Made by a program: the position numbers and the translations under genes
Shown here: piece after piece, positions 1 through 64,000 of the stretch
Position numbering within the stretch: the stretch's first letter is position 1
Layout of the letters: the number at the start of each line of letters is the position of its first letter
Assembly (NCBI RefSeq): GCF_001282685.1
Contig: NZ_LN875035.1
Location: forward strand, 724,250 to 788,249
Direction of reading: 5' to 3'
From: Niameybacter massiliensis
GTDB lineage: Bacteria; Bacillota; Clostridia; Lachnospirales; Cellulosilyticaceae
DNA: 64,000 nucleotides
Notes under the pieces: model-generated
The model's input: the letters and a program-made list of their open reading frames with translations, nothing else
The model's database searches: none
Told to the model about the DNA's origin: nothing

Positions 1-672
1 AGCTGGACCATTTCCTGCGCCTACTCCAATAGCAGGTGTACCTGAAGAATAAGCTGATTTAACCATTGCTGGTCCACCAGTGGCTAATATAAGACGTGTG
101 TAATGGCTCTTCATAAGCTCTTCAGTTGCTTGCATTGTCGGAACTGTAATAATACCTATCGCACCTTTTGGCATACCAGCTTTTTCTGCTGCTTCACTAA
201 TCACTTTAACGGCTTCTAATGTTGCATTTTTTGCACCTGGATGAGGTGAGAATACAATAGCATTACCACCTTTTAGAGCAATTTGTGCTTTATACATAAC
301 AGTTGAAGTTGGATTAGTAGAAGGAACAATACCTGCAATAACCCCAACAGGAACACCAATATCAATGGTTTTATTTGCCTTGTCTTCTGCTAAAATACCA
401 ATTGTTTTTTCATCTTTAATTGCTTCATAGATTACTTTTGAACCAAAAATATTTTTAATGACTTTATCTTGCCATAAACCAAACCCTGTTTCTTCGTTGG
501 CCATTTTTGCAAGGCGTTCTGCGTGTGCATATCCTGCATCTGCAATCGCTTTAACAATACGATCTATTTGTGTTTGGTTTAATGTAGATAGTTGTTGTTG
601 TGCTTGGTACGCTGTTTTCAAAAGATTACGTACCTCTTGAATGGATACTAAGTCTTTATCTAATAACTCCAT
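1..672 (-). CDS. eutE: acetaldehyde dehydrogenase (CoA-acylating) EutE, N-terminal part
   Basis: Converts acetaldehyde and CoA to acetyl-CoA with NAD inside the ethanolamine microcompartment. I translated 224 codons from the ATG at 672. The frame runs off the left window edge, so only the N-terminal half is present. It reads as an aldehyde dehydrogenase: a VIAGIVPSTNPTST stretch, ALKGGNAIVFSPHPGAK and the glycine-rich GVGAGNGPA right at the edge. The catalytic cysteine should lie just beyond it. The first 20 or so residues (MELLDKDLVSIQEVRNLL) resemble the encapsulation peptides of shell-targeted enzymes, which is an inference. The start overlaps the stop of the upstream shell gene (TAATG), so the two are translationally coupled. 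Confidence 0.93.
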   Translation of the reverse strand, partial: MELLDKDLVSIQEVRNLLKTAYQAQQQLSTLNQTQIDRIVKAIADAGYAHAERLAKMANEETGFGLWQDKVIKNIFGSKVIYEAIKDEKTIGILAEDKANKTIDIGVPVGVIAGIVPSTNPTSTVMYKAQIALKGGNAIVFSPHPGAKNATLEAVKVISEAAEKAGMPKGAIGIITVPTMQATEELMKSHYTRLILATGGPAMVKSAYSSGTPAIGVGAGNGPA

Positions 673-1313
673 TAAACTTCTCCTTCTTCACGTTGATAAT
701 AATCACTTAAAATACTTATAAGATCTTGTTTTTTGGTAGCATTGAGTTTTTTAGCAGGTATATCAATACCCTTTTCTACAACAAGCGCTCGTAATTCAGA
801 ATTACTCTTTGCCTCAAGACCTATAATACGTTCTTCTACTACCTTAGGCGTTTTCTTTTCTATCTCATCTTCAGCAAGGTCATCTATTTCCACTTCTTTA
901 CTTGTTGGCATCTTTGGAGGAAGTATAATTTTTACTTCTTCATCAGATAACGTCTGAGTTTTAGTAATCGTTGTGTTATCTTTTTGCATGCCTTTTTCGC
1001 TAAGAGATATTTGACCTTCGGGTACCTGTGGTATTGTCTTAAATTTGAGAACAGTGTCAAACAAAGACGCTTCTACTCTTGGAATAACATGCGTCGCACG
1101 AACCATTCCAACTCTAGCTGCTGCCATTCCACCCGCTTGCACAGCGGCTTGTACAGCACCTACATCACCCAAGATTTGTACCGTCATAATTCCACCATCA
1201 ACTTTAGTAATGCTTGCTAACTTTACATTGGCTGCTTTAAGAGCAGAATCAGCTGCTTCAATAGCTGTTGGATAGCCAATGACTTCAATAAGACCTAATG
1301 CCTCTGTGCGCAT
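672..1313 (-). CDS. eutK: BMC-domain shell protein with C-terminal extension (EutK-like)
   Basis: A bacterial microcompartment shell protein of 213 aa. Residues 1-90 are a canonical hexamer-forming BMC domain (EALGLIEVIGYPTAIEAAD, then GDVGAVQAAVQAGGMAAARVG and HVIPR). Residues 90-165 are an acidic, probably unstructured linker. Residues 165-213 form a second small domain (ELRALVVEKGIDIPAKKLNA, KKQDLISIL) that looks like a SAP/Rho-N helix-extension-helix fold. E. coli EutK also carries a C-terminal nucleic-acid-binding-like domain, but of winged-helix type, so the symbol is by analogy. It follows eutL by 3 bases and its stop overlaps the eutE start. An alternative name would be an extended EutM. 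Confidence 0.85.
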   Translation of the reverse strand: MRTEALGLIEVIGYPTAIEAADSALKAANVKLASITKVDGGIMTVQILGDVGAVQAAVQAGGMAAARVGMVRATHVIPRVEASLFDTVLKFKTIPQVPEGQISLSEKGMQKDNTTITKTQTLSDEEVKIILPPKMPTSKEVEIDDLAEDEIEKKTPKVVEERIIGLEAKSNSELRALVVEKGIDIPAKKLNATKKQDLISILSDYYQREEGEV

Positions 1314-1316
1314 GAA

Positions 1317-1970
1317 TTAATATTCCTGTGGATTGTCTGCAACGGATCTTACTGCTTCTGCAAAAGCACTGCATGCAGCATTGCAAGCGGATTGAGAACC
1401 TGTTAAAAGTCCACCACCAAAGTTAGTTTCAGATGGAGGTCCAAAGAATTCTACTAAACGTACATCTGCTGCTTTCATAGCTGCATCAAGAGCATAAATT
1501 GATTCAAGTGGTGGTGCGATAAGATAAGCTAAAGGTTCACCTTCACTAATGCCTGCAACTTTTGAAAGATAAGTGCCTGTACGAGATACAGTATGTGCAT
1601 AATAAACGATAGAATCATCTTCATTTGCACTTGTAAAATGTGCACCATCTTGCATAAATGTAAGCGCAGCTTTAAGCCCACTTCTTACTTCTGCTGGACT
1701 TGGTCCACCTATAATACCAATTACTTCTCCAGCAAGTTTTGTAGAAGCATTACCTGCGCCTGCATACATAGAACGTGCATATACTACATCTACGTCTGCA
1801 TCTTTTGTTGCTTCATCAAGTGCAGTATAAGTGACATCGTCCATATCAGCTGTAATGATACCTAAACTTTTATGTCGAGGTCCAAGATCTAATTTTTTCG
1901 CAAGTTCTGGACTTACGTTTGAAATCATGCGTACCCCTAAAATGTTAGGGCGTATTTTATCGTTCTTCAC
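1317..1970 (-). CDS. eutL: microcompartment shell protein EutL
   Basis: Tandem-BMC trimeric shell protein with a gated pore that lets substrates or cofactors into the ethanolamine microcompartment. The 217-aa length is the family norm. Recognisable stretches are LGVRMISNVSPELAKKLDL near the N-terminus, GEVIGIIGGPSPAEVRSGL in the middle and EFFGPPSETNFGGGLLTGSQ with ACNAACSAFAEAV at the C-terminus. It lies 14 bases downstream of eutC in the same operon. Confidence 0.95.
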   Translation of the reverse strand: MKNDKIRPNILGVRMISNVSPELAKKLDLGPRHKSLGIITADMDDVTYTALDEATKDADVDVVYARSMYAGAGNASTKLAGEVIGIIGGPSPAEVRSGLKAALTFMQDGAHFTSANEDDSIVYYAHTVSRTGTYLSKVAGISEGEPLAYLIAPPLESIYALDAAMKAADVRLVEFFGPPSETNFGGGLLTGSQSACNAACSAFAEAVRSVADNPQEY

Positions 1971-1984
1971 GTTATAAACCTCCT

Positions 1985-2884
1985 CTATTTAAGGTTGATA
2001 CCTGATGCTTTCTTATCTAGCATCTTCTTAATAAGTTCTGCAGTATGTGCACCTGCTTCAACTGGTGTTGTACCACCTTTATGAATGTTAGAAATAACTG
2101 TACGATTTGCTTCTGGTAACCCATGGCGTGGTTCATAAGCAATATAAGCTGACATAGATTCAGCTGTTACAAGACCTGGTCTTTCACCAACAAGCATACA
2201 AATAACTTCTGCACCTGTAATTTGTCCTATATCATCCATAGCACCTACACGGGCATACTTGATGAAAAGAATAGGCCCAACTGTAATGCCATACATTTGC
2301 AACCCTTGTTTAATAGATGGAATCATATCTTCTACGTTCGCTTCAATAGCTGAAGAAGAAAGGCCATCACCTACAATAATGAGTACTTTTGGATTTTGCC
2401 CACAAGTTTTCTTAATGATTTCTTTTTCTTTTTCATCAAAACGACGACCAAGGTCAGGTCTTGTTAAATATTCATCTTTGTCTTTACAAAGTGTTTGGAC
2501 AAAAACAAAGTCATTTTTCTTGATAAATTCTTCTGATACATCTGAGAATACTGCATCTTGTGCTGCAGCATGATCAGCACGTACACGAAGCATAGTCGCT
2601 GTACGATATCTTGCTCCTGCTTTACCAATACCCAATCTAGCTGGTGTTTTACTTTTCATTTCAAGATAAGCATCTTTATTTTTTGCATTTTTGATTAGAA
2701 ATTGTTTTTTAAGGTCAATTGCAGTAATGTCTTCAAGGCATCCGCTACGGTCTATATGACTTTCATTATAGCTAGATTCATTTGCTTTTGTTGGAGCAGA
2801 TACTGCTGTAGGGGTTGCTGTTTCTTTACCAATCATTTGATCTACAAGTTGTTCTACCATTTTTCTTAAATCTTGTTCATTCAC
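1985..2884 (-). CDS. eutC: ethanolamine ammonia-lyase small subunit EutC
   Basis: Small (light) subunit of the adenosylcobalamin-dependent ethanolamine ammonia-lyase, which splits ethanolamine to acetaldehyde and ammonia. It has 299 aa, typical for the family. A variable N-terminal tail of about 50 residues may serve as a lumen-targeting peptide. It is followed by the conserved core ([92 protein letters not shown]). It follows eutB by 18 bases, with which it forms the holoenzyme. Confidence 0.97.
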
Positions 2885-2902
2885 GTTTTATGCCTCCTTT
2901 AC

Positions 2903-4267
2903 CTAGAACAATATTGATGCGTCGCCAGCTCTTTCTGTTAAATGGCCACGTTCGTCTACGAAGCCCATTTTAAGAAGCCATTCATGGAATGGTTTAATGG
3001 CTGTTAAACCAAACATTTCACGAAGTGCTGCTGTTTCATGGAATCCTGTTGTTTGATAGTTAAGCATAACGTCATCACCATGAGGAATTCCCATAAAATA
3101 ATTACATCCTGCTGTTGTTAAAAGAACAGATAAGTCTTCAATACTGTTTTGATCTGCTTTCATATGGTTGGTATAACATGCATCGCATCCCATTGAGATC
3201 CCTGTTAATTTACCCATAAAATGATCTTCAAGACCTGCACGGCTTACTTGGCGCCCGTCATATAAATACTCTGGTCCAATAAACCCAACTACAGTGTTTA
3301 CAAGGAATGGGTCAAAACGTTTAGCAAAACCATAACATCTTGCTTCCATTGTTACTTGGTCAGTATCAAAGTGCGCTTCTGATGAAAGTTCAGATCCTTG
3401 ACCTGTTTCAAAATACATAACGTTTGGTCCTTCAGCTGTACCTTCTTTAAGTGCAAGTTGTCTTGCTTCTTCAATTGTTGCAGCATTAAAACCAAATGCA
3501 GTATTACCTTTTTCAGAACCTGCTATAGATTGGAAAATAAGATCTGCTGGTGCACCTTTACGGATAGCATCCATTTGTGTTGTAACATGAGCAAGTACAC
3601 AAGTTTGAGTAGGAATTTGGAATTTTTGTTTAATCTCTTCAAAGCGTTTAAGCACACGTACAACGCTTTCTGTAGAGTCATCTACAGGATTTAAACCAAG
3701 AAGTGCATCCCCTGCACCATAGGTAAGTCCCTCAAGAAGTGACGCCATAATACCATCTGGATCATCTGTAGGATGATTTGGTTGGAGACGGTTAGATAGG
3801 GTACCTGGCATACCAATAGTCGTATTACAATGTTTTGTAATGCGAATCTTTTGTGCACCATAAATTAAATCCATATTAGACATTAATTTTGCAACAGCAG
3901 CAACAATTTCAGAAGTTATTCCTCTTGATGCTCTTGTAATATCTGCACCTGTTGTTTTTTCATCCAGTATCCATTCTCTAAATTCAGATACTGTCATATG
4001 CTTGAATTCATTATAAATCTTTTCATTAACGTCATCTTGAATAATACGTGTTACTTCATCTATTTCGTAAGGTACTGCAGGATTATTACGTAAATCCTCT
4101 AATGTAACATTGGCAAGAACAACTTTTGCTGCCACACGTTCTTCAGCAGATTCTGCTGCAAGTCCAGCAAGTTTATCTCCTGATTTTTCTTCATTTGCTT
4201 TTGCCATGACTTCCTTGAGTGATTTGAACTCATAAGTGTGTCCAAATAGTTTTGTTTTTAAGATCAT
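2903..4267 (-). CDS. eutB: ethanolamine ammonia-lyase large subunit EutB
   Basis: Catalytic large subunit of adenosylcobalamin-dependent ethanolamine ammonia-lyase. It has 454 aa, full length for the family. Conserved stretches include the QDDVNEKIYNEF region, LMSNMDLIYGAQKI, GLTYGAGDALLGLNPVDDS, CVLAHVTTQMDAIR, MYFETGQGSELSSEAHFD and MGCDACYTNHMKADQNS. The ATG at 4267 has a strong AAAGGAGGA site. It sits between eutA and eutC, the usual order. Confidence 0.98.
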   Translation of the reverse strand: MILKTKLFGHTYEFKSLKEVMAKANEEKSGDKLAGLAAESAEERVAAKVVLANVTLEDLRNNPAVPYEIDEVTRIIQDDVNEKIYNEFKHMTVSEFREWILDEKTTGADITRASRGITSEIVAAVAKLMSNMDLIYGAQKIRITKHCNTTIGMPGTLSNRLQPNHPTDDPDGIMASLLEGLTYGAGDALLGLNPVDDSTESVVRVLKRFEEIKQKFQIPTQTCVLAHVTTQMDAIRKGAPADLIFQSIAGSEKGNTAFGFNAATIEEARQLALKEGTAEGPNVMYFETGQGSELSSEAHFDTDQVTMEARCYGFAKRFDPFLVNTVVGFIGPEYLYDGRQVSRAGLEDHFMGKLTGISMGCDACYTNHMKADQNSIEDLSVLLTTAGCNYFMGIPHGDDVMLNYQTTGFHETAALREMFGLTAIKPFHEWLLKMGFVDERGHLTERAGDASILF

Positions 4268-4296
4268 TGAGATCCTCCTTTCACAATTTCACACCT

Positions 4297-5730
4297 TTAA
4301 CTAAATACTAATGTTTTAACTACAACAGGTAAGACACTTCCTTCAGCAATAGGGCTACCAATATCAATATAATCACCATTATCTAGCTTTACGCTATCTA
4401 AGCAGATCACATCTTTTTTGTACTGGAGTAAGTTGTACATACTTTGTCCTAAAGCTTTTGCCATATCTTCTTCCACAATAATAATGAGCGGTAATTCACG
4501 TTCAATCAGTTCTTGCATACCTCTTACTAATCCTCTTGCATAAGTTTGTATATCATTAAAACTTGGATTAGCTTTACCTTGTAGCGCTACTGCTACACGT
4601 TGTAAGTCTCCCTCTAACTTAAACCAGTCTAGTTTTTTGTGTAAAGCATGTACTAATGCTTCTTCACCTTCTGTCTCTTCATCAAGAGCTAATTTTAAAA
4701 TAGGTAAGTTTTTAATTGGAAAGACATTATTGGTATACGTAATGGTACTTCCACTTATTTCTGTTGTGTGTGTCCCTGCCCCTACTACTGTCGCACGAAT
4801 GGTTTCTGTGCTCCTTACAAGTTTTAGCTTTTGGCATAAAGAGGATGCTTTAATAGCTTCTCCTAATAGGATGCCAATGTCCCCGAATTTAAAATCATCG
4901 TCTATTTCCCCTTCATAATAAACATAATCAGCCACACCACCAGAGAAAGAAATACATTCTATAGGCACACTAAGTTCAATATTTTTATTTGTCATAATAA
5001 AACTTAATAGATTGTCTTGCTTGCGAAGCCCTACACTTTGTTCAAGTACTTCTACCATGATCTCTAGTATAGGTTTCAAATTTTCTCTAGTAGCAATAGT
5101 GCCTATGGCAAGTCCCAAGTTTCGCTCATGAATGAGTCTTTCATATTTTGGTGCGATATACGTAATCTTATGCGTACTTGGGTCAACTTTAATGAGGCGA
5201 CCGCCTACATCTAAACATCCTGTCTCTTTAACATCTCCTCTTAAAAAGACAGCTAAATTACTTGTCCCACCTCCAATGTCTATATTGACAACACTTGTAC
5301 TGTGGTCCTTAGAATACAGGTGCGCCCCTGCACCTTTCCCTGAAATAATACTTTCAAGGTCTGGTCCAGCAGTAGCTACTACAAAATCTCCAGCTAAGCC
5401 ACTTAATGTATTCAGTACTTCAGCGGCATTTTCTTTACGTGCTGTTTCTCCTGTAATAATGACTGCACCTGTATCAATTTTAGAGGGTTCAATACCTGCT
5501 TTTTTGTATTCACCTTCTATAATTGAACGGACTTGTGGTCCATCAATTTCATGAATTGATAGTAGAGGTGTAAAGTAAATCTCACTTCTATAGATAATTT
5601 CTTTATCTACAATAACAATGCGTGGGACTGTATAGTTTGATGCCATATTTTCTACAATTATTTTAGAAAAGATGAGCTGAGTTGTGCTGGTACCAATATC
5701 TATACCTACACTTAAAAGTTCTTCTCTCAC
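4297..5730 (-). CDS. eutA: ethanolamine ammonia-lyase reactivase EutA
   Basis: Chaperone-like ATPase that exchanges damaged cobalamin out of inactivated ethanolamine ammonia-lyase. It has 477 aa with an actin/HSP70-like ATPase fold: SVGIDIGTSTTQLIFSK at residues 7-23 is phosphate loop 1, NIDIGGGTSNLAVF is phosphate loop 2 and SFSGGVADYV follows. The start is GTG at 5730, 5 bases after a GGAGGAAGA site, and no better ATG exists. It lies between eutP and eutB. Confidence 0.96.
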   Translation of the reverse strand: MREELLSVGIDIGTSTTQLIFSKIIVENMASNYTVPRIVIVDKEIIYRSEIYFTPLLSIHEIDGPQVRSIIEGEYKKAGIEPSKIDTGAVIITGETARKENAAEVLNTLSGLAGDFVVATAGPDLESIISGKGAGAHLYSKDHSTSVVNIDIGGGTSNLAVFLRGDVKETGCLDVGGRLIKVDPSTHKITYIAPKYERLIHERNLGLAIGTIATRENLKPILEIMVEVLEQSVGLRKQDNLLSFIMTNKNIELSVPIECISFSGGVADYVYYEGEIDDDFKFGDIGILLGEAIKASSLCQKLKLVRSTETIRATVVGAGTHTTEISGSTITYTNNVFPIKNLPILKLALDEETEGEEALVHALHKKLDWFKLEGDLQRVAVALQGKANPSFNDIQTYARGLVRGMQELIERELPLIIIVEEDMAKALGQSMYNLLQYKKDVICLDSVKLDNGDYIDIGSPIAEGSVLPVVVKTLVFS

Positions 5731-5755
5731 TCTTCCTCCTCCTTAGTAATGCACC

Positions 5756-6199
5756 TTATCCCTTTAATACTTCTTGTAGATACGTAAAAAGTGGCTCAAT
5801 GCCTACTCCATCTACTGTATCTACTTTAAAGATGTGACTAGCACCTCCAGCCTTTAGTCCTTCTTCTACTTTGATCATTTGTTTTTCATCTGTTATAAGA
5901 TTAATCTTTGTGATAATACCAATCACTTCTTTAGCAAAACTCCCTGCAAAAGCTGGTGGAATAAAATGATCATAGGCTGTTGGGTCTGCCACAAGTGCAA
6001 TAATTTTTGCATCTACAGCACTCATGATTAATGCACTATAATAATGACGATTTTCTAGATATTCACCAGGTGTATCAATTGCATTCTCATAGAGTTCTAC
6101 AGCTTGAGTCTTTTTATACTTTATTTCTAATTCATTAAGTTTTTGACAAAGTGTTGTTTTGCCACACCCTGTCTTACCAATAAAAATAATACGCTTCAT
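5756..6199 (-). CDS. eutP: EutP family P-loop protein
   Basis: Small P-loop NTPase of ethanolamine and propanediol operons. Homologues have been linked to acetate kinase activity or to targeting, and the role here is not settled. It has 147 aa. The P-loop GKTGCGKTT spans residues 8-16, a switch-like DTPGEYLENRHYYSAL follows, and GIITKINLI is close to the NKxD base-recognition motif but reads TKIN. It lies 2 bases downstream of eutS. Confidence 0.94.
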   Translation of the reverse strand: MKRIIFIGKTGCGKTTLCQKLNELEIKYKKTQAVELYENAIDTPGEYLENRHYYSALIMSAVDAKIIALVADPTAYDHFIPPAFAGSFAKEVIGIITKINLITDEKQMIKVEEGLKAGGASHIFKVDTVDGVGIEPLFTYLQEVLKG

Positions 6200-6201
6200 T
6201 T

Positions 6202-6552
6202 TTAAGTCCTTGTTATATTCGTAGGTGTAAAACCTAGTATATTTTCGAGTACACGTAAAATATCGTTCATAGCAGCTTCTACAGAACCTACATCACCAGA
6301 AAATACAAGTGCACCACTAAAACGGTCTATAAATCCTATCCGTATATCTGAAGCTTTTGTGGCTACATCTGCAGCTATAATCGCACCTTCACTTGGTGTA
6401 ATGGTTAAAATGCCTATAGCTTCTATATTTTCATCTATGAGTCCTAGTTTTTTATAGATCTCATCTGTTGGATGTGCAATGACATGAGCCAATGTAACTT
6501 GTTTCCCTGGTACAAATTCTTGAATAATACGCTGTTTGGGTTCAAATTCCAT
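6202..6552 (-). CDS. eutS: microcompartment shell protein EutS
   Basis: Circularly permuted BMC shell protein that forms bent hexamers at facet edges. It has 116 aa, the family length. Recognised by [20 protein letters not shown] near the N-terminus, [20 protein letters not shown] and the [19 protein letters not shown]-like stretch ([18 protein letters not shown]) with [10 protein letters not shown]. It sits 10 bases after eutG and 2 bases before eutP. Confidence 0.95.
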
Positions 6553-6562
6553 TTTCTAACTC

Positions 6563-7696
6563 CTAACTTGTAATTTGATGAATAATTTCTAAAACATCTC
6601 CTGTTGTCGCTACACGTGGATTGGTTAGTATACATGCGTCTTCTAAAGCACCTTTTGCAATATCTTGTTTAAATTCTTGAATACTTTCAGTTGTAACATT
6701 ACATTCCTTTAGACTCATTGGCATTTTCATTAACTTTTGAAGCTTAATAATTTCAGCCACAAAGTTCTTTACAAGTGCACGTGTATTAACACCTTGTATA
6801 CCAATAAGTTTTGCAAGATTTGCATATTTCTTAGCTGCTACTGTATACTCTTTAGGGTTAAATCCATCAATATGTGCGTTGAATTCAATCACATAAGGTA
6901 ATAAGAGTGCATTGGTACGTCCATGAGGTATATGCAACTTCCCACCAATATTATGAGCAATTGCATGATTGATCCCAAGAGAAGCTAGATTAAAAGCAAT
7001 ACCAGCTAAACATGATGCATTATGCATTTTTTCTTTTGCTTCCATGTCCTCTGCACTTTCATAGGAACGTCTTAAATACTCAAAAACAAGTTCTACAGCT
7101 TTTTCAGCTAATGCATCAGAAAAATCTGTTGCTTTTGTTGAAACATAAGCTTCAACTGCATGTGTTAATACATCCATACCTGTATCTGCTACAATAGCCG
7201 CTGGTACACTCTTTACAAGTTCAGGTTCTAAAATAGCTACATCTGGTAAAAGGCTATCTGATACAAGAGGATATTTGACACCTTTTTGTTGGTCAGTAAT
7301 CACTGCAAATGAGGTTACTTCAGAACCTGTTCCACTTGTTGTTGGAATCGCGATAAAACGCATATCATTTAGATTTCCAATTTTCTTAGAGAAATCCATA
7401 ATAGCTTTTGCTGCATCTATAGATGATCCTCCACCTAATGCAATCATTGTATTCGGTTTAAAACCTAGTACTGCTTCTACACCTTTTGTAACAAGTTCCA
7501 TTGGCGGGTCTGGTACAACTTCACTAAACACCTCATAATTCCCGTCCTGCAAACGTTCAGTTATTTTATTAATCATTCCAGACTTAACCATAAAAGGATC
7601 TGTTACGATGAATACTCTTTTACCTTTCAAGCTCTCTAAATATTCTAATGCCCCTTTGCCAAATTTAATTTTGGTTGTAATTTCAAAAGTCTCCAT
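6563..7696 (-). CDS. eutG: iron-containing alcohol dehydrogenase EutG
   Basis: Reduces acetaldehyde to ethanol and regenerates NAD inside the ethanolamine microcompartment. It is a class III iron-dependent alcohol dehydrogenase of 377 aa. The NAD-binding GGGSSIDAAKA, IPTTSGTGSEVTSFAVITD and the metal-ligand segments DTGMDVLTHAVEAYVS and GINHAIAHNIGGKLHIPHG are intact. I prefer the ATG at 7696, which has AAGG 9 bases upstream. The two earlier ATGs (7705, 7702) fall too close to that site. It is the first enzyme gene of the eut operon visible here. Confidence 0.93.
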   Translation of the reverse strand: METFEITTKIKFGKGALEYLESLKGKRVFIVTDPFMVKSGMINKITERLQDGNYEVFSEVVPDPPMELVTKGVEAVLGFKPNTMIALGGGSSIDAAKAIMDFSKKIGNLNDMRFIAIPTTSGTGSEVTSFAVITDQQKGVKYPLVSDSLLPDVAILEPELVKSVPAAIVADTGMDVLTHAVEAYVSTKATDFSDALAEKAVELVFEYLRRSYESAEDMEAKEKMHNASCLAGIAFNLASLGINHAIAHNIGGKLHIPHGRTNALLLPYVIEFNAHIDGFNPKEYTVAAKKYANLAKLIGIQGVNTRALVKNFVAEIIKLQKLMKMPMSLKECNVTTESIQEFKQDIAKGALEDACILTNPRVATTGDVLEIIHQITS

Positions 7697-7720
7697 GTTC
7701 ATCATCCTTAATGTGTTTAA

Positions 7721-7855
7721 TTATAAGAAATCATCTTCTTCTAATTCATTAGTGTACAAATCATCTAATGTAAGTCCTAATTCACTACACATTTCTAAAT
7801 GAGAGCCATAGTGGGTATCCAGCATCTCTTGATAATAATCATGTATTTTAGGCAT
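7721..7855 (-). CDS. 44-aa acidic protein at the head of the eut operon
   Basis: A 44-aa protein (starts MPKIHDYYQEMLDTHYG, ends with a very acidic tail LEEDDFL). The ATG at 7855 has a near-perfect AAAGGAGGTG site 5 bases upstream, so it is probably translated. A longer in-frame reading to 7924 has no ribosome site. It lies about 25 bases before eutG. I do not recognise the family. It could be a cargo-binding or regulatory mini-protein of the microcompartment, but nothing in the sequence proves that. Confidence 0.6.
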   Translation of the reverse strand: MPKIHDYYQEMLDTHYGSHLEMCSELGLTLDDLYTNELEEDDFL

Positions 7856-7880
7856 AATTTCACCTCCTTTGGTTAGTATG

Positions 7881-7913
7881 TCACTTTTTAGAAAAATATA
7901 CCTAAAAAAGTGA
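7881..7913 (-). promoter_or_regulatory. hairpin in the eut leader, just before the first ribosome site
   Basis: TCACTTTTTAG and CTAAAAAAGTGA form an 11-bp stem with a one-base bulge and a 10-nt AT-rich loop, ending about 11 bases from the AAAGGAGGTG site at 7861-7870. No U-run follows it on the minus strand, so it is not an obvious terminator. It may affect mRNA stability or be a protein-binding site. I could not recognise the paired ANTAR (EutV) hairpins or a cobalamin riboswitch here. Confidence 0.35.
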
Positions 7914-8010
7914 TTTAATGACATTTTTTATTTTTCACATATAACCTTGTTAGTTTCTTACTAGAATGGATTTTATATACTTCATTTTTCTTATTTTCTC
8001 ATTAATATAA

Positions 8011-8072
8011 AAAATAGGTGAATAAAAGGCTACTAAATCTTTTAGTTTAGTAGCCTTTTATTCACCTATTTT
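8011..8072 (-). terminator. 27-bp perfect inverted repeat, intrinsic terminator of the ferredoxin gene
   Basis: Left arm 8011-8037 and right arm 8046-8072 are perfect complements, with an 8-nt loop. The right arm includes part of the stop codon of the ferredoxin gene. On the minus strand the hairpin ends in TATTTT and AT-rich DNA. It separates the ferredoxin transcript from the eut operon on the same strand. Being symmetric and T/A-flanked, it could work in both directions. Confidence 0.75.
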
Positions 8073-8256
8073 ATTGAACAGTTTCTTCTTTTATATATTT
8101 ACGCCAACATCTTGAAACACAACGTCCACAGCGTATACATTTGATCTGATTAATACTATAAGGATTGCCCCGACTGATGCAATGAACGGGACATACCTTC
8201 TTGCATGCCCCACATCCATTACACCTTGCATCTATACGATAGTGCTTATTCTGCAT
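8071..8256 (-). CDS. small 2[4Fe-4S] ferredoxin-like protein
   Basis: A 61-aa protein with two CxxCxxCxxxC cluster motifs, CNGCGACKKVCP and CIRCGRCVSRC, enough for two [4Fe-4S] clusters. It is an electron-transfer protein of unknown partner. I chose the ATG at 8256. The TTG one codon earlier is less likely. The start overlaps the end of the upstream acidic gene by 11 bases, so they form one transcription unit. It is not clearly part of the eut operon because a strong terminator follows. Confidence 0.85.
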   Translation of the reverse strand: MQNKHYRIDARCNGCGACKKVCPVHCISRGNPYSINQIKCIRCGRCVSRCWRKYIKEETVQ

Positions 8257-8506
8257 CAAAATCTACATGAATGATGCCATCTGGTGTATTAATATTGATA
8301 TAAGCTAAGTTAAATTCATCATCCATAATATCAATTTTATATTCAAAGAAAACATCATCTTCTACCTTAGACATAAAGATATAAGAACCATTTTCTTTGC
8401 CTTCAATCTCATCACAAATCTCATCATAGATGGCCATCCCATTCACAGCACCATCATATCCCGCTGCTTTAATTTTTTGTTCTATTGCTTCATAAATGGC
8501 TTCCAT
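8246..8506 (-). CDS. conserved-looking acidic protein, unknown function
   Basis: An 86-aa, strongly acidic soluble protein (MEAIYEAIEQKIKAAGYDG at the start). It has an alternating alpha/beta pattern and a C-terminal strand-rich half (IIHVDFDAE end). The ATG at 8506 follows an AGAGGTGG site. It overlaps the ferredoxin gene downstream by 11 bases, suggesting joint production and perhaps a physical interaction. I do not recognise the family. Confidence 0.7.
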   Translation of the reverse strand: MEAIYEAIEQKIKAAGYDGAVNGMAIYDEICDEIEGKENGSYIFMSKVEDDVFFEYKIDIMDDEFNLAYININTPDGIIHVDFDAE

Positions 8507-8669
8507 AGTCCACCTCTTTCTTATTCATTTCAACAATAGTCTACTTCTAACCCTTAAGTCTTGTCAACACTCTTTAAGATTCATTTTCAGTTTTTCCTCA
8601 AGACTTCGTCACTTGTCCATCACATTTCATCTTTATTCTTTCTATATAACACGCTAAGGAGGAATTTTT

Positions 8670-9548
8670 GTGAAAAACAAAAACTGGCTTAAAATCATTC
8701 TAGATTGTATCATGGCTATTCTTTTAATACTTATGTATAACAAACGTGTCATTAGCATGTCTTTCCATGAAGTTGGAGGACTCTTTGTCTGTGGTCTTTT
8801 TATTATACATACATTTATCAATTGGAAATGGATCAAAGGTGTTACCTCAAAACTCTTTTCAAAGCAGCTTCCTTTAAAAACTAAGATAAGTTGGATCATT
8901 AACTTCTTGCTACTCTTATGTACCCTCTTTATTGCTTTGAGCGGTATTATGATTTCTAAAACAATCTTCACCTCTATAGGTACCTCTTCGATGTTCTTTA
9001 AAATAGGTCATCAAGTCATCCCTGCCTATATGCTTATTTTAATAGGACTTCATGTAGGCTTACATTGGACATTTATAAAAGGTATGTTTAAAAAGATCAT
9101 CAATCTACCAGAAGCTCTTACCAAACCACTTGGACTTCTTTGTATGATTATCCTTTTATTACTTGGTAGCTACAATATGGCAACTTCTAGTTTTGCTAAA
9201 TGGATGGCTATGCCTTTCCAAATATCTACCATGTCCAAGTCTGGACAAGGTGAAAAAGGTAATCGTCCAGAAGGCGAACATAATGAAAATATGCCTTCAA
9301 AAGACAGTATCAAAGAAGATATATATCGTCAAGATGGTAAACATAGTAAAGGTGATATACCAACCAATATGGCTGATGGAAAAGGGAGTATGCCATCTCA
9401 AGGTGGGATGACAAGTACATTCTCTGTGGGACAGCTCATCAATGTGCTCTATACCTACTCTACCATTATAAGTGTTTGGGCAATTATTGCTTATTGGATT
9501 TCTAAGCTTCTTCATCAACTCCATAACAAAAATAAAATCTCTAGTTAA
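8670..9548 (+). CDS. DUF4405 membrane protein, putative b-type haem protein
   Basis: A 292-aa integral membrane protein. Hydrophobic segments span roughly residues 8-24, 36-52, 75-98, 112-135, 150-168 and 238-262. Histidines in or next to helices (His33 in SFHEVGG, His47 in HTFINWKW, GHQ near 112, HVGLHW near 126-130) match the DUF4405/cytochrome b561-like pattern, so it may bind haem and move electrons across the membrane. A hydrophilic Gly/Lys/Met-rich loop (about 185-235) lies before the last helix. The start is GTG at 8670, after AAGGAGG. The gene is monocistronic. Confidence 0.75.
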   Translation: MKNKNWLKIILDCIMAILLILMYNKRVISMSFHEVGGLFVCGLFIIHTFINWKWIKGVTSKLFSKQLPLKTKISWIINFLLLLCTLFIALSGIMISKTIFTSIGTSSMFFKIGHQVIPAYMLILIGLHVGLHWTFIKGMFKKIINLPEALTKPLGLLCMIILLLLGSYNMATSSFAKWMAMPFQISTMSKSGQGEKGNRPEGEHNENMPSKDSIKEDIYRQDGKHSKGDIPTNMADGKGSMPSQGGMTSTFSVGQLINVLYTYSTIISVWAIIAYWISKLLHQLHNKNKISS

Positions 9549-9567
9549 GCACCAGAGATTTTATTTT
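9529..9567 (+). terminator. intrinsic terminator after the DUF4405 gene
   Basis: AAAATAAAATCTCT (9529-9542) pairs perfectly with 9554-9567 as a 14-bp stem whose 3' side ends in ATTTTATTTTAT. The left arm overlaps the last codons of the gene. Confidence 0.75.
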
Positions 9568-9631
9568 ATATTCCATGAATTTATATTTTAAATCTACGTA
9601 TACTATTTTATAAAGTTTTTAGAGGTGCTTT

Positions 9632-10093
9632 ATGAAAAAGTTAAATGTCTTGTTATTTATTTTGTTATTGTGTTGTTCGACTTTTGTATTTGCATCATCT
9701 GCTCCTACGGATACAAAAGCTGGTATACCCTATCCTTACACGCCTGCAGAAGGTTCTATAGAAGAACTTTATAAAGATATGCTTGTAACTACTTTAGATC
9801 CTGTGATTTCTGCTGAAATTGAAAAGCAATATGGCATGCCCTTACTTTATGGACTTTACGATGTAGATTTTCTTCACATAGACAGGGAAGCATACCGTGG
9901 TTTTTCATTTATACTTAAAGTACGTGTTAAGCCGTTTGTAGGTCCTCATAATACTATAGGTATTGATGAAATCACTTTATCCATTACACCTGCTGGAATT
10001 AAAGTAGAAAACTTTGCACATAAAAAATCCTTTGAAGTTCCTGATTATAAGAAGGATAATTATCCTAATCTTAAAATGCCACCTATTTCATAA
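9632..10093 (+). CDS. secreted DUF3888-like protein
   Basis: A 153-aa protein with a signal peptide (MKKLNVLLFILLLCCSTFVF, cleavage near ASS-AP). The mature part contains the sequence style of DUF3888: EELYKDMLVTTLDPVISAEI, then a Tyr-rich YGMPLLYGLYDVDFLHIDR and VGPHNTIGIDEITLSI. Members are small extracytoplasmic proteins of unknown function, known mainly from Bacillus. An AGAGGTG site precedes the ATG. The gene stands alone between terminators. Confidence 0.7.
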   Translation: MKKLNVLLFILLLCCSTFVFASSAPTDTKAGIPYPYTPAEGSIEELYKDMLVTTLDPVISAEIEKQYGMPLLYGLYDVDFLHIDREAYRGFSFILKVRVKPFVGPHNTIGIDEITLSITPAGIKVENFAHKKSFEVPDYKKDNYPNLKMPPIS

Positions 10094-10147
10094 TTCCTAG
10101 CTACATTTAATTATACTAGAAAATATTCATCTATCTTACATCATATA

Positions 10148-10176
10148 AAAAGGGACTGTGCTTAACAGTCCCTTTT
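10148..10176. terminator. bidirectional terminator between convergent genes
   Basis: AAAAGGGACTGT (10148-10159) and ACAGTCCCTTTT (10165-10176) form a perfect 12-bp stem with a 5-nt loop and A/T runs on both sides. It serves the plus-strand DUF3888 gene and the minus-strand ABC gene. Confidence 0.85.
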
Positions 10177-10181
10177 ATCAT

Positions 10182-10904
10182 CTATTTAAATGTAATCTTA
10201 TTAACAAACTCTTGAATACGACTATTTTCATGTGCAAAGAGTTGCTCGATTGGCCCATGTGCAAGAATTCCCCCCTCTTCTACAAAGAGATAATAGTCGG
10301 CAAAACGTCTTGCAAAGTTAAGTTCATGGGTAACAATAATCATATCAGTTTCTTCTTTCATATGCATTAATGTCATCATCACCTCATAAGCTAACTCTGG
10401 ATCTAATGCACTTGTTGGTTCATCTAGCATTAAAAGCTTTGCACCTGTAATCAATGCTCTTACAATAGCTGCCCTTTGTGCTTGTCCACCACTTAACTGA
10501 TGCACTTTTTTATCTTTATGTTCTAATATACCTACTTTATTTAACCATTTCTCGGCAAGAGTTGTAGCTTCTTTTTCATCCATTTGATACGTGTAGATTA
10601 GATGAATGGTCACATTTTGTAATACTGTTAAATTAGGAAAAAGATTATCATGTTGAAAAACAAAGCCTATTTCATGAAGATAGCTTTTAGGATCTTTTAA
10701 TCCTACAATCTCTATTTCGTTTACTTTTAAAGAACCACTATCCGCTATTTCGATAGTCCCAAGAAGTTTAAGTAAGGTACTTTTCCCTCCACCACTTGGT
10801 CCAACAATAGCAAGGGTATGGATATCTTTTAAATCCAATGTATCAATATGAATGGCAGACTCTTTCCCATACGTTTTAATTAAATTTTGTATTTCTATAT
10901 TCAT
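10182..10904 (-). CDS. polar amino acid ABC transporter, ATP-binding protein
   Basis: Energises uptake by the membrane permease encoded upstream. It has 240 aa with the full ABC set: Walker A GPSGGGKST at residues 35-43, Q-loop FVFQHDNLFPN, signature LSGGQAQR, Walker B LLMLDEPTSALD and a switch His in IIVTHE. It resembles the GlnQ/HisP (PAAT) class. Its ATG overlaps the permease stop by 4 bases, so translation is coupled. It is the last gene of the operon. Confidence 0.93.
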   Translation of the reverse strand: MNIEIQNLIKTYGKESAIHIDTLDLKDIHTLAIVGPSGGGKSTLLKLLGTIEIADSGSLKVNEIEIVGLKDPKSYLHEIGFVFQHDNLFPNLTVLQNVTIHLIYTYQMDEKEATTLAEKWLNKVGILEHKDKKVHQLSGGQAQRAAIVRALITGAKLLMLDEPTSALDPELAYEVMMTLMHMKEETDMIIVTHELNFARRFADYYLFVEEGGILAHGPIEQLFAHENSRIQEFVNKITFK

Positions 10905-11650
10905 CTTTGCACCACCTTTTTATTAAGCCAGTTTGCACAGATACTAAGTGGAATAGTAATAGCTAAATAACCTATTGCAAGTAATACATAACCTGTTACA
11001 AACTCTAATGTTTTGGAGTTAAATAAGTTAATCATTTGCGTAAATTCTGGTACTGAAATCAATGAAAGAAGGGCTGTACTTTTCACCAATAACGCAAAGT
11101 GACTTGTAAGCGTTGGTAATGTTACTTTAATCATTTGAGGTAAAATAATTTTTATCATACAAATGTGCTTTGGTAAACCTAAAATATGCATCATCTTAAA
11201 TTGCTGAGGTGAAATATCTTTATAAGCCCCTTCAAATGTTTTTGCAAAGTAGCAAGACATATACAAAGATAAAATCAATGTTCCACCAACAAGTGGATTA
11301 CGAATCCCTATTGCAGACGTTAGGAAGAAATAAAGAACAATAATATGCACCATAAGTGGTACACCTAAAGCAATTTGTGTAAAGCAAGTATAAAAATAGT
11401 TCAACCATTTATGCTTAGAAATACTCATTGCAAATAATAAGCCACTAAAAACTAAACTTAGTATAAGTGAAATGATACTAATCCCTATTGTATAGAAATA
11501 GCCTTGTCCCAATAACCCTACATATTGTCCTAAAATGATACTATTAAATTTGAAATCTGGGTTTTTATAAATCACTAGCAAAAAGATCATATTAAAAATT
11601 GTAAAAACAACTAATAGATCCCATATTTTCTTTAATGTTTTTTCTTTCAT
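10901..11650 (-). CDS. polar amino acid ABC transporter, permease
   Basis: A 249-aa membrane protein of the HisM/GlnP type with about five hydrophobic segments. The EAA loop that docks the ATPase is visible as SPQQFKMMHILGLPKHICMI followed by ILPQMIK. It lies between the substrate-binding gene and the ATPase gene, with an AGGAGGAAGGT site at its start. The substrate is an amino acid or derivative and cannot be told from sequence. Confidence 0.9.
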   Translation of the reverse strand: MKEKTLKKIWDLLVVFTIFNMIFLLVIYKNPDFKFNSIILGQYVGLLGQGYFYTIGISIISLILSLVFSGLLFAMSISKHKWLNYFYTCFTQIALGVPLMVHIIVLYFFLTSAIGIRNPLVGGTLILSLYMSCYFAKTFEGAYKDISPQQFKMMHILGLPKHICMIKIILPQMIKVTLPTLTSHFALLVKSTALLSLISVPEFTQMINLFNSKTLEFVTGYVLLAIGYLAITIPLSICANWLNKKVVQR

Positions 11651-11659
11651 ACCTTCCTC

Positions 11660-12481
11660 CTAGAAGAAGTATTTAAGTCCATAAGACTCATACTTTTCTA
11701 CATCCTCTTTTAAATATTTTTCACGCATTTTATCATAGAAGCCTTCTTCTTTAATCTCCATTAATGCTTGATTAATGGCTTGTTGTAAAGCTGTTTCACC
11801 TTTACGCATGCCTACACCCCAACCTTTTGTTCCTGGTAGAGGATCTAAGTTCAACTTAATTTGACTGAGATTTTTAGAACTTTCAATAAGACTTAATGGA
11901 TCATAAATAAACGCTGTACTTTGTCCACCATTTACATCTAAAAGCCCTGCTGATACTTCTGTAAAACTTTTAATTTTAGCATCTGGCAAATTATTCATTG
12001 CCCACATCTCACCAATAGTTCCTTGCTTAACTGCAACTGTTACATCACTTCTATTTAAATCCTCATAACTATTCACATCTGAACCTTTATAAATCGCTAA
12101 TGCAATATCAGAAGATGCATATTCCTCTGAGAAATCTATAGTCTCTAAACGTTCCTCGGTAATACTCATTGAGGAAATAATCAAATCAATATTTTGTGTT
12201 TGAAGTGCTGGTATGAGCCCTGCCCAATCTAAACTTCTAATCTCTATATGCTTTCCTAATTTTTCACCAAGCTTTTGTGCAAGTTCTACGGATACGCCCA
12301 TAGGATTCCCATTAGCATCTACAGTCTCAAAAGGTGGGAATTTAAGCTCCATACCTACAATAAGTGTATCTTTATCCAGTGTAGTCGTTCCTTCCTTATG
12401 ACGGGTTAATACATAAGTGTTAATTGCCACTAAAAACACAAGTAGCAAAGCAATCCTTATTTGATATTTTCTCTTATTCAC
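11660..12481 (-). CDS. amino acid ABC transporter, substrate-binding protein (membrane-anchored)
   Basis: A 273-aa SBP_bac_3 family receptor. The N-terminal hydrophobic stretch (residues 9-27) has no lipobox cysteine, so the protein is probably held by an uncleaved helix or released. The fold is shown by LIVGMELKFPPFETVDANG, LDWAGLIPALQTQNIDLIIS, SMSITEERLETIDFSEEY and the GWGVGMRKGETALQQAINQA hinge region. The start is GTG at 12481, 8 bases after AGGAGG, overlapping the MarR gene end by 8 bases. Confidence 0.92.
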   Translation of the reverse strand: MNKRKYQIRIALLLVFLVAINTYVLTRHKEGTTTLDKDTLIVGMELKFPPFETVDANGNPMGVSVELAQKLGEKLGKHIEIRSLDWAGLIPALQTQNIDLIISSMSITEERLETIDFSEEYASSDIALAIYKGSDVNSYEDLNRSDVTVAVKQGTIGEMWAMNNLPDAKIKSFTEVSAGLLDVNGGQSTAFIYDPLSLIESSKNLSQIKLNLDPLPGTKGWGVGMRKGETALQQAINQALMEIKEEGFYDKMREKYLKEDVEKYESYGLKYFF

Positions 12482-12920
12482 GCTCTAGTCCTCCTTGTTG
12501 GCACGTTAAATTTTCGTACATCTTTATTAAGACTTTTCTAAAAAGAATCAGTTCTTCTTCTGTAATATCTTGATAAAGCTGTCTAAAAACGCTTTCTGTT
12601 ATATGATTAAAGATAGGCTTTAACGCCTTCCCTTTCTCCGTAAGTCTGATTGGATTTGCTCTTTTATCTTGAATATCTGCCACTCGTTCCACATACCCCA
12701 TCGCTATAAGTTTTTTCACTAGGGTTGTAACAGTAGAAGGATCTTTGTTAATTTTCTTAGCCAATTCTTTCATAGTTTGAGTTTCATGCTGAAAAAGATG
12801 TACCATAATATCTCCATGAGAAGGCACAATACCTTCTACTCCTTCACGCACTAAAGCTTCTGTAATATAACGTTGTATCGCATGTCTTACCTGACTAATA
12901 AGACGTAATGTATTATCCAT
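12474..12920 (-). CDS. MarR family transcriptional regulator
   Basis: A 148-aa winged-helix regulator. The DNA-binding core is seen in MKELAKKINKDPSTVTTLVK, IAMGYVERVADIQDKRANPI and LTEKGKAL. I start at the ATG at 12920, preceded by GGAGG. The longer open frame to 12989 runs through the promoter itself. It is the first gene of the amino acid ABC operon and so probably controls it and itself in response to a small ligand. Confidence 0.88.
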   Translation of the reverse strand: MDNTLRLISQVRHAIQRYITEALVREGVEGIVPSHGDIMVHLFQHETQTMKELAKKINKDPSTVTTLVKKLIAMGYVERVADIQDKRANPIRLTEKGKALKPIFNHITESVFRQLYQDITEEELILFRKVLIKMYENLTCQQGGLERE

Positions 12921-12960
12921 TTTAATTCCTCCATCACAAAATACTTGGACATCAAAACTT

Positions 12961-12989
12961 ATATTACTTGGATACCCAATTATTGTCAA
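12961..12989 (-). promoter_or_regulatory. promoter of the MarR-ABC operon with candidate operator
   Basis: On the minus strand TTGACA (12989-12984) and TAATAT (12966-12961) are separated by exactly 17 bp. The spacer contains the imperfect dyad TTGGGTATCCAA. The octamer TCCAAGTA is found there and again downstream near 12950. Operators inside the promoter spacer are common for autoregulating MarR proteins, so this is a plausible self-control site. Confidence 0.65.
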
Positions 12990-13080
12990 GTTTTTGTTCT
13001 GATTTTGCTCCGTACTTTATCCCCAAAGATGCTCATACCACCTTTTCTACCCTTATCTTCAAGATAAATTGCTTATTTAT

Positions 13081-13125
13081 AAAAAATCCCCCTTAGATTG
13101 TAAGCCTATCTAAGGGGAATTTTTT
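13081..13125 (-). terminator. intrinsic terminator of the BMP transporter operon
   Basis: An 18-bp stem (13081-13098 with 13108-13125, one G-T pair) with a 9-nt loop and a run of A's on the left, which is the U-run for minus-strand transcripts. It overlaps the stop of the last permease gene. Confidence 0.85.
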
Positions 13126-14050
13126 AATCTATTTTTTTCTTTTCTTCTTTCTTACTTTGTCTTGCTGTGTAAATTACATAGATAATAATAATCGTTAAGT
13201 AAGGAAGCATTTGAATAAATTCTATTGGTAAACTAAAGCCTTGTAAGTAATTGGATAAACTCTCACTAAATCCAAAGAGCATAGATGTAAAGAGTCCAAC
13301 GATGGTGTTTCCTGCTGCCATTGCTTGTGTTGCAAGAGCTACGTAACCACGTCCTGCAGTCATTCCTGCAGAGAAGAGCTTAACATATCCCATAGATAAG
13401 AAAGCACCACCAAGGGCTGCTAAGATCCCACTAAGTGTTAAGGCGATATAGCGCATTTTATTTACAGAAATCCCTACTGACTCTGCTGCTTCTGGAGATT
13501 CTCCTACTGCACGAATACGCATCCCAAGAGTTGTGTACTTAAACATTGCCCAAATAGCTACTACTAGAATCAATCCGATATACGTTAAAATGTGGTGTCC
13601 TGATAAGATGCCACCAATAACAGGTATATCTTTGATAATAGGAATTTCTATACTTGGTAATACAAGAGAATTTAAAGAAGTTGAAGCGCCTTTATCTCCT
13701 GTTAAAAGGTAAAGTCCAAATACTGTACCACCGGATGCCATTAAGTTTAAGGCAATCCCTGAAATAATAATATTTGATTTTAGCTTAAGTGCAAAGTAGG
13801 CTAAAATATTACTCATAATGACTCCCATAAGTACAGCTCCAAATAAACCTACCCATGCATTTTGAGTGAGTGCACTCACTACAACGCCCATAAAAGCTGA
13901 TGCAAGCATTGTTCCTTCTAAAGCAATATTACTTGCTCCAGAACGTGAAGCAATAATTGCCCCTAGCGTTGTAAGAAGTACTGGAGTGGTCGAACGTAAC
14001 ATAGCAAAATAAAAATCTTGGTTGGTAAAAATATCAAGTAAATCGTTCAT
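13124..14050 (-). CDS. BMP-type ABC transporter, second permease (NupQ-like)
   Basis: Membrane subunit of a nucleoside-type (BmpA/NupNOPQ) importer. It has 308 aa with eight or more hydrophobic segments. The family pattern TTPVLLTTLGAIIASRSGASNIALEGTM is present in pieces (GAIIASRSGASNIALEGTM at about 25-45), with MRIRAVGESPEAAESVGISV as the cytoplasmic docking loop and TAGRGYVALATQAMA near 230. It is the last gene of the operon, 10 bases after the first permease. Confidence 0.92.
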   Translation of the reverse strand: MNDLLDIFTNQDFYFAMLRSTTPVLLTTLGAIIASRSGASNIALEGTMLASAFMGVVVSALTQNAWVGLFGAVLMGVIMSNILAYFALKLKSNIIISGIALNLMASGGTVFGLYLLTGDKGASTSLNSLVLPSIEIPIIKDIPVIGGILSGHHILTYIGLILVVAIWAMFKYTTLGMRIRAVGESPEAAESVGISVNKMRYIALTLSGILAALGGAFLSMGYVKLFSAGMTAGRGYVALATQAMAAGNTIVGLFTSMLFGFSESLSNYLQGFSLPIEFIQMLPYLTIIIIYVIYTARQSKKEEKKKID

Positions 14051-14060
14051 GTCCGCCTCC

Positions 14061-15134
14061 TTATGATGAATAATTTTCTAGTGCTTTTTTAGATTCTTGA
14101 CGCTGTTTAACAACATAGAGGAATCGCTCCGCTGTAATCAATAAGATAATGATTCCTTGAATAATGGCAATAAGCTCATTAGGTACGTCACTCTTTCTAG
14201 ACATAATATCTGCCCCTACACGGATATAAGCTAAAAAGAAGGCTGCAAACGGTACAAACTTTGGATTGTTACCCGCAAGTATAGCAATAATAACGCCATC
14301 CCAAGCATAAGTCGGTGCATCTGCCCAACCAAATCGTGTATACATTCCTAGTTTTTCACTAGCACCGCCCATACCTGCAATGGCACCTGCTAACATTTGT
14401 GTCATAATAATGACTTTAGCTGTATTAATTCCTGTATGCTTAGCAAATTCTAAGTTACTTCCTACAAGGCGAATTTCATACCCCCACTTTGTCTTATACA
14501 CAAAGATATAAAGAAGAATCCCTACAATAAGCATTAAAACAAATCCCCAATGGAGACGTGTACCTTCTACAATCTTACCAAGACTTGCAGTCTTTTCAAA
14601 TTTCAAAGATGCAAAGTTTCCTGCTTGGCGGTCAATGATAAAACGGTTTACCACATAAAGACCTGAGTAGAAACATACATAGTTTAGCATGAGAGAAGTT
14701 ACAAGTTCATTAGACTTATACTTTACTTTTAATAGTGCTGGAATTGCACCAATTAAACCACCTACTACTGCTGCTACTGCAATAGCTACAATAGGATGAA
14801 TCCCTGCAGGTAGTGGTAGCTTAATAGCAATAACTGAAGCTACAACCGCCCCTAAATATAATGAACCATCTGCTATCATTGAAAAATTGCCTGATTGATA
14901 AATTAAACTTAGTGCAAAACCTGTAAAGGCAAGTGGTGTTGCCATTTCTAATACATTAAAGAAGTGACGCTTTGAACCAAGTGGGCCTGTAAATAACGCA
15001 CTTAGTGCCTCTACTGGTGTCTCACTGACTAAGAAAACAATTGCTGTAGATATAGCAAGTGCAATGGCAATTGCTACAGACAGTCTTAGTGCATTAAAAC
15101 TATTTTTGTCAAACCAATTTTTTATATTACTCAC
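14061..15134 (-). CDS. BMP-type ABC transporter, first permease (NupP-like)
   Basis: Membrane subunit paired with the gene downstream, 357 aa. Family features are IYQSGNFSMIADGSLYLGAV, ALLKVKYKSNELVTSLMLNY and the docking loop EIRLVGSNLEFAKHTGINTA. I chose the GTG at 15134, preceded 8 bases upstream by GGAGG inside the end of the ATPase gene. An in-frame ATG at 15164 would overlap that gene by 38 bases and lacks a site. The 8-base overlap with the ATPase gene suggests translational coupling. Confidence 0.9.
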   Translation of the reverse strand: MSNIKNWFDKNSFNALRLSVAIAIALAISTAIVFLVSETPVEALSALFTGPLGSKRHFFNVLEMATPLAFTGFALSLIYQSGNFSMIADGSLYLGAVVASVIAIKLPLPAGIHPIVAIAVAAVVGGLIGAIPALLKVKYKSNELVTSLMLNYVCFYSGLYVVNRFIIDRQAGNFASLKFEKTASLGKIVEGTRLHWGFVLMLIVGILLYIFVYKTKWGYEIRLVGSNLEFAKHTGINTAKVIIMTQMLAGAIAGMGGASEKLGMYTRFGWADAPTYAWDGVIIAILAGNNPKFVPFAAFFLAYIRVGADIMSRKSDVPNELIAIIQGIIILLITAERFLYVVKQRQESKKALENYSS

Positions 15135-16683
15135 TGTATGCACCTCCAATAATTTCTGGTGCATCTACTTTAACACCTAACATATAAAGTCCTAAATCAT
15201 TTTCTGTTACATTTTTTACATCTTCAATGTAACCTACGATCTTACCTTCATTCATAACAATAATTGTATCACTTAGTGATAAAACTTCACCTAAGTCTGC
15301 AGATACAAGTAAGATTGCTTTTTTTCTAGCACGTAACTCTATAATTTTGTGACGAATAAACTCAATGGCGCCTACATCAATCCCACGTGTTGGCTGATTA
15401 ATAATGAAGAGCTCTGGATCGTATACATATTCACGCCCAACAATAAGCTTTTGAATATTTCCTCCAGAAAGTTCTTTAATACTTTGTTTACTTGAACTAT
15501 GCTTTACCTTAAAGTCTAAAAGAATCCTATCTGTAAAAGCTTTAATTTTTTTAGCATCTAACAAGCCAAATTTACTCACTTCATTTGTACGATAGACTTT
15601 TGAGATGGCATTATCCTCTAAAGATAATTTAGGTGCTGCTCCAAATACCATACGATCTTCAGATACATGAGATAAACCAACTTGTTGACGCTTTAAGATA
15701 TTCATATGAGAAATATCTTCACCTTTAAGTGTAATCATTCCTTGATCTTGTTTTAAGCTTCCAACGATTGTTTCAATAAGTTCTGACTGACCATTGCCAT
15801 CAATCCCTGCAATACCAAGTATTTGTCCTTCTTTTACACTAAAAGAAATATGGTCTACCTTTTTCTTTCCAAATTTGTTTGTATACGTTAAGTCCTTAAC
15901 ATTTAAAACGCTTTTTCCAAACTTAGATTCTTCCTTTGGAATATCTAAGCTGACATCACGCCCTACCATAAGACGTGAAATCTCTTGTTCTGTTAAGTCA
16001 CTCACCGGATGTGTCCCCATTGTTTTACCATCACGTAAAACAGTTAGACGGTCACTTAAAGCTTTTACTTCATTTAACTTATGTGAAATAAAGATAATCG
16101 TATGTCCTTTTTCACGAAGTAATTTAAGCTGTTCAAAAAGTTCATCTGTTTCTTGTGGTGTTAAAACAGCTGTTGGCTCATCTAAAATAAGAATTTTAGC
16201 ACCTCTATAAAGCGCTTTTAAAATTTCTAATTTTTGTTTCATTGCCAGGGAAATATTGGCTACTAACTCTGTTGCATTCACTTCTAAGTTATAACGTTTT
16301 GAAAGTTCTTCCGTAATTGCAATAGCTTGTTTACGGTTAATGATGCCTGCCTTTTTAGGTTCATGTCCAAGGACTAAATTCTCCGCAACAGTAAGAGATG
16401 GCACCAACATAAAATGTTGATGAACCATCCCAATTCCCTTTTCTATCGCTTGTTTTGAGGAAGTAAAGTGCACTTCCTCACCTTTTACATAGATTTTACC
16501 GCTTGTAGGTGCGTTCATTCCAAATAGCATTTTCATTAAAGTTGATTTTCCTGCACCATTCTCTCCAATAAGTGCGTGAATTTCACCTTCTTCAATACTA
16601 ATATTTACCTCATGATTTGCAACTACTCCACCTGGGTAAACTTTAGTTAAGTCTTTCACTTCTAGTATTATTGGCTTTTTCAT
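15127..16683 (-). CDS. BMP-type ABC transporter, tandem ATP-binding protein (NupO-like)
   Basis: A 518-aa protein with two ABC domains in one chain. The first has GENGAGKSTLMKMLFG, the signature-like NISLAMKQKLEILKAL (degenerate) and LILDEPTAVLTPQE. The second has GIDGNGQSEL (degenerate Walker A), LSGGNIQKLIVGRE and INQPTRGIDVGAIE. This sugar/nucleoside ABC layout is that of RbsA and NupO. The ATG at 16683 has AGGGGT 8 bases upstream. The GTG at 16692 is less likely. It powers the two permeases downstream. Confidence 0.93.
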   Translation of the reverse strand: MKKPIILEVKDLTKVYPGGVVANHEVNISIEEGEIHALIGENGAGKSTLMKMLFGMNAPTSGKIYVKGEEVHFTSSKQAIEKGIGMVHQHFMLVPSLTVAENLVLGHEPKKAGIINRKQAIAITEELSKRYNLEVNATELVANISLAMKQKLEILKALYRGAKILILDEPTAVLTPQETDELFEQLKLLREKGHTIIFISHKLNEVKALSDRLTVLRDGKTMGTHPVSDLTEQEISRLMVGRDVSLDIPKEESKFGKSVLNVKDLTYTNKFGKKKVDHISFSVKEGQILGIAGIDGNGQSELIETIVGSLKQDQGMITLKGEDISHMNILKRQQVGLSHVSEDRMVFGAAPKLSLEDNAISKVYRTNEVSKFGLLDAKKIKAFTDRILLDFKVKHSSSKQSIKELSGGNIQKLIVGREYVYDPELFIINQPTRGIDVGAIEFIRHKIIELRARKKAILLVSADLGEVLSLSDTIIVMNEGKIVGYIEDVKNVTENDLGLYMLGVKVDAPEIIGGAYSE

Positions 16684-16720
16684 TTCATTCACCCCTATGC
16701 TTTGTAGTATACCTTCTTAC

Positions 16721-17851
16721 TTATTGTACACTTTTGATAATTGCTTGTAAGTCTTCTTGAGACATACCTAGTGCTGTTTTAAGTTCTACTTCTCCATTAA
16801 GTAAAGCTTGCTCTACTTCTTCTACTTGTGTACGAATAGCTTCTGTTACAACAGCTTCATAGATTGCATTATTTGCAAGCCCTACAGCTTGATCTTTAAG
16901 CCCTAACTCTTCGTGTGCACCAAATGTTAAACCATCTTGAAGATATAATTCTACACCACGTGCAATCGATGTATCTAAGCGTTTAAGTGCTGAAGAAATG
17001 ATATGGTTTGCTTCTTCTTTACCTTCATAAGCTAAAGCTTGATCTGAGTCTACACCGATAACATATTTTTTAGCTGATGATGCTGCTTCGATTGTACCTG
17101 TTGAAGCTGGACCTGCCGCTACGAATACAACATCTACACCTTTTGCATATTGTGCAAGTGTTAATTCTTTTGCTTTTGCTGTATCTGTGAATGAACCTAC
17201 ATAAGAAACTTCTACTTTCATTTCTGGATCAATAAATTGTGCACCTTGGATATACCCTACTAAGAAGTCATTGATAACTGGTGATGTATCACGTGCACCA
17301 ACGAAACCAATTTTTTTGTCTGCATTAGCAAATTCCATATCTGAAGTTGTTGCAAGTGCAGCAAGTGCACCAGCTAAGAAACCAGCTTCATTTTGTTTAT
17401 AACTCATTGAATATACGTTGTTTAAGTCATATTCATCATAAGCTACATCTGTATCAAACACGATGTATTTTTTGTCTTGGTATAAAGGTGCATTGTTTTC
17501 GATATGTTCTTTCATATCCCATGGACCTGTTACGATAATATCTGTATCTGATTCTGATACGTCAATAAGTGCTGGTTCAAATTTTGTTTTATCAAAACCA
17601 ATTTCAATGGTTTCTGTTTCAACTTGATCACCAAATTCTGCTTTAATTTTCTCCATACCTGCTTGAGCTGAATCGTTGAATGCTTTATCTCCTAGAGAAC
17701 CTGTTACTAAAAGGGTTACTTTTACTTTTTCACCTGTAGCTTCTTGACTTTCACCTGCTGGTGTTGTCCCTTCACCACTGCTACATCCGACAAGTGTTGT
17801 TACCATCATCATACCTGCTAATAATAAACTACCAAATTTTCTGTTTAACAT
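16721..17851 (-). CDS. BMP family substrate-binding lipoprotein
   Basis: A 376-aa receptor of the ABC importer. The lipobox LVGC gives lipid-modified Cys23. BMP/PnrA features are LLVTGSLGDKAFNDSAQAGM, the NEAGFLAGALAA segment, KIGFVGARDTSPVINDFLVG and YVIGVDSDQA. Known BMP proteins bind purine nucleosides, but related ones bind other ligands. The ATG has GGAGGACACAA upstream and overlaps the end of the amidohydrolase gene by 7 bases. Confidence 0.93.
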   Translation of the reverse strand: MLNRKFGSLLLAGMMMVTTLVGCSSGEGTTPAGESQEATGEKVKVTLLVTGSLGDKAFNDSAQAGMEKIKAEFGDQVETETIEIGFDKTKFEPALIDVSESDTDIIVTGPWDMKEHIENNAPLYQDKKYIVFDTDVAYDEYDLNNVYSMSYKQNEAGFLAGALAALATTSDMEFANADKKIGFVGARDTSPVINDFLVGYIQGAQFIDPEMKVEVSYVGSFTDTAKAKELTLAQYAKGVDVVFVAAGPASTGTIEAASSAKKYVIGVDSDQALAYEGKEEANHIISSALKRLDTSIARGVELYLQDGLTFGAHEELGLKDQAVGLANNAIYEAVVTEAIRTQVEEVEQALLNGEVELKTALGMSQEDLQAIIKSVQ

Positions 17852-19170
17852 TTTGTGTCCTCCAGTTTATACATTCTAGTTTGATTTAAGTTTTCTAATG
17901 TTTTAAGATATTCATCTCTTGTAAAAATTGGCTTAAAGTTTTCTTTAATCTCATAAACCTTTTGCCCTTTATCACTTAATAAGTCTACAATCGTACCAAT
18001 GAAATAGTAAATTGGAATATTGTAAGCCATATTAGCATCTTCTGTTTGGAAATCCTTGCCGTGCATTGTTCCTACAAATCCACCTGTTCCAATTTCAACA
18101 GTTGGAATAATCATAGAAATATCTCCCATGTCACCAGAAGCAAATCCATGCCCATCTCTTAAAATACGTTCTGCCTGAATATAGTGACGCATATTATCTT
18201 CAACTACTTTAGTCAGGTTACGATCTTGTCTTAATGGGAAGTAACCAGGTGTATCTGTAATTTCTACATCACATCCTATAGCAAGACCACCCGCTCTTAG
18301 AGCACGGTCTACTTTCTCATTGGCATTCATAATCGCCTCTACAGATTTTCCACGTATGTACATATCTAATGTAGTACGCTCCGGAATGGTATTAACAGAT
18401 TGTCCACCTTCAACAAGCATAAAGTGTACACGAATGGCATCTTCTTCTTTAAATGTTTCCCTTAAGAAGTTAATCCCTGTCATTGCTAAGTTCGCTGCAT
18501 TTAAAGCATTAATTCCTTGTGATGGATTAGCACCTGCATGAGCTGCCTTACCATGGAATACTGCACGTTTTTTAATAAATCCATTTAATGTTGCATCTAT
18601 TTCTGCATCATATGGCATGCCTGTTCCAAGTGTATGACAAGATAGAACTAAATCTACATCTTCAAATACACCCAAATGAATCATTTCTTGTTTTCCAGAT
18701 GCATATTTGATTTTACCTTGTGCCATGAGCTCATGACGATAATCAAAGTCTACAAACTCTTCTGCTGGTGTTCCAATAAAGCTCACTTTACCGCCTAATG
18801 CTTCCACAATGCCTGCTTCTTTAATGGTTGCTAGTACACCTAACATAACACCTATTTGTGCGTAATGCCCACATGTATGTGCACCGTTGTCTTGTGGATT
18901 GCAGTAAGGATGTCCATTAGTTGGTACTGCATCTAAATCGCATACTAAACCAATATGTGGACCTTCCTTTCCACTATCTATTGTTGCTATAATCCCTGTA
19001 TAAGCAACTTCTTTTGTATAAGGAATATTGTAAGCTTCTAAAAACTTTATAATTTCTCCTACTGTTCTTACTTCTTTATAACCTAATTCTGGATTTTTAA
19101 AAATTTCTTCAGCTATATCAACTACTTTTTCAATAATCGGCATAGCTACTTGTTTTGCATTTGTTTTCAT
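17845..19170 (-). CDS. M20 family amidohydrolase (AbgB/peptidase D-like)
   Basis: A 441-aa cytoplasmic metal-dependent amidohydrolase. It shows the M20 metal-site motifs NGAHTCGHYAQIGVMLG, GTPAEEF and the late His in GTMHGKDFQTEDANM, plus a dimerisation domain around GAN-SQGINALNAANLAMTG. The usual HxD site is replaced by GLVCDLDAVP, as in the aminobenzoyl-glutamate group. It is the first gene of the BMP importer operon and overlaps the receptor gene. The imported compound is therefore probably an amide conjugate that this enzyme cleaves. AAGGAGA precedes the ATG. Confidence 0.88.
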   Translation of the reverse strand: MKTNAKQVAMPIIEKVVDIAEEIFKNPELGYKEVRTVGEIIKFLEAYNIPYTKEVAYTGIIATIDSGKEGPHIGLVCDLDAVPTNGHPYCNPQDNGAHTCGHYAQIGVMLGVLATIKEAGIVEALGGKVSFIGTPAEEFVDFDYRHELMAQGKIKYASGKQEMIHLGVFEDVDLVLSCHTLGTGMPYDAEIDATLNGFIKKRAVFHGKAAHAGANPSQGINALNAANLAMTGINFLRETFKEEDAIRVHFMLVEGGQSVNTIPERTTLDMYIRGKSVEAIMNANEKVDRALRAGGLAIGCDVEITDTPGYFPLRQDRNLTKVVEDNMRHYIQAERILRDGHGFASGDMGDISMIIPTVEIGTGGFVGTMHGKDFQTEDANMAYNIPIYYFIGTIVDLLSDKGQKVYEIKENFKPIFTRDEYLKTLENLNQTRMYKLEDTKC

Positions 19171-19349
19171 GTCAAATCTCCTTCTAAGTCTCCTATGCTA
19201 AATGCTTTTTCCGAACTTTCATCACTTCTAAGACAATAATATTCGATTTTTATATTATAGGCAATACCTTTTTGTGCTCTTACAAAAAGTTCCTTTTTTA
19301 TACATTTTAGTTATTTTTTAAGAATAATATAATTCTTTTATTTCTTATC

Positions 19350-19379
19350 TTTATTGTTTGTCTATTTCCAAACAATAAA
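19350..19379. repeat. 11-bp perfect inverted repeat
   Basis: TTTATTGTTTG (19350-19360) and CAAACAATAAA (19369-19379) flank an 8-nt spacer. It abuts the terminator of the phosphoesterase gene and lies 180 bases before the amidohydrolase start. It may be an operator or a second terminator arm. The rest of 19171-19349 shows only an 8-bp CTTTTTGT/ACAAAAAG hairpin near 19270-19291. Confidence 0.45.
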
Positions 19380-19421
19380 AAACCAACAACTTCTCTTACC
19401 TCAAAAGAAATTGTTGGTTTT
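19379..19421 (-). terminator. intrinsic terminator of the phosphoesterase operon
   Basis: AAAACCAACAA (19379-19389) pairs with TTGTTGGTTTT (19411-19421). The run of A's on the left gives a U-run for minus-strand transcripts. It follows the phosphoesterase stop by 5 bases. Confidence 0.8.
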
Positions 19422-19425
19422 AGTC

Positions 19426-19968
19426 TTATATCATTAAAGCCTTTAAACATTCGCCGTCTAATGTGTAAACTTCTAACTTCCTATTTTCATAAAGTGCATA
19501 AGTTGCTGGACGCCCTTCTTTCGGTAAGCTAATAGAGCCCGGATTGCATTGAATAACGCCTTCCTTTTCTTCTATTTCCCAAAGATGTGTATGTCCATAA
19601 AGGAATACATCTCCTTGATTTAATACAGGAAGCTGTTCTGGGCTATAGTGATGTCCATGAGTCGCAAAAAGTTTAATGCCTTGGTCCATAATGATTGTAT
19701 ACTCAGCAAGACATGGGAAGTTTAGCACCATTTGATCTACTGTTGCATCACAGTTTCCTCCCACACATACAATTTTATTTTTATAAGTATTAAGAAGTTC
19801 TACCACTTCTTTTGGATTATGCCCTTCTGGCAGAGGATTACGTGGGCCGTGATACAATACATCACCTAATATAAGCATTAGATCACAATTTTTTTCTTCA
19901 AAAATCTCTAACATTCTTTTGGTACAGCTACTTGATCCGTGTATATCTGAAAAAATTAAGTATTTCAT
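19426..19968 (-). CDS. yfcE: YfcE/MJ0936 family metallophosphoesterase
   Basis: A 180-aa phosphodiesterase with the five calcineurin-like metal motifs: FSDIHGS at 7-13, GDVLYHGPRNPLP, GGNCDA, FATHGHHY and YGHTHLWE. E. coli YfcE hydrolyses model phosphodiesters and its in vivo substrate is unknown. It has AGGGAGAAATC before the ATG. It lies 24 bases downstream of the TIM-barrel gene and probably shares its transcript. Confidence 0.93.
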   Translation of the reverse strand: MKYLIFSDIHGSSSCTKRMLEIFEEKNCDLMLILGDVLYHGPRNPLPEGHNPKEVVELLNTYKNKIVCVGGNCDATVDQMVLNFPCLAEYTIIMDQGIKLFATHGHHYSPEQLPVLNQGDVFLYGHTHLWEIEEKEGVIQCNPGSISLPKEGRPATYALYENRKLEVYTLDGECLKALMI

Positions 19969-19992
19969 TGATTTCTCCCTTCAATTCTTTAT

Positions 19993-20760
19993 TTACTTGC
20001 TCATCAACTTATTGTGTACTAACCAGTCTAGTGACGCCCTTAAGGCTTGTTCATCAGATACTTCTAAACTCCAATGTGCATGAGGTGCCTTTTCTTTTAA
20101 TAATTTCAAAATCATTTCCATAGGAATCGTACCTTCTAGTAATCCACCATGGGCATCACGACTTTTATCATTATTATGGAGATGAACATAGCCTATACGT
20201 TCCCCTAATGCTTCTATCCATTCTTCTACTGGGTAAGGACTATAAGCATGTACATGTCCTACATCCAGGCATATTTTTAAACTAGGATGATTAATCTCAT
20301 CGATTAACCGTTGCATCAACTTCCAATCTAAATCTAACACATTCTCAATATAAACTGTAAAGTCATCTGGCTTATCTTTTAAAAAGGCTCTCCAAAAATC
20401 TATTACATTCTGAAACCAATACTGATCTGGGTAAGTATTGGGCATATATCCTGTATGGAAAATCATTTGATTCACACCAAAACTTAAGGCCGCTTCATAG
20501 GCTGCTTCAAATCTTTCTTTTACCAATGCTTGTACTTTAGCATCACAACTTCCTGGTAATAAATCTAGAAATGGCCCATGAAAAGTAAGTGGTGTGTCTA
20601 ATGGTAGTTCTAAAAACGCCTTTTGATAATGCTTAATTGAGGTCTCTAAATCATCTAGAATATAGCCAATACTAAAGCTAATCACTTCTAATCCTATAGC
20701 ATACTCCTCCAGTATTTTTATCAACCTGGGTGTTTCTAATAACTGTGAAATATAGATCAT
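19993..20760 (-). CDS. sugar phosphate isomerase/epimerase family TIM-barrel protein
   Basis: A 255-aa protein of the AP-endonuclease-2/xylose isomerase-like TIM barrel. Metal-site acids appear in VYIENVLDLDWKLMQ, KICLDVGHVHAYSPY, HLHNNDKSRDAHG and HWSLEVSD. The reaction is unknown, and candidates are epimerases or isomerases of sugars. TGGAGGTATAAT precedes the ATG. It lies 13 bases downstream of the TfoX-N gene. Confidence 0.82.
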   Translation of the reverse strand: MIYISQLLETPRLIKILEEYAIGLEVISFSIGYILDDLETSIKHYQKAFLELPLDTPLTFHGPFLDLLPGSCDAKVQALVKERFEAAYEAALSFGVNQMIFHTGYMPNTYPDQYWFQNVIDFWRAFLKDKPDDFTVYIENVLDLDWKLMQRLIDEINHPSLKICLDVGHVHAYSPYPVEEWIEALGERIGYVHLHNNDKSRDAHGGLLEGTIPMEMILKLLKEKAPHAHWSLEVSDEQALRASLDWLVHNKLMSK

Positions 20761-20773
20761 ATTATACCTCCAT

Positions 20774-21145
20774 TTAAATTAAAGGTAACCTTTCTTCTTT
20801 AATCTTTTTACTTGCCTTTTGCTTTTTAGGTTTTGGAAAAGGCAACGCTTCATAAGTTGCACCCATAAAAGCTCTTACAAATACTTCTTCTTCAAAATCA
20901 TCTAATATAAAGTGTGATTTTGCCCCTGGATAAGGACTTCCCTCTATTATTTCATGATTATATTGTTCAAGTATTTGTCGACCTTCTTGTGTGGGTTTTA
21001 CAAACAGTTGATCCTCACAGATTAATGCAAAAAATTTTCCATTGCAGTATAAACCATATTCTCCGAACATTCTCTTAAAAGTAATCTCTCCTGCAACCTT
21101 TAACTTTTCACATACATACTTTACAAATTCTACAGATGAAGCCAT
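20774..21145 (-). CDS. TfoX N-terminal domain protein
   Basis: A 123-aa protein made of a single TfoX-N domain (SVEFVKYVCEKLKVAGEITF, KRMFGEYGLYCNGKFFALIC, DQLFVKPT). It lacks the C-terminal helix-hairpin domain of the Haemophilus competence regulator Sxy/TfoX, so a role in competence should not be assumed. The C-terminus is lysine-rich (PKPKKQKASKKIKEE). GGGAGGAAAGT precedes the ATG. It is the first gene of a three-gene unit. Confidence 0.88.
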   Translation of the reverse strand: MASSVEFVKYVCEKLKVAGEITFKRMFGEYGLYCNGKFFALICEDQLFVKPTQEGRQILEQYNHEIIEGSPYPGAKSHFILDDFEEEVFVRAFMGATYEALPFPKPKKQKASKKIKEERLPLI

Positions 21146-21240
21146 CTACTTTCCTCCCTTCTTTAAACCTAGTAAAAATTCCCTCTTGTATATGTTCTAT
21201 AATAAACCTTGTCATACTATGCGTAAAGAGGTGAATATAA

Positions 21241-21276
21241 AAAGAAGATCACTACACTCGGTGTAGTAACCTTCTT
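21241..21276 (-). terminator. intrinsic terminator of the CoA-disulfide reductase operon
   Basis: ACTACAC-TCG-GTGTAGT (21251-21267) is extended by AAGAAG/CTTCTT across a small internal loop. Five A's on the left provide a U-run for minus-strand transcripts ending after the gene at 21281. Confidence 0.75.
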
Positions 21277-21280
21277 CAAA

Positions 21281-22981
21281 CTATTTAAAATTATATGCTG
21301 TAACAATGGGTTCTCTTCCTGTTTGCTGATCTTTGAAACATTCATAAGCACAAATGCCTAAAAATCCTCCTGTTACATTTACTACATTGTTAAACCCTCT
21401 TTGTTCCAATGCCAATACGGCATTATAACTACGTTGACCCGTTCTACAGTGAATATATACTGGCTGATCTTGTGGGATTTCATCTAGACGTTCACGTAAT
21501 TCACTCAGTGGAATATTTTGAACACCTTTTAAATGACCTAATTTGTATTCTCCAGGCTCTCTTACATCTATAAATGTTGCACCACTTTCTAAGAGTGGTC
21601 TTACATCATCTACCGAAACTTGTTTAAAGTCTCCAGCCAATAAGTTGCCTGCAATAAGCCCTGCATAATTGACAATGTCTTTTGCCGTACCAAATGAAGG
21701 TGCATAACAAAGCTCTAATTCTTTCAAATCATAGACTGTGCCACCAAACTTAATCGTTGTAGCAATGACATCAATACGTTTATCTACATTGCCTTTTCCA
21801 ACTGCCATAGCACCTAATACTTTACCACTTGGCACTTCAAAAAGGAGTTTGAAGTACATCGGATGACTGTCAGGCATAAGCCCCACTTTATCACCTAATA
21901 TAAAGTACACTTTATCATATTGAATATCTAAGTTTAAGGTTTCAATTAATCCTTCGTTAAGTCCTGTACTTGCTCCATTGTAATCAAATACTTTAATTGC
22001 AGAACTTCCTATATAGCTCTGTGGTACGACCTTTTTCCCATGAATGGCATTTGCCACGAGACGTGCTTCCTTTTGTGCTGGACCAGCTAATGTTAACTTT
22101 GTCTTTTGTCCTGTTAACTCATGTGTAACTTCTATGGCATCTCCTATGGCATAAATATCTGGATCATTTGTCTCATAAAGGTCATTTACCTGAATAGAAC
22201 CATTTGTACTTACTTCTAAACCTGCCACTTTAGCCAGCTCACTCTCTGCCTTAACCCCCACTGCCATAACAACTGCTTCTGCCTCTATCACTTCACCTGA
22301 ACTAAGAACAACTTTTCCCTCTTCAAAATGGCTTACTGGTTGCCCTAAGACTAAATGAACTTTATGGTCCATTAATACTTTATGGAAAATTTGAACAATA
22401 TCTTCATCAAAAGGTCTTAAAATTTGTGTTGCCGCTTCTATAACCGTTACTTCATACCCTGCTTCTTGTAAATTTTCTGCAGCTTCTATTCCAATAAATC
22501 CACCACCAATCACAGTGATTTTTTTCACTTGGTGTGCGGATATATATGTTTTAAGCTTCTCAATATCTACCACATTACGTATGGTAAAAATAGGTAGTGT
22601 ATTCATTCCTTTAAATGGCGGTACAACAGGCTTCGCACCTGGAGATAGAATAAGTTTATCATATGTTTCTGTATACTTTTCTCCTGTTACATGGTTCTTA
22701 ACGGTAACTGTTTTCTCTTTACGATTAATCCCTATCACTTCCTGATTAATACGTGCGTCTATATGATATTGCTTTTTAAATTTATCTGGATTCATTAATA
22801 CAAGTTTACTTGCTGGTTCAACGATTCCACTTAAATGATAAGGGAGTGCACAGTTTGAAAAAGAAACATGCGGTCCCTTCTCAAACATAATAATTTGATC
22901 TGTTTCACCTAAACGACGTAATCTTGCAGCTGCTGAAGCACCACCTGCAACACCACCTACTATGACTATTTTTTTGCTCAT
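21281..22981 (-). CDS. CoA-disulfide reductase with C-terminal rhodanese domain
   Basis: A 566-aa flavoprotein that probably reduces CoA disulfides, persulfides or polysulfide with NAD(P)H. The FAD-binding GGVAGGASAAARLRRL spans residues 9-24. The redox cysteine Cys44 lies in SFSNCALPYH. NAD-binding GGGFIGIEAAENL is near 160, and GIQ-type FAD contacts (YAIGDAIEV) follow. A dimerisation domain runs to about 445. Residues 460-550 are a rhodanese domain with active cysteine in HCRTGQRSYNAV. It follows the small rhodanese gene by 40 bases, with AAAGGAGTG upstream. Confidence 0.93.
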   Translation of the reverse strand: MSKKIVIVGGVAGGASAAARLRRLGETDQIIMFEKGPHVSFSNCALPYHLSGIVEPASKLVLMNPDKFKKQYHIDARINQEVIGINRKEKTVTVKNHVTGEKYTETYDKLILSPGAKPVVPPFKGMNTLPIFTIRNVVDIEKLKTYISAHQVKKITVIGGGFIGIEAAENLQEAGYEVTVIEAATQILRPFDEDIVQIFHKVLMDHKVHLVLGQPVSHFEEGKVVLSSGEVIEAEAVVMAVGVKAESELAKVAGLEVSTNGSIQVNDLYETNDPDIYAIGDAIEVTHELTGQKTKLTLAGPAQKEARLVANAIHGKKVVPQSYIGSSAIKVFDYNGASTGLNEGLIETLNLDIQYDKVYFILGDKVGLMPDSHPMYFKLLFEVPSGKVLGAMAVGKGNVDKRIDVIATTIKFGGTVYDLKELELCYAPSFGTAKDIVNYAGLIAGNLLAGDFKQVSVDDVRPLLESGATFIDVREPGEYKLGHLKGVQNIPLSELRERLDEIPQDQPVYIHCRTGQRSYNAVLALEQRGFNNVVNVTGGFLGICAYECFKDQQTGREPIVTAYNFK

Positions 22982-23021
22982 TCTTATTCACTCCTTTAAT
23001 GTTAAAATCTTTAACCTTTTA

Positions 23022-23339
23022 TTATTTTGTATATTTACCTCCATAAGCACCATAGCCACCTTTTACATTAATCACGTTATAACCCACCTTTTTTAAAGCA
23101 GATGTGGCACGTGCACTTCTCATACCTGATTGGCACATTAAATAATAAGTTTGATCCTTTTTTAAATACTTATCTGGATGCTCTAATAAATTTCCCATTG
23201 GAATATTCGTAGCTGTTTGGATGGTTCCAAACCTCACCTCACCTGGTTCACGTATATCTATTAAATTAATTTTTCCAATTAAATCGTCTAATTCATTTAC
23301 AAAAATAGTATGATGATCTTTCTTTAAAAATGAAAACAT
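23022..23339 (-). CDS. single-domain rhodanese
   Basis: A 105-aa sulfurtransferase. The family pattern is clear: NLIDIREPGEVRFGTIQTA, IPMGNLLEHPDKY and the active-site loop LMCQSGMRSARAT carrying the persulfide cysteine. It transfers sulfane sulfur in the cytoplasm. It is the first gene of the transcript that includes the CoA-disulfide reductase, and the promoter carries a Crp-type box. AGAGGAGGAAAC precedes the ATG. Confidence 0.92.
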   Translation of the reverse strand: MFSFLKKDHHTIFVNELDDLIGKINLIDIREPGEVRFGTIQTATNIPMGNLLEHPDKYLKKDQTYYLMCQSGMRSARATSALKKVGYNVINVKGGYGAYGGKYTK

Positions 23340-23390
23340 TTTGTTTCCTCCTCTTGTATTGCTGCTCTAATGTAACCTTAATATATCTTC

Positions 23391-23432
23391 ATTATAACGC
23401 CATTTATAAATGTTGTATGTGACACAGTCACT
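23391..23432 (-). promoter_or_regulatory. Crp-type box and -10 of the rhodanese operon
   Basis: The dyad TGTGACACAGTCACT (23418-23432, centre 23425) fits TGTRA-N5-TYACA. On the minus strand a perfect TATAAT begins at 23396, 29 nt from the dyad centre, putting the box at about -41. In the other direction a weak TAAAAA starts at 23454, also 29 nt away, so the same box may serve the regulator gene. Confidence 0.75.
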
Positions 23433-23509
23433 AAGTTCTATTGAAGGCTAGCATAAAAACTTTTTTCCTTTTATACTATATCTATAAAAAGAAGAAAGGT
23501 AGGCCTATT

Positions 23510-24193
23510 ATGATTTCTCAAGAAGATCAAAGTTTTTTAGTTCAACATTTAAGTTTTTGGGGGCATCTCACTCCTAGCCAACAAACTTTACTTTTTGAAC
23601 ACACCCATTTGGTTCATTTTTCAGCAGGGCAGACACTACATAGTGGTGATAAGGATTGTATCGGAATTATATTAATCAAAAACGGTTCTTTACGTACTTA
23701 TATGCTTTCCGAAAAAGGTAAAGATATTACACTCTATCGCCTTTTTGGAGGTGATTTATGTACCCTTTCTGCTTCATGTATTTTAAATCATATTACTTTC
23801 GATGTGCATATTGATGCAGAAGAAGATACAGAGGCCCTACTCATTCATACTTCTATTTTCTCTCAACTTATTAAAGAAAATATCTATGTTGAAAACTTTT
23901 CTAACAAAACCACTGTGGAACGTTTTTCAGATGTGATGTGGGCTATGGAACAAATGCTCTTTATGAGTTTTGATGAACGCTTAGCACTCTTTTTACTTGA
24001 TGAATCGGCAAAATGTGGATGTCCTACTTTAAAGTTTACCCATGAACAGATTGCTAAATATATTGGCAGTGCAAGAGAAGTTGTTTCTAGAATGTTAAAA
24101 TACTTTGAGCAAGAAGGACTTGTAAAACTCTCTCGTGGTGGCGTAACTATTACAGATAAAGCTGCTCTTAAACAACGCTTTTTCACACATTAA
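23510..24193 (+). CDS. Crp/Fnr family transcriptional regulator
   Basis: A 227-aa regulator with an N-terminal cyclic-nucleotide-binding-like sensor fold (about 15-125) and a C-terminal helix-turn-helix (176-200, EQIAKYIGSAREVVSRMLKY). The recognition helix has RExxSR, close to the RExxxR of Crp, which reads TGTGA half-sites. Cysteines at 50, 84, 90, 169 and 171, notably GDLCTLSASC, could sense sulfane sulfur or redox. I start at the ATG at 23510, preceded by GAAAGGTAGG. The 23 extra upstream codons have no site. It is divergent from the rhodanese operon. Confidence 0.9.
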   Translation: MISQEDQSFLVQHLSFWGHLTPSQQTLLFEHTHLVHFSAGQTLHSGDKDCIGIILIKNGSLRTYMLSEKGKDITLYRLFGGDLCTLSASCILNHITFDVHIDAEEDTEALLIHTSIFSQLIKENIYVENFSNKTTVERFSDVMWAMEQMLFMSFDERLALFLLDESAKCGCPTLKFTHEQIAKYIGSAREVVSRMLKYFEQEGLVKLSRGGVTITDKAALKQRFFTH

Positions 24194-24206
24194 TCTTACA
24201 ATAAGC

Positions 24207-24247
24207 AAAAGGAGTTTAGTAATCACTAAGATTACTAAACTCCTTTT
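24207..24247. terminator. bidirectional terminator between regulator and YeeE gene
   Basis: A perfect 18-bp stem (24207-24224 with 24230-24247) with a 5-nt loop, A's on the left and T's on the right. It serves both convergent genes. Confidence 0.88.
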
Positions 24248-24815
24248 AATTTTTATTTTTTGTAAAGGGATGAAGTGGAAGGCTTACTGCAATCAACATA
24301 AATAAGATGCCTATTCCAAGTAATCCACTATACCCTATGCTAAATACTGATGGGAATTGATCTGATATATTAAACCATGTAAGTTTACCTAAACTCATTG
24401 TATCAAATAATCCCATATTTTTGAGTGGCCCATAGCTTATTGAAAATACAAATGCACCTATGAGTCCCCCTAATACTGCCACAATCGCTTTTTTGAATCC
24501 GCCACTAGAGGTAGCTACTACACAAGTTCCTGGACATGTTCCTAGTCCACCAAAACCTATACCAAAAATGAGACCACCAATAACGACGCCTAAATGTGTA
24601 GATTTAATACTTAAATGAGAAGGATCAAAAATCCCCACTAAACTTGCAATAGAAAGAAGAACACTTGCAAATCCTATTGCAAAGAAAATAATTTTCATTA
24701 AGCTTAAGTCTTGAAAACGTAACATGCTTAAAAGTTTTTGTGGATTAGATGCACCAACATAATAAAGTACAGCGCCGAATAATCCTCCTAAAATAACTCC
24801 AAAAAAGATATTCAT
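24246..24815 (-). CDS. YeeE/YedE family half-permease, C-terminal-type subunit
   Basis: A 189-aa membrane protein of the YeeE/YedE (DUF395, sulf_transp) family, which imports thiosulfate or related sulfur compounds. About five hydrophobic segments are visible. The sulfur-relay cysteines lie in GLGTCPGTCVVATSSGG near residue 90-105. Full-length YeeE is about twice this size. Here the second half is a separate gene, with one base between the stop of the upstream half and this ATG. Confidence 0.88.
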   Translation of the reverse strand: MNIFFGVILGGLFGAVLYYVGASNPQKLLSMLRFQDLSLMKIIFFAIGFASVLLSIASLVGIFDPSHLSIKSTHLGVVIGGLIFGIGFGGLGTCPGTCVVATSSGGFKKAIVAVLGGLIGAFVFSISYGPLKNMGLFDTMSLGKLTWFNISDQFPSVFSIGYSGLLGIGILFMLIAVSLPLHPFTKNKN

Positions 24816-24816
24816 C

Positions 24817-25401
24817 TTATCGCCCTACCTTTCTTTTATTGTACGCATCCACAAGTAAAGCTGTTGGAATGGCTACAGCAAATACAGCACCAGCAAAAAT
24901 ATAACCACTTACACTACCTTGCATCATACCGCTCATCATATGTCCACTTGTACAACCATCTGCCATTCTAGCGCCAAATAAGATTAAAAAACCACCTATA
25001 AAACTTGGTAAATAGAGTCTTATAAAGCTTTGTTTTAAACTTGGAATATTTTGCTTTTCTCCTATGTTTGCCATATGCGAAGGTTGCTTCTTACGATTAA
25101 GAAGATAAGCCATATAAGCCCCTAATGGCATAGCTAATACAAAGACAAAATCATAATTCCAAGGATTTTTGATATGCCCTGCTAATTTTCCTTCACTCTT
25201 GTCATAGTAGGCATTACTACTTCTATAACCACTTTCACGAGTAGGGTCTGCTGTAATCACATTGGGCTCTATGGTACTATGTACCATACCACTTAATACA
25301 CTAAATTGTGTTGAAACACCTACTGGTTTCATAATAAAAATTGCTAAGAAAAAAACAAGTCCTAATAAAAGGGCATTTTTTAGCCAACTGGAATCCTTCA
25401 T
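24817..25401 (-). CDS. YeeE/YedE family half-permease, N-terminal-type subunit
   Basis: A 194-aa membrane protein of the same family with four to five hydrophobic segments. The conserved cysteine motif is ARMADGCTSGHMMSGMMQGS near residue 150. A large hydrophilic or extracytoplasmic region around residues 35-80 is unusual. It is probably a heterodimer partner of the gene downstream. It is the first gene of a two-gene operon whose promoter carries a Crp-type box. AAAGGAGTG precedes the ATG. Confidence 0.88.
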   Translation of the reverse strand: MKDSSWLKNALLLGLVFFLAIFIMKPVGVSTQFSVLSGMVHSTIEPNVITADPTRESGYRSSNAYYDKSEGKLAGHIKNPWNYDFVFVLAMPLGAYMAYLLNRKKQPSHMANIGEKQNIPSLKQSFIRLYLPSFIGGFLILFGARMADGCTSGHMMSGMMQGSVSGYIFAGAVFAVAIPTALLVDAYNKRKVGR

Positions 25402-25436
25402 TTAACATTCACTCCTTTAAATTTTATCCTAGCTTT

Positions 25437-25478
25437 ATTATGCCCTTATTTCATCATTCATTCTGTAACTACATCACA
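25437..25478 (-). promoter_or_regulatory. Crp-type box and -10 of the YeeE/YedE operon
   Basis: TGTAACTACATCACA (25464-25478, centre 25471) fits TGTRA-N5-TYACA. On the minus strand CATAAT begins at 25442, again 29 nt from the centre. No -35 hexamer is visible, as expected for class II activation. Confidence 0.75.
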
Positions 25479-25490
25479 ATTCCTATTTAT

Positions 25491-27965
25491 CTAAATAAAT
25501 AAATTCAGACCTGAATCTTCTGCTGCTCCTAAGTAGGATGCTACTCCACCAATTTCTACCCCCTCAATAAACTCTTCTTTTTTAATACCCATTAAGTCCA
25601 TACTCATGGCACAAGCAACTACTTTTACACCCATTTTAATAGCATTTTCAATTAATGTATCTAAGCTATCTACATTGTGTTTTTTCATAATCTGCTTGAT
25701 CATAGCTGGTCCCATACCTCCCATATTCATTTTAGAAAGGCCTAATTTATCTGTATGACTAGGCAACATCATATCAAACATTTTTTCCATTGTATCTTTT
25801 TGCACTTTAGGTCTATCTTTACTTTTTAAAATACTAAGTCCCCAGAAAGTAAAGAACATAGTCACTTCTTTTCCCATAGAAGCTGCACCTGTTGCAATAA
25901 TAAAAGAAGCTATGGCTTTATCCAAGTCTCCACTAAATACAACAAGTGTAGCACCATTTTTATCATTTGTTGCTACTGAACAAGATAGTGCCTGTGTTTT
26001 TTGTGCGCCTTTTTGAATCGTGGCTACAAAAGCTTTACGTTCCTTTACATACTCCGCTTTTAAAAGTGTATGATGGGTTTTTTCACACCACGCACCAATA
26101 TCTTTTGAAAAGCCCGGATCACTCGCACTTACTTCTAACAGTTCTCCTTCTTCCATGGTATTCATCTGCTCAAATACTTTACGGATAGGTCCTGGGCATT
26201 GTAAGCCACAAGCATTCAATTGATACTTTGCTTCCATAGTTACATTCTCCTTTACATGCTCAACTTGACTTGGTGGATTGTTTTTTTCTTTTATTTGTTG
26301 TGCGTTGTAATCTTTTTCTCCACGTTGCATATATAAATAGGTTTTAATACCGCCATCAATATTTTTACACTTAAATCCATATTGACTTAATAATCTACAC
26401 CCTACATAACCTCTTTGCCCAACTTGGCAAGTAACATAAATGATTCTATCTTTTGGAAGCTCTTCCATACGTTCACGAACTTGCCCCAGCGGCATATGAA
26501 TTGCATCTGGTACTTCACCCGTTGCAAGTTCAAATTCTTCTCTAACGTCTAAAATAACACCTCCATTTTTCACAGCTTCATCTATTTCATCCCATTGTAT
26601 AACTTCCACTAATCCATCTAAAATATTGCTCCCATAATACCCCATCATATTGACAGGGTCTTTAGCTGAATTATAAGGTGGTGCATAACATGGTTCTACA
26701 TCTTGTAAATCATAAACTGTAAATCCAGCTTTAATAGCTGTTGCTAGTACATCAATACGCTTTTCTACACCTTCCATCCCTACACCCTGAGCACCTAAAA
26801 CACGCCCCGTTTCTTTATCAAAGAGAAGTTTAAAAGCAATTGGGAAAGAACCTGGGTAGTAACCTGCATGAGAACCTGGATGAATGTGTAGTGCTTGATA
26901 ATTTTTCCCTAGACGTTTTAATGTTTTTTCGTTATTGCCTGTTGTAGCAACTGTGTAATCAAAAACTTTGGCTACTGATGAGCCCAGTGTTCCTTTATAA
27001 CGTTCCTTACGTCCACATAAGTTATTTGCAACAATATGTCCTTGTCTATTGGCTGGCCATGCTAATGGAATCATCACTTGTTCTCCACTTACAAAGTCAT
27101 TTACTGCAACTGCATCACCTAGTGCATAGATTGACTCATCTGATGTTTGCATATAGTCATTGACAAGGATTGACCCACGTGGTGTCACTTCAAGTCCAGC
27201 TTCTTTTGCAAGACTCGTTTCCGGTGTTACACCAATAGAAAGAATAATAAAATCTGTTTCTATTACTTCACCATTTTGTAAAATAATCTTATTTCCTTCA
27301 TCTTCAAATTCTTTTACACCGTTACTTAGAATAAGATGTACACCTTTATCTATTAAATGAGAGTGAATCATACTTACCATTTCAGGGTCTAATGGCGTCA
27401 TAACCTGATTACTTGCTTCAACAAGTGTTAACTCTACCCCTAACTCATGTAAGTTTTCTAACATTTCAAGCCCTATAAAGCCACCACCGATTACAGTAAC
27501 TCTTTTAGGTTTTTCTTTTTCAATATAGGCCTTAATGGCATCTGTATCTGGTATATTTCTTAATGTAAATAAATTTCTACAGGCCTCTATACCTGGAATC
27601 TTTGGAACAATAGGATGAGCACCTGGAGAAAGTACTAATTGGTCATAACTTTCTTCATAACTTTCACCTGATTGAAGATTTTTTGCAACGATCTTTTTAC
27701 CTACTCGGTCAATGCTGACCACTTCAGTTAATGCACGTATATCTAAATTAAATTTATGGCTCATTTCTTCTACACTTTGTAAAATAAGCTGACTACGTTC
27801 ACCAATAACATCACCGATATAATAAGGTAATCCACAGTTTGCAAAAGAAATATATTCACCTTTTTCAAATATAATGATTTCTATAGACTCATCTAATCTT
27901 CTAAGTCGAGCAGCAGTAGATGCACCACCTGCTACACCACCCACAATAATGACCTTTTTGCCCAT
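25491..27965 (-). CDS. four-domain CoA-disulfide reductase/rhodanese/TusA/DsrE fusion
   Basis: An 824-aa sulfur-handling fusion. Residues 1-445 are a FAD/NAD disulfide reductase (GGVAGGASTAARLRRL at 9-24, redox Cys44 in SFANCGLPYY, GGGFIGLEMLENL near 160). Residues 455-550 are a rhodanese with Cys near 513 in VTCQVGQRGY. Residues 575-645 are TusA-like with the CPGP motif near 590 (NACGLQCPGPIRK). Residues 665-824 are DsrE/F-like with a cysteine in VVACAMSMDLMG. It could pass sulfane sulfur from the reductase through three carriers. AGGAGTGAAAAT precedes the ATG. It is monocistronic with its own Crp-type promoter. Confidence 0.92.
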   Translation of the reverse strand: MGKKVIIVGGVAGGASTAARLRRLDESIEIIIFEKGEYISFANCGLPYYIGDVIGERSQLILQSVEEMSHKFNLDIRALTEVVSIDRVGKKIVAKNLQSGESYEESYDQLVLSPGAHPIVPKIPGIEACRNLFTLRNIPDTDAIKAYIEKEKPKRVTVIGGGFIGLEMLENLHELGVELTLVEASNQVMTPLDPEMVSMIHSHLIDKGVHLILSNGVKEFEDEGNKIILQNGEVIETDFIILSIGVTPETSLAKEAGLEVTPRGSILVNDYMQTSDESIYALGDAVAVNDFVSGEQVMIPLAWPANRQGHIVANNLCGRKERYKGTLGSSVAKVFDYTVATTGNNEKTLKRLGKNYQALHIHPGSHAGYYPGSFPIAFKLLFDKETGRVLGAQGVGMEGVEKRIDVLATAIKAGFTVYDLQDVEPCYAPPYNSAKDPVNMMGYYGSNILDGLVEVIQWDEIDEAVKNGGVILDVREEFELATGEVPDAIHMPLGQVRERMEELPKDRIIYVTCQVGQRGYVGCRLLSQYGFKCKNIDGGIKTYLYMQRGEKDYNAQQIKEKNNPPSQVEHVKENVTMEAKYQLNACGLQCPGPIRKVFEQMNTMEEGELLEVSASDPGFSKDIGAWCEKTHHTLLKAEYVKERKAFVATIQKGAQKTQALSCSVATNDKNGATLVVFSGDLDKAIASFIIATGAASMGKEVTMFFTFWGLSILKSKDRPKVQKDTMEKMFDMMLPSHTDKLGLSKMNMGGMGPAMIKQIMKKHNVDSLDTLIENAIKMGVKVVACAMSMDLMGIKKEEFIEGVEIGGVASYLGAAEDSGLNLFI

Positions 27966-28056
27966 ATTTTCACTCCTATTCTTTATTATAACGTTACTTA
28001 AACGCTTATATTTGTATTGCTATTTCTTCAACTTTTTAATTTAAATGTATAAATCT

Positions 28057-28098
28057 ATTTTAGCCATTTTTATTTTTATTTTCTGTGATTAAGTTACA
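28057..28098 (-). promoter_or_regulatory. Crp-type box and -10 of the 824-aa fusion gene
   Basis: TGTGATTAAGTTACA (28084-28098, centre 28091) fits TGTRA-N5-TYACA. On the minus strand TAAAAT begins at 28062, 29 nt from the centre, so the box sits at about -41. Confidence 0.75.
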
Positions 28099-28114
28099 TT
28101 CAACACGTTTTCTC

Positions 28115-28156
28115 TGTAACTTAATTACAGAATTTCATCCATTTATCATCTATACT
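28115..28156 (+). promoter_or_regulatory. Crp-type box and -10 of the DUF6132 gene
   Basis: TGTAACTTAATTACA (28115-28129, centre 28122) is a nearly perfect dyad. On the plus strand TATACT begins at 28151, 29 nt from the centre. The two boxes in this divergent region are 31 bp apart centre to centre (three helical turns) and their 17-bp surroundings form a near-perfect large inverted repeat. Confidence 0.78.
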
Positions 28157-28196
28157 TGCCTTATTCCATTTTCAGACATTCAAAAGGAGCATTTCT

Positions 28197-28352
28197 ATGT
28201 TACAGACATTAACTTTCCCATTAATAGGCGGCCTACTTGGTTTGGGCTATTATAAACTTATTGGCTGCTCCTCAGGTAGCTGTCCTATTACTTCTAGCCC
28301 TTATGCCTCTATTCTTTATGGCATCTTTCTAGGCATACTTCTAGCTGCTTAA
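28197..28352 (+). CDS. 51-aa membrane mini-protein, DUF6132-like
   Basis: A 51-aa protein translated from the ATG at 28197, with AAAAGGAGC 7 bases upstream. It consists of a glycine-rich hydrophobic segment (PLIGGLLGLGYYKLIG), a cysteine motif GCSSGSCPITSSP and a second hydrophobic segment (ASILYGIFLGILLAA). The layout matches the DUF6132 family as I remember it. The two cysteines fit a sulfur-related role. It is divergent from the 824-aa fusion gene and has its own Crp-type box. A strong terminator follows directly. Confidence 0.82.
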   Translation: MLQTLTFPLIGGLLGLGYYKLIGCSSGSCPITSSPYASILYGIFLGILLAA

Positions 28353-28353
28353 T

Positions 28354-28396
28354 AACTAAAAGGCAAGACTCTATTTAAGAGTCTTGCCTTTTAGTT
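28354..28396. terminator. bidirectional terminator between DUF6132 and beta-helix genes
   Basis: A perfect 19-bp stem (28354-28372 with 28378-28396) with a 5-nt loop, flanked by A/T runs. It overlaps the stop of the lipoprotein gene at 28395. Confidence 0.9.
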
Positions 28397-30305
28397 AAAA
28401 TTGAACACGTTGGCCGTTTATATAAAGATTGAATCCATTACTTTTAATTTGATTTAAGTCACCATCTAATGCTGTAATATAAGAATCCCCTGTAAGTGTC
28501 CATGTACTTGTGCCATCTATACTTACTTTAACGTTACCTCCATTACCTGTTTCATTAATGGAACCTGTAAATGCGGAGCCTTCACTTAAAGTCATATCCA
28601 TTGTAGAAATCTCATCTACAATCATTTTTCCTTCTAATACTTGATGGGTTGCAATAACTGTTGCTTTACCACCATTGCTTCCTTTTGTTCCCCATCCTCT
28701 TGAACTTTCATTCCCTGCTATTTTAAGTAAAATGTCATTGGCAAGGTTAAGTTTCACATCAGATAATTCTATGGTACAAGTTGTATTGGTTACATAGAAT
28801 AAGTCACCTTGTTTGGCTGTAATACTTCCACCTTTTGCTGTAAAAGTAGAGTGACCCATTTCTGCATCTCCAGACATACTTTGATAGATCATAATATTTT
28901 GGATATTCTCATTAGCTTCTAAATGATTGCTGTCCATACTTCCTACTACATTACAATTTTCAAGTCTTACAGAGTTTTTACCTTCTATTACAATAGCCTC
29001 TGAGTGATTTGCAGTTAAAGTTGCATCTGCTACAGATATATCTGCTGTACTGTAGATTGCAGGGCTTCCAGTACCATTGGTTGTGTAAGTCCCACCTTTG
29101 ACATTTACAATACCGCCCCCACGGTCACTACGAATAGCCGCTGCTGACTCACCTTGGGTTTCAATATCTAAATGGGTTGCATGGGTTGTTCCACCACCTG
29201 TTGTTTGAATCCCACCTGAATTTCTGGCAGATGTACGAATAGTAGAATTTGAAATATTAACAGTGGTACCTTCTCCATAACTAAAGACACCATTACCATT
29301 TACAGTCTCAGTATTTACTGTTGCATTTTCAACGGTTACTTGTGCGCCATTGGTTGCAAGTAACGCAGCATTTTGGCCATAGAAGTCACCATTTTCTGTA
29401 TTGGAAGATTCGCCTTCTAATTTCTCAACTTGAATGTCTTGCAAGACAACATTTGCCCCATCTACACGTAAAGCGTTTTCATCGTCTCCTGTTGAAGCAT
29501 AGTGCTCATTACTTATACTTCCATCTGTATCAATAGTATGGGCTGATGTCCCCTGTGTAACCGTATGGCTGCCACCAAATCCACCACCCATTTGTAAGTT
29601 TTTTACTACAATACTTGTTGCTACATTGCCATCACCTAGGGCGATTTCTAGTACATCATTCACACCAATGTTATCCATTGTTCCTTCTTGTGTACCTTGT
29701 AACATCTCAATTGTAATCTTTGTCTGATCATCTACTGTAAAACTTATAGATTCACCCAGCTCATTAAATACTTTTCCACCCATAGCATTTTCACCTGGCA
29801 TGCCACCTTCTGGTTTTGCTGGTACGCCTGCTTCTCCTGCTTGCGCTTCACCATCTGGTAAGGCTGGTGGCGTTTCTCCCGTTGGTGCTTCTCCATTCGG
29901 TAACGCTGGTGGCGCTTCTCCCGTTGGTGTTTCTCCATCCGGTAACGCTGGTGGCGCTTCACTTGTTGGTGCTTCTCCATTCGGTAACGCTGGTGGCGCT
30001 TCACTTGCCTGTACTTCTCCATCTGGTAAGGCTGGTGGATTTTCATCTGTTGGTGTTTCTCCGTTTGGTAAGGCTGGTGGTCCTGAATTTTCGGTTAGTT
30101 CGCCTTGTATGGCTGTTATAATATTCCCCTCAATACTTTGAACTTTAACCGTTTGCACTTGTTCTCCCCCTTGCTCTTCTTTTATTTTTGTTGTATCTTC
30201 GATTACTTTATATTCTTGGGCCTTTGTTGTATTACATCCTGTCAGTAAACTCGTCGCTATTACTACAGCTAACATCGGTTTTACATTTCTAAAGTTCATA
30301 TTCAT
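28395..30305 (-). CDS. secreted beta-helix lipoprotein with tandem Pro-rich repeats
   Basis: A 636-aa surface protein. The lipobox LLTGC gives lipidated Cys24. Residues 76-159 are six 14-aa repeats (PPALPNGEAPTGEA type), a flexible acidic Pro-rich stalk. Residues 180-240 form a small beta domain. From about 255 to 600 the sequence has the Asn/Thr/Gly-rich ladder of a right-handed parallel beta-helix (GANVVLQDIQVEKLEGES, GNGVFSYGEGTTVNISNSTI, GGIVNVKGGTYTTNGTG), ending with STWTLTGDSYITAL. It may bind or cut polysaccharide, but no catalytic residues are evident. AAAAGGAGT precedes the start, and the second ATG (30299) is also possible. Confidence 0.85.
   Translation of the reverse strand: MNMNFRNVKPMLAVVIATSLLTGCNTTKAQEYKVIEDTTKIKEEQGGEQVQTVKVQSIEGNIITAIQGELTENSGPPALPNGETPTDENPPALPDGEVQASEAPPALPNGEAPTSEAPPALPDGETPTGEAPPALPNGEAPTGETPPALPDGEAQAGEAGVPAKPEGGMPGENAMGGKVFNELGESISFTVDDQTKITIEMLQGTQEGTMDNIGVNDVLEIALGDGNVATSIVVKNLQMGGGFGGSHTVTQGTSAHTIDTDGSISNEHYASTGDDENALRVDGANVVLQDIQVEKLEGESSNTENGDFYGQNAALLATNGAQVTVENATVNTETVNGNGVFSYGEGTTVNISNSTIRTSARNSGGIQTTGGGTTHATHLDIETQGESAAAIRSDRGGGIVNVKGGTYTTNGTGSPAIYSTADISVADATLTANHSEAIVIEGKNSVRLENCNVVGSMDSNHLEANENIQNIMIYQSMSGDAEMGHSTFTAKGGSITAKQGDLFYVTNTTCTIELSDVKLNLANDILLKIAGNESSRGWGTKGSNGGKATVIATHQVLEGKMIVDEISTMDMTLSEGSAFTGSINETGNGGNVKVSIDGTSTWTLTGDSYITALDGDLNQIKSNGFNLYINGQRVQF
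29829..30080 (-). repeat. six 42-bp tandem repeats inside the lipoprotein gene
   Basis: Six in-frame 42-bp units encode alternating PPALPNGE and PPALPDGE blocks. The units alternate Asn/Asp at position 6, and adjacent pairs are more alike, suggesting growth by 84-bp duplication. Copy number can change by recombination without breaking the frame. Confidence 0.9.
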
Positions 30306-30373
30306 ATACTCCTTTTCACTTCATTTGCTTACGAAAGCTTTATAAATAAGAGTTTAGTGTATTAACCTTAATG

Positions 30374-30732
30374 TTAGCTTAATCCCTTAACATTTATTTT
30401 TACACTATCTATCAGTTCAATTTCTATTATAATGCTATCAAGTACTTGCTTATCTCTTAACCGCATTAACCACTGCTTCTGCATATACGTCTTACAAGCT
30501 ACTAGCCTATTTTGTGTTTCTTCTAATGCTATCCTTCTGGCTAATAAGTCACTTTCTATCTGTTTACTTGCATGATCTATTTTGATACAGCACACCTGTA
30601 CCTCTTCTTCCATTTTTCTTTTTAATACACCTTTTTGGCACCAGCCCTTAGCTTCGCTTTCAATCCAATTTCTAAGCATCTCCTACCCACAGTTCTCGAA
30701 TACTTTTTAATTATTTTCTCACAATCCATCAT
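30374..30732 (-). pseudogene. small unknown gene, apparently split by a -1 frameshift
   Basis: Two overlapping frames make one plausible protein. The first starts at ATG 30732 behind AAGGGTGAG (MMDCEKIIKKYSRTVGRR) and stops at 30622. The second runs open to 30374 and is rich in charged residues (LLARRIALEETQNRLVACK, KQWLMRLRDKQVLDSII), probably helical. The frames join by a -1 shift at a run of five A's (30632-30636, minus strand). The ATG at 30679 of the second frame has its ribosome site directly abutting it, so it is a poor start. It is either programmed frameshifting, a broken gene or a sequencing error. I do not recognise the family. Confidence 0.4.
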
Positions 30733-30794
30733 CTCTCACCCTTCTTTTTTAATAAGAAATGCCTATATATTCCTGTTTTATCTTTTCAAGGCAT

Positions 30795-30832
30795 AAAAAA
30801 TAGACATCCCCTTGTTATATAATGGGATGTCT
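30795..30832 (-). terminator. intrinsic terminator after kdpE
   Basis: AGACATCCC (30802-30810) pairs with GGGATGTCT (30824-30832). Six A's on the left give a U-run for the kdpDE transcript. Confidence 0.8.
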
Positions 30833-30908
30833 TATAGGTCTTACAAGTGACATATTTCATTACTACATATATCCTATAATATAATTTTATACTCGTAAAT
30901 ATCTTCTA

Positions 30909-31631
30909 TTAATTTATTTTATTTTTCTCTATTCTAACCATTCCATATCCAATGCCTATGCGGGTTTGAATATATTTTTCTTTTGTTTTGTCCTGTTCAA
31001 TTTTCTTTCTTAGGGTCGCCATATACACTCTAAGAGATGATAAATCACTTTCAATAGCGTTAATCCAAACTTTATCCAATATGTATTGATGGGTTAAAAC
31101 TTTCCCTACATTCTTAGCAAGTAAGCACAATAGGTTATACTCCATAGGCATCAGATGCACAACTTCTTCTCCAACCTTAACTGTTGCCGATGTATAATCA
31201 ATAGATAAATCACCATTTTCAAAAATGGTTTCAACTTGAGTCCCCTTATTTTCTAAATACTGCAACCTACGAAGTGTAGAACGTATACGTGCAAGTAGCT
31301 CTTCTACACTAAATGGTTTCGTTAAATAATCATCTGCGCCTGCATCTAAGGCTTCTATTTTATCTTTATCATCACTTCTTGCGCTAATGACAATAATGGG
31401 TGCCACCGACCAGGTGCGAATTTTCTTAATCACCTCTATACCATCCATATCAGGTAATCCTAAATCCATCAGAAAAATATCAGGTTGATGAGAAACCGCT
31501 ACTAACAGGGCCTCTTTTCCATCTGATGCAGTTTGATATTTATAATCTTGTGTATCTAGTGTTGTCATAATCAGATTACGAATAGGTGTATCATCTTCTA
31601 CAACAAGTATGTCTAGTTTACCATTAACCAT
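30909..31631 (-). CDS. kdpE: KDP operon response regulator KdpE
   Basis: A 240-aa OmpR/PhoB-family activator of potassium-limited growth. The receiver domain has the acidic pocket VVEDD (10-14), phospho-acceptor Asp56 in LMDLGLPD and Lys in DYLTKPFS. The C-terminal winged helix (about 130-235) includes MPMEYNLLCLLAKNVGKVLT and LRVYMATLRKKIEQD. Its start overlaps the kdpD stop by 8 bases. It probably binds the tandem 11-bp repeats found upstream of kdpA. Confidence 0.96.
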   Translation of the reverse strand: MVNGKLDILVVEDDTPIRNLIMTTLDTQDYKYQTASDGKEALLVAVSHQPDIFLMDLGLPDMDGIEVIKKIRTWSVAPIIVISARSDDKDKIEALDAGADDYLTKPFSVEELLARIRSTLRRLQYLENKGTQVETIFENGDLSIDYTSATVKVGEEVVHLMPMEYNLLCLLAKNVGKVLTHQYILDKVWINAIESDLSSLRVYMATLRKKIEQDKTKEKYIQTRIGIGYGMVRIEKNKIN

Positions 31632-34296
31632 CTATTTGTACCTCCTCTTGCTTCAATGTAAATCTAAAAATGGTTCCACTTGGTTTATTATCATGAACTG
31701 AAATTTGCCCACCATGGGCTTCTATAATAGACTTGCATAAGGCTAGCCCAAGTCCCATACCTCTTCTACCATCTGCCACTGCTTGCCCAGATGTATAGAA
31801 CATATCAAATAACTTAGCCTTTTCTTCATCTTTAATCCCTTTACCATTATCTATGACTTCAACGACAATCCACTCTCTTCGTTTCCTTGTACGAATTTGG
31901 ATGGTTGTACCAGGTGCTGTGTATTTAAGGGCATTATCAATTAAATTAATAAACACTTGCACAATAAGCTTTGTATCCATCTTGACCATAAATAAATCAT
32001 TTTCTTGATTCACAATAATCTTATGATCCGTTTTCTTTTTACTTAGATGTTGAAGTGCTTCTGCTATCACATCATCTAATAATTCTACTTGCAGATTAAG
32101 TGAGACTCTTCCATCTTCAATACGTGTAACAGAAAGAAGATTCTCTACTAAATTAATAAGCCACATCGCCTCTTCGTAAATATCTTCATAAAGTTCACTT
32201 TTATGTGCCTCATCTATTTTGTCTCCACTACTCATAAGTACCCCTGCATTTCCTGAAATACTGGTAAGTGGTGTACGTAAATCATGTGAGATGGATCTTA
32301 ATAAATTGGCTCTCAATTGTTCTTTTTGAAGTTGCATCGCTGCTTCTTTTCTTTCCTTTATAAGGGCTTCTTTTTCAAGTGCTAAAGCACATTCATTTAA
32401 AATAGCTCCCATCAGCCCTTCTTGAAAAGCATCCATTGCCTTGTCTTTCATATCTATCCCAACAACACCAAAGACTTGCTCTCCACTACGTACGGCTAAA
32501 TATAAATATTTAACACCTGGCAATGTACTTGTAGAAAATCCTGCATGCTTATTATTTTTGTAAACCCACTGGGCCACACCTAATTCTCTTTGATCGTAAG
32601 GAGATATTTCCTCTTCACCCCCCCACTTCCAAACAATAGGTTCTGGATGTATTTCAGGATTACCACTATAAAATAAAATATTTCTTTCTAAAAGTTCACT
32701 GAGCTGCTTTGCGGTATACGATACAATAGCCTCAACATCTACTGCTTGTTGAAACCTTTGACTTGTCTCAAGCAAAATTTCTGTTCGATAAGATTTCATG
32801 ACTGCCTGTTTGGCTTGCTGCTTAATCTTTTGCATTAACGTTGTACTGATAAAAGCCATAATAAACATAATCGCAAAAGTAGCCATATAACCTGGGTCAT
32901 ATACTGAAAATGTTCGAATCGGTTCAGTAAAGCAATAATTAAATACAAATACACTTAAAATACTTGCAATGGTACTACATAGCCTATGCCTTGTAAAAAG
33001 AGATGTAATCATGACGCCTAATAAATAGACCATAATCAAATTGGCTTCACTAAATCCCCAATAAGCAAATAAATAAGAAATACCTGTAGATAATCCTAGA
33101 ACAATCATTGAAATCAATATGTCTTGCATGATTAAATTCGTTTGATACTTGAAGCTTCTTTGACGTTTCTTAATATATTTTTTTTCGTAGCTATCAGGTA
33201 TGACAAAAATCTCAATTTGAGGTGCTAATTTTGTTAACCGTTCTGAGAAACTTTCTTTCACTCCAAAACGTGACCTTTTTGTATAGGTTCGCCCAAGTAC
33301 AACTTTTGTCACTTTTGCAGCCTTTGCATATTCTGCAATCTGCTCTACAATATCATTGCCATAAGAAGTGACAGTCTTGGCACCTAATTGCTCTGCAAGT
33401 CTTGAATGCCATCTTAACCGTTCTAAATCTTCATTTGAGAACTCAGTAAAGTCTGATGTCTCTACAAAAAAGGCTGTAAATTTACCATGAAAAGCACTTG
33501 CCATACGTGCAGCTTGACGAATAACTTTTTCATTGGAAGGTGAAGGTGATAGACAGATGAGTAAATGTTCCGCTGTACTTGATTTTTCTTGGATTAAGTT
33601 CACTCGGTCTGCCATTCTTCTTAAAGCTACTTCTCTTAATGCAATAAGATTTTCAACTGTAAAAAAGTTTTTTACAGCTTGGCTTGCTTGCTTTTCCTTG
33701 TAGATTTTACCTTGTTTAAGCCTTTCTAATAACTCCACAGGCTCTAAGTCTACTAACTCAACTTGGCTTGCACTATCAAATACAAAATCAGGTATGCGCT
33801 CCCTAACTACAATACCTGTAAGCCCTGCTACAATATCATTTAAGCTTTCTATATGTTGAACATTTACCGTGGTATATACATCTATTCCAGCCTTTAGAAG
33901 TTCCTCAATATCTTGATAACGTTTAAGATGCCTGCACCCCTCAGCATTGGTATGTGCCAGCTCATCTACTAAGAGTAGTTGGGGCTTTCTTTTAAGCGCA
34001 CCATCTAAGTCAAATTCTTTTAATAAGATATTTCTATATTCAATTTCAAGACAAGGTAATCTTTCAAGTCCTTCTAATTGAGCCATAGTTTCAGGTCTAG
34101 TATGAGGTTCAATATACCCTGCTACAACATCTATACCACTTTCTTTTGCTGCGTGAGCAGCTTCTAGCATCCCATAGGTTTTACCTACGCCTGCTGCATA
34201 GCCGAAGAATATTTTTAGCTTTCCACTATGTTTTTGCTTTTCCTCTTGTTCTAATTTTTTTAAGATTTCGTCTGGATTACGCATCCTTTCATTCAT
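31624..34296 (-). CDS. kdpD: osmosensitive K+ channel histidine kinase KdpD
   Basis: An 890-aa sensor kinase. The N-terminal KdpD domain has Walker A GYAAGVGKT (32-40) and Walker B LLLVDELAHTN. A universal-stress-like domain follows (LLICLSPSPSNEKVIRQAAR to about 370), then four membrane segments around 395-495 and a GAF domain. The HisKA segment LRSISHDLRTPLTSISGNAG contains the phosphorylated His, and the HATPase ends with N-, G1- and G2-box motifs (NLIDNALKYT, VIDNGKGI, GMGLGLAL). GAGGG precedes the ATG. It lies downstream of kdpC, separated by a hairpin and a tetranucleotide repeat. Confidence 0.97.
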   Translation of the reverse strand: MNERMRNPDEILKKLEQEEKQKHSGKLKIFFGYAAGVGKTYGMLEAAHAAKESGIDVVAGYIEPHTRPETMAQLEGLERLPCLEIEYRNILLKEFDLDGALKRKPQLLLVDELAHTNAEGCRHLKRYQDIEELLKAGIDVYTTVNVQHIESLNDIVAGLTGIVVRERIPDFVFDSASQVELVDLEPVELLERLKQGKIYKEKQASQAVKNFFTVENLIALREVALRRMADRVNLIQEKSSTAEHLLICLSPSPSNEKVIRQAARMASAFHGKFTAFFVETSDFTEFSNEDLERLRWHSRLAEQLGAKTVTSYGNDIVEQIAEYAKAAKVTKVVLGRTYTKRSRFGVKESFSERLTKLAPQIEIFVIPDSYEKKYIKKRQRSFKYQTNLIMQDILISMIVLGLSTGISYLFAYWGFSEANLIMVYLLGVMITSLFTRHRLCSTIASILSVFVFNYCFTEPIRTFSVYDPGYMATFAIMFIMAFISTTLMQKIKQQAKQAVMKSYRTEILLETSQRFQQAVDVEAIVSYTAKQLSELLERNILFYSGNPEIHPEPIVWKWGGEEEISPYDQRELGVAQWVYKNNKHAGFSTSTLPGVKYLYLAVRSGEQVFGVVGIDMKDKAMDAFQEGLMGAILNECALALEKEALIKERKEAAMQLQKEQLRANLLRSISHDLRTPLTSISGNAGVLMSSGDKIDEAHKSELYEDIYEEAMWLINLVENLLSVTRIEDGRVSLNLQVELLDDVIAEALQHLSKKKTDHKIIVNQENDLFMVKMDTKLIVQVFINLIDNALKYTAPGTTIQIRTRKRREWIVVEVIDNGKGIKDEEKAKLFDMFYTSGQAVADGRRGMGLGLALCKSIIEAHGGQISVHDNKPSGTIFRFTLKQEEVQIDG

Positions 34297-34320
34297 TGCA
34301 TTCCCTCTATTCCTAACATC

Positions 34321-34350
34321 ATCTATCTATCTATCTATCTATCTATCTAT
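34321..34350. repeat. (ATCT)7.5 tetranucleotide microsatellite upstream of kdpD
   Basis: Thirty bases of ATCT repeat lie 25 bp before the kdpD start codon, between kdpC and kdpD. On the coding strand it reads AGAT. Its length could vary by slipped-strand mispairing and change spacing between a promoter or upstream mRNA and the kdpD ribosome site. Confidence 0.85.
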
Positions 34351-34376
34351 TATTTATGTATGCTCTACTTTATCAT

Positions 34377-34422
34377 ATATAATGGAGGTATTATATTATT
34401 CCATATAATACCTCCATTATAT
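34377..34422 (-). terminator. 20-bp perfect hairpin after kdpC
   Basis: Arms 34377-34396 and 34403-34422 are perfect complements with a 6-nt loop. It follows the kdpC stop by 8 bases. No good U-run follows, so it may be a partial terminator or an mRNA-stabilising hairpin setting the ratio of kdpABC to kdpDE. Confidence 0.6.
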
Positions 34423-34430
34423 CAATTTTG

Positions 34431-35027
34431 TTATAAAACACCATCTAATATTAAATTTACTTTTAATACATTTACTGTAGGTTCACCAAATACACCTAAA
34501 AAGGCCTCTGTCGTTGCCTGAGTAATGGCATCTTCTACTACACTTTTTTCAATACCACGAACTTTAGCAATACGACTGACTTGATAGCTTGCTGCAGCTA
34601 TACTAATATGAGGATCTAATCCACTACCTGAACAAGTCACAAGATCAACTGGGATTTTATCTAAATCTCCAGCATATTGCTTAAGATAGGCTACTCGCTC
34701 TGAAACTAACTTTTCATAACTTTCACTTGCTGGACTTAAATTAGAAGGTGTAGCATACATCAGCTTATTTCCTTGTTCATCTTTAAAAGTAGAAGTATCA
34801 CTATTCATGATACGTCCCCACATATACTGCTCTCCTGTAAACTGTTGTCCCAGTAACTCACTCCCATACTTTTTACCATTTACTTCTATAATACTGCCAT
34901 TGGCCTTTTCTTTAAAAGCCACTTGGCTTATTCCCGTTACAACTAATGGGTACATACCACCACATAATACTGTAAAAATTATAAGTAGCCCTATAGCCTT
35001 TACAAGTAGACCTTTTAAACATTTCAT
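34431..35027 (-). CDS. kdpC: potassium-transporting ATPase subunit KdpC
   Basis: A 198-aa single-span subunit needed for assembly and ATP affinity of the KdpFABC pump. The N-terminal helix (LLVKAIGLLIIFTVLCGGMY) is followed by the family stretches GSELLGQQF, YMWGRIM, TPSNLSPASE, TCSGSGLDPHISIAAA and YQVSRIAKVRG. I start at the ATG at 35027 behind GGGAGG. The GTG at 35042 overlaps that site and is rejected. It follows kdpB by 32 bases. Confidence 0.95.
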   Translation of the reverse strand: MKCLKGLLVKAIGLLIIFTVLCGGMYPLVVTGISQVAFKEKANGSIIEVNGKKYGSELLGQQFTGEQYMWGRIMNSDTSTFKDEQGNKLMYATPSNLSPASESYEKLVSERVAYLKQYAGDLDKIPVDLVTCSGSGLDPHISIAAASYQVSRIAKVRGIEKSVVEDAITQATTEAFLGVFGEPTVNVLKVNLILDGVL

Positions 35028-35059
35028 TCTATTTCCTCCCACATTCTCTATTCCACACT

Positions 35060-37132
35060 TTAAGCTACAATGCCTAACGCTACAATGATGACATCAATCA
35101 ACTTTACAAAGATAAAAGGTGTAATCATACCCCCTACTCCGTAAATAAAAAGGTTACGGCAAAGTAATCTACCTGCTGATACCTCTCTATACTTAACACC
35201 TTTAAGCGCTAGTGGTATAAGTGCAATAATAACTAATGCATTATAAATAATAGCTGAAAAGATCGCACTCTCGGCACTATGCAATCCCATAATATTAAGT
35301 GCACTTAAACCTGGATAAATACTCATGAATAAAGCTGGAATAATAGCAAAATATTTGGCTAGGTCATTGGCAATACTAAAAGTCGTTAGACTACCTCGTG
35401 TCATTAAAAGTTGCTTACCTATTCGAACAATTTCAATCAGCTTTGTAGGTGATGAATCTAAATCTACCATATTACCTGCTTCTTTAGCTGCTTGTGTACC
35501 TGAATTCATGGCTACAGCAACATCTGCTTGTGCAAGAGCAGGTGCATCATTAGTTCCATCTCCTGTCATGGCAACTAAATGTCCTTTAGCCTGAAAGTTA
35601 CGAATCATCTCAAGTTTCCCTTCTGGTGTTGCCTCTGCTAAAAAGTCATCTACCCCTGCCTCTGCTGCAATAGCTGCTGCTGTTAAAGGATTATCTCCTG
35701 TAATCATAATGGTTTTAATCCCCATTTTGCGTAGATCTGCAAATTTCTCTTTAACGCCTTCTTTAATAATATCTTTTAAATAAATGACGCCTAATATTTC
35801 ATAATTTTTTGTAACAACGAGTGGTGTTCCACCTTGCTTAGCAATTTGCATAACCACTTCTTCACAGGCTTTACTATATAGTCCACCTTGTGCTTCTACA
35901 TACTGCTTAATAGAATCTGCAGCGCCTTTACGAATTTCTATATTTTTTAAATTGACGCCACTCATACGTGTTTTAGCTGAAAAAGGTACAAACTCAATTT
36001 TTAATTCACTTAGATTTCTTTCACGAATTCCAAATTGTTCTTTTGCTAAGACAACTACACTGCGCCCTTCTGGTGTTTCATCTGGTAAGGAAGAAAGTTG
36101 TGCCGCATCAGCTACCTCTTCTACCGTATGCCCATCTACAGGAATAAAAGCACTTGCCTGTCTATTACCTAATGTAATGGTTCCTGTTTTATCTAACATG
36201 AGAATATCTACATCTCCTGCAGCTTCTATGGCACGCCCACTCATTGCAAGTACATTAGCCTCATTAAGTCTACTCATCCCTGCAATCCCTATAGCTGAAA
36301 GGAGTGCACCGATAGTCGTTGGTGCAAGACAAACAAGTAAGGCAATAAGCGCTGTGATTGAAGTTGGGTTCTCTATGCCTACTTGTTTTGCTGCAAAATC
36401 TGAGTAGGTATAAAGAGAAGCTGTTACTGTAATAAAAATAATAGTTAAAGCCATTAAAAAGATCTGTAGCGCAATTTCATTTGGTGTCTTTTTCCTACTT
36501 GCGCCTTCTACCATAGCAATCATTTTATCTAAAAAGCTTTCTCCTGCCTCATTGGTAACACCTACAACAATCCAATCTGAAATAACTGTAGTACCACCTG
36601 TTACTGCACTGCGATCGCCACCCGCTTCACGAATAACAGGTGCTGACTCTCCTGTAATAGCACTTTCATCTACAGATGCAGCCCCTTCTAGCACCTCACC
36701 ATCGGCTGGAATTTGCTCACCTGCCTTTACTAATACTAAATCACCCTTTTTAAGATGAGCTGAAGAAATAACTGTTAAATGCTCTTTGTCTTCTATGGAA
36801 AGCATTTTATAAGCATCTACATCTTTTTTTGCCATACGTAATGCATCTGCTTGTGCTTTTCCACGCCCCTCAGCTATTGCTTCTGCAAAATTAGCAAATA
36901 ATACAGTAAACCAAAGTACAATGGCTATACCTAATATGAACCCTGTTGGTGCATCCTTAATTCCAAAGAGTGCCAATACAAAAAGACCTGAGGTTAAAAT
37001 GGCGGATACATAAACCAAGAACATAACTGGGTTGGCTAATTGTGTTTTGGGTGCTAACTTTATAAAAGAATCTTTAAGTGCACGGCTGATCATCTTAGAA
37101 TCCACCATACCCTTTTTAGAATTTGTCTTCAT
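35060..37132 (-). CDS. kdpB: potassium-transporting ATPase ATP-binding subunit KdpB
   Basis: A 690-aa P-type ATPase that hydrolyses ATP for high-affinity potassium uptake. It has the phosphorylation motif [11 protein letters not shown] (Asp near 315), the actuator motif [12 protein letters not shown], the KGAADSI segment and hinge [20 protein letters not shown]. The length is normal for KdpB. It lies 11 bases after kdpA. Confidence 0.98.
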
Positions 37133-37143
37133 TTTTGGTCCTC

Positions 37144-38892
37144 CTAACCTAACATTTGAAAGTACTCTGCAATAGGTCCAAGCGCAAGCGCTGGGAAGAA
37201 GCTTAATGCCCCTATTAAAAGTACGACAAAAACAAGTAATCCTACGAATAATCCATTACAGGTTGAAAGTGTTCCTGACGTTACTGCAATATGCTTTTTC
37301 TTTGCTAAACTTCCTGCTAAAGCTAGCATTGCAAACATAGGTACAAACCTTGCAAACAACATCATAATCCCTATGGATAAATTGATAAATGGCGTATTGG
37401 CATTAAAGCCTGCAAATGCCGAACCATTATTACCTCCTGCTGATGAATAAGCATATAAAAGTTCTGAAAAACCATGAGCACCTGCATTATTTAAACTTTG
37501 ATTAACAGATGGCACCATAGCAGCTATACCACTTCCTATTAAGATGACAATAGGTGTAGCAAGGCATGTAATGACAGCCATCTTCATTTCAAAAGGCTCT
37601 ATTTTCTTACCTAGATATTCTGGTGTACGTCCTACCATAAGACCTGCCATAAATACAGTAAGAATTACAAAAGCAAGCATACCATATAGCCCACATCCTA
37701 CACCTCCAAAAACGACTTCCCCAAGTTGCATCTGTAACATGGTCATCATGCCACCAAGTGGTGTGTAAGAATCATGCATAGAGTTAACGGATCCATTTGA
37801 AGCTGCAGTCGTATACGTTGCCCATATAGATGAACCTACAATTCCAAATCTTGATTCCTTACCTTCCATATTGCCACCAGCTTGTTGATAGGTAGATAAA
37901 TCTACTTCCCCTGCCTGTGCAAGCTGTGGTGTAGCCTGCTGTTCACTCACTCCAATAACGCCTAATGCCATGACAAGTAAAATCATCATTGCCATAAAAA
38001 TGGCCTTACCTTGTTTTTTATTCTTTACATTCCTACCAAAGGTAAAACATAAAGCAGCTGGAATAAGTAATATTGCAGTCACTTCTATAAGATTAGAAAG
38101 TCCTGTTGGGTTTTCAAATGGATGTGCAGAATTCACACCAAAGAATCCTCCTCCATTTGTCCCAAGCTGTTTAATTGCAATTTGACTTGCCGCTGGTCCC
38201 ATAGGTACCACTTGCTCTGTAACAGTTGCTCCCTCTTCATCTTTAATAGGTTCAACTAATTCAACTGTATCATAAGGTTTTAAGTTCTGCACAACACCTT
38301 GTGATACAAGAAATAAAGAGGTCACTATAGATAACGGAAGTAGCACATATAAGATAATCCTTGTTAAATCCACCCAAAAGCTTCCAAGTCCTTCACTTTT
38401 CACTTTTAAAAAGCCTCTTATCACTGCAAACAAAACAGCTATCCCTGTTGATGCAGAAACAAAATTTTGCACTGTTAAACCAAACATCTGAGTAAAATAC
38501 GTCAAACTTGATTCACCACTATAAGCTTGCCAATTGGTATTGGTGATAAAGCTTGCTGCATTGTTAAAAGCTAAATGCCAACTTGTTCCTCCTAATCCCT
38601 CTGGATTTAAAGGTAATAATCCTTGTATCATATGTAAAATAAATAATAAGATAAATCCTATACCATTAAATAAGGCGACACTAAGCGCATAATGCTTCCA
38701 TGTCATATCTTCCTTTTCATTAATACGCAAAAGTTTATAAATCATCTTTTCACATGGTATCAATAACTTAGATAAAAAAACATGTTCCCCATTCATAATC
38801 TTTCCTATATAAGCACCTAATGGTATGGCCAAAAGCACTAATACAACTAAGTAAAGCCCATATTTTAATATTGTAAACATTCTTTTATTCAC
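37144..38892 (-). CDS. kdpA: potassium-transporting ATPase channel subunit KdpA
   Basis: A 582-aa channel-like subunit with about ten membrane spans and four filter-like repeats (for example [53 protein letters not shown]). These set K+ selectivity. It starts the kdpABC run behind an AAAGGAGTG site. I find no separate kdpF in 38893-39008. Confidence 0.97.
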
Positions 38893-38936
38893 TCCTTTAA
38901 ATTATCATTCCTGCTCTATTGCCTTTACATGTATGT

Positions 38937-39004
38937 AGTATATTCAATCTCAAATTAAATAGGCATTAGAGAAATAAGCTTAAACATTAAAATTACATTA
39001 AAAT
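38937..39004 (-). promoter_or_regulatory. kdpA promoter with tandem 11-bp KdpE-type operator
   Basis: Two adjacent 11-bp repeats, AACATTAAAAT (38983-38993) and TACATTAAAAT (38994-39004), have the tandem layout bound by OmpR/PhoB-family regulators. On the minus strand TATACT begins at 38942, 41 bp from the near edge of the operator, with no -35 hexamer. The same spacing occurs upstream of the small gene at 39164. Confidence 0.7.
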
Positions 39005-39008
39005 CTCT

Positions 39009-39164
39009 TTACATGAGTAACCACGCTAGCATTCCACCAAACATTGCACATAGACTCACGCCACCGATCAAGCATAGGGTGTAGATCGTAAAACCTCCTA
39101 CGAGAAGTATAATAGGATGCCTGCTTATCCAATGACTAAATAATTTTTCTTTATCTATTTTCAT
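39009..39164 (-). CDS. 51-aa membrane protein upstream of kdpA
   Basis: A 51-aa protein from the ATG at 39164 with AGAGGTGAG 6 bases upstream. It has a short basic N-terminus (MKIDKEKLFSHWISRHP) and one or two hydrophobic segments (IILLVGGFTIYTLCLIGG, CAMFGGMLAWLL). It is not KdpF, which is about 30 aa and different in sequence. It lies directly upstream of the kdpA promoter and has its own copy of the KdpE-type operator. It may be a small accessory or regulatory peptide of potassium uptake. No family is recognised. Confidence 0.65.
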   Translation of the reverse strand: MKIDKEKLFSHWISRHPIILLVGGFTIYTLCLIGGVSLCAMFGGMLAWLLM

Positions 39165-39208
39165 ACTCTACTCACCTCTAGATTTTTAGTAGATTGTGTT
39201 CTACCTTA

Positions 39209-39276
39209 ATTCTAGCAGTGTGTAAATAAAATCAGGATTAAGATCTCTTTATTTAACATTAAAATCTAATTAAAAT
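39209..39276 (-). promoter_or_regulatory. promoter of the 51-aa gene with tandem 11-bp KdpE-type operator
   Basis: AACATTAAAAT (39255-39265) and CTAATTAAAAT (39266-39276) are adjacent repeats. The first half-site is identical to that before kdpA. On the minus strand TAGAAT begins at 39214, 41 bp from the operator edge, the same distance as at kdpA. Confidence 0.68.
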
Positions 39277-39282
39277 AATTAA

Positions 39283-39747
39283 CTTACATTTTCTCATTAT
39301 GAATGTATTCCTACTGACTATACTGCTGCTCTTGAACATGAACATAAACTGAGTGATTTAGCAGCTTCCTATATATATGAAGAATCTCCTGATTTTCTCT
39401 TTCTCTATTTAGGCTATACAGATATTGCTGGATACAAGCACAGTTGGATGGCACCTCACTATTTAGAAGCAGTTGCAAATGCTTCTCATTGCATTGAAAA
39501 AATTATGGAGTATCTACCAAAAAATTATAATGTGTGCATTACAGCTCATCATAGTGGTCATCATTGTACCCATAATACAGATTGTATGGAAGATATGACC
39601 ATTCCTCTTATTTGTCATGGTCCCATTTTCCAACCTAATCACCTTTTAGCAAATGTAAATATCAAAGACATTGCACCAACTCTTATTCAAATTTTAGGGC
39701 TTATACCTCCTTCAGACTGGAAATGGCACTACTTATTAGATCATTAA
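39283..39747 (+). pseudogene. remnant of an alkaline-phosphatase-superfamily phosphoesterase
   Basis: The frame is open from 39283 to the TAA at 39745 but has no start or ribosome site and begins mid-domain, so only about 155 C-terminal residues remain. FLFLYLGYTDIAGYKHSWM, MEDMTIPLICHGPIF and IKDIAPTLIQILGL match the C-terminal half of nucleotide-pyrophosphatase/phosphodiesterase-like proteins. The metal-binding ADHGGHDRTHGTD segment of such enzymes reads AHHSGHHCTHNTD here, so a key Asp is lost. Both truncation and active-site decay point to a dead gene. An internal ATG at 39448 could give 99 aa but is unlikely to be functional. Confidence 0.7.
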
Positions 39748-39793
39748 TTTTACCATTTAGAACTCTCTTTTTTTACTAATAAAATTACACAAC

Positions 39794-39849
39794 AAAAGTT
39801 CCCATAAAAGAGTTATTTGTATAGAAATAACTTTTTTATGGGAACTTTT
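39794..39849. terminator. 25-bp inverted repeat terminator after the phosphoesterase remnant
   Basis: Arms 39794-39818 and 39825-39849 pair over 25 bp with one G-T, a 6-nt loop and T-rich 3' flank. It is probably the surviving terminator of the decayed gene. Confidence 0.85.
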
Positions 39850-40219
39850 CATTTAAATAAATATAACAGGCATTACTACCCTCTTTTTCTATGACTTTAT
39901 CACAAAACCTTTTTAAAATATATTCTAAATTTTTAATATTTATTTCACATTTTAACTTGTTTATTCATTTTATATTCATAATTCCTCTGATTATTTTAAC
40001 TATCAAAGCTTTATATTCATCATTAAAATCTATATTAAATTTAATTTTTGTAACTTTACTAATAGCTTTTACTATACATTATACACAATTATAACTTCTG
40101 TTTTAAGTCATTTTTTACTCCATTTTGGTTGTTTTTGAACAAAGTTTAAATTTTTTTATATTTTTTGTCTTGAAACACTTTAATACTTCTTAACTTTATG
40201 ATATTATCTATACATATTA
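39850..40219. other. T-rich intergenic region without a convincing gene
   Basis: Very AT-rich. An open frame at 39891-40094 gives only a Phe/Ile/Leu-rich string typical of T-rich DNA and has no ribosome site. It holds the upstream promoter region of the solute-binding protein gene, for which I see no clear -35/-10 pair. Confidence 0.5.
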
Positions 40220-40258
40220 AACAGTTCTTAACTTCCACTTAACTTTTTAAGAACTGTT
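40220..40258 (+). promoter_or_regulatory. 12-bp inverted repeat upstream of the solute-binding protein gene
   Basis: AACAGTTCTTAA (40220-40231) and TTAAGAACTGTT (40247-40258) are perfect complements 63 bases before the start codon. TTAACTT-like direct repeats fill the 15-nt spacer. It could be a regulator operator or a leader hairpin that protects the mRNA. Confidence 0.5.
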
Positions 40259-40320
40259 AACCATATTTATAAAGTGAATCAATTAATTTTTATCACTTTA
40301 TTACAAGGACAGGAGAATGA

Positions 40321-41907
40321 ATGATGACTAAATTTACTAGAGTTTTAACTTTAGCAACAGCTTCAATGCTCGTTTTATCTTCAGTAGCAGGTTGTAGTAA
40401 ACCAGCAACAGATAACGGATCAACTGGTACACCTTCTACTTCAGTAGAAGCTAACCAAACAATTAACCTTGAAGGTTACCCAATCGTACCTGAGCGTATC
40501 GACTTAACTGCTTTCGCTTACGGTGAACCAGGACAAGGTAGCTGGGATGATTACCCAGTATTCAAAGAACTTGCTGAAAAAACAAATGTATTCGTAGATT
40601 TCGAAACAGTAAGTGGTGATGGTGCAACAGAAAAACTTAACTTAGTTTTAGCATCAAATAAACTTCCTGATATGTTCTTCTCAGGCTTAAGTTCATCAAT
40701 GATTAACAAATATGCAGGAATGGGCTTATTCATGCCTTTAAATGATCTTATTGATCAATATGCACCAAACATTAGTGCTTTACTTGCTGAAAGACCAGAC
40801 ATCAAAAAAGCAATTACAATGCCAGATGGTAACATCTACTCTATCCCAGCTGTAAATGCAACTGCTGGTCAAGCAACAACTCAACTTTGCATTAACAAAA
40901 CTTGGTTAGATAAATTAGGTTTAGAAGTACCAACAACAACAGATGAATTCTACGAAGTATTAAAAGCTTTCAAAACTCAAGATCCTAACGGAAATGGTAA
41001 AGCTGATGAAATTGGAATGTCATACGAACCAGTACCTCCATATGATGTATGGAATGGTGACACAGGTTTCAGTGGTGCATTCGGTGTTGTAACACTTACA
41101 GGAAGCATGATGCTTAATAATGATCAATCAGAACTTATCTACACTCCTGTTCAAGAAGGTTATAAAGAATACATCAAATGGACAAGTACACTTTACACAG
41201 AAGGTTTATTAGATACAGAACTTTTCACACAAGATCATAACCAATACATGGCTAAAGTAAGCTCAGATTACCTTGGAGCATACTTAACAAACGGACCAAT
41301 CGCTGGCGGTGCTTGTGAATTCATCGCTATCGAACCTTTAGCAGGTCCAGATGGAACAAAATTATGGTCACAATTTGACTATAGTATCGATAAAAACCGT
41401 GCAATCATCTCTGCAACATGCTCTAACCCAGCTGCAGCAATGCGTTATATCGATTCATTCTTCGAAAAAGAACATTCTTTAAAACTTAGATATGGTAACC
41501 GTTTAGAAGCGCGTGGCGATCAATGGGAAATCATGCCTAGCGAACCAGGTGCACAAAGTGAATGTCCAAGTGCTTACGTTCCAACATTAGAAACTGTTGA
41601 AATCAAAACACAAGACCTTATTCAAACACCAGACGGTATTGCTGCTGATGAAAGACAAGCAATGTACGCTCCTTACTTAGCACCATACGTACCAAACATG
41701 AACTTAACTCCAGAAGAGTCAAAAGAACTTTCTGCACTTCAAACAGACTTACAAGACTTCGTTAACCTTAACAAAGCTAAATGGACAACAGGTCAAAACA
41801 ATATTGATGCTGAATGGGATAAATATGTAGCTCAACTTAACCAAATGGGCTTAACAAGATACATGGAAATCTACAACGGCGCATACCAAAGATACTTAGG
41901 CAACTAA
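40321..41907 (+). CDS. orphan extracellular solute-binding lipoprotein (oligosaccharide type)
   Basis: A 528-aa receptor of the family-1 sugar-type binding proteins (LplA-like). The signal peptide ends in the lipobox VAGC, giving lipidated Cys25. Core motifs include LNLVLASNKLPDMFFSG, LFMPLNDLIDQYAPNI, YSIPAVNATAGQATTQLCIN, WLDKLGLEVPTTTDEF and PNGNGKADEIG. AGGAG lies 5 bases before the ATG. No permease or ATPase is adjacent, so it probably works with a transporter encoded elsewhere. Its codons favour C-ending TTC, TAC and AAC much more than its neighbours, a sign of high expression. Confidence 0.9.
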   Translation: MMTKFTRVLTLATASMLVLSSVAGCSKPATDNGSTGTPSTSVEANQTINLEGYPIVPERIDLTAFAYGEPGQGSWDDYPVFKELAEKTNVFVDFETVSGDGATEKLNLVLASNKLPDMFFSGLSSSMINKYAGMGLFMPLNDLIDQYAPNISALLAERPDIKKAITMPDGNIYSIPAVNATAGQATTQLCINKTWLDKLGLEVPTTTDEFYEVLKAFKTQDPNGNGKADEIGMSYEPVPPYDVWNGDTGFSGAFGVVTLTGSMMLNNDQSELIYTPVQEGYKEYIKWTSTLYTEGLLDTELFTQDHNQYMAKVSSDYLGAYLTNGPIAGGACEFIAIEPLAGPDGTKLWSQFDYSIDKNRAIISATCSNPAAAMRYIDSFFEKEHSLKLRYGNRLEARGDQWEIMPSEPGAQSECPSAYVPTLETVEIKTQDLIQTPDGIAADERQAMYAPYLAPYVPNMNLTPEESKELSALQTDLQDFVNLNKAKWTTGQNNIDAEWDKYVAQLNQMGLTRYMEIYNGAYQRYLGN

Positions 41908-41913
41908 TATCTT

Positions 41914-41943
41914 AAAAGGAGATGTCATATGACATCTCCTTTT
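41914..41943 (+). terminator. intrinsic terminator of the solute-binding protein gene
   Basis: A 15-bp perfect palindrome around CATATG (AAAAGGAGATGTCA arms) followed by TTTTTTATTT, 7 bases after the stop. Confidence 0.9.
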
Positions 41944-42026
41944 TTATTTATTTTTAACTCTATTTCGCTTTATTACTCTATGGTATAATAAAATTTATAC
42001 ACATTATTCTGTAAAAAGGAGTTCTT

Positions 42027-43373
42027 ATGAAAGATTTAACTCAAGGTAATGAAGCAAAAGTTTTGCTCCAATTTGCATTCCCTTTAATTGTAGGAAATAT
42101 ATTTCAACAGTTTTATAATATTGCAGATACTATTTTGGTTGGTAAATTTGTAGGTTCTGATGCCCTCGCTGCTGTCGGTTCCTCTTTTTCTATAGTTATC
42201 TTTTTAACTTCAATTATTATAGGACTTTGCATGGGTGCTTCTACTCTATTTGCTCATTTTTTTGGTGCAAAAGAAATCTCATTACTAAAAAAAAGTATTT
42301 ATAATGGCTTCATTTTTATCGCTCTTTTAACGCTTATTCTTAACGTCTTAGTCCTTAGCTTCAGTACTCCAATCTTACAACTTGTACATACACCTGAAAG
42401 TATATTTACAGCTACTAAAACCTATTTGACCATTATCTTTTATGGATTAGGCTTTACCTTCTTATACAACTACTTTAGTTGTTTATTAAGAGCCCTTGGT
42501 AATTCCTTTATGCCCTTAATCTTTTTAATTGTTTCATCTTTACTTAATATTGTCCTAGATCTTATTTTCATAATAGGTTTTCAGATGGGTGTAGAAGGTG
42601 CTGCCCTTGCTACCATTATTGCTCAAGCTTTCTCTGCACTACTCATTACATTTTATAGTACAAAAAAGCTCTCCTTCTTACATTACACTAAACAAGATTT
42701 TCGCCTTAACATACCACTTATGAAACAATTAATTCATTACAGTGTTTTTACAAGTATCCAACAATCCATTATGAACTTCGGCATTTTAATGATTCAAGGT
42801 CTTGTAAACACTTTCGGTGTATCTGTAATGGCTGCATTTGCTGCCGCCGTTAAAATTGACGCCTTTGCTTATATGCCAGCACAAGATTTTGGAAATGCTT
42901 TTGCTATTTATATTGCTCAAAATAAAGGTGCCAGACAAACCAAGCGTATACATAAAGGTATTAAAATTGCCTTAGGTATTTCAACCCTCTTTTGTGCTAT
43001 TGCTTCACTGTGTGTTCTTTTATTTGCCACACCACTTTTAACATTATTTATCTCAAAAGACGCACTAGAAATTCTCCACTATGGCAAAGAATACTTATGG
43101 ATTGTTTCAACATTTTATATCCTTATCGGTTACCTTTTCTTAAGCTATGGGTACTATAGAGGCATAGGTAAAGCCAATATTTCTGTTATTCTAACCGTTA
43201 TCTCTCTTGGATTACGTGTAGCCCTTGCTTATACGTTCGCTCCTTCACTTGGTGTTGTTGCTATTTGGTGGGCTATTCCTGTAGGTTGGTTTATTGCTGA
43301 TCTTACAAGTCTTTGTTTTTATATCTATTTTAAAAAGAATCATTCTAATCCTATAAATACAAAAGCCTGCTAA
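42027..43373 (+). CDS. MATE family efflux transporter
   Basis: A 448-aa integral membrane protein with about twelve hydrophobic segments in two halves. MATE hallmarks are PLIVGNIFQQFYNIADTILV, FVGSDALAAVGSSF, FSCLLRALGNSFMPLIF and a matching second-half FGVSVMAAFAAAVKIDAFAY. It exports cationic drugs or metabolites using a sodium or proton gradient. AAAAAGGAG precedes the ATG. It stands alone, and the terminator overlaps its stop. Confidence 0.93.
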   Translation: MKDLTQGNEAKVLLQFAFPLIVGNIFQQFYNIADTILVGKFVGSDALAAVGSSFSIVIFLTSIIIGLCMGASTLFAHFFGAKEISLLKKSIYNGFIFIALLTLILNVLVLSFSTPILQLVHTPESIFTATKTYLTIIFYGLGFTFLYNYFSCLLRALGNSFMPLIFLIVSSLLNIVLDLIFIIGFQMGVEGAALATIIAQAFSALLITFYSTKKLSFLHYTKQDFRLNIPLMKQLIHYSVFTSIQQSIMNFGILMIQGLVNTFGVSVMAAFAAAVKIDAFAYMPAQDFGNAFAIYIAQNKGARQTKRIHKGIKIALGISTLFCAIASLCVLLFATPLLTLFISKDALEILHYGKEYLWIVSTFYILIGYLFLSYGYYRGIGKANISVILTVISLGLRVALAYTFAPSLGVVAIWWAIPVGWFIADLTSLCFYIYFKKNHSNPINTKAC

Positions 43374-43398
43374 TGGATAAAATCCATTAGCAGGCTTT
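43362..43398. terminator. bidirectional terminator between MATE and alcohol dehydrogenase genes
   Basis: A perfect 17-bp stem (43362-43378 with 43382-43398) with a 3-nt loop and A/T runs on both sides, for two convergent genes. Confidence 0.9.
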
Positions 43399-43404
43399 AT
43401 TTTA

Positions 43405-44580
43405 TTAAAAATTCACTTCTGTTCCATAATAGATACAGGTGAATAATTTTTCCATTTCACTTGGTGTAATACTTCTTGGATTAGATCCTGTGCAAGCATC
43501 TCCTACAGCAAGTTCAGAAATTTTACTTACTTTTTGTTTAAATTCTTCTTCATTGATTCCAAAAGCTTTTAATGTTTTAGGAATACCTAATTTTACATTA
43601 TAGTCATCAATCTTGTCACATAATTTTTCTGCAAGTTCATGATCATCGCTACCTTCAAGACCAACAGAACGTGCAATTTCTGCATAACGTGTTACTGCAT
43701 CTTTAGCATTGAATTTAATAACATATGGAAGATAAATAGCATTAGCACAACCATGTGGAATATGACCTGTAGAGAAGGCTGCCCCTGTTTTATGTGCCAT
43801 AGAGTGTACAATGCCTAAAAGTGCATTTGAAAATGCCATTCCAGCTAAACATTGTCCGTAGTGCATTTGTTCTCTCGCTTCCATATCACCATCATATGAT
43901 GCAGGCAAATAATCAAATACCATCTGAATTGCTTTTATTGCAAGAGGATCTGTAAATGGGGTATGAAGTGTAGAAACATAAGCTTCTATAGCATGAGTTA
44001 ATGCATCCATTCCTGTATGTGCAGTAAGCTTTGGCGGCATGGTTTCTGCAAGCAATGGATCAACAATTGCAACATCCGGTGTAATATTAAAGTCTGCTAA
44101 AGGATATTTAATTCCTTTTTCATAATCTGTAATAACAGAAAAAGCCGTTACTTCTGTCGCTGTACCTGATGTAGATGGAATTGCTAAAAACTTAGCTTTT
44201 TGTCTAAGTTCTGGAAAATTAAATGGTGTGATTAAGTCTTCAAATGAAGTTTTTGGATATTCATAAAATGCCCACATTGCTTTAGCTGCATCAATAGGAG
44301 AACCACCTCCCATTGCAATAATCCAATCTGGCTCGAATTCACGCATAGCTTCTGCACCCTTCATAACTGTTTCTACAGAAGGATCTGGCTCAACATTTTC
44401 AAAAAGCTGAACTTCTATATGCGCTTCTTTTAAATATGAAACGACTTGATCCACAAATCCAAAGCGTTTCATAGAACCTCCACCTAAAACTAAAATAGCT
44501 CGTTTGCCTTTTAAAGTCTTTAACATTTCTAATGAACCTTTTCCATGATATAAATCACGAGGTAATGTAAATCTTGCCAT
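43405..44580 (-). CDS. iron-containing alcohol dehydrogenase
   Basis: A 391-aa class III alcohol dehydrogenase, cytoplasmic. NAD(P)-binding MGGGSPIDAAKAMW, IPSTSGTATEVTAFSVITD, the metal-ligand helices HTGMDALTHAIEAYVS and GIVHSMAHKTGAAFSTGHIP with HGCANAIYLPYVIKFN are complete. It is a paralogue of EutG but not part of that operon. Roles include reduction of aldehydes during fermentation. GGGGGAAAG precedes the ATG. The LysR gene lies upstream on the same strand and may control it. Its promoter region holds two TTATAAC copies around a T-rich segment. Confidence 0.93.
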   Translation of the reverse strand: MARFTLPRDLYHGKGSLEMLKTLKGKRAILVLGGGSMKRFGFVDQVVSYLKEAHIEVQLFENVEPDPSVETVMKGAEAMREFEPDWIIAMGGGSPIDAAKAMWAFYEYPKTSFEDLITPFNFPELRQKAKFLAIPSTSGTATEVTAFSVITDYEKGIKYPLADFNITPDVAIVDPLLAETMPPKLTAHTGMDALTHAIEAYVSTLHTPFTDPLAIKAIQMVFDYLPASYDGDMEAREQMHYGQCLAGMAFSNALLGIVHSMAHKTGAAFSTGHIPHGCANAIYLPYVIKFNAKDAVTRYAEIARSVGLEGSDDHELAEKLCDKIDDYNVKLGIPKTLKAFGINEEEFKQKVSKISELAVGDACTGSNPRSITPSEMEKLFTCIYYGTEVNF

Positions 44581-44714
44581 TTTTCTTTCCCCCTACTCAC
44601 TAATCTTTATGTTATAATTTTAACATTCTTAAAGTTATAAGGGTAATATAAATCTAGATATACCATTATATATTTATATACATGTCTATATATATAAACA
44701 AATACATACTTGTA

Positions 44715-45653
44715 TCACCCCTTTATCCCATGTATCATTTCTTCTTTTATCCTCTCTAATTGGTTAATAAATTGTCTATCTAGTCCGTTTAGCCGATAAC
44801 GTTTAGGATAAATCAGTACATCCTTATTCACATTATCATTTACTTCACACTTTCTTTGAACAAGTCCATAGCGTTCTAATAAAATAGAGGGTACAGGTGA
44901 TACCCACATGTAACTTGTGGGAACTTCACTAAGTAAATCAAATTGACTACCTCTTTCATAGACATAGATTTGTTTACTAGATGTTTCCGCCCAATTACTC
45001 TTTTTAATCTCTATACTTGATAAAGTTGGCACCACTAGGTCTCCATGGATAACTTCAATATAGTCTTCTAGATCTTGTAAGGTAATATTTTCACTATATG
45101 CTAATGGATGTTCCTTAGACATAAGAACAAGGTATTCAAACGTCCATAACGTCTCATATTTAAACTCTTTTTCATTCAGTAAATGTAAGAAGTACTTTTC
45201 ATATTGAGTCGCATAACGGATGATTCCTAAATTAAATCCATTTTCCAATATATTTTCAATAGCTTCCATAGAATTAGTTTCCTTAAAGTCAATGGTCGCT
45301 GTACCTTTCATCTCTAAATCATTTATAAAATGAGTAAAGGCATAAGTAATATAACTGGCCCTAGGCACAGAAATTCTAAAATCTATTTTTTTAGTACTAC
45401 TAGGCTTATAATAAGATTCTAATGCATCAATTTGCATTAATACATTTTTTGCATAACTTAAAAATTCTGCCCCCTTCTTAGTAGGAATAATGCCTTTTGC
45501 TGTTCTTTTAAAGAGCGTAATGCCAATACTTGCTTCTAACTCTTTTATGGATTTGCTTAAATTAGGCTGTCCCATATAGAGATGCTCAGCCGCCTTTGTA
45601 ATGGAGCCTGTCTTTTCAACTTCAATTGCATATTTTAAATGGGTTATATTCAA
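44715..45653 (-). CDS. LysR family transcriptional regulator
   Basis: A 312-aa regulator. The N-terminal helix-turn-helix is clear: EKTGSITKAAEHLYMGQPNL, SKSIKELEASIGITLFKRT and PTKKGAEFL. A periplasmic-binding-like effector domain follows. The start is TTG at 45653 with AAGGTG 5 bases upstream, and no ATG fits. It is 134 bases upstream of the alcohol dehydrogenase gene in the same direction, not divergent as LysR genes often are. Confidence 0.92.
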   Translation of the reverse strand: MNITHLKYAIEVEKTGSITKAAEHLYMGQPNLSKSIKELEASIGITLFKRTAKGIIPTKKGAEFLSYAKNVLMQIDALESYYKPSSTKKIDFRISVPRASYITYAFTHFINDLEMKGTATIDFKETNSMEAIENILENGFNLGIIRYATQYEKYFLHLLNEKEFKYETLWTFEYLVLMSKEHPLAYSENITLQDLEDYIEVIHGDLVVPTLSSIEIKKSNWAETSSKQIYVYERGSQFDLLSEVPTSYMWVSPVPSILLERYGLVQRKCEVNDNVNKDVLIYPKRYRLNGLDRQFINQLERIKEEMIHGIKG

Positions 45654-45798
45654 ATACTCACCTTCTTAATATGTAATATTTAATTAAAATATTATGAACT
45701 TTTCTACATCCCTATTATACCGATTTTTAAGTCATATAAGAAGTCCTTTTAATCGTTTTAATTTTAGATACTTTATTAAAATTGTGTTTCTATTCTAC

Positions 45799-45827
45799 TT
45801 GACATTTAAAATAAGTCATGCTAACAT
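45799..45827 (+). promoter_or_regulatory. promoter of the Lsa-type ABC-F gene
   Basis: TTGACA (45799-45804) and TAACAT (45822-45827) are separated by 17 bp. Transcription would start near 45834, giving a leader of about 257 nt before the main start codon. Confidence 0.75.
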
Positions 45828-45861
45828 GCTCTTAAATATTTAATAGATTTGAGGTGAAAAG

Positions 45862-45870
45862 ATGAAATAG
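45862..45870 (+). CDS. two-codon leader reading frame (Met-Lys-stop)
   Basis: ATGAAATAG with GAGGTG 5 bases upstream is a complete minimal reading frame. Its stop codon touches the 5' arm of the leader hairpin. It fits a ribosome-stalling sensor in an antibiotic-responsive leader. The product itself, a dipeptide, would have no other function. Confidence 0.6.
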   Translation: MK

Positions 45871-46067
45871 TACTTTCTTGCAGACTTATATTAAGCAGAA
45901 TAAATTTTCAATGGCGGCATAGATCGTTTATTTATGATGCTTATTTGCAGGAAGTACATTTCTTCTTTTTGTTTATTTAATAGTCCATCCATTTCTCTAT
46001 CCCAAAGATAGGGTCAGCTTTGCTGTCTATTAATAAGCCGTAAGAATGTACATTCTTGCGGCTTATT
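45870..46067 (+). promoter_or_regulatory. attenuator leader of the Lsa-type gene
   Basis: A long hairpin pairs GTACTTTCTTGCA (from 45870) with TGCAGGAAGTAC (ending 45957), supported by AAGCA/TGCTT and AATAAA/TTTATT inside. An intrinsic terminator follows: AATAAGCCGTAAGAATGT (46032-46049) with its complement to 46067 and TTTATT, only 10 bases before the ribosome site. GCTTATT (45939-45945), locked in the first hairpin, is perfectly complementary to AATAAGC (46032-46038). Freeing it would block the terminator. A ribosome stalled on the Met-Lys frame would cover the 5' arm and do just that. Confidence 0.72.
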
Positions 46068-46090
46068 TTATTGCACAAGGAGCTGATTTT

Positions 46091-47581
46091 ATGTCATCAA
46101 TTAATATATATAATTTAACCTTTGCCTACGAAGGCACTTATGATAATATCTTTGAAAATGTTTCTTTTCAAATGGATACGGATTGGAAACTAGGTTTTAC
46201 AGGGCGCAATGGTCGTGGCAAAACAACCTTCTTAAACTTGCTACTTGGTAAGTATGAATATAAAGGAACGATTTCCGCTACTGTACAATTTGACTATTTC
46301 CCTTTCCAAGTGGATGACAATACTTTAATAACTATGGAAATTATTGAAGACTTACATCCTGATTGTGCTTATTGGGAAATCAAAAAAGAGCTGAATTTAC
46401 TCCAAGTCGATGAAGATGTCCTTTATCGTCCTTTTAACACCCTTTCACAAGGTGAGCAAACCAAAGTCTTACTTGCTGTTTTGTTCCTTAGAGAACATCA
46501 CTTTTTACTTATTGATGAACCTACAAATCATCTAGATGTGACATCTAGACATGTGGTCTGTAACTATTTAAATAATAAAAAGGGCTTTATCCTTGTTTCT
46601 CATGACCGTGCCTTTTTAGATGGCTGTACAGACCATATGCTTGCCATTAACAAGACAAATATTGAGATTCAAAAAGGCAATTTTTCCTCATGGTATCACA
46701 ACAAAACGCTCCAAGATCAATTTGAGCTTGCAGAAAATGAGCGTCTAAAAAAAGATATTAAACGTCTTACTGCGGCTGCTAAACAAACAGCCCGTTGGGC
46801 AGACAAAGTTGAGTCTAGCAAAATTGGTATGGGTAAAAATTCTGATGAGAAATCTATAGACCACCGCTGCTATGTGGGTGAAAAATCTAGACGTATGCAA
46901 CAACGTCGCAAAAACTTAGAACGTAGGCAACAAAGTGCCATAGAGGAAAAGTCAAGCTTACTCAAAAACATTGAATCCACTGAGAGTCTCAAGCTACTCA
47001 CTTTGCCTTTTTACACCACTCAACTTTTAAGGCTCTTAGATGTTACCCTTTCTTATGATACTAAAGTAGTCTGTGAAAAAGTACGCTTTGAAGTCTCTAC
47101 CGGTGATCGTATATGCTTACAAGGCAAAAATGGCTGTGGTAAATCAAGTGTACTAAAGTTTATTCTTGGTGAGTACATTGACTACACTGGTACTTTTAAC
47201 AAAGCAAGTGGTCTCAAAATTTCCTATATCTCACAAGACACGTCTCATCTGAAAGGTAATTTATCTGATTATGCCAGAGACTGCAACATCGACGAAACCC
47301 TTTTTAAATCCATCTTGCGCAAACTTGATTTTGCCCGTGTACAATTTGAAAAAGATATAGCAAGCTTCAGTGAAGGACAAAAGAAGAAAGTTCTTATTGC
47401 CAAAAGTCTTTCTGAAAGAGCTCATCTCTATATTTGGGATGAACCACTTAACTTTATTGACATCTTTTCTCGTATTCAAATCGAACAATTACTTTTAGCC
47501 TATCAGCCTACACTCATCTTTGTAGAACATGATGAATCATTTACCCAGCAAATTGCTACCGAGATTATTGCCATAGGCTAA
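46091..47581 (+). CDS. Lsa-type ABC-F ribosomal protection protein
   Basis: A 496-aa ABC-F protein with two ATPase domains and no membrane part, of the Lsa group that dislodges lincosamides, pleuromutilins and streptogramin A from ribosomes. Domain one has GRNGRGKTTFLNLLLG, LSQGEQTKVLLAVLF and LLIDEPTNHLD. A charged linker rich in Lys/Arg follows (KRLTAAAKQTARWADKVESS). Domain two has GKNGCGKSSVLKF, FSEGQKKKVLIAKSL and IWDEPLNFID. I start at the ATG at 46091 behind AAGGAG, after the leader terminator. The longer frame from 46046 starts inside the terminator. Confidence 0.92.
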   Translation: MSSINIYNLTFAYEGTYDNIFENVSFQMDTDWKLGFTGRNGRGKTTFLNLLLGKYEYKGTISATVQFDYFPFQVDDNTLITMEIIEDLHPDCAYWEIKKELNLLQVDEDVLYRPFNTLSQGEQTKVLLAVLFLREHHFLLIDEPTNHLDVTSRHVVCNYLNNKKGFILVSHDRAFLDGCTDHMLAINKTNIEIQKGNFSSWYHNKTLQDQFELAENERLKKDIKRLTAAAKQTARWADKVESSKIGMGKNSDEKSIDHRCYVGEKSRRMQQRRKNLERRQQSAIEEKSSLLKNIESTESLKLLTLPFYTTQLLRLLDVTLSYDTKVVCEKVRFEVSTGDRICLQGKNGCGKSSVLKFILGEYIDYTGTFNKASGLKISYISQDTSHLKGNLSDYARDCNIDETLFKSILRKLDFARVQFEKDIASFSEGQKKKVLIAKSLSERAHLYIWDEPLNFIDIFSRIQIEQLLLAYQPTLIFVEHDESFTQQIATEIIAIG

Positions 47582-47593
47582 TTTAAAATAAAT

Positions 47594-47632
47594 AAAAGGT
47601 GTCACGGACGTCAATCTTCCGTGTCACCTTTT
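47594..47632. terminator. bidirectional terminator between ABC-F and MerR genes
   Basis: A 15-bp stem with one mismatch (47594-47608 with 47618-47632), A's on the left and T's on the right, between convergent genes. Confidence 0.87.
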
Positions 47633-47637
47633 TGCAC

Positions 47638-48456
47638 TTATAAAACCTGTATTTGAATTTGTCCTAATGCTTTTTCTTCATTACTTAAATCTATCCGTGT
47701 AATCATATAGCTTTCACAAAAAGCATCTCCTACTTTCAGATGATTCAACTCAATGTATTGCATTAATTGCTCATAATAAGGTGTGGTATGTTTAAAGTCA
47801 TCATCAAAGTTTAACGTAAGGTAATGACCTTCTGGTAAGATAACCTTTTCACCTTTTACCTCATCATAATTTTCTCCACATCCTATCATCATGTGGTCAT
47901 ACGTAAGCTGTTTATCTTTTTTAAAGCGCTCATAGGAAGTAGCAAAAGCCAATTCCCTATAAAAGGTTCCATACTTCTCATCAATATCTCTTAACGTCTC
48001 ACTTAACTTAATCTCAAACTCTTCTGTATAACGTTTGGTATTGTTATATTTAATAAAATGTCTTGTAGGACATTGCTTTATAAACACTTTACCAATGCCT
48101 TCATCTAAAGTAGATTGAATCTTTCCTTCTAAAATTTGAATATGTTTTTCTATACGTTCTAATTCTTGTATCTTTTCTTGAACCATTTCTTTTTGTTTGG
48201 TAAGAATCTCTAATATGGCATCAACAGACGTATGATGATCGACTAATACTTTAATTTCTTCTAAAGTTAATCCCATGGCTTTACATTGCTTAATAAAATC
48301 TAGCATAATAAAATGCTTCACCGAATAATAACGGTACTTACTACTTTCATTGACATAGCCAGGCTTTAATAAGCCTATTTTATCATAATGTCTAAGGGTT
48401 TGTACGGATACATTGTGAAGTTTTGACACCTCTCCAATCGAAAATCGCCTATCCAT
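47638..48456 (-). CDS. MerR family regulator with GyrI-like effector domain
   Basis: A 272-aa multidrug-type (BmrR/BltR-like) regulator. The N-terminal winged helix is typical: SIGEVSKLHNVSVQTLRHYD, KIGLLKPGY and KYRYYSVKHFIML. A coiled-coil dimerisation helix (about 85-118) is followed by a GyrI-like ligand domain (about 125-272, CPTRHFIKYNNTKRYTEE, ending IQIQVL). AAGGAGGAACG precedes the ATG. A dyad GCTATGGATAGC at 48507-48518 upstream may be its own operator. It may also control the MATE gene at 51444, whose promoter has MerR geometry. Confidence 0.92.
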   Translation of the reverse strand: MDRRFSIGEVSKLHNVSVQTLRHYDKIGLLKPGYVNESSKYRYYSVKHFIMLDFIKQCKAMGLTLEEIKVLVDHHTSVDAILEILTKQKEMVQEKIQELERIEKHIQILEGKIQSTLDEGIGKVFIKQCPTRHFIKYNNTKRYTEEFEIKLSETLRDIDEKYGTFYRELAFATSYERFKKDKQLTYDHMMIGCGENYDEVKGEKVILPEGHYLTLNFDDDFKHTTPYYEQLMQYIELNHLKVGDAFCESYMITRIDLSNEEKALGQIQIQVL

Positions 48457-48629
48457 GTCTTTCGTTCCTCCTTAACTAATCTCTTCTATTTTATCGTCTT
48501 TTACAAGCTATGGATAGCCCTACACAAAACGCACCATTTTATAATCTATATACTTTTACTAAGTGATATCTTAAAACTACCTAAAAACCTTCACCATTAA
48601 AGACTTCGCTCATATAATTGTCGACATAC

Positions 48630-48663
48630 AAAAGGAGCTGCCTATAATGCTACAGCTCCTTTT
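48630..48663. terminator. intrinsic terminator after the GH3 gene
   Basis: AAAAGGAGCTG (48630-48640) pairs with CAGCTCCTTTT (48653-48663), 5 bases beyond the stop. A's on the left provide the U-run for the minus strand. Confidence 0.87.
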
Positions 48664-48668
48664 ATCAT

Positions 48669-51260
48669 TTATTTTACTCTAAATTGTGTTGTGAATGGTA
48701 AATCCATAGCATTTGGCCCTACCATGACTTCAAATTTTCCTTTTTCAACAACCCATTTGAAATCTGGATTAAGTACACGTAATTGTCTTTCTCCTAATTC
48801 AAAGGTTACTGTTTTTGTTTCTCCTGGTGCAAGACCTACTCTTTCAAATCCAGCAAGTTCTTTGTATGGTCTAACCACACTACTTACTGCATCATGAATG
48901 TAAAGTTGAGGCACATCCTCGCCGTAGCAATCCCCTACATTGGTTACATCAATAGATACTTTAACTGTTTCATCTGCTTTTATTTCTTCAGCTGAAAGCT
49001 TAAGGTTACTATATTCAAACTTTGTATAGCTTAAGCCATAACCAAATGGATACAGTGGATTCCAATCCATCTCTACATATTTTGTTGCACCAAATGGACG
49101 TCTATTGTAGTGTACAGGAATTTGACCTACTGATTTAGGGAAAGAAATTGGTAAACGTCCGCCTGGATTAACATCTCCAAATAATACACTAGCAATAGCA
49201 TGTCCACCTTGCTCACCTACATGCCATGCTTCTACGATAGCAGGTATGTGTTCTTGCTCCCAAGTAATAGAAAGTGGGCGTCCGTTTTGTAATACAAGAA
49301 CAACAGGGGTACCTGTTTCGTAAATTTTACGTACAAGCTCTCCTTGTCTGCCTGGTAAGTTAAGGTCTGCACGATCTAAGTTCTCGCCACAAGTTTCTTC
49401 ACTATCTCCTACAGCTACAATCACCACATCTGCTTGTTTACTAATAGCAAGTGCTTGTTCCATATCTAAGTTGCCTGTATTGTATCCAAAGATAACACGT
49501 ACCCCTCTTTGGTCATTTATAAATTCAATTTTAACAGCATATTCTTTGCCCTTTTCAAATTGGAATGGTTGCATTTGGGTAGCTTGTTTATCTCCCCAGC
49601 CATCAACGAGCATTTCCCCATCAATCCATAGACGCATGCTATCCATACTACTTAATCCAATACAGCCTTCAAAGGTTTCTTCTGGTACAAGTGTTCCAGT
49701 CCATCTTACCCCAAAGCTATCTGCATTAATCCCTTCACCTGGCTTTGTATAGATCCAGTTAAAATTAACTTGTGAGTCTACACGTGTTACAACAGCTTCC
49801 CCTTCAAAAGCCTGACCATTGAAGTATTCACCTGTTAAGCCTTCTTTACCATCTTGGCTTCTTAGCCATTTAGACGGAATCACCATAACTTCATTTTCTA
49901 AGATTTCACATCCTTTTGCATAAAGGACTTCTGTCTCTTCTGATACCGCTTGGCGAATTCCATCTAATAAAGTCACTGCATCTTTACATGTTTCAGCTGG
50001 TGCACTATAGTCACCAAATCTTGGTGTGGCTGCACTTGGTCCTACTACTGCAATACATTTTGTATCTTTTTTAAGCGGTAAAAGCCCTTGATTATTTTTA
50101 AGGAGACAAATCGCTTTTTCTGCTACTTCCTTAGCCAGTGCCACATGTTCTTCACAGTGCACCACTTGTTTGTTTAAGTTTTCATCTACAAATGGATTTT
50201 CAAAGAGGCCTAACATAAACTTAACACGAAGGACACGTCTTACAGATAAGTCAACAACAGCTTCTTCTAATTCACCACATTTCACCATATCCGCTAAATG
50301 TCCTTGGTAAACATCATGTGGGAAATCATAGAGTTGCATATCTACGCCTGCTTCAATGGCCATTTTAATGGCTTCTCTTTGACTTTCTACAACATAGTGG
50401 CATCTATGTAACATAATAATAGCAGTCATATCTGCACGTACAAAGCCTCGCATACCGAGTTCACCACGTAACTTATCTGTTAATAACTTACGATCCCCAG
50501 CAACTGGAATACCATCTATAGAGTTATAAGAACACATTGCATTGAGTGCTCCTGCATTAAAGGCTGCTTCAAAAACTGGTAAACAATAAAACTCATGCTC
50601 ATGTTTACCCATCATAGCTGGTGCACAGTTAAGTCCCCCTGTTGGCGCCCCATACCCTGAGAAGTGTTTCACCTCTGCAACAATGGTATCATTACGCGTT
50701 AAATCATCACCTTGTAAACCTTTTACCATTTCTTCTGCAAAACGAGAAGCAAGATAAGTATCCTCCCCATAAGCTTCTTCAACACGTCCCCATCTAGGAT
50801 CTCTTGCAAGATCAAGTACTGGTGACCAAGTCTCATGAATCCCTAAGCTTCTACATTCTCTTGCAATCGCTTTACCTTGTTTGAAACCAAGTTCTGCATC
50901 AAAGGTTGATGCTAATGCAATTTGTTGTGGAAAAACTGTACATTCAGGCCAGATTAGCCCATGTAACGCTTCTTCACTAAATAGAATAGGAATAGGCAAT
51001 CTTGCCTCTTCTAAATATTCTTTTTGAATTCTATTGTTATCCTCAGCACTTGAATATCTATTTTGTAAACATCCAATCCCTTCTTTGCCTGAAACGTTGA
51101 TAAACTTTTCGAAATCAAACTGTCCATCATCTTCTTTAAATTCATTCCATGAATAAATGTCTAATTGTCTTACTTTTTCTTCTAAGGTCATTCTTGAAAT
51201 TAAGTCACTAATTCTCTCCTCAATATCAAGATTTGGATTTTGAAACGGATATTGAACCAT
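48669..51260 (-). CDS. GH3 family beta-glucosidase with PA14 insert
   Basis: An 863-aa glycoside hydrolase that releases glucose or related sugars from oligosaccharides. The catalytic barrel includes PILFSEEALHGL, DLARDPRWGRVEEAYGEDTY and KHFSGYGAPTGG. The nucleophile is Asp277 in GFVRADMTAI. The second domain starts near 360 (KAICLLKNNQGLLPLKKDTK). A PA14-like domain is inserted at about 465-600 (GLTGEYFNGQAFEGEAV, DSMRLWIDGEMLVDGWG). A fibronectin-III-like domain closes the protein. There is no signal peptide, so it acts inside the cell on imported oligosaccharides. AGAGGTGC precedes the ATG. Confidence 0.95.
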   Translation of the reverse strand: MVQYPFQNPNLDIEERISDLISRMTLEEKVRQLDIYSWNEFKEDDGQFDFEKFINVSGKEGIGCLQNRYSSAEDNNRIQKEYLEEARLPIPILFSEEALHGLIWPECTVFPQQIALASTFDAELGFKQGKAIARECRSLGIHETWSPVLDLARDPRWGRVEEAYGEDTYLASRFAEEMVKGLQGDDLTRNDTIVAEVKHFSGYGAPTGGLNCAPAMMGKHEHEFYCLPVFEAAFNAGALNAMCSYNSIDGIPVAGDRKLLTDKLRGELGMRGFVRADMTAIIMLHRCHYVVESQREAIKMAIEAGVDMQLYDFPHDVYQGHLADMVKCGELEEAVVDLSVRRVLRVKFMLGLFENPFVDENLNKQVVHCEEHVALAKEVAEKAICLLKNNQGLLPLKKDTKCIAVVGPSAATPRFGDYSAPAETCKDAVTLLDGIRQAVSEETEVLYAKGCEILENEVMVIPSKWLRSQDGKEGLTGEYFNGQAFEGEAVVTRVDSQVNFNWIYTKPGEGINADSFGVRWTGTLVPEETFEGCIGLSSMDSMRLWIDGEMLVDGWGDKQATQMQPFQFEKGKEYAVKIEFINDQRGVRVIFGYNTGNLDMEQALAISKQADVVIVAVGDSEETCGENLDRADLNLPGRQGELVRKIYETGTPVVLVLQNGRPLSITWEQEHIPAIVEAWHVGEQGGHAIASVLFGDVNPGGRLPISFPKSVGQIPVHYNRRPFGATKYVEMDWNPLYPFGYGLSYTKFEYSNLKLSAEEIKADETVKVSIDVTNVGDCYGEDVPQLYIHDAVSSVVRPYKELAGFERVGLAPGETKTVTFELGERQLRVLNPDFKWVVEKGKFEVMVGPNAMDLPFTTQFRVK

Positions 51261-51400
51261 CTTGCACCTCTATTATGTTTAAGTTTAGTAATCTACATAA
51301 ATGTAACTCAATCTTCATAATATTACAATGCTATTTTTTGAAATTAATAACCTAATTTTTAACTTTATTTTTGTTTATTTTTTACTAACTTTTGTAATAA

Positions 51401-51442
51401 AAAAATGGTGAGCATTTCTATTTTGAAATGTTCACCATTTTT
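51401..51442 (-). terminator. intrinsic terminator after the second MATE gene
   Basis: An 18-bp stem with one mismatch (51401-51418 with 51425-51442) and a 6-nt loop. A's on the left give the U-run for the minus-strand transcript. Confidence 0.87.
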
Positions 51443-51443
51443 A

Positions 51444-52769
51444 TTATATTTCTACTTGGACTTGATCTACTCTTAACACCGCATGAGTTGACCCTTTAAC
51501 ATTTGCTAAAATACTAATAGTAATGAGTGTTAGAACTTCTGATACAATTGTCCCTGCCCAAATACCGTTGGCTCCAAAAATAGTACAAAGCACAATTAAA
51601 GCAAGTGGCAAATAGATAATAGATCTTAATACACAACTTAAATTCGAATACTTTGGTTTTTCTAATGCTTGGAAATATACAAGTGTATTTAAGTTAATCC
51701 CTACTGCAAGATAACTAAAACTTGCGATACGTAATGCTAAATAAGCAAGGCTAGCAATTTGTGGATCACTTGTAAATATACCTATCAATGTTGGTCCAAA
51801 GACAAAACTAATAAATATAAACGCCACACTGACTACTGTTGCTGTGACACTTGTAATCTTATAAAAGCCTAACATACGCTTACCATCTTTTTTCCCATAA
51901 TTATAGCTAATCAACGGCTGAGCACCGAGTGTTAAACCATAAAGTACCATATACGTATTGGTTGTAATGTAGTTAATAATACTATAAGCAGAAATACCTG
52001 CTTCACCTATAAATTTCACTAGCATAACATTATGAATCAGAACAATCACAGAATAACTTGCTTGTGCAAAGAAAGATGGAAAACCAATTTTTGAAAAAGT
52101 TTTAAGTTCTTCAAAATTAAGCTTCACATTTCCAAAGGATAAATAACCTTTTCTTTGAATAAAGTGAGGGATAAGCACCGCAACAGTTATAATCTGCCCA
52201 AGCCCTGTTGCAATAGCTGCACCTTTGATTCCAAATCCAAATTCAAAGATAAATAGATAATCTAAAATAATATTTGTAATGGCACCTAATATGGTTGAGA
52301 TCATTGCAAGTTTTGGTCTACCATCATTTCTAACAAAACTACTTAGTACAATCCCAATTAAGTTTGGAATACAAAAGATAGCATAAAATCTTAAATATTC
52401 TACTGCAAGACCTTTTAATCCTTCTGTTGCACCTAATAGGCTTACAATCTGTTCAGTAAAAATAATACAAATTAAACTAATAATTCCGCTTAGGATAAGC
52501 AAGAACTTAAATACTTGTCTAAAAATATTAACTGCTTTATCACTTTCTCCTGCCCCAATATATTTAGAAACTTGTGATCCTCCACCTATAGCAAACATTG
52601 ATGCAAGACCAAATAACATAACTGTAAAAGGTAAAACAATATTAATGGCTGCTAGCGCCATGTCCCCTACACCCTGACCTACAAAAATACCATCAATCAC
52701 TGTGTAAAGGGATGATATAAACATAGCAAGGGCTGAGGGAATCGCGTATTTAAAAAATTCTTTTAACAT
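51444..52769 (-). CDS. MATE family efflux transporter (second)
   Basis: A 441-aa MATE-type pump of a different subgroup from the one at 42027. It shows AIPSALAMFISSLYTVIDGIF, VGDMALAAINIVLPF, MFAIGGGSQVSKYIGAGE and a second-half SAYSIINYITTNTYMVLYG. About twelve hydrophobic segments. GGAGGAAAGAGT precedes the ATG. It is monocistronic behind a promoter of MerR type, so it is probably drug-inducible. Confidence 0.93.
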   Translation of the reverse strand: MLKEFFKYAIPSALAMFISSLYTVIDGIFVGQGVGDMALAAINIVLPFTVMLFGLASMFAIGGGSQVSKYIGAGESDKAVNIFRQVFKFLLILSGIISLICIIFTEQIVSLLGATEGLKGLAVEYLRFYAIFCIPNLIGIVLSSFVRNDGRPKLAMISTILGAITNIILDYLFIFEFGFGIKGAAIATGLGQIITVAVLIPHFIQRKGYLSFGNVKLNFEELKTFSKIGFPSFFAQASYSVIVLIHNVMLVKFIGEAGISAYSIINYITTNTYMVLYGLTLGAQPLISYNYGKKDGKRMLGFYKITSVTATVVSVAFIFISFVFGPTLIGIFTSDPQIASLAYLALRIASFSYLAVGINLNTLVYFQALEKPKYSNLSCVLRSIIYLPLALIVLCTIFGANGIWAGTIVSEVLTLITISILANVKGSTHAVLRVDQVQVEI

Positions 52770-52802
52770 ACTCTTTCCTCCGTTCTCATTTTGCCATGTT
52801 AT

Positions 52803-52833
52803 ATCTTAAACTCTATTGTTACTATAGAGTCAA
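52803..52833 (-). promoter_or_regulatory. MerR-type promoter of the second MATE gene
   Basis: On the minus strand TTGACT (52833-52828) and TAAGAT (52808-52803) are 19 bp apart, two more than optimal. The spacer is filled by the dyad ACTCTAT-N7-ATAGAGT. The overlong spacer with a centred dyad is the signature of MerR-family activation by DNA untwisting. Confidence 0.8.
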
Positions 52834-52861
52834 GAGTTTTTTACCTTTATACACAAAATTT

Positions 52862-53524
52862 TTAATCCATTTCGAATGCAGAAATATTTTCTTTTTTGCC
52901 TACTACCACAATGACATCTTTGTCTTTAAATGTGTAATTAGGCTCTATATCTGTTTCTATTTCCCCATCCATTCCAATAGCGATAATATTAAGCCCATAC
53001 TGTTTTCTCATATCAGCTTCACTTACTGTCTTTCCTATAAGCTTTTCATTAACTTTAATCTCAGAAAGCTCTACATCATTATTTAATGAAATATAATCCA
53101 AGACATTATGAGCTACTATTTTCTTCGCTACTCTAAGGGCCATATCCCTTTCTGGATAAACGACTTCTGCACCAATTTTTTCAAGCACACATCCTTGTTC
53201 ATAACTAATTGCTTTAGCAATTACTTTTGGTACACCTAAGCTTACTACGTTTAAGGTTGTCAAAATACTCACATCTATTTTTTCGCCAATACATACAACA
53301 ACCACTTCGCAATTTTGTATTCCTGCTTCTTCTAATACTTCTTTCGTCAATTCATCTGCTACAAAAGCATATTGAGTATAGCTACGTAATTCCTTTACTT
53401 TTGATTCACTTTGATCTATTACCAAAACTTCTTTGCCCAGTTCACAAAGTCGTTTGGCTAAAGCCATTCCAAATCTTCCTAAACCAATAATTCCGATTGC
53501 AGCTGTTTTCTTATTCTTAAACAT
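52862..53524 (-). CDS. trkA: Trk/Ktr potassium uptake regulatory subunit TrkA
   Basis: A 220-aa cytoplasmic gating ring subunit. The RCK-N Rossmann fold has GIIGLGRFGMALAKRL at 12-27 and acidic VIDQSE after strand two. The TrkA-C domain (about 140-220) follows, which binds cyclic di-AMP in several Firmicutes homologues. GAGGGGGGAATGC precedes the ATG. It lies 12 bases after trkH. Confidence 0.94.
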   Translation of the reverse strand: MFKNKKTAAIGIIGLGRFGMALAKRLCELGKEVLVIDQSESKVKELRSYTQYAFVADELTKEVLEEAGIQNCEVVVVCIGEKIDVSILTTLNVVSLGVPKVIAKAISYEQGCVLEKIGAEVVYPERDMALRVAKKIVAHNVLDYISLNNDVELSEIKVNEKLIGKTVSEADMRKQYGLNIIAIGMDGEIETDIEPNYTFKDKDVIVVVGKKENISAFEMD

Positions 53525-53536
53525 GCATTCCCCCCT

Positions 53537-54841
53537 CTAACCAATGGTAATCATCTCTTCTGTATAATGTACTTCTGTTTTTCCTTTTACAAACCATAAT
53601 GAGGCTATAGTCAACGGACCTAATCTACCTATATACATAATCAACGTTAACAATATCTTACTGGGCGCAGTTAACTTTGGCGTAATACCTGTTGATAATC
53701 CTACTGTACCAAATGCTGAAGTAACTTCGAATAAATTTTGCATAAGGCTATTTTCAGGTTCAAATACGCATAACCCAAAAGTACCTGCTAACACAATAAC
53801 TAAGGCTAAAAAGGTTATCACTGCTGCTTTTGCAATTGCTTCATAAGGAATACTTCGCTTAAAAGCACTACAATGTTGATTAGTGACTATACTTTTAACA
53901 AACTGAATCAGTACAAATAATGTACTTGTTTTAATTCCTCCTCCTGTTGATCCTGGAGATGCACCAATAAACATAAGTATAATCAGCGTTAAAAGTCCTG
54001 CATTGGTTAACTCACCTATAGAATAGGTACAAAATCCTGCCGTTCTAGCCGAAGTACTTTGAAAAAAAGCACCTAACAAACTTATATTTTCTGTTAATTT
54101 GAGAAGAACTGTGCCACTTAGTAAAAGAAAGACTGTAGTAACTACTACAACTTTTGTATGAAGGGTAAGCCTTTTAAAATGATGTACATGTAATAAGTCC
54201 AAAATCACTAAAAATCCTAGTCCTCCAAATATAATTAGTAGACAAGTTATAAGATTTAAAAAGAGGTTATCTTGGTAGGGTATTAGGTTTTGAAAATTTC
54301 CTAATATATCAAATCCCGCATTATTGAACGAAGCAATCGAGTGAAAAAGACTAATGCCTATAGCTTCTCCTATAGGATAATCTTGCCCAAATACAAATAA
54401 GCTCAGCACTGCTCCTATTCCTTCAAATATAAGGGTTAAAATCAATACTGCACGCACAAGCTTGACAATGCCCTTAAATGATTGAACACTCCAAGCCTCT
54501 CTCACCAATGTCCGTTGATTAAATCCTACTCGTCTACCCGCAATTAATATAATACCTACACCAATAGATGTGACACCTAACCCACCTATTTGAATTAATA
54601 TGGCTATAATTGTGCATCCCAATGCATTAAAAGTATCTGCAGTGTCCACAACTACAAGCCCTGTCACACACACAGCACTTGTAGAAGTAAATAAAGCATC
54701 AATAAAAGAAACCCTCATTCCTTCCTTAACTGAAATAGGAAGCATCAATAAAATAGCACCCAGTAAAATAACACCCATAAAACTTAAAGCAATTACTTTA
54801 GCAGGTTTCATCTTTTGCCTTAGCCGTACTTTCTCTTCCAA
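53537..54841 (-). CDS. trkH: Trk/Ktr potassium uptake membrane subunit TrkH/KtrB
   Basis: A 434-aa K+ translocating subunit with four pore repeats. The filter segments are TSTSAVCVTGLVVVD, HSIASFNNAGFDILG, QSTSARTAGFCTYS and VTSAFGTVGLSTGITP. The start is uncertain: TTG at 54841 fits the family N-terminus but has GAGG 12 bases away, while the ATG at 54811 has AAGG 6 bases upstream. It pairs with trkA downstream. Confidence 0.94.
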   Translation of the reverse strand: MEEKVRLRQKMKPAKVIALSFMGVILLGAILLMLPISVKEGMRVSFIDALFTSTSAVCVTGLVVVDTADTFNALGCTIIAILIQIGGLGVTSIGVGIILIAGRRVGFNQRTLVREAWSVQSFKGIVKLVRAVLILTLIFEGIGAVLSLFVFGQDYPIGEAIGISLFHSIASFNNAGFDILGNFQNLIPYQDNLFLNLITCLLIIFGGLGFLVILDLLHVHHFKRLTLHTKVVVVTTVFLLLSGTVLLKLTENISLLGAFFQSTSARTAGFCTYSIGELTNAGLLTLIILMFIGASPGSTGGGIKTSTLFVLIQFVKSIVTNQHCSAFKRSIPYEAIAKAAVITFLALVIVLAGTFGLCVFEPENSLMQNLFEVTSAFGTVGLSTGITPKLTAPSKILLTLIMYIGRLGPLTIASLWFVKGKTEVHYTEEMITIG

Positions 54842-54890
54842 GTATTTAAAGCCTCACTTTCCTTAAACTTAACAGTCTATATAAAGACAA

Positions 54891-54925
54891 AAGGCATATG
54901 CTACCTTATAAGTAACCTATGCCTT
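54891..54925 (-). terminator. hairpin with U-run in the trkH leader (possible attenuator)
   Basis: On the minus strand AAGGCATA-G-GTTAC pairs with GTAGC-A-TATGCCTT (13 bp with one mismatch, loop of 7) followed by TTGTCTTT. It stands 50 bases before trkH. A TATAAA lies at 55006-55001, so a transcript could start near 54995 and meet this hairpin. The segment between (54929-54998) carries GTGTCA/TGACAC complementary ends. It does not look like the ydaO class to my eye. Confidence 0.5.
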
Positions 54926-55031
54926 CTTGTGTCAAAAGTTCTTCTCAATACAGTATATGAACGTGTTCCCTAATATATATCTACGTTTATTCTGACACCC
55001 TTTATAGTTTTCATTAGTTCTCATCATAAAA

Positions 55032-55073
55032 AAGCACTCGTCACTAGATTCAAAATATCTAGAACAAGTGCTT
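55032..55073 (-). terminator. intrinsic terminator of the small winged-helix gene
   Basis: AAGCACT/AGTGCTT and CTAGAT/ATCTAG stack into one interrupted hairpin. Six A's on the left are the U-run for the minus strand. Confidence 0.75.
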
Positions 55074-55144
55074 ATGTCCTCTTTAACTCATTTTTGACTA
55101 AACTACCTTCTTCAAAAGGTATAAATAAAATTTTTCTTAATCTT

Positions 55145-55378
55145 TTATTGGATAATACCTTTTGTACGTAAGTATCTTTCTAAACCTTTTTTTCTTACGT
55201 TAACAAAGTTTTCACATGTTTCTTGTGTACTATAATTAATAAGGTCACATGAACGTGCACCTTTTAAAACTTCTCTAACTTCTACTCTTGGTAAGCCTAC
55301 CTTACGTTCAATTTCTTGAACACTTGTTGCACCAAAATAAAACAATTTTAAGATTTGTAACGCTTTTTCATCTGTCAT
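55145..55378 (-). CDS. small winged-helix protein
   Basis: A 77-aa basic protein whose first 55 residues look like a bare winged helix (ALQILKLFYFGATSVQEIER, KVGLPRVEVREVLKGARSC). The tail carries KKGLERYLRTKG. It is probably a DNA-binding regulator or a nucleic-acid-binding adaptor. AGAGGAG lies 11 bases before the ATG. It is alone between two terminators, upstream of trkH on the same strand. No specific family is recognised. Confidence 0.65.
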   Translation of the reverse strand: MTDEKALQILKLFYFGATSVQEIERKVGLPRVEVREVLKGARSCDLINYSTQETCENFVNVRKKGLERYLRTKGIIQ

Positions 55379-55501
55379 TTTTTCAATTTCTCCTCTTTTT
55401 ATGTTACGTTCATCGAATAAATTTTTTTCTATTATAGACGTGACCTAATCTTATATATAATATGGGCAAAAAACCATACTGTCAATCATCCAAAAAGTAA
55501 A

Positions 55502-57877
55502 CTATTGATTAAGTGCAGCATCTAAACGCATTAATATGGTCATCATTTCGGCTCTTGTAACAGCTTTGTTAGGCTCCATAGTCGTTGCCGTAGTCCCTTC
55601 AAGCAATCCTGTTCGAATACAGTAATTAATACCATCTTCATACTCTGAGTATCGGGTATCTGTAAATAAAACTAAAGGTTTTATCTTTTTCAAATTGCCA
55701 TCTGTTACTTCAAACAATACTTGTGCCAATTGACCACGTGATAAATAGGTGTCTTCCATTCTCCCTACTTGACGCAACGTCTTTTCTTCTAGTTTTGATC
55801 CTACAGATGCCATAGAGTCAAATGCCCAACTTCTACTATTGGTCATATATTTTTCAACTGTACTTCTTGGTTGTTGTACTTCTGTTTGATCGTTTAATAG
55901 TAATACTCTATCAAGGAATGTAAAAGTATCTTCTACTGTAAGCGGTTTGCTTGGTCTAAACGTACCATCTGGATAACCTGCTACAATACCTCTTTTTGCA
56001 AGTTCTGTAATATTACTATAAGCCCAGTGATTTCTACCTAAATCTTTAAAACTCACACTTGAAACCCGTCTTAGTTCTACAACTTCCCAATCTAAATCAA
56101 TTCCTACATCTTCTAAAAGACTTAGATCTCTCTTCACTTCTCTTAGCTGATCTTTTGTAAAATAACCTTTTGTTAATTGATCTAATTCATCTAAACTAAG
56201 TGTTTCCTCTAATGTTGTATAAGGTAAATACTCTTCAAAGTTTTCTTCAATGGCTTTTTGTTGTCTAGAAGATAAAGCTCTCCAAGCTTGTTTAAAGCTC
56301 AATTCTTTAGGTTGTTCTTCTGTAAAATTGGCTTTAAGACGTCTTTCCCTTTCAACAGTAAAACTATATTCTTCATTTCTGCTTACAACTTTCCCATCCT
56401 CTGTCCAATTTTCAAAAATATAGCCTTCTTTTGCTTTAGCTTTTACAGTTACATATTCTCCTTTGTTATAGGTATAATCTCCTCTGACTGTACCTGTATC
56501 TTTAGGATTAATGGTCACATAAATTGTATACTGTGGAATAACAACCGGTTTATCATAATAGAAGTTGGCAACAAGATTTCTATCTTGTGTCACTGCAAAA
56601 CTATAGCTACGGTCACGACTTACTTCTTTACCATTTTCTGTCCAATTGATAAAACGGTAATAGCCTTTTGGTGTTGCTGTAACAGTTGCCACATCATTGA
56701 TCGTATAAATACCATCTTGGTTAATACTATTATTTGTTAAAGCACCTGCTTCTACCGGATAGGTTGCTGTGCGTACTTGATATTGTTGTAAGAGATTAAC
56801 CGTACAACTAGATTCTAGTTTGTTGATGTCATTACTTATTTCAACACGATACTTACCTAGATCTTCTTTTCTTATATTCTTTATAATATATGAAGAAGTC
56901 ACATCTTGATTAGATGAATTAAATGTTTCACCATAAATCCAATTGCCTTCTTTATACCAATTAAAGGTTAACACCCCTTCACCTTTAGCTATTACACTAA
57001 GCGTTCTATAATCTCCTAGTTTGACTCCTTCATTTTGAAGTCCTTTTGTCAATGTTACAGGTTGTGGTACATAATCTACGGTTTCATTCTTAACAGCGGT
57101 TGATACTTGTTTAAGCACCACTTTATCTCCAGCTTTGGCAATAGCAGTCGTAGCGTCTTGTGCTAAGCTATAGGTAAATTGAACACTTTGCCCTTGCTTA
57201 ATCGGTTGGTAAAGCTGATATACTAAAGTATTTTTATCTCCATCATAGTTTATATTGGAGATACTTTGACTAACACCATCTACCACTATAGTTGGGATCA
57301 CTTCGCCTGTCACTTTTGTCCCTACTAATTCTACATTATACAGGGTTACTTGATTGCCATTTGCCTTAAGGGTAGGTGTTTCTTTCCATTCCGTATAAAT
57401 GGTATAGGGATTTTGTTTAGTTCCTTCTCCTAATTTAAATACAATTGCATTAGGGTCCAAATAAACTGCAGTAATATCTGCCCAATTGATGGTTCCATCT
57501 GTTATGAGAGAAAATAAACTAGGTATCTCTTCTACATCAAATAATTCATCTAAATCTTCTAAATCATTTTCCTTAGTGAATTTTCCAATTTTATCGATGA
57601 TATTTTTCTTAGAATTTTGAAGTTGCTCATAGCGGTTGCTCTCGTATAATAATAGCCCCTTCTCATCTTTTTCAGCTACATACCATAAAATGTTTTTCCC
57701 CAGGTAAGTACCATAATAAATATAATCTCCTACTTTAATTTCTTGCTTGCTCGTTGTTTCTTGCTCTTGCTTAAATCCTTTAAATGTGGCTGCCTGAACA
57801 GGTATAACCTGCATTGTCACTAACGCAAGTGTCATAACAAGTAATCCTATAAGTGACTTTAAAGTACAATTTTTCAT
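55502..57877 (-). CDS. secreted SLH-domain surface protein with Ig-like and InlB-type repeats
   Basis: A 791-aa cell-wall protein. A signal peptide (SLIGLLVMTLALVTMQVIPV, cleavage near VQA-AT) comes first. Residues 45-135 resemble a DUF6273-like segment (GDYIYYGTYLGKNILWYVAE). An Ig-like domain lies at about 275-360, and two InlB-B-type repeats at about 368-520 share YRFINWTENGKEVSRDRSY and YIFENWTEDGKVVSRNEEY. Two recognisable SLH motifs follow at about 615-665 (HWAYSNITELAKRGIVAGYP) and 735-785 (NKAVTRAEMMTILMRLDAAL), with a weaker one between. It binds wall polymer non-covalently. AAAGGGGGAAT precedes the ATG. Confidence 0.9.
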   Translation of the reverse strand: MKNCTLKSLIGLLVMTLALVTMQVIPVQAATFKGFKQEQETTSKQEIKVGDYIYYGTYLGKNILWYVAEKDEKGLLLYESNRYEQLQNSKKNIIDKIGKFTKENDLEDLDELFDVEEIPSLFSLITDGTINWADITAVYLDPNAIVFKLGEGTKQNPYTIYTEWKETPTLKANGNQVTLYNVELVGTKVTGEVIPTIVVDGVSQSISNINYDGDKNTLVYQLYQPIKQGQSVQFTYSLAQDATTAIAKAGDKVVLKQVSTAVKNETVDYVPQPVTLTKGLQNEGVKLGDYRTLSVIAKGEGVLTFNWYKEGNWIYGETFNSSNQDVTSSYIIKNIRKEDLGKYRVEISNDINKLESSCTVNLLQQYQVRTATYPVEAGALTNNSINQDGIYTINDVATVTATPKGYYRFINWTENGKEVSRDRSYSFAVTQDRNLVANFYYDKPVVIPQYTIYVTINPKDTGTVRGDYTYNKGEYVTVKAKAKEGYIFENWTEDGKVVSRNEEYSFTVERERRLKANFTEEQPKELSFKQAWRALSSRQQKAIEENFEEYLPYTTLEETLSLDELDQLTKGYFTKDQLREVKRDLSLLEDVGIDLDWEVVELRRVSSVSFKDLGRNHWAYSNITELAKRGIVAGYPDGTFRPSKPLTVEDTFTFLDRVLLLNDQTEVQQPRSTVEKYMTNSRSWAFDSMASVGSKLEEKTLRQVGRMEDTYLSRGQLAQVLFEVTDGNLKKIKPLVLFTDTRYSEYEDGINYCIRTGLLEGTTATTMEPNKAVTRAEMMTILMRLDAALNQ

Positions 57878-57981
57878 ACTTTATTCCCCCTTTGTAATAA
57901 GTTCTTTATAGGATTATTGTATGCACCACTTCAAACTTATTAACTGGAATAGAGGAACTGTCATCAACTCTTAATATTTCA

Positions 57982-59424
57982 TCACGTTCCACAAAATGTC
58001 TTGTAAAGACAACTTGATGGTGCCGGTAAAGTCATATAAGCCCTTTTTCTTTCTTCATACCTGTAGGGATTAGAGAGTACCTCTAATAATTGTTCCATAA
58101 CTTGCTCATTTCCTTCATTTACAGCCTGCTCTATAGCTTCTTCAACTCTATGATTACGCGGAATAACTACAGGGTTACTTCTTTGCATTAAATCGCAAGC
58201 CTCTTCTTGTGTTTCGTTTTGTTGTGCTTGACGCACTTTCCATCTTTTATGCCATTCTAAAAATACCTCCGTTTGATAAAAAGGAATAGCTTCTAGTTCT
58301 CCATAAGTTAAGGCAACAAAAGTATTAGTATAGTCTGCTTTCTCCTTTTCCATCATCTCTAATAAGTCTTTGATCAATGTTGTTTCTTCTTCTTGTTCAT
58401 GGAAAAGGCCTAATTTACTTCTCATGCCTTCTAACCAATATCGTTTATAGAACTTATCAAATACTCTAAGTTTTTCTTCTGCTAGCTTAATTGCCTCTTT
58501 CTCATCTGTATGAATAATAGGTAATAGTGACTCTGCAAAACGTGCTAAATTCCACATTGCCATACGTGGTTGATTACCATAGGCATAGCGGCCTTCTTGA
58601 TCAATTGAACTAAATACTGTTTTTAAGTCATAGATATCCATAAAGGCACACGGACCATAGTCAATAGTCTCTCCACTAATACTCATATTATCTGTATTCA
58701 TCACACCATGAATAAACCCTACTAATTGCCACTTTGCTACTGTATCTGCTTGCTGTCTAGCTACTTGTTCTAATAAATAAAGTGCCTTATTTTCTACAGT
58801 CTCTTGAGTAGGATAATGTCTATGGATTGCATATTCCGTTAAGGCTTCTAGATCGTCTTTACTTCCCCAAGCAGCTGCATATTGAAATGTTCCTACCCTT
58901 AAATGACTCTTTGCCACCCGTACCAATATTGCTCCTTTTTCTTGTTCCTGACGTCTAACCCATTCTCCTGTTGCAACAACGGCTAAGCTACGTGTAGTTG
59001 GTATACCTAAAGCATGCATAGCTTCACTAATAATATATTCTCGCAACATGGGCCCTAAAGCTGCACGTCCATCCCCTCTTCTAGAATAAGGTGTTGGACC
59101 AGAACCTTTAAGTTGTATATCTACCCGATTTCTATCACCTGTAACCCATTCTCCAAGTAGTATGGCTCTTCCATCTCCCAATTTTGTAAAATGTCCAAAC
59201 TGATGTCCTGCATAAGCCTGAGCTATAGGCTTAATTCCTTCTAGTACACTATTTCCAGCTAAAATATTAATGCTCTCAACACTTTCTAGCTCTTCAATAT
59301 TGAGTCCTAATTCCTTTGCTAAAGTTCTATTTAGTTTTACAAGCTGTGGCTCACTTACTGGTGTCGGTGATACAACTGTATAAAATAAGTCTGGTAAATC
59401 TATATAAGTATTTTCTAGTTTCAT
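57982..59424 (-). CDS. selO: SelO family protein AMPylator (YdiU)
   Basis: A 480-aa pseudokinase-fold enzyme that transfers AMP to Ser, Thr or Tyr of target proteins, linked to redox stress in E. coli and yeast. It shows [19 protein letters not shown], the [20 protein letters not shown] nucleotide site, [51 protein letters not shown] (catalytic and Mg sites) and RNHRVEEAI near the C-terminus. The usual C-terminal Cys is present as [19 protein letters not shown] precedes the ATG. Confidence 0.96.
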
Positions 59425-59660
59425 ACTATCTTCCTTTCAGATTTTATCATCTTACAGTTTAGTATTTACTTTATATCTAGTATTATACTTGTGTAAAACT
59501 CCCTTGTTTATTTTCCATATCTGGAACCTTTTTAAGACCAAGCCATATACTATTATCAAAAGCTTGTTCTATTGTATACATAAGAAATTTTGACTTGATG
59601 TGGCATTTAGTCTATCTGCTTCACAAAAAACAAAATGATAAATTAAGGGAGGATTTGCAT

Positions 59661-60272
59661 ATGCAAAATTGGGTAAAAAGAAGTCTTAGTTTTTTAATAG
59701 GTTGTTCTGTATTAGGTGGAATTATTCTTCCATCTACTGTTTTAGCAAAAGAAGCTAAACCTGAGCCAAAGGCTCCTATTGTTGAACCATGTCATTGTCC
59801 TAATCATAACTTAATCAGTAAAATTGAATTTAATTATGCTGAACGTCTAGATGGGGATGACGCCCTTATTTCAATTGATCAAAATAAACCTACACTTATG
59901 CTAGAGACTGCTTTTCATACCATATGTTCTGGTGATCTTGTTTGGTTAAATGGAATGGTTGTTTTAGACCACGAATATGAACCAGATACAGAAGATGGTG
60001 AGGTAGGTAGAGAAGCTGAAAATGCTGATATTACTATCATTATTGAAAAATATTCTGACCTTATTCCTACACCTTCTCCAATCTATACCTTAGAGGTGGA
60101 TCTGGTTCCTGGAAGTGATGATGTGGCTATTCCATTCTCTCATATTGATCTAGCCTCTTCTCACCTTGAAAACGTACATTATAGAGTCCTTGTTTATTCT
60201 GATTGCCCACTTGCAGAAGATGCTGACATTGAAGGTCCTAATACTTTAGCTGCTATTCGATTCATCAAATAA
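59661..60272 (+). CDS. secreted protein of unknown function
   Basis: A 203-aa protein with a signal peptide (WVKRSLSFLIGCSVLGGIIL, cleavage near VLA-KE). The mature chain is acidic and begins with Pro-rich PEPKAPIVEPCHCPNHN. It then looks like one beta-sandwich domain with a few cysteines (EPCHCP, HTICSGD, VYSDCP). I start at the ATG at 59661 behind AAGGGAGG. The 22 upstream codons of the longer frame have no site. It stands alone. No family is recognised. Confidence 0.7.
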   Translation: MQNWVKRSLSFLIGCSVLGGIILPSTVLAKEAKPEPKAPIVEPCHCPNHNLISKIEFNYAERLDGDDALISIDQNKPTLMLETAFHTICSGDLVWLNGMVVLDHEYEPDTEDGEVGREAENADITIIIEKYSDLIPTPSPIYTLEVDLVPGSDDVAIPFSHIDLASSHLENVHYRVLVYSDCPLAEDADIEGPNTLAAIRFIK

Positions 60273-60326
60273 GTAGGATATATTTTATCCTTAACTTCCA
60301 CGTCAAAGTAAACTTTTCCTTATGTA

Positions 60327-60362
60327 AAAAAGGCTTAGAGAAATACTTCTCCAAGCCTTTTT
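60327..60362. terminator. bidirectional terminator between secreted-protein and dus genes
   Basis: AAAAAGGCTTAGAGA (60327-60341) pairs with 60348-60362 with one mismatch. A/T runs on both sides serve both convergent genes. Confidence 0.87.
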
Positions 60363-60371
60363 ATTGTATGA

Positions 60372-61343
60372 TTATACACTTTCTTTTGAAGAAAATAAGC
60401 CAGCATCCTTTACGATATCTTGCTCTTTAAATAAGTTGGATACAGCTATTTCATATTCACCAAAGCGTTGTGCCTTTCTAATCTTCTTTGCATACTTCTC
60501 ATAATCAGAAAACATGTGAATCATATAGAACCATACTTCCTTCATCTTGAAAAGTACATTGCGATCACCAGAAAGCACACTTTGATAGTCCATATAAAGC
60601 TTGTCATGGAATGCTCTTAAGACCTCTTTATCCAAAGCGCGTTGTTCTGTAATATGACCTATAAGCCCTGGATTTGCAATAAGCCCTCTACCTAACATCA
60701 TCATCTCTACATCCTTAAAAGCATGATTAAACTGCTCATAATCTTTAGTAGTAAAGATATCTCCATTGTAACAGATCTCATGTCTACTTTGCTCTAATCC
60801 TTTCTTAAAAGCATCCATATTAGGTGTGTTTTTATAATAATCCTTCTGTACTCTAGGATGAATAATAAGTTCTTCCATGGGATATTTATTAAACAATTCC
60901 ATAAGCCTATCAAACTCTTCTGGAATATCCTTGCCTATTCTTGTTTTTATAGAAATTTTAGTCACAGCTTCTTCAAAAATCTGATCTAAAAATACTTCTA
61001 ATGCCCCTGGATTAGCAAGGAATCCTGAACCTTTTCCTTTTGCTACAACTGTTCCCGAAGGACAGCCTAAATTGAGATTAATCTCATCATAGCCATAAGC
61101 TTTAAGTTGCTTAGCTGTTCTAATGAAATCTTGAGCATTATTGGTCAAAATTTGCGGAATGGCTACAATTTTCTCATTATGTTCTGGCAAAATATCATTG
61201 ATTTCCTTAGATGAAAAACGTCCATGCTGGTTAGGGGATAAAAACGGGGTAAAATATTTATCAGCGTTATTAAAGAAAGCGGCATGAGCATTTCTATAAA
61301 TATACCCCGTAACGCCTTCTAGTGGTCCAAAATAAAACTTCAT
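60372..61343 (-). CDS. dus: tRNA-dihydrouridine synthase family protein
   Basis: A 323-aa flavoenzyme that reduces uridines in tRNA. Family motifs are FGPLEGVTGYIYRNA near the start, LNLGCPSGTVVAKGKGSGF with the likely catalytic Cys, IKTRIG, IHPRVQKDYYKNTPN, CYNGDIFTTKDYEQF and MLGRGLIANPGLIG. I prefer the ATG at 61343 (MKFYFGPLEG), which matches family N-termini and has AAGGAG 12 bases upstream. The ATG at 61364 has no site. It is monocistronic. Confidence 0.9.
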   Translation of the reverse strand: MKFYFGPLEGVTGYIYRNAHAAFFNNADKYFTPFLSPNQHGRFSSKEINDILPEHNEKIVAIPQILTNNAQDFIRTAKQLKAYGYDEINLNLGCPSGTVVAKGKGSGFLANPGALEVFLDQIFEEAVTKISIKTRIGKDIPEEFDRLMELFNKYPMEELIIHPRVQKDYYKNTPNMDAFKKGLEQSRHEICYNGDIFTTKDYEQFNHAFKDVEMMMLGRGLIANPGLIGHITEQRALDKEVLRAFHDKLYMDYQSVLSGDRNVLFKMKEVWFYMIHMFSDYEKYAKKIRKAQRFGEYEIAVSNLFKEQDIVKDAGLFSSKESV

Positions 61344-61364
61344 TTGATCTATTAGCTCCTTCAT

Positions 61365-61690
61365 TCTCGTCGTCTATCTTATATCATCATTTCTATATGT
61401 CATTATACATCAAAGTGATTCTTATATCTAGCTTCATCAAAATGATGCAACTTTTATTCTTTCTTTCATCATCTTTCTATTATCCTTTAAAAAGACATCT
61501 ATATAAAAAACGTTACCATTTATGATTTTTATTAAATAACACTATTAGAAATTCAATATTTTTATTTTTAAATATTCTGCAAAATAATTTTTTTTATTTT
61601 TAAATTGCATTTTGTTTCTATTTATGTTAATTTATTATGTATCAAATCAACTTTCATTCATCACAATTTTTTTATAAGGAGAGGTTACAT
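61365..61690. other. AT-rich intergenic region, no gene seen
   Basis: The divergent promoters of dus and the symporter gene must lie here. It is very T/A-rich with long T and A runs. I see no credible open frame (the 61322-61525 frame lacks a site and reads as T-rich noise), no dyad and no clear promoter pair. Confidence 0.5.
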
Positions 61691-62947
61691 ATGAAAAAAT
61701 TATCATTAACTTCTAAAACTTTAATTGCTTTACTTTTAGGTACAGCATTTGGAATTATACTTTCAAATATGCCAACAAATTGGTTTACCGAAACCCTCTT
61801 GTTAAATGGCCTATTAAAATTATTTGGAACAGGCTTTTTAAATGCAATTAAGCTTATTGTTGTTCCTTTAGTGTTTGTTTCTATCGTCTATGCAACAGCT
61901 TCTTTAGATGACTTAAAAAAGATCGGACGTATTGGTAGTCGAACATTTATTTTTTATACATTAACAACTGCCCTTGCTATTATTTTAGCTTTATTTATAG
62001 GGGGAATCTTACAACCAGGGTCAGGTGTAGACCTTGCACTTTTACAGGCTAATGAAGTTACTGTCTCTACAACTTCTACACAAGTTAACTTCATTGATAC
62101 ATTATTAAATATGATTCCAACCAATATTTTCTCAGCCTTCACTGAAGGTAATATATTAGGTGTAATTTTCTTTGCTATTCTTCTTGGCCTTAGTATCACA
62201 ATGGTTGGCGAAAAAGCAAAACCACTTCTTACACTTTTTGAAGCTGCTAATGAAGTCTTTTTGAAATTAGTACAAATCATTATGAAATTTGCACCTTATG
62301 GGGTCTTTGCATTACTTGCAACAACATTTGCAAACTTTGGTCTTTCTGCACTTATGCCACTTATTAAATACGTCTTAACTGTATTGTTAGGGTTAGCATT
62401 ACAACTTTTCGTGGTTTATATGGGTATGCTATTCTTCATAGGAAAATTACGTCCAAGTGTTTTCCTAAAAAAATTCATGCCAATCTTCAACATCTGTTTA
62501 TCAACAGCTTCTTCCAGTGCTGCACTTCCTATGTCACTAGAGCACTCAGAAAAGTCTTTTGGTGTTTCAAGAAAGATAAGCGCCTTTACACTTCCATTAG
62601 GTGCAACTATTAATATGGATGGTACAGCTATTATGCAAGGGATCTCCGTTATGTTTATTGCTCAAATCTATGGGATTCAACTAGGTTTTAGCGACTATAT
62701 TATGGTTATCTTATCAGCTGTTCTTGCATCTATTGGTACTGCTGGTGTACCAGGTGTTGGTATGATTATGCTCACTATGGTTCTTGCATCTGTCAACCTA
62801 CCAATCGAAGGCATTGCACTCATTATGGGTGTTGACCGTATTATCGATATGTTCCGTACAGCTATTAATGTAGCTGGTGACAATGTTTGTACACTTCTTA
62901 TTGCTAAAGGCGAAAAAGAACTGGACGAAAATATTTACAACAACTAA
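61691..62947 (+). CDS. dicarboxylate/amino acid:cation symporter (DAACS)
   Basis: A 418-aa member of the glutamate/C4-dicarboxylate transporter family, which imports substrate with Na+ or H+. The hairpin-1 motif CLSTASSSAALPMSLE and the TM7 motif LPLGATINMDGTAIMQG are intact. Hairpin 2 (SIGTAGVPGVGMIML) and the substrate-site DRIIDMFRTAINVAGDN are too. Eight hydrophobic segments. I start at the ATG at 61691 behind AAGGAGAGG. The extra 18 codons upstream are rejected. Confidence 0.94.
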   Translation: MKKLSLTSKTLIALLLGTAFGIILSNMPTNWFTETLLLNGLLKLFGTGFLNAIKLIVVPLVFVSIVYATASLDDLKKIGRIGSRTFIFYTLTTALAIILALFIGGILQPGSGVDLALLQANEVTVSTTSTQVNFIDTLLNMIPTNIFSAFTEGNILGVIFFAILLGLSITMVGEKAKPLLTLFEAANEVFLKLVQIIMKFAPYGVFALLATTFANFGLSALMPLIKYVLTVLLGLALQLFVVYMGMLFFIGKLRPSVFLKKFMPIFNICLSTASSSAALPMSLEHSEKSFGVSRKISAFTLPLGATINMDGTAIMQGISVMFIAQIYGIQLGFSDYIMVILSAVLASIGTAGVPGVGMIMLTMVLASVNLPIEGIALIMGVDRIIDMFRTAINVAGDNVCTLLIAKGEKELDENIYNN

Positions 62948-62978
62948 TAGCTTAAAGCTATATATGCTCTAAAATATC

Positions 62979-63026
62979 AAATCCCCTCTACAACTCATTA
63001 CTTGATATGAGTTGTAGAGGGGATTT
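62979..63026 (+). terminator. intrinsic terminator of the symporter gene
   Basis: A perfect 19-bp stem (62979-62997 with 63008-63026), a 10-nt loop and a short T-run. The rest of the gap to 63257 is AT-rich, with no gene seen. It must hold the cupin gene promoter. Confidence 0.9.
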
Positions 63027-63257
63027 TGAATTTCTTCTTCATCTATGCCTATCCCGTTATCTTTAATACATAGTCTTATTTTTTGCTAATATCTATAAGC
63101 TTTAATATCTATTTTAACTACTTCTTTGTCATTATAATTAAAATTTTTTCATTTTCTTATTTTCTACTTTTAAGCTATTTCTTTATAAAGGTAATAGCAC
63201 TCATCACCTGTCACTTGAATATAGTAAATAATACCAACTTATGAAAGGAGTTCACCA

Positions 63258-63819
<562 letters not shown>

Positions 63820-63851
63820 GTATCCTCACACGACCTATTTATTTATGCAAA

Positions 63852-64000
63852 TTATTTAATATCTATCTTCATATTTTTGTAGTAGTATTCTTTATCGTGC
63901 TCATTAATTTCTCTAAGTACACGACAGGGATTTCCTACTGCAACTACATTGGCTGGAATATCTTTTGTAACAACACTTCCTGCACCAATTACTGTATTGT
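63852..64000 (-). CDS. sugar O-acetyltransferase (maltose/galactoside type), C-terminal end
   Basis: Only the last 49 codons lie inside the window, and the frame enters from the right edge. The translated part reads [19 protein letters not shown] followed by [11 protein letters not shown], the terminal coil of the left-handed beta-helix of hexapeptide acetyltransferases such as Maa/LacA. It acetylates a sugar from acetyl-CoA. The substrate cannot be told. Confidence 0.88.

What the first reader, a model, noticed from the sequence alone, without database searches (positions are those of the whole stretch)
23391..28156. Four promoters of the sulfur locus share one 15-bp box at an identical distance from their -10: a predicted Crp-type sulfane-sulfur regulon
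The dyads TGTGACACAGTCACT (23418), TGTAACTACATCACA (25464), TGTGATTAAGTTACA (28084) and TGTAACTTAATTACA (28115) fit TGTRA-N5-TYACA. For all four, the first base of a -10-like hexamer (TATAAT at 23396 minus, CATAAT at 25442 minus, TAAAAT at 28062 minus, TATACT at 28151 plus) lies exactly 29 nt from the dyad centre. That places the box at about -41, the class II Crp position. The four promoters cover every sulfur transcription unit: rhodanese plus CoA-disulfide reductase, the YeeE/YedE pair, the four-domain fusion and the DUF6132 mini-protein. The regulator at 23510 lies in the locus, has a Crp-like RExxSR recognition helix and five cysteines. The inferred signal (sulfane sulfur or redox) is not shown by sequence. 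The half-site spacing of N5 differs from Crp (N6) and Fnr (N4).
Basis: partly seen in the sequence, partly recalled or inferred. Interest (0 to 1): 0.86.

Follow-up and report, generated by a model that had tools for sequence, protein, structure and literature searches.

The report
Cysteine-bearing Crp-type activator's thiol-redox regulon
A protein of the Crp/Fnr family, with three conserved cysteines where Crp would bind cAMP, is predicted to switch on the sulfur-handling genes of this bacterium through a 15-bp DNA box at one fixed distance from the promoter, and the same box, spacing and regulator recur in front of thioredoxin, rhodanese and ferredoxin genes in dozens of clostridia.

Summary
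All four dyads and the 29-nt distance to a -10 hexamer are in the sequence; three dyads match TGTRA-N5-TYACA exactly, the one at 23418 with one mismatch. The rule passed tests on data never used to make it. Around 80 regulator orthologues from other species, N5 dyads number 46 against about 3 expected (N6 shows a modest 11; other spacings none). -10 hexamers pile up at exactly 29 nt from the box centre. Orthologues of the fusion (6/6) and of the CoA-disulfide reductase-rhodanese gene (7/7) keep box and spacing in regulator-positive genomes; two such genes in regulator-negative genomes lack it. Across 196 genomes the box-promoter follows the regulator (30/41 against 17/155, p=1e-14). So 23510 is very probably a class II activator of this regulon. 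The interpretation needs widening: across Clostridia the commonest targets are thioredoxin, NAD(P)H-disulfide reductases, small ferredoxins and rhodanese, so this is a thiol-redox/sulfur regulon. Three cysteines (C50, C84, C90) are invariant and lie in or near the former cAMP pocket; C169 and C171 are not conserved. The signal (persulfide, disulfide, heme or metal) remains untested.

The parts
23418..23432 (-). Box 1 (read on minus strand AGTGACTGTGTCACA), promoter of rhodanese - CoADR-rhodanese operon; one mismatch in the promoter-distal half-site
   Evidence: orthologous promoters L236 (G002) and L238 (G019) keep the box and a perfect TATAAT at 29 nt
23391..23396 (-). -10 TATAAT of the rhodanese operon, 29 nt from box centre
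23022..23339 (-). single-domain rhodanese
   Evidence: Pfam PF00581
21281..22981 (-). CoA-disulfide reductase-like flavoprotein with C-terminal rhodanese
   Evidence: Pfam/NCBIfam
23510..24193 (+). Crp/Fnr-family regulator; C50, C84, C90 conserved; recognition helix R189-E-V-V-S-R194; orthologue of PDB 3dv8
25464..25478 (-). Box 2 (TGTGATGTAGTTACA), promoter of the YeeE/YedE pair
25437..25442 (-). -10 CATAAT of the YeeE/YedE pair
24817..25401 (-). YeeE/YedE family half-protein (Sulf_transp)
   Evidence: PF04143
24246..24815 (-). YeeE/YedE family half-protein (Sulf_transp)
   Evidence: PF04143
28084..28098 (-). Box 3 (TGTAACTTAATCACA), promoter of the four-domain fusion
   Evidence: conserved in 6 of 6 fusion orthologues
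28057..28062 (-). -10 TAAAAT of the fusion
25491..27965 (-). CoADR - rhodanese - TusA - DsrE2 fusion, 824 aa
   Evidence: Pfam
28115..28129 (+). Box 4 (TGTAACTTAATTACA), promoter of the DUF6132 mini-protein; 31 bp from box 3, back to back
28151..28156 (+). -10 TATACT of the DUF6132 gene
28197..28352 (+). DUF6132 mini-protein, 51 aa
   Evidence: PF19628; a DUF6132-like protein follows trxB behind a box in L152

Best explanation
The 23510 protein is a Crp/Fnr-family class II activator. Its dimer binds the 15-bp dyad TGTRAY-N3-RTYACA(GAA) centred at -41. The promoter-proximal half-site then sits where Crp's does at class II promoters (TCACA at -38 to -34), and the distal half-site is one base pair closer, which gives N5 instead of N6. 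From there it recruits RNA polymerase to promoters in which the box occupies the place of a -35 element. In this genome it switches on the four sulfur transcription units of the locus, and probably a ferredoxin operon elsewhere. Across Clostridia the same regulator and box control thioredoxin, NAD(P)H:disulfide/polysulfide reductases, rhodanese and small ferredoxins. The most likely signal is a change of thiol state of C50/C84/C90, which occupy or border the region that is the cAMP phosphate-binding cassette in Crp: persulfide or polysulfide first, ordinary disulfide second. Supported by computation: box, spacing, -10, start-site A, conservation, regulator-box co-occurrence, regulon content, cysteine conservation. 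Inferred: DNA binding by this protein, activation rather than repression, and the signal.
For: Spacing test in 80 independent loci: N5 46 (about 3 expected), N2-4 and N7-9 at background, N6 11. -10 profile from promoters selected on the box only: TANNNT at offset 29 in 38 of 65 against 0-7 at other offsets. G-33 80%, A-32 89% and A at +1 83%, none of them used for selection; all four window promoters have A at +1 and three have GAA after the box. Orthologous promoters: 6/6 fusion and 7/7 CoADR-rhodanese in regulator+ genomes have box (at most 2 mismatches) plus -10 (at least 4/6) at 29 nt; 0/2 in regulator- genomes. Co-occurrence 30/41 against 17/155, Fisher p 1.2e-14. Targets: thioredoxin 17, Pyr_redox_2 13, Fer4 12, rhodanese 8 of 65. 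C50 86/86, C84 85/86, C90 86/86, RE invariant. R180/E181 of Crp correlate with G3/A6 of the half-site (PMC1274295), as found here.
Against: No binding or expression data. 41 of 80 regulator loci have no exact box within the fetched flank, and 11 of 41 regulator+ genomes lack the strict composite pattern. The loose dyad alone is not enriched in this genome. The regulator's own promoter is not clearly of this type (TAAAAA at offset 29 in its direction). The thioredoxin genes of this genome carry no box. The co-occurrence test does not correct for shared ancestry of genomes. Nothing in the sequence tells persulfide from disulfide, heme or metal.
Confidence: 0.8

Rival explanations
1. Same regulator and boxes, but the signal is oxygen or general disulfide stress rather than sulfane sulfur: C84 and C90 (with C50) form a disulfide when thioredoxin becomes oxidised, and the regulon restores thiols and removes oxidants.
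For: Thioredoxin, thioredoxin reductase, CcdA, a glutaredoxin-like protein and ferredoxins are targets in relatives; one candidate site lies between a flavodiiron-type protein (FprA) and PFOR in this genome. In C. difficile trxA1B1 and trxA2 are induced by 1% O2, for which the authors suggest a common uncharacterised regulator (PMC10880999).
Against: In this genome the clearest targets are sulfur-transfer proteins (TusA, DsrE2, rhodanese, YeeE/YedE). No box was found at its thioredoxin genes, and the C. difficile targets found are a ferredoxin operon and a C_GCAxxG protein, not trx.
Confidence: 0.35
2. The regulator is a heme (CO/NO/redox) or metal sensor; the cysteines ligate heme, a metal or an iron-sulfur cluster, and the sulfur genes are one output.
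For: CooA, which binds heme through a cysteine in the same cassette, is among the closest solved relatives, and the alignment puts its cysteine-containing stretch against C84-C90. PgRsp of Porphyromonas gingivalis, modelled on the orthologue 3DV8, binds heme (PMC6955866).
Against: No histidine at the CooA ligand position (serine here). PgRsp DNA binding did not respond to heme, and single substitutions of Cys76, Met78 or His85 did not change its heme spectra (PMC6955866). The targets are mainly thiol-redox and persulfide enzymes.
Confidence: 0.15
3. The boxes are bound by another Crp/Fnr paralogue (for instance an HcpR-type protein); 23510 is only a neighbour.
For: The genome holds five weaker Crp/Fnr matches; HcpR sites in Clostridia are similar palindromes (PMC1274295).
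Against: The box follows presence of this regulator at E<=1e-20 across 196 genomes and clusters around its gene in 39 of 80 loci from other species. The published HcpR2 consensus has one more base between half-sites (GTAAC-N4-GTTAC).
Confidence: 0.08
4. Chance: AT-rich promoters with a loose palindrome.
For: The loose dyad alone equals its control genome-wide (34 against 33).
Against: Independent data confirm dyad, spacing, -10 offset and start-site base.
Confidence: 0.01

Closest known systems
Crp (cAMP receptor protein) at class II promoters
   Same: Fold, RE--R recognition helix, TGTGA half-sites, site centred near -41, proximal half-site in the same register
   Different: Half-sites one base closer (N5, not N6); the cassette that binds cAMP phosphate is replaced by CxLSASC; regulon of thiol and sulfur enzymes
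PDB 3dv8 (EUBREC_1222, Eubacterium rectale)
   Same: Clear orthologue by sequence and fold (E 1.9e-63; TM 0.87-0.91); shares C50, C84, C90 and the RE helix
   Different: Deposited as a putative regulator; no function for it was found in the papers held
HcpR / HcpR2 (Crp/Fnr family)
   Same: Anaerobe regulators with Crp-like palindromes (wTGTGA-N6-TCACAw; GTAAC-N4-GTTAC; PMC1274295)
   Different: One more base between half-sites; regulates hybrid cluster protein (NO stress), which was not seen among the targets read here
PgRsp (Porphyromonas gingivalis)
   Same: Crp/Fnr protein modelled on 3DV8, tied to oxidative stress and bcp (PMC6955866)
   Different: Binds heme; direct targets shown there are hmu, bcp and its own gene; the passages read give no box like this one
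Persulfide-responsive repressors (CstR, SqrR/BigR/YgaV, SoxR/sHdrR)
   Same: Control sulfur-transfer and sulfur-oxidation genes through cysteines (established knowledge; PMC9774250, PMC10451225, PMC12423496 listed)
   Different: CsoR- or ArsR-family repressors; here a Crp-family protein in an activator position

Membership tests
Crp/Fnr superfamily | cNMP-binding-like sensor domain plus Crp-type winged helix | tested here: met
   PF00027, PF13545 and PF00325 over cut-off; model matches 3dv8, Crp, CooA, FNR
Crp/Fnr superfamily | Recognition-helix residues that correlate with TG.GA half-sites (R180, E181) | tested here: met
   R189-E190 invariant in 86 orthologues; box TGTRA; correlation from PMC1274295
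cAMP-Crp | Intact cAMP phosphate-binding cassette (GE...ERSA) | tested here: not met
   Aligned stretch reads GGDLCTLSASCILNHITF
cAMP-Crp | TGTGA-N6-TCACA site | tested here: not met
   N5 46, N6 11 near regulator orthologues
FNR | N-terminal cysteine cluster for [4Fe-4S] | tested here: not met
   First cysteine is C50
FNR | TTGAT-N4-ATCAA site | tested here: not met
   Boxes at these promoters are TGTRA-N5-TYACA
HcpR | wTGTGA-N6-TCACAw or GTAAC-N4-GTTAC site, hcp in the regulon | tested here: not met
   Spacing N5; no hybrid cluster protein seen among the 65 targets (only the 25 commonest Pfam families were listed)
CooA-type heme sensor | Cys and His heme ligands in the cassette | tested here: not met
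   The His position is Ser in the alignment to 1ft9; heme binding itself not tested
Persulfide-sensing regulators (functional class) | Paired reactive cysteines that change DNA binding on persulfidation | not testable with these tools
   Three conserved cysteines exist; reactivity unknown
Class II activator promoter | Site centred at about -41.5, overlapping the place of a -35 element | tested here: met
   Offset 29 to -10, A at +1, box occupying -48 to -34; start sites not mapped by experiment

The most novel reading that the evidence does not exclude
A separate, widespread Crp-family lineage of anaerobes in which the cyclic-nucleotide pocket has become a three-cysteine thiol or persulfide sensor, an activator rather than a repressor, read out through N5-spaced class II promoters that couple sulfane-sulfur handling to thioredoxin and ferredoxin supply.
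Probability: 0.45. Interest if true: 0.78.

Novelty: new variant of a known kind. Interest (0 to 1): 0.64.

Why it matters
Regulators of this type occur in Clostridioides difficile, Faecalibacterium, Acetobacterium, Anaerocolumna and many Lachnospiraceae, and a structure (3dv8) has been public since 2008 with no function found in the papers held. Those papers name no regulon with this box and none joins Crp/Fnr with sulfane sulfur. The result gives the regulator a predicted site, promoter geometry and target list across clostridia, so binding, signal and physiology can be tested directly. It also offers an activator counterpart to the known repressor-type persulfide sensors.

Tried and rejected
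Loose dyad as genome-wide evidence: rejected, equal to control. CsoR/CstR-type alternative regulator: two CsoR-like genes exist elsewhere in the genome, one beside a metal-ATPase-like gene and one beside a transporter-like gene, neither near these genes and neither with a box. Box at thioredoxin genes of this genome: none. Box at PFOR in G002 near its regulator: none. Box at 39890 in the window: one mismatch, -10 only 4/6, not pursued. The first run of the orthologue-promoter test used unoriented loci and was discarded, redone with orientation. Literature for this N5 consensus: no hit. PADLOC scan of the regulator: no match. Distances between the three cysteines could not be measured because model coordinates are not exposed.
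Full report
What is in the sequence. Three dyads match TGTRA-N5-TYACA exactly; the one at 23418 ends in T instead of A. The loose dyad alone means little: the whole genome holds 34, and the same pattern read backwards 33. With the -10 at 29 nt added, the 9.2-kb locus has five hits (four promoters, one inside the rhodanese gene), while 289 of 300 shuffles have none and 11 have one.

Proteins. Pfam and NCBIfam confirm the rhodanese, the CoADR-rhodanese, the YeeE/YedE pair, the CoADR-rhodanese-TusA-DsrE2 fusion, the DUF6132 mini-protein and the Crp/Fnr regulator. The regulator's nearest solved relative is 3dv8 of Eubacterium rectale (E 1.9e-63; same fold, TM 0.87-0.91).

Out-of-sample test of the box. 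Orthologues of the regulator were fetched from other species: 80 loci, 1.04 Mb. Nothing in these loci had been used to define the box. N5 dyads occur 46 times against 2-4 in shuffles; the strict form TGTGA-N5-TCACA 34 times against 0-2. Spacings N2-N4 and N7-N9 are at background; N6 shows a modest excess (11 against 3-5), which may be sites of other Crp-type regulators. 39 of the 80 loci carry at least one exact N5 box.

Out-of-sample test of the geometry. For 65 promoters chosen only by box and a downstream gene, TANNNT hexamers appear at offset 29 in 38 cases and at every other offset from 12 to 59 in 0-7. In 65 promoters with a -10 at that place, three further positions that played no part in the selection are strongly biased: G at -33 (80%), A at -32 (89%) and A at +1 (83%). 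The +1 bias sits 41 nt from the box centre, which is independent support for class II. All four window promoters have A at that position, and three have GAA after the box. An odd-length 15-bp box centred at -41 puts its proximal TCACA at -38 to -34, exactly where a 16-bp Crp site centred at -41.5 would put it; only the distal half-site moves (arithmetic on established class II positions).

Footprinting of true orthologues. In the same family, all six orthologues of the fusion (51-100% identity, the window's own included) have a box with at most two mismatches and a -10 of at least 4/6 at exactly 29 nt. So do all seven CoADR-rhodanese genes in regulator-positive genomes, again counting the window's own. 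The two CoADR-rhodanese genes in regulator-negative genomes have none (one of them lies at a contig end and is broken), and the more distant CoADR paralogues have none in either kind of genome. The distance to the start codon varies widely, from 73 to 491 nt (one search was a first, unoriented run and is discarded).

Who binds. In one sample of 196 genomes of the order, the strict composite pattern is found in 30 of 41 genomes with the regulator (E<=1e-20) and 17 of 155 without; the latter rate is close to that of the reversed control (Fisher p 1.2e-14). The recognition helix REVVSR is nearly invariant, and its R and E match the G3/A6 correlation described for this family (PMC1274295). Genomes share ancestry, so the p-value overstates independence.

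What is controlled. The first genes behind 65 predicted promoters include thioredoxin (17), pyridine nucleotide-disulfide reductases (13), small 2[4Fe-4S] ferredoxins (12) and rhodanese (8) (a protein can count in more than one family). CcdA, a glutaredoxin-like protein and C_GCAxxG redox proteins also appear. In this genome two more candidates are a ferredoxin plus Fer4_5 membrane protein operon (C11:1701479, no mismatch) and the intergenic region between FprA and pyruvate:ferredoxin oxidoreductase (C6:6606, one mismatch, perfect TATAAT). In C. difficile the boxes precede the ferredoxin operon next to the regulator and a C_GCAxxG gene. The regulon is therefore wider than sulfane sulfur.

Signal. 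Three cysteines, C50, C84 and C90, are conserved in 86/86, 85/86 and 86/86 orthologues; C169 and C171 are not. C84 and C90 lie in the stretch aligned to Crp's cAMP phosphate-binding cassette, and the cassette itself is lost. The FNR cysteine cluster is absent, as is a histidine at CooA's heme ligand position. A thiol-state signal is the simplest reading. Within it, persulfide fits the sulfur targets of this genome and disulfide fits the thioredoxin targets of relatives; sequence cannot decide. A heme reading stays possible because PgRsp, a relative modelled on 3DV8, binds heme (PMC6955866).

Novelty. The held literature has no paper with this N5 consensus and none that joins 'Crp Fnr' with 'sulfane sulfur'. 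Subscription papers and curated regulon databases were not searchable, so an earlier description elsewhere cannot be excluded.

Noticed in passing
L209:6628-7416 (this genome C11, near 1700628-1701416); L068:9089-9893: A recurrent two-gene unit, 2[4Fe-4S] ferredoxin plus a Fer4_5 membrane protein (KKxWYDYLWI...), sits behind the box in this genome and in C. difficile next to the regulator; function unknown.
   Followed up: partly
this genome C6:6606-6647 (L141, L210): One-mismatch box with perfect TATAAT at 29 nt between a flavodiiron-type FprA gene and pyruvate:ferredoxin oxidoreductase, reading towards the latter.
   Followed up: partly
L152:2521 onward, L056:6473 onward: DUF6132-like mini-proteins with a GCxxGxC motif also occur in loci of other clostridia; in L152 one follows thioredoxin reductase behind a box.
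   Followed up: partly
window 24206-24248: A 19-bp hairpin terminator-like element between the convergent 3' ends of the regulator and the YeeE/YedE pair.
   Followed up: no
window 28395-30305: Lipoprotein-like ORF with tandem PPALP(N/D)GE repeats followed by a long region.
   Followed up: no
window 30909-38892: ORFs that read as a Kdp potassium-transport locus (KdpE-like 30909, KdpD-like 31624, KdpA-like 37144), by sequence reading only.
   Followed up: no
80 loci: A modest excess of N6 dyads (11 against 3-5 expected) near the regulator orthologues, possibly sites of another Crp-type regulator.
   Followed up: no
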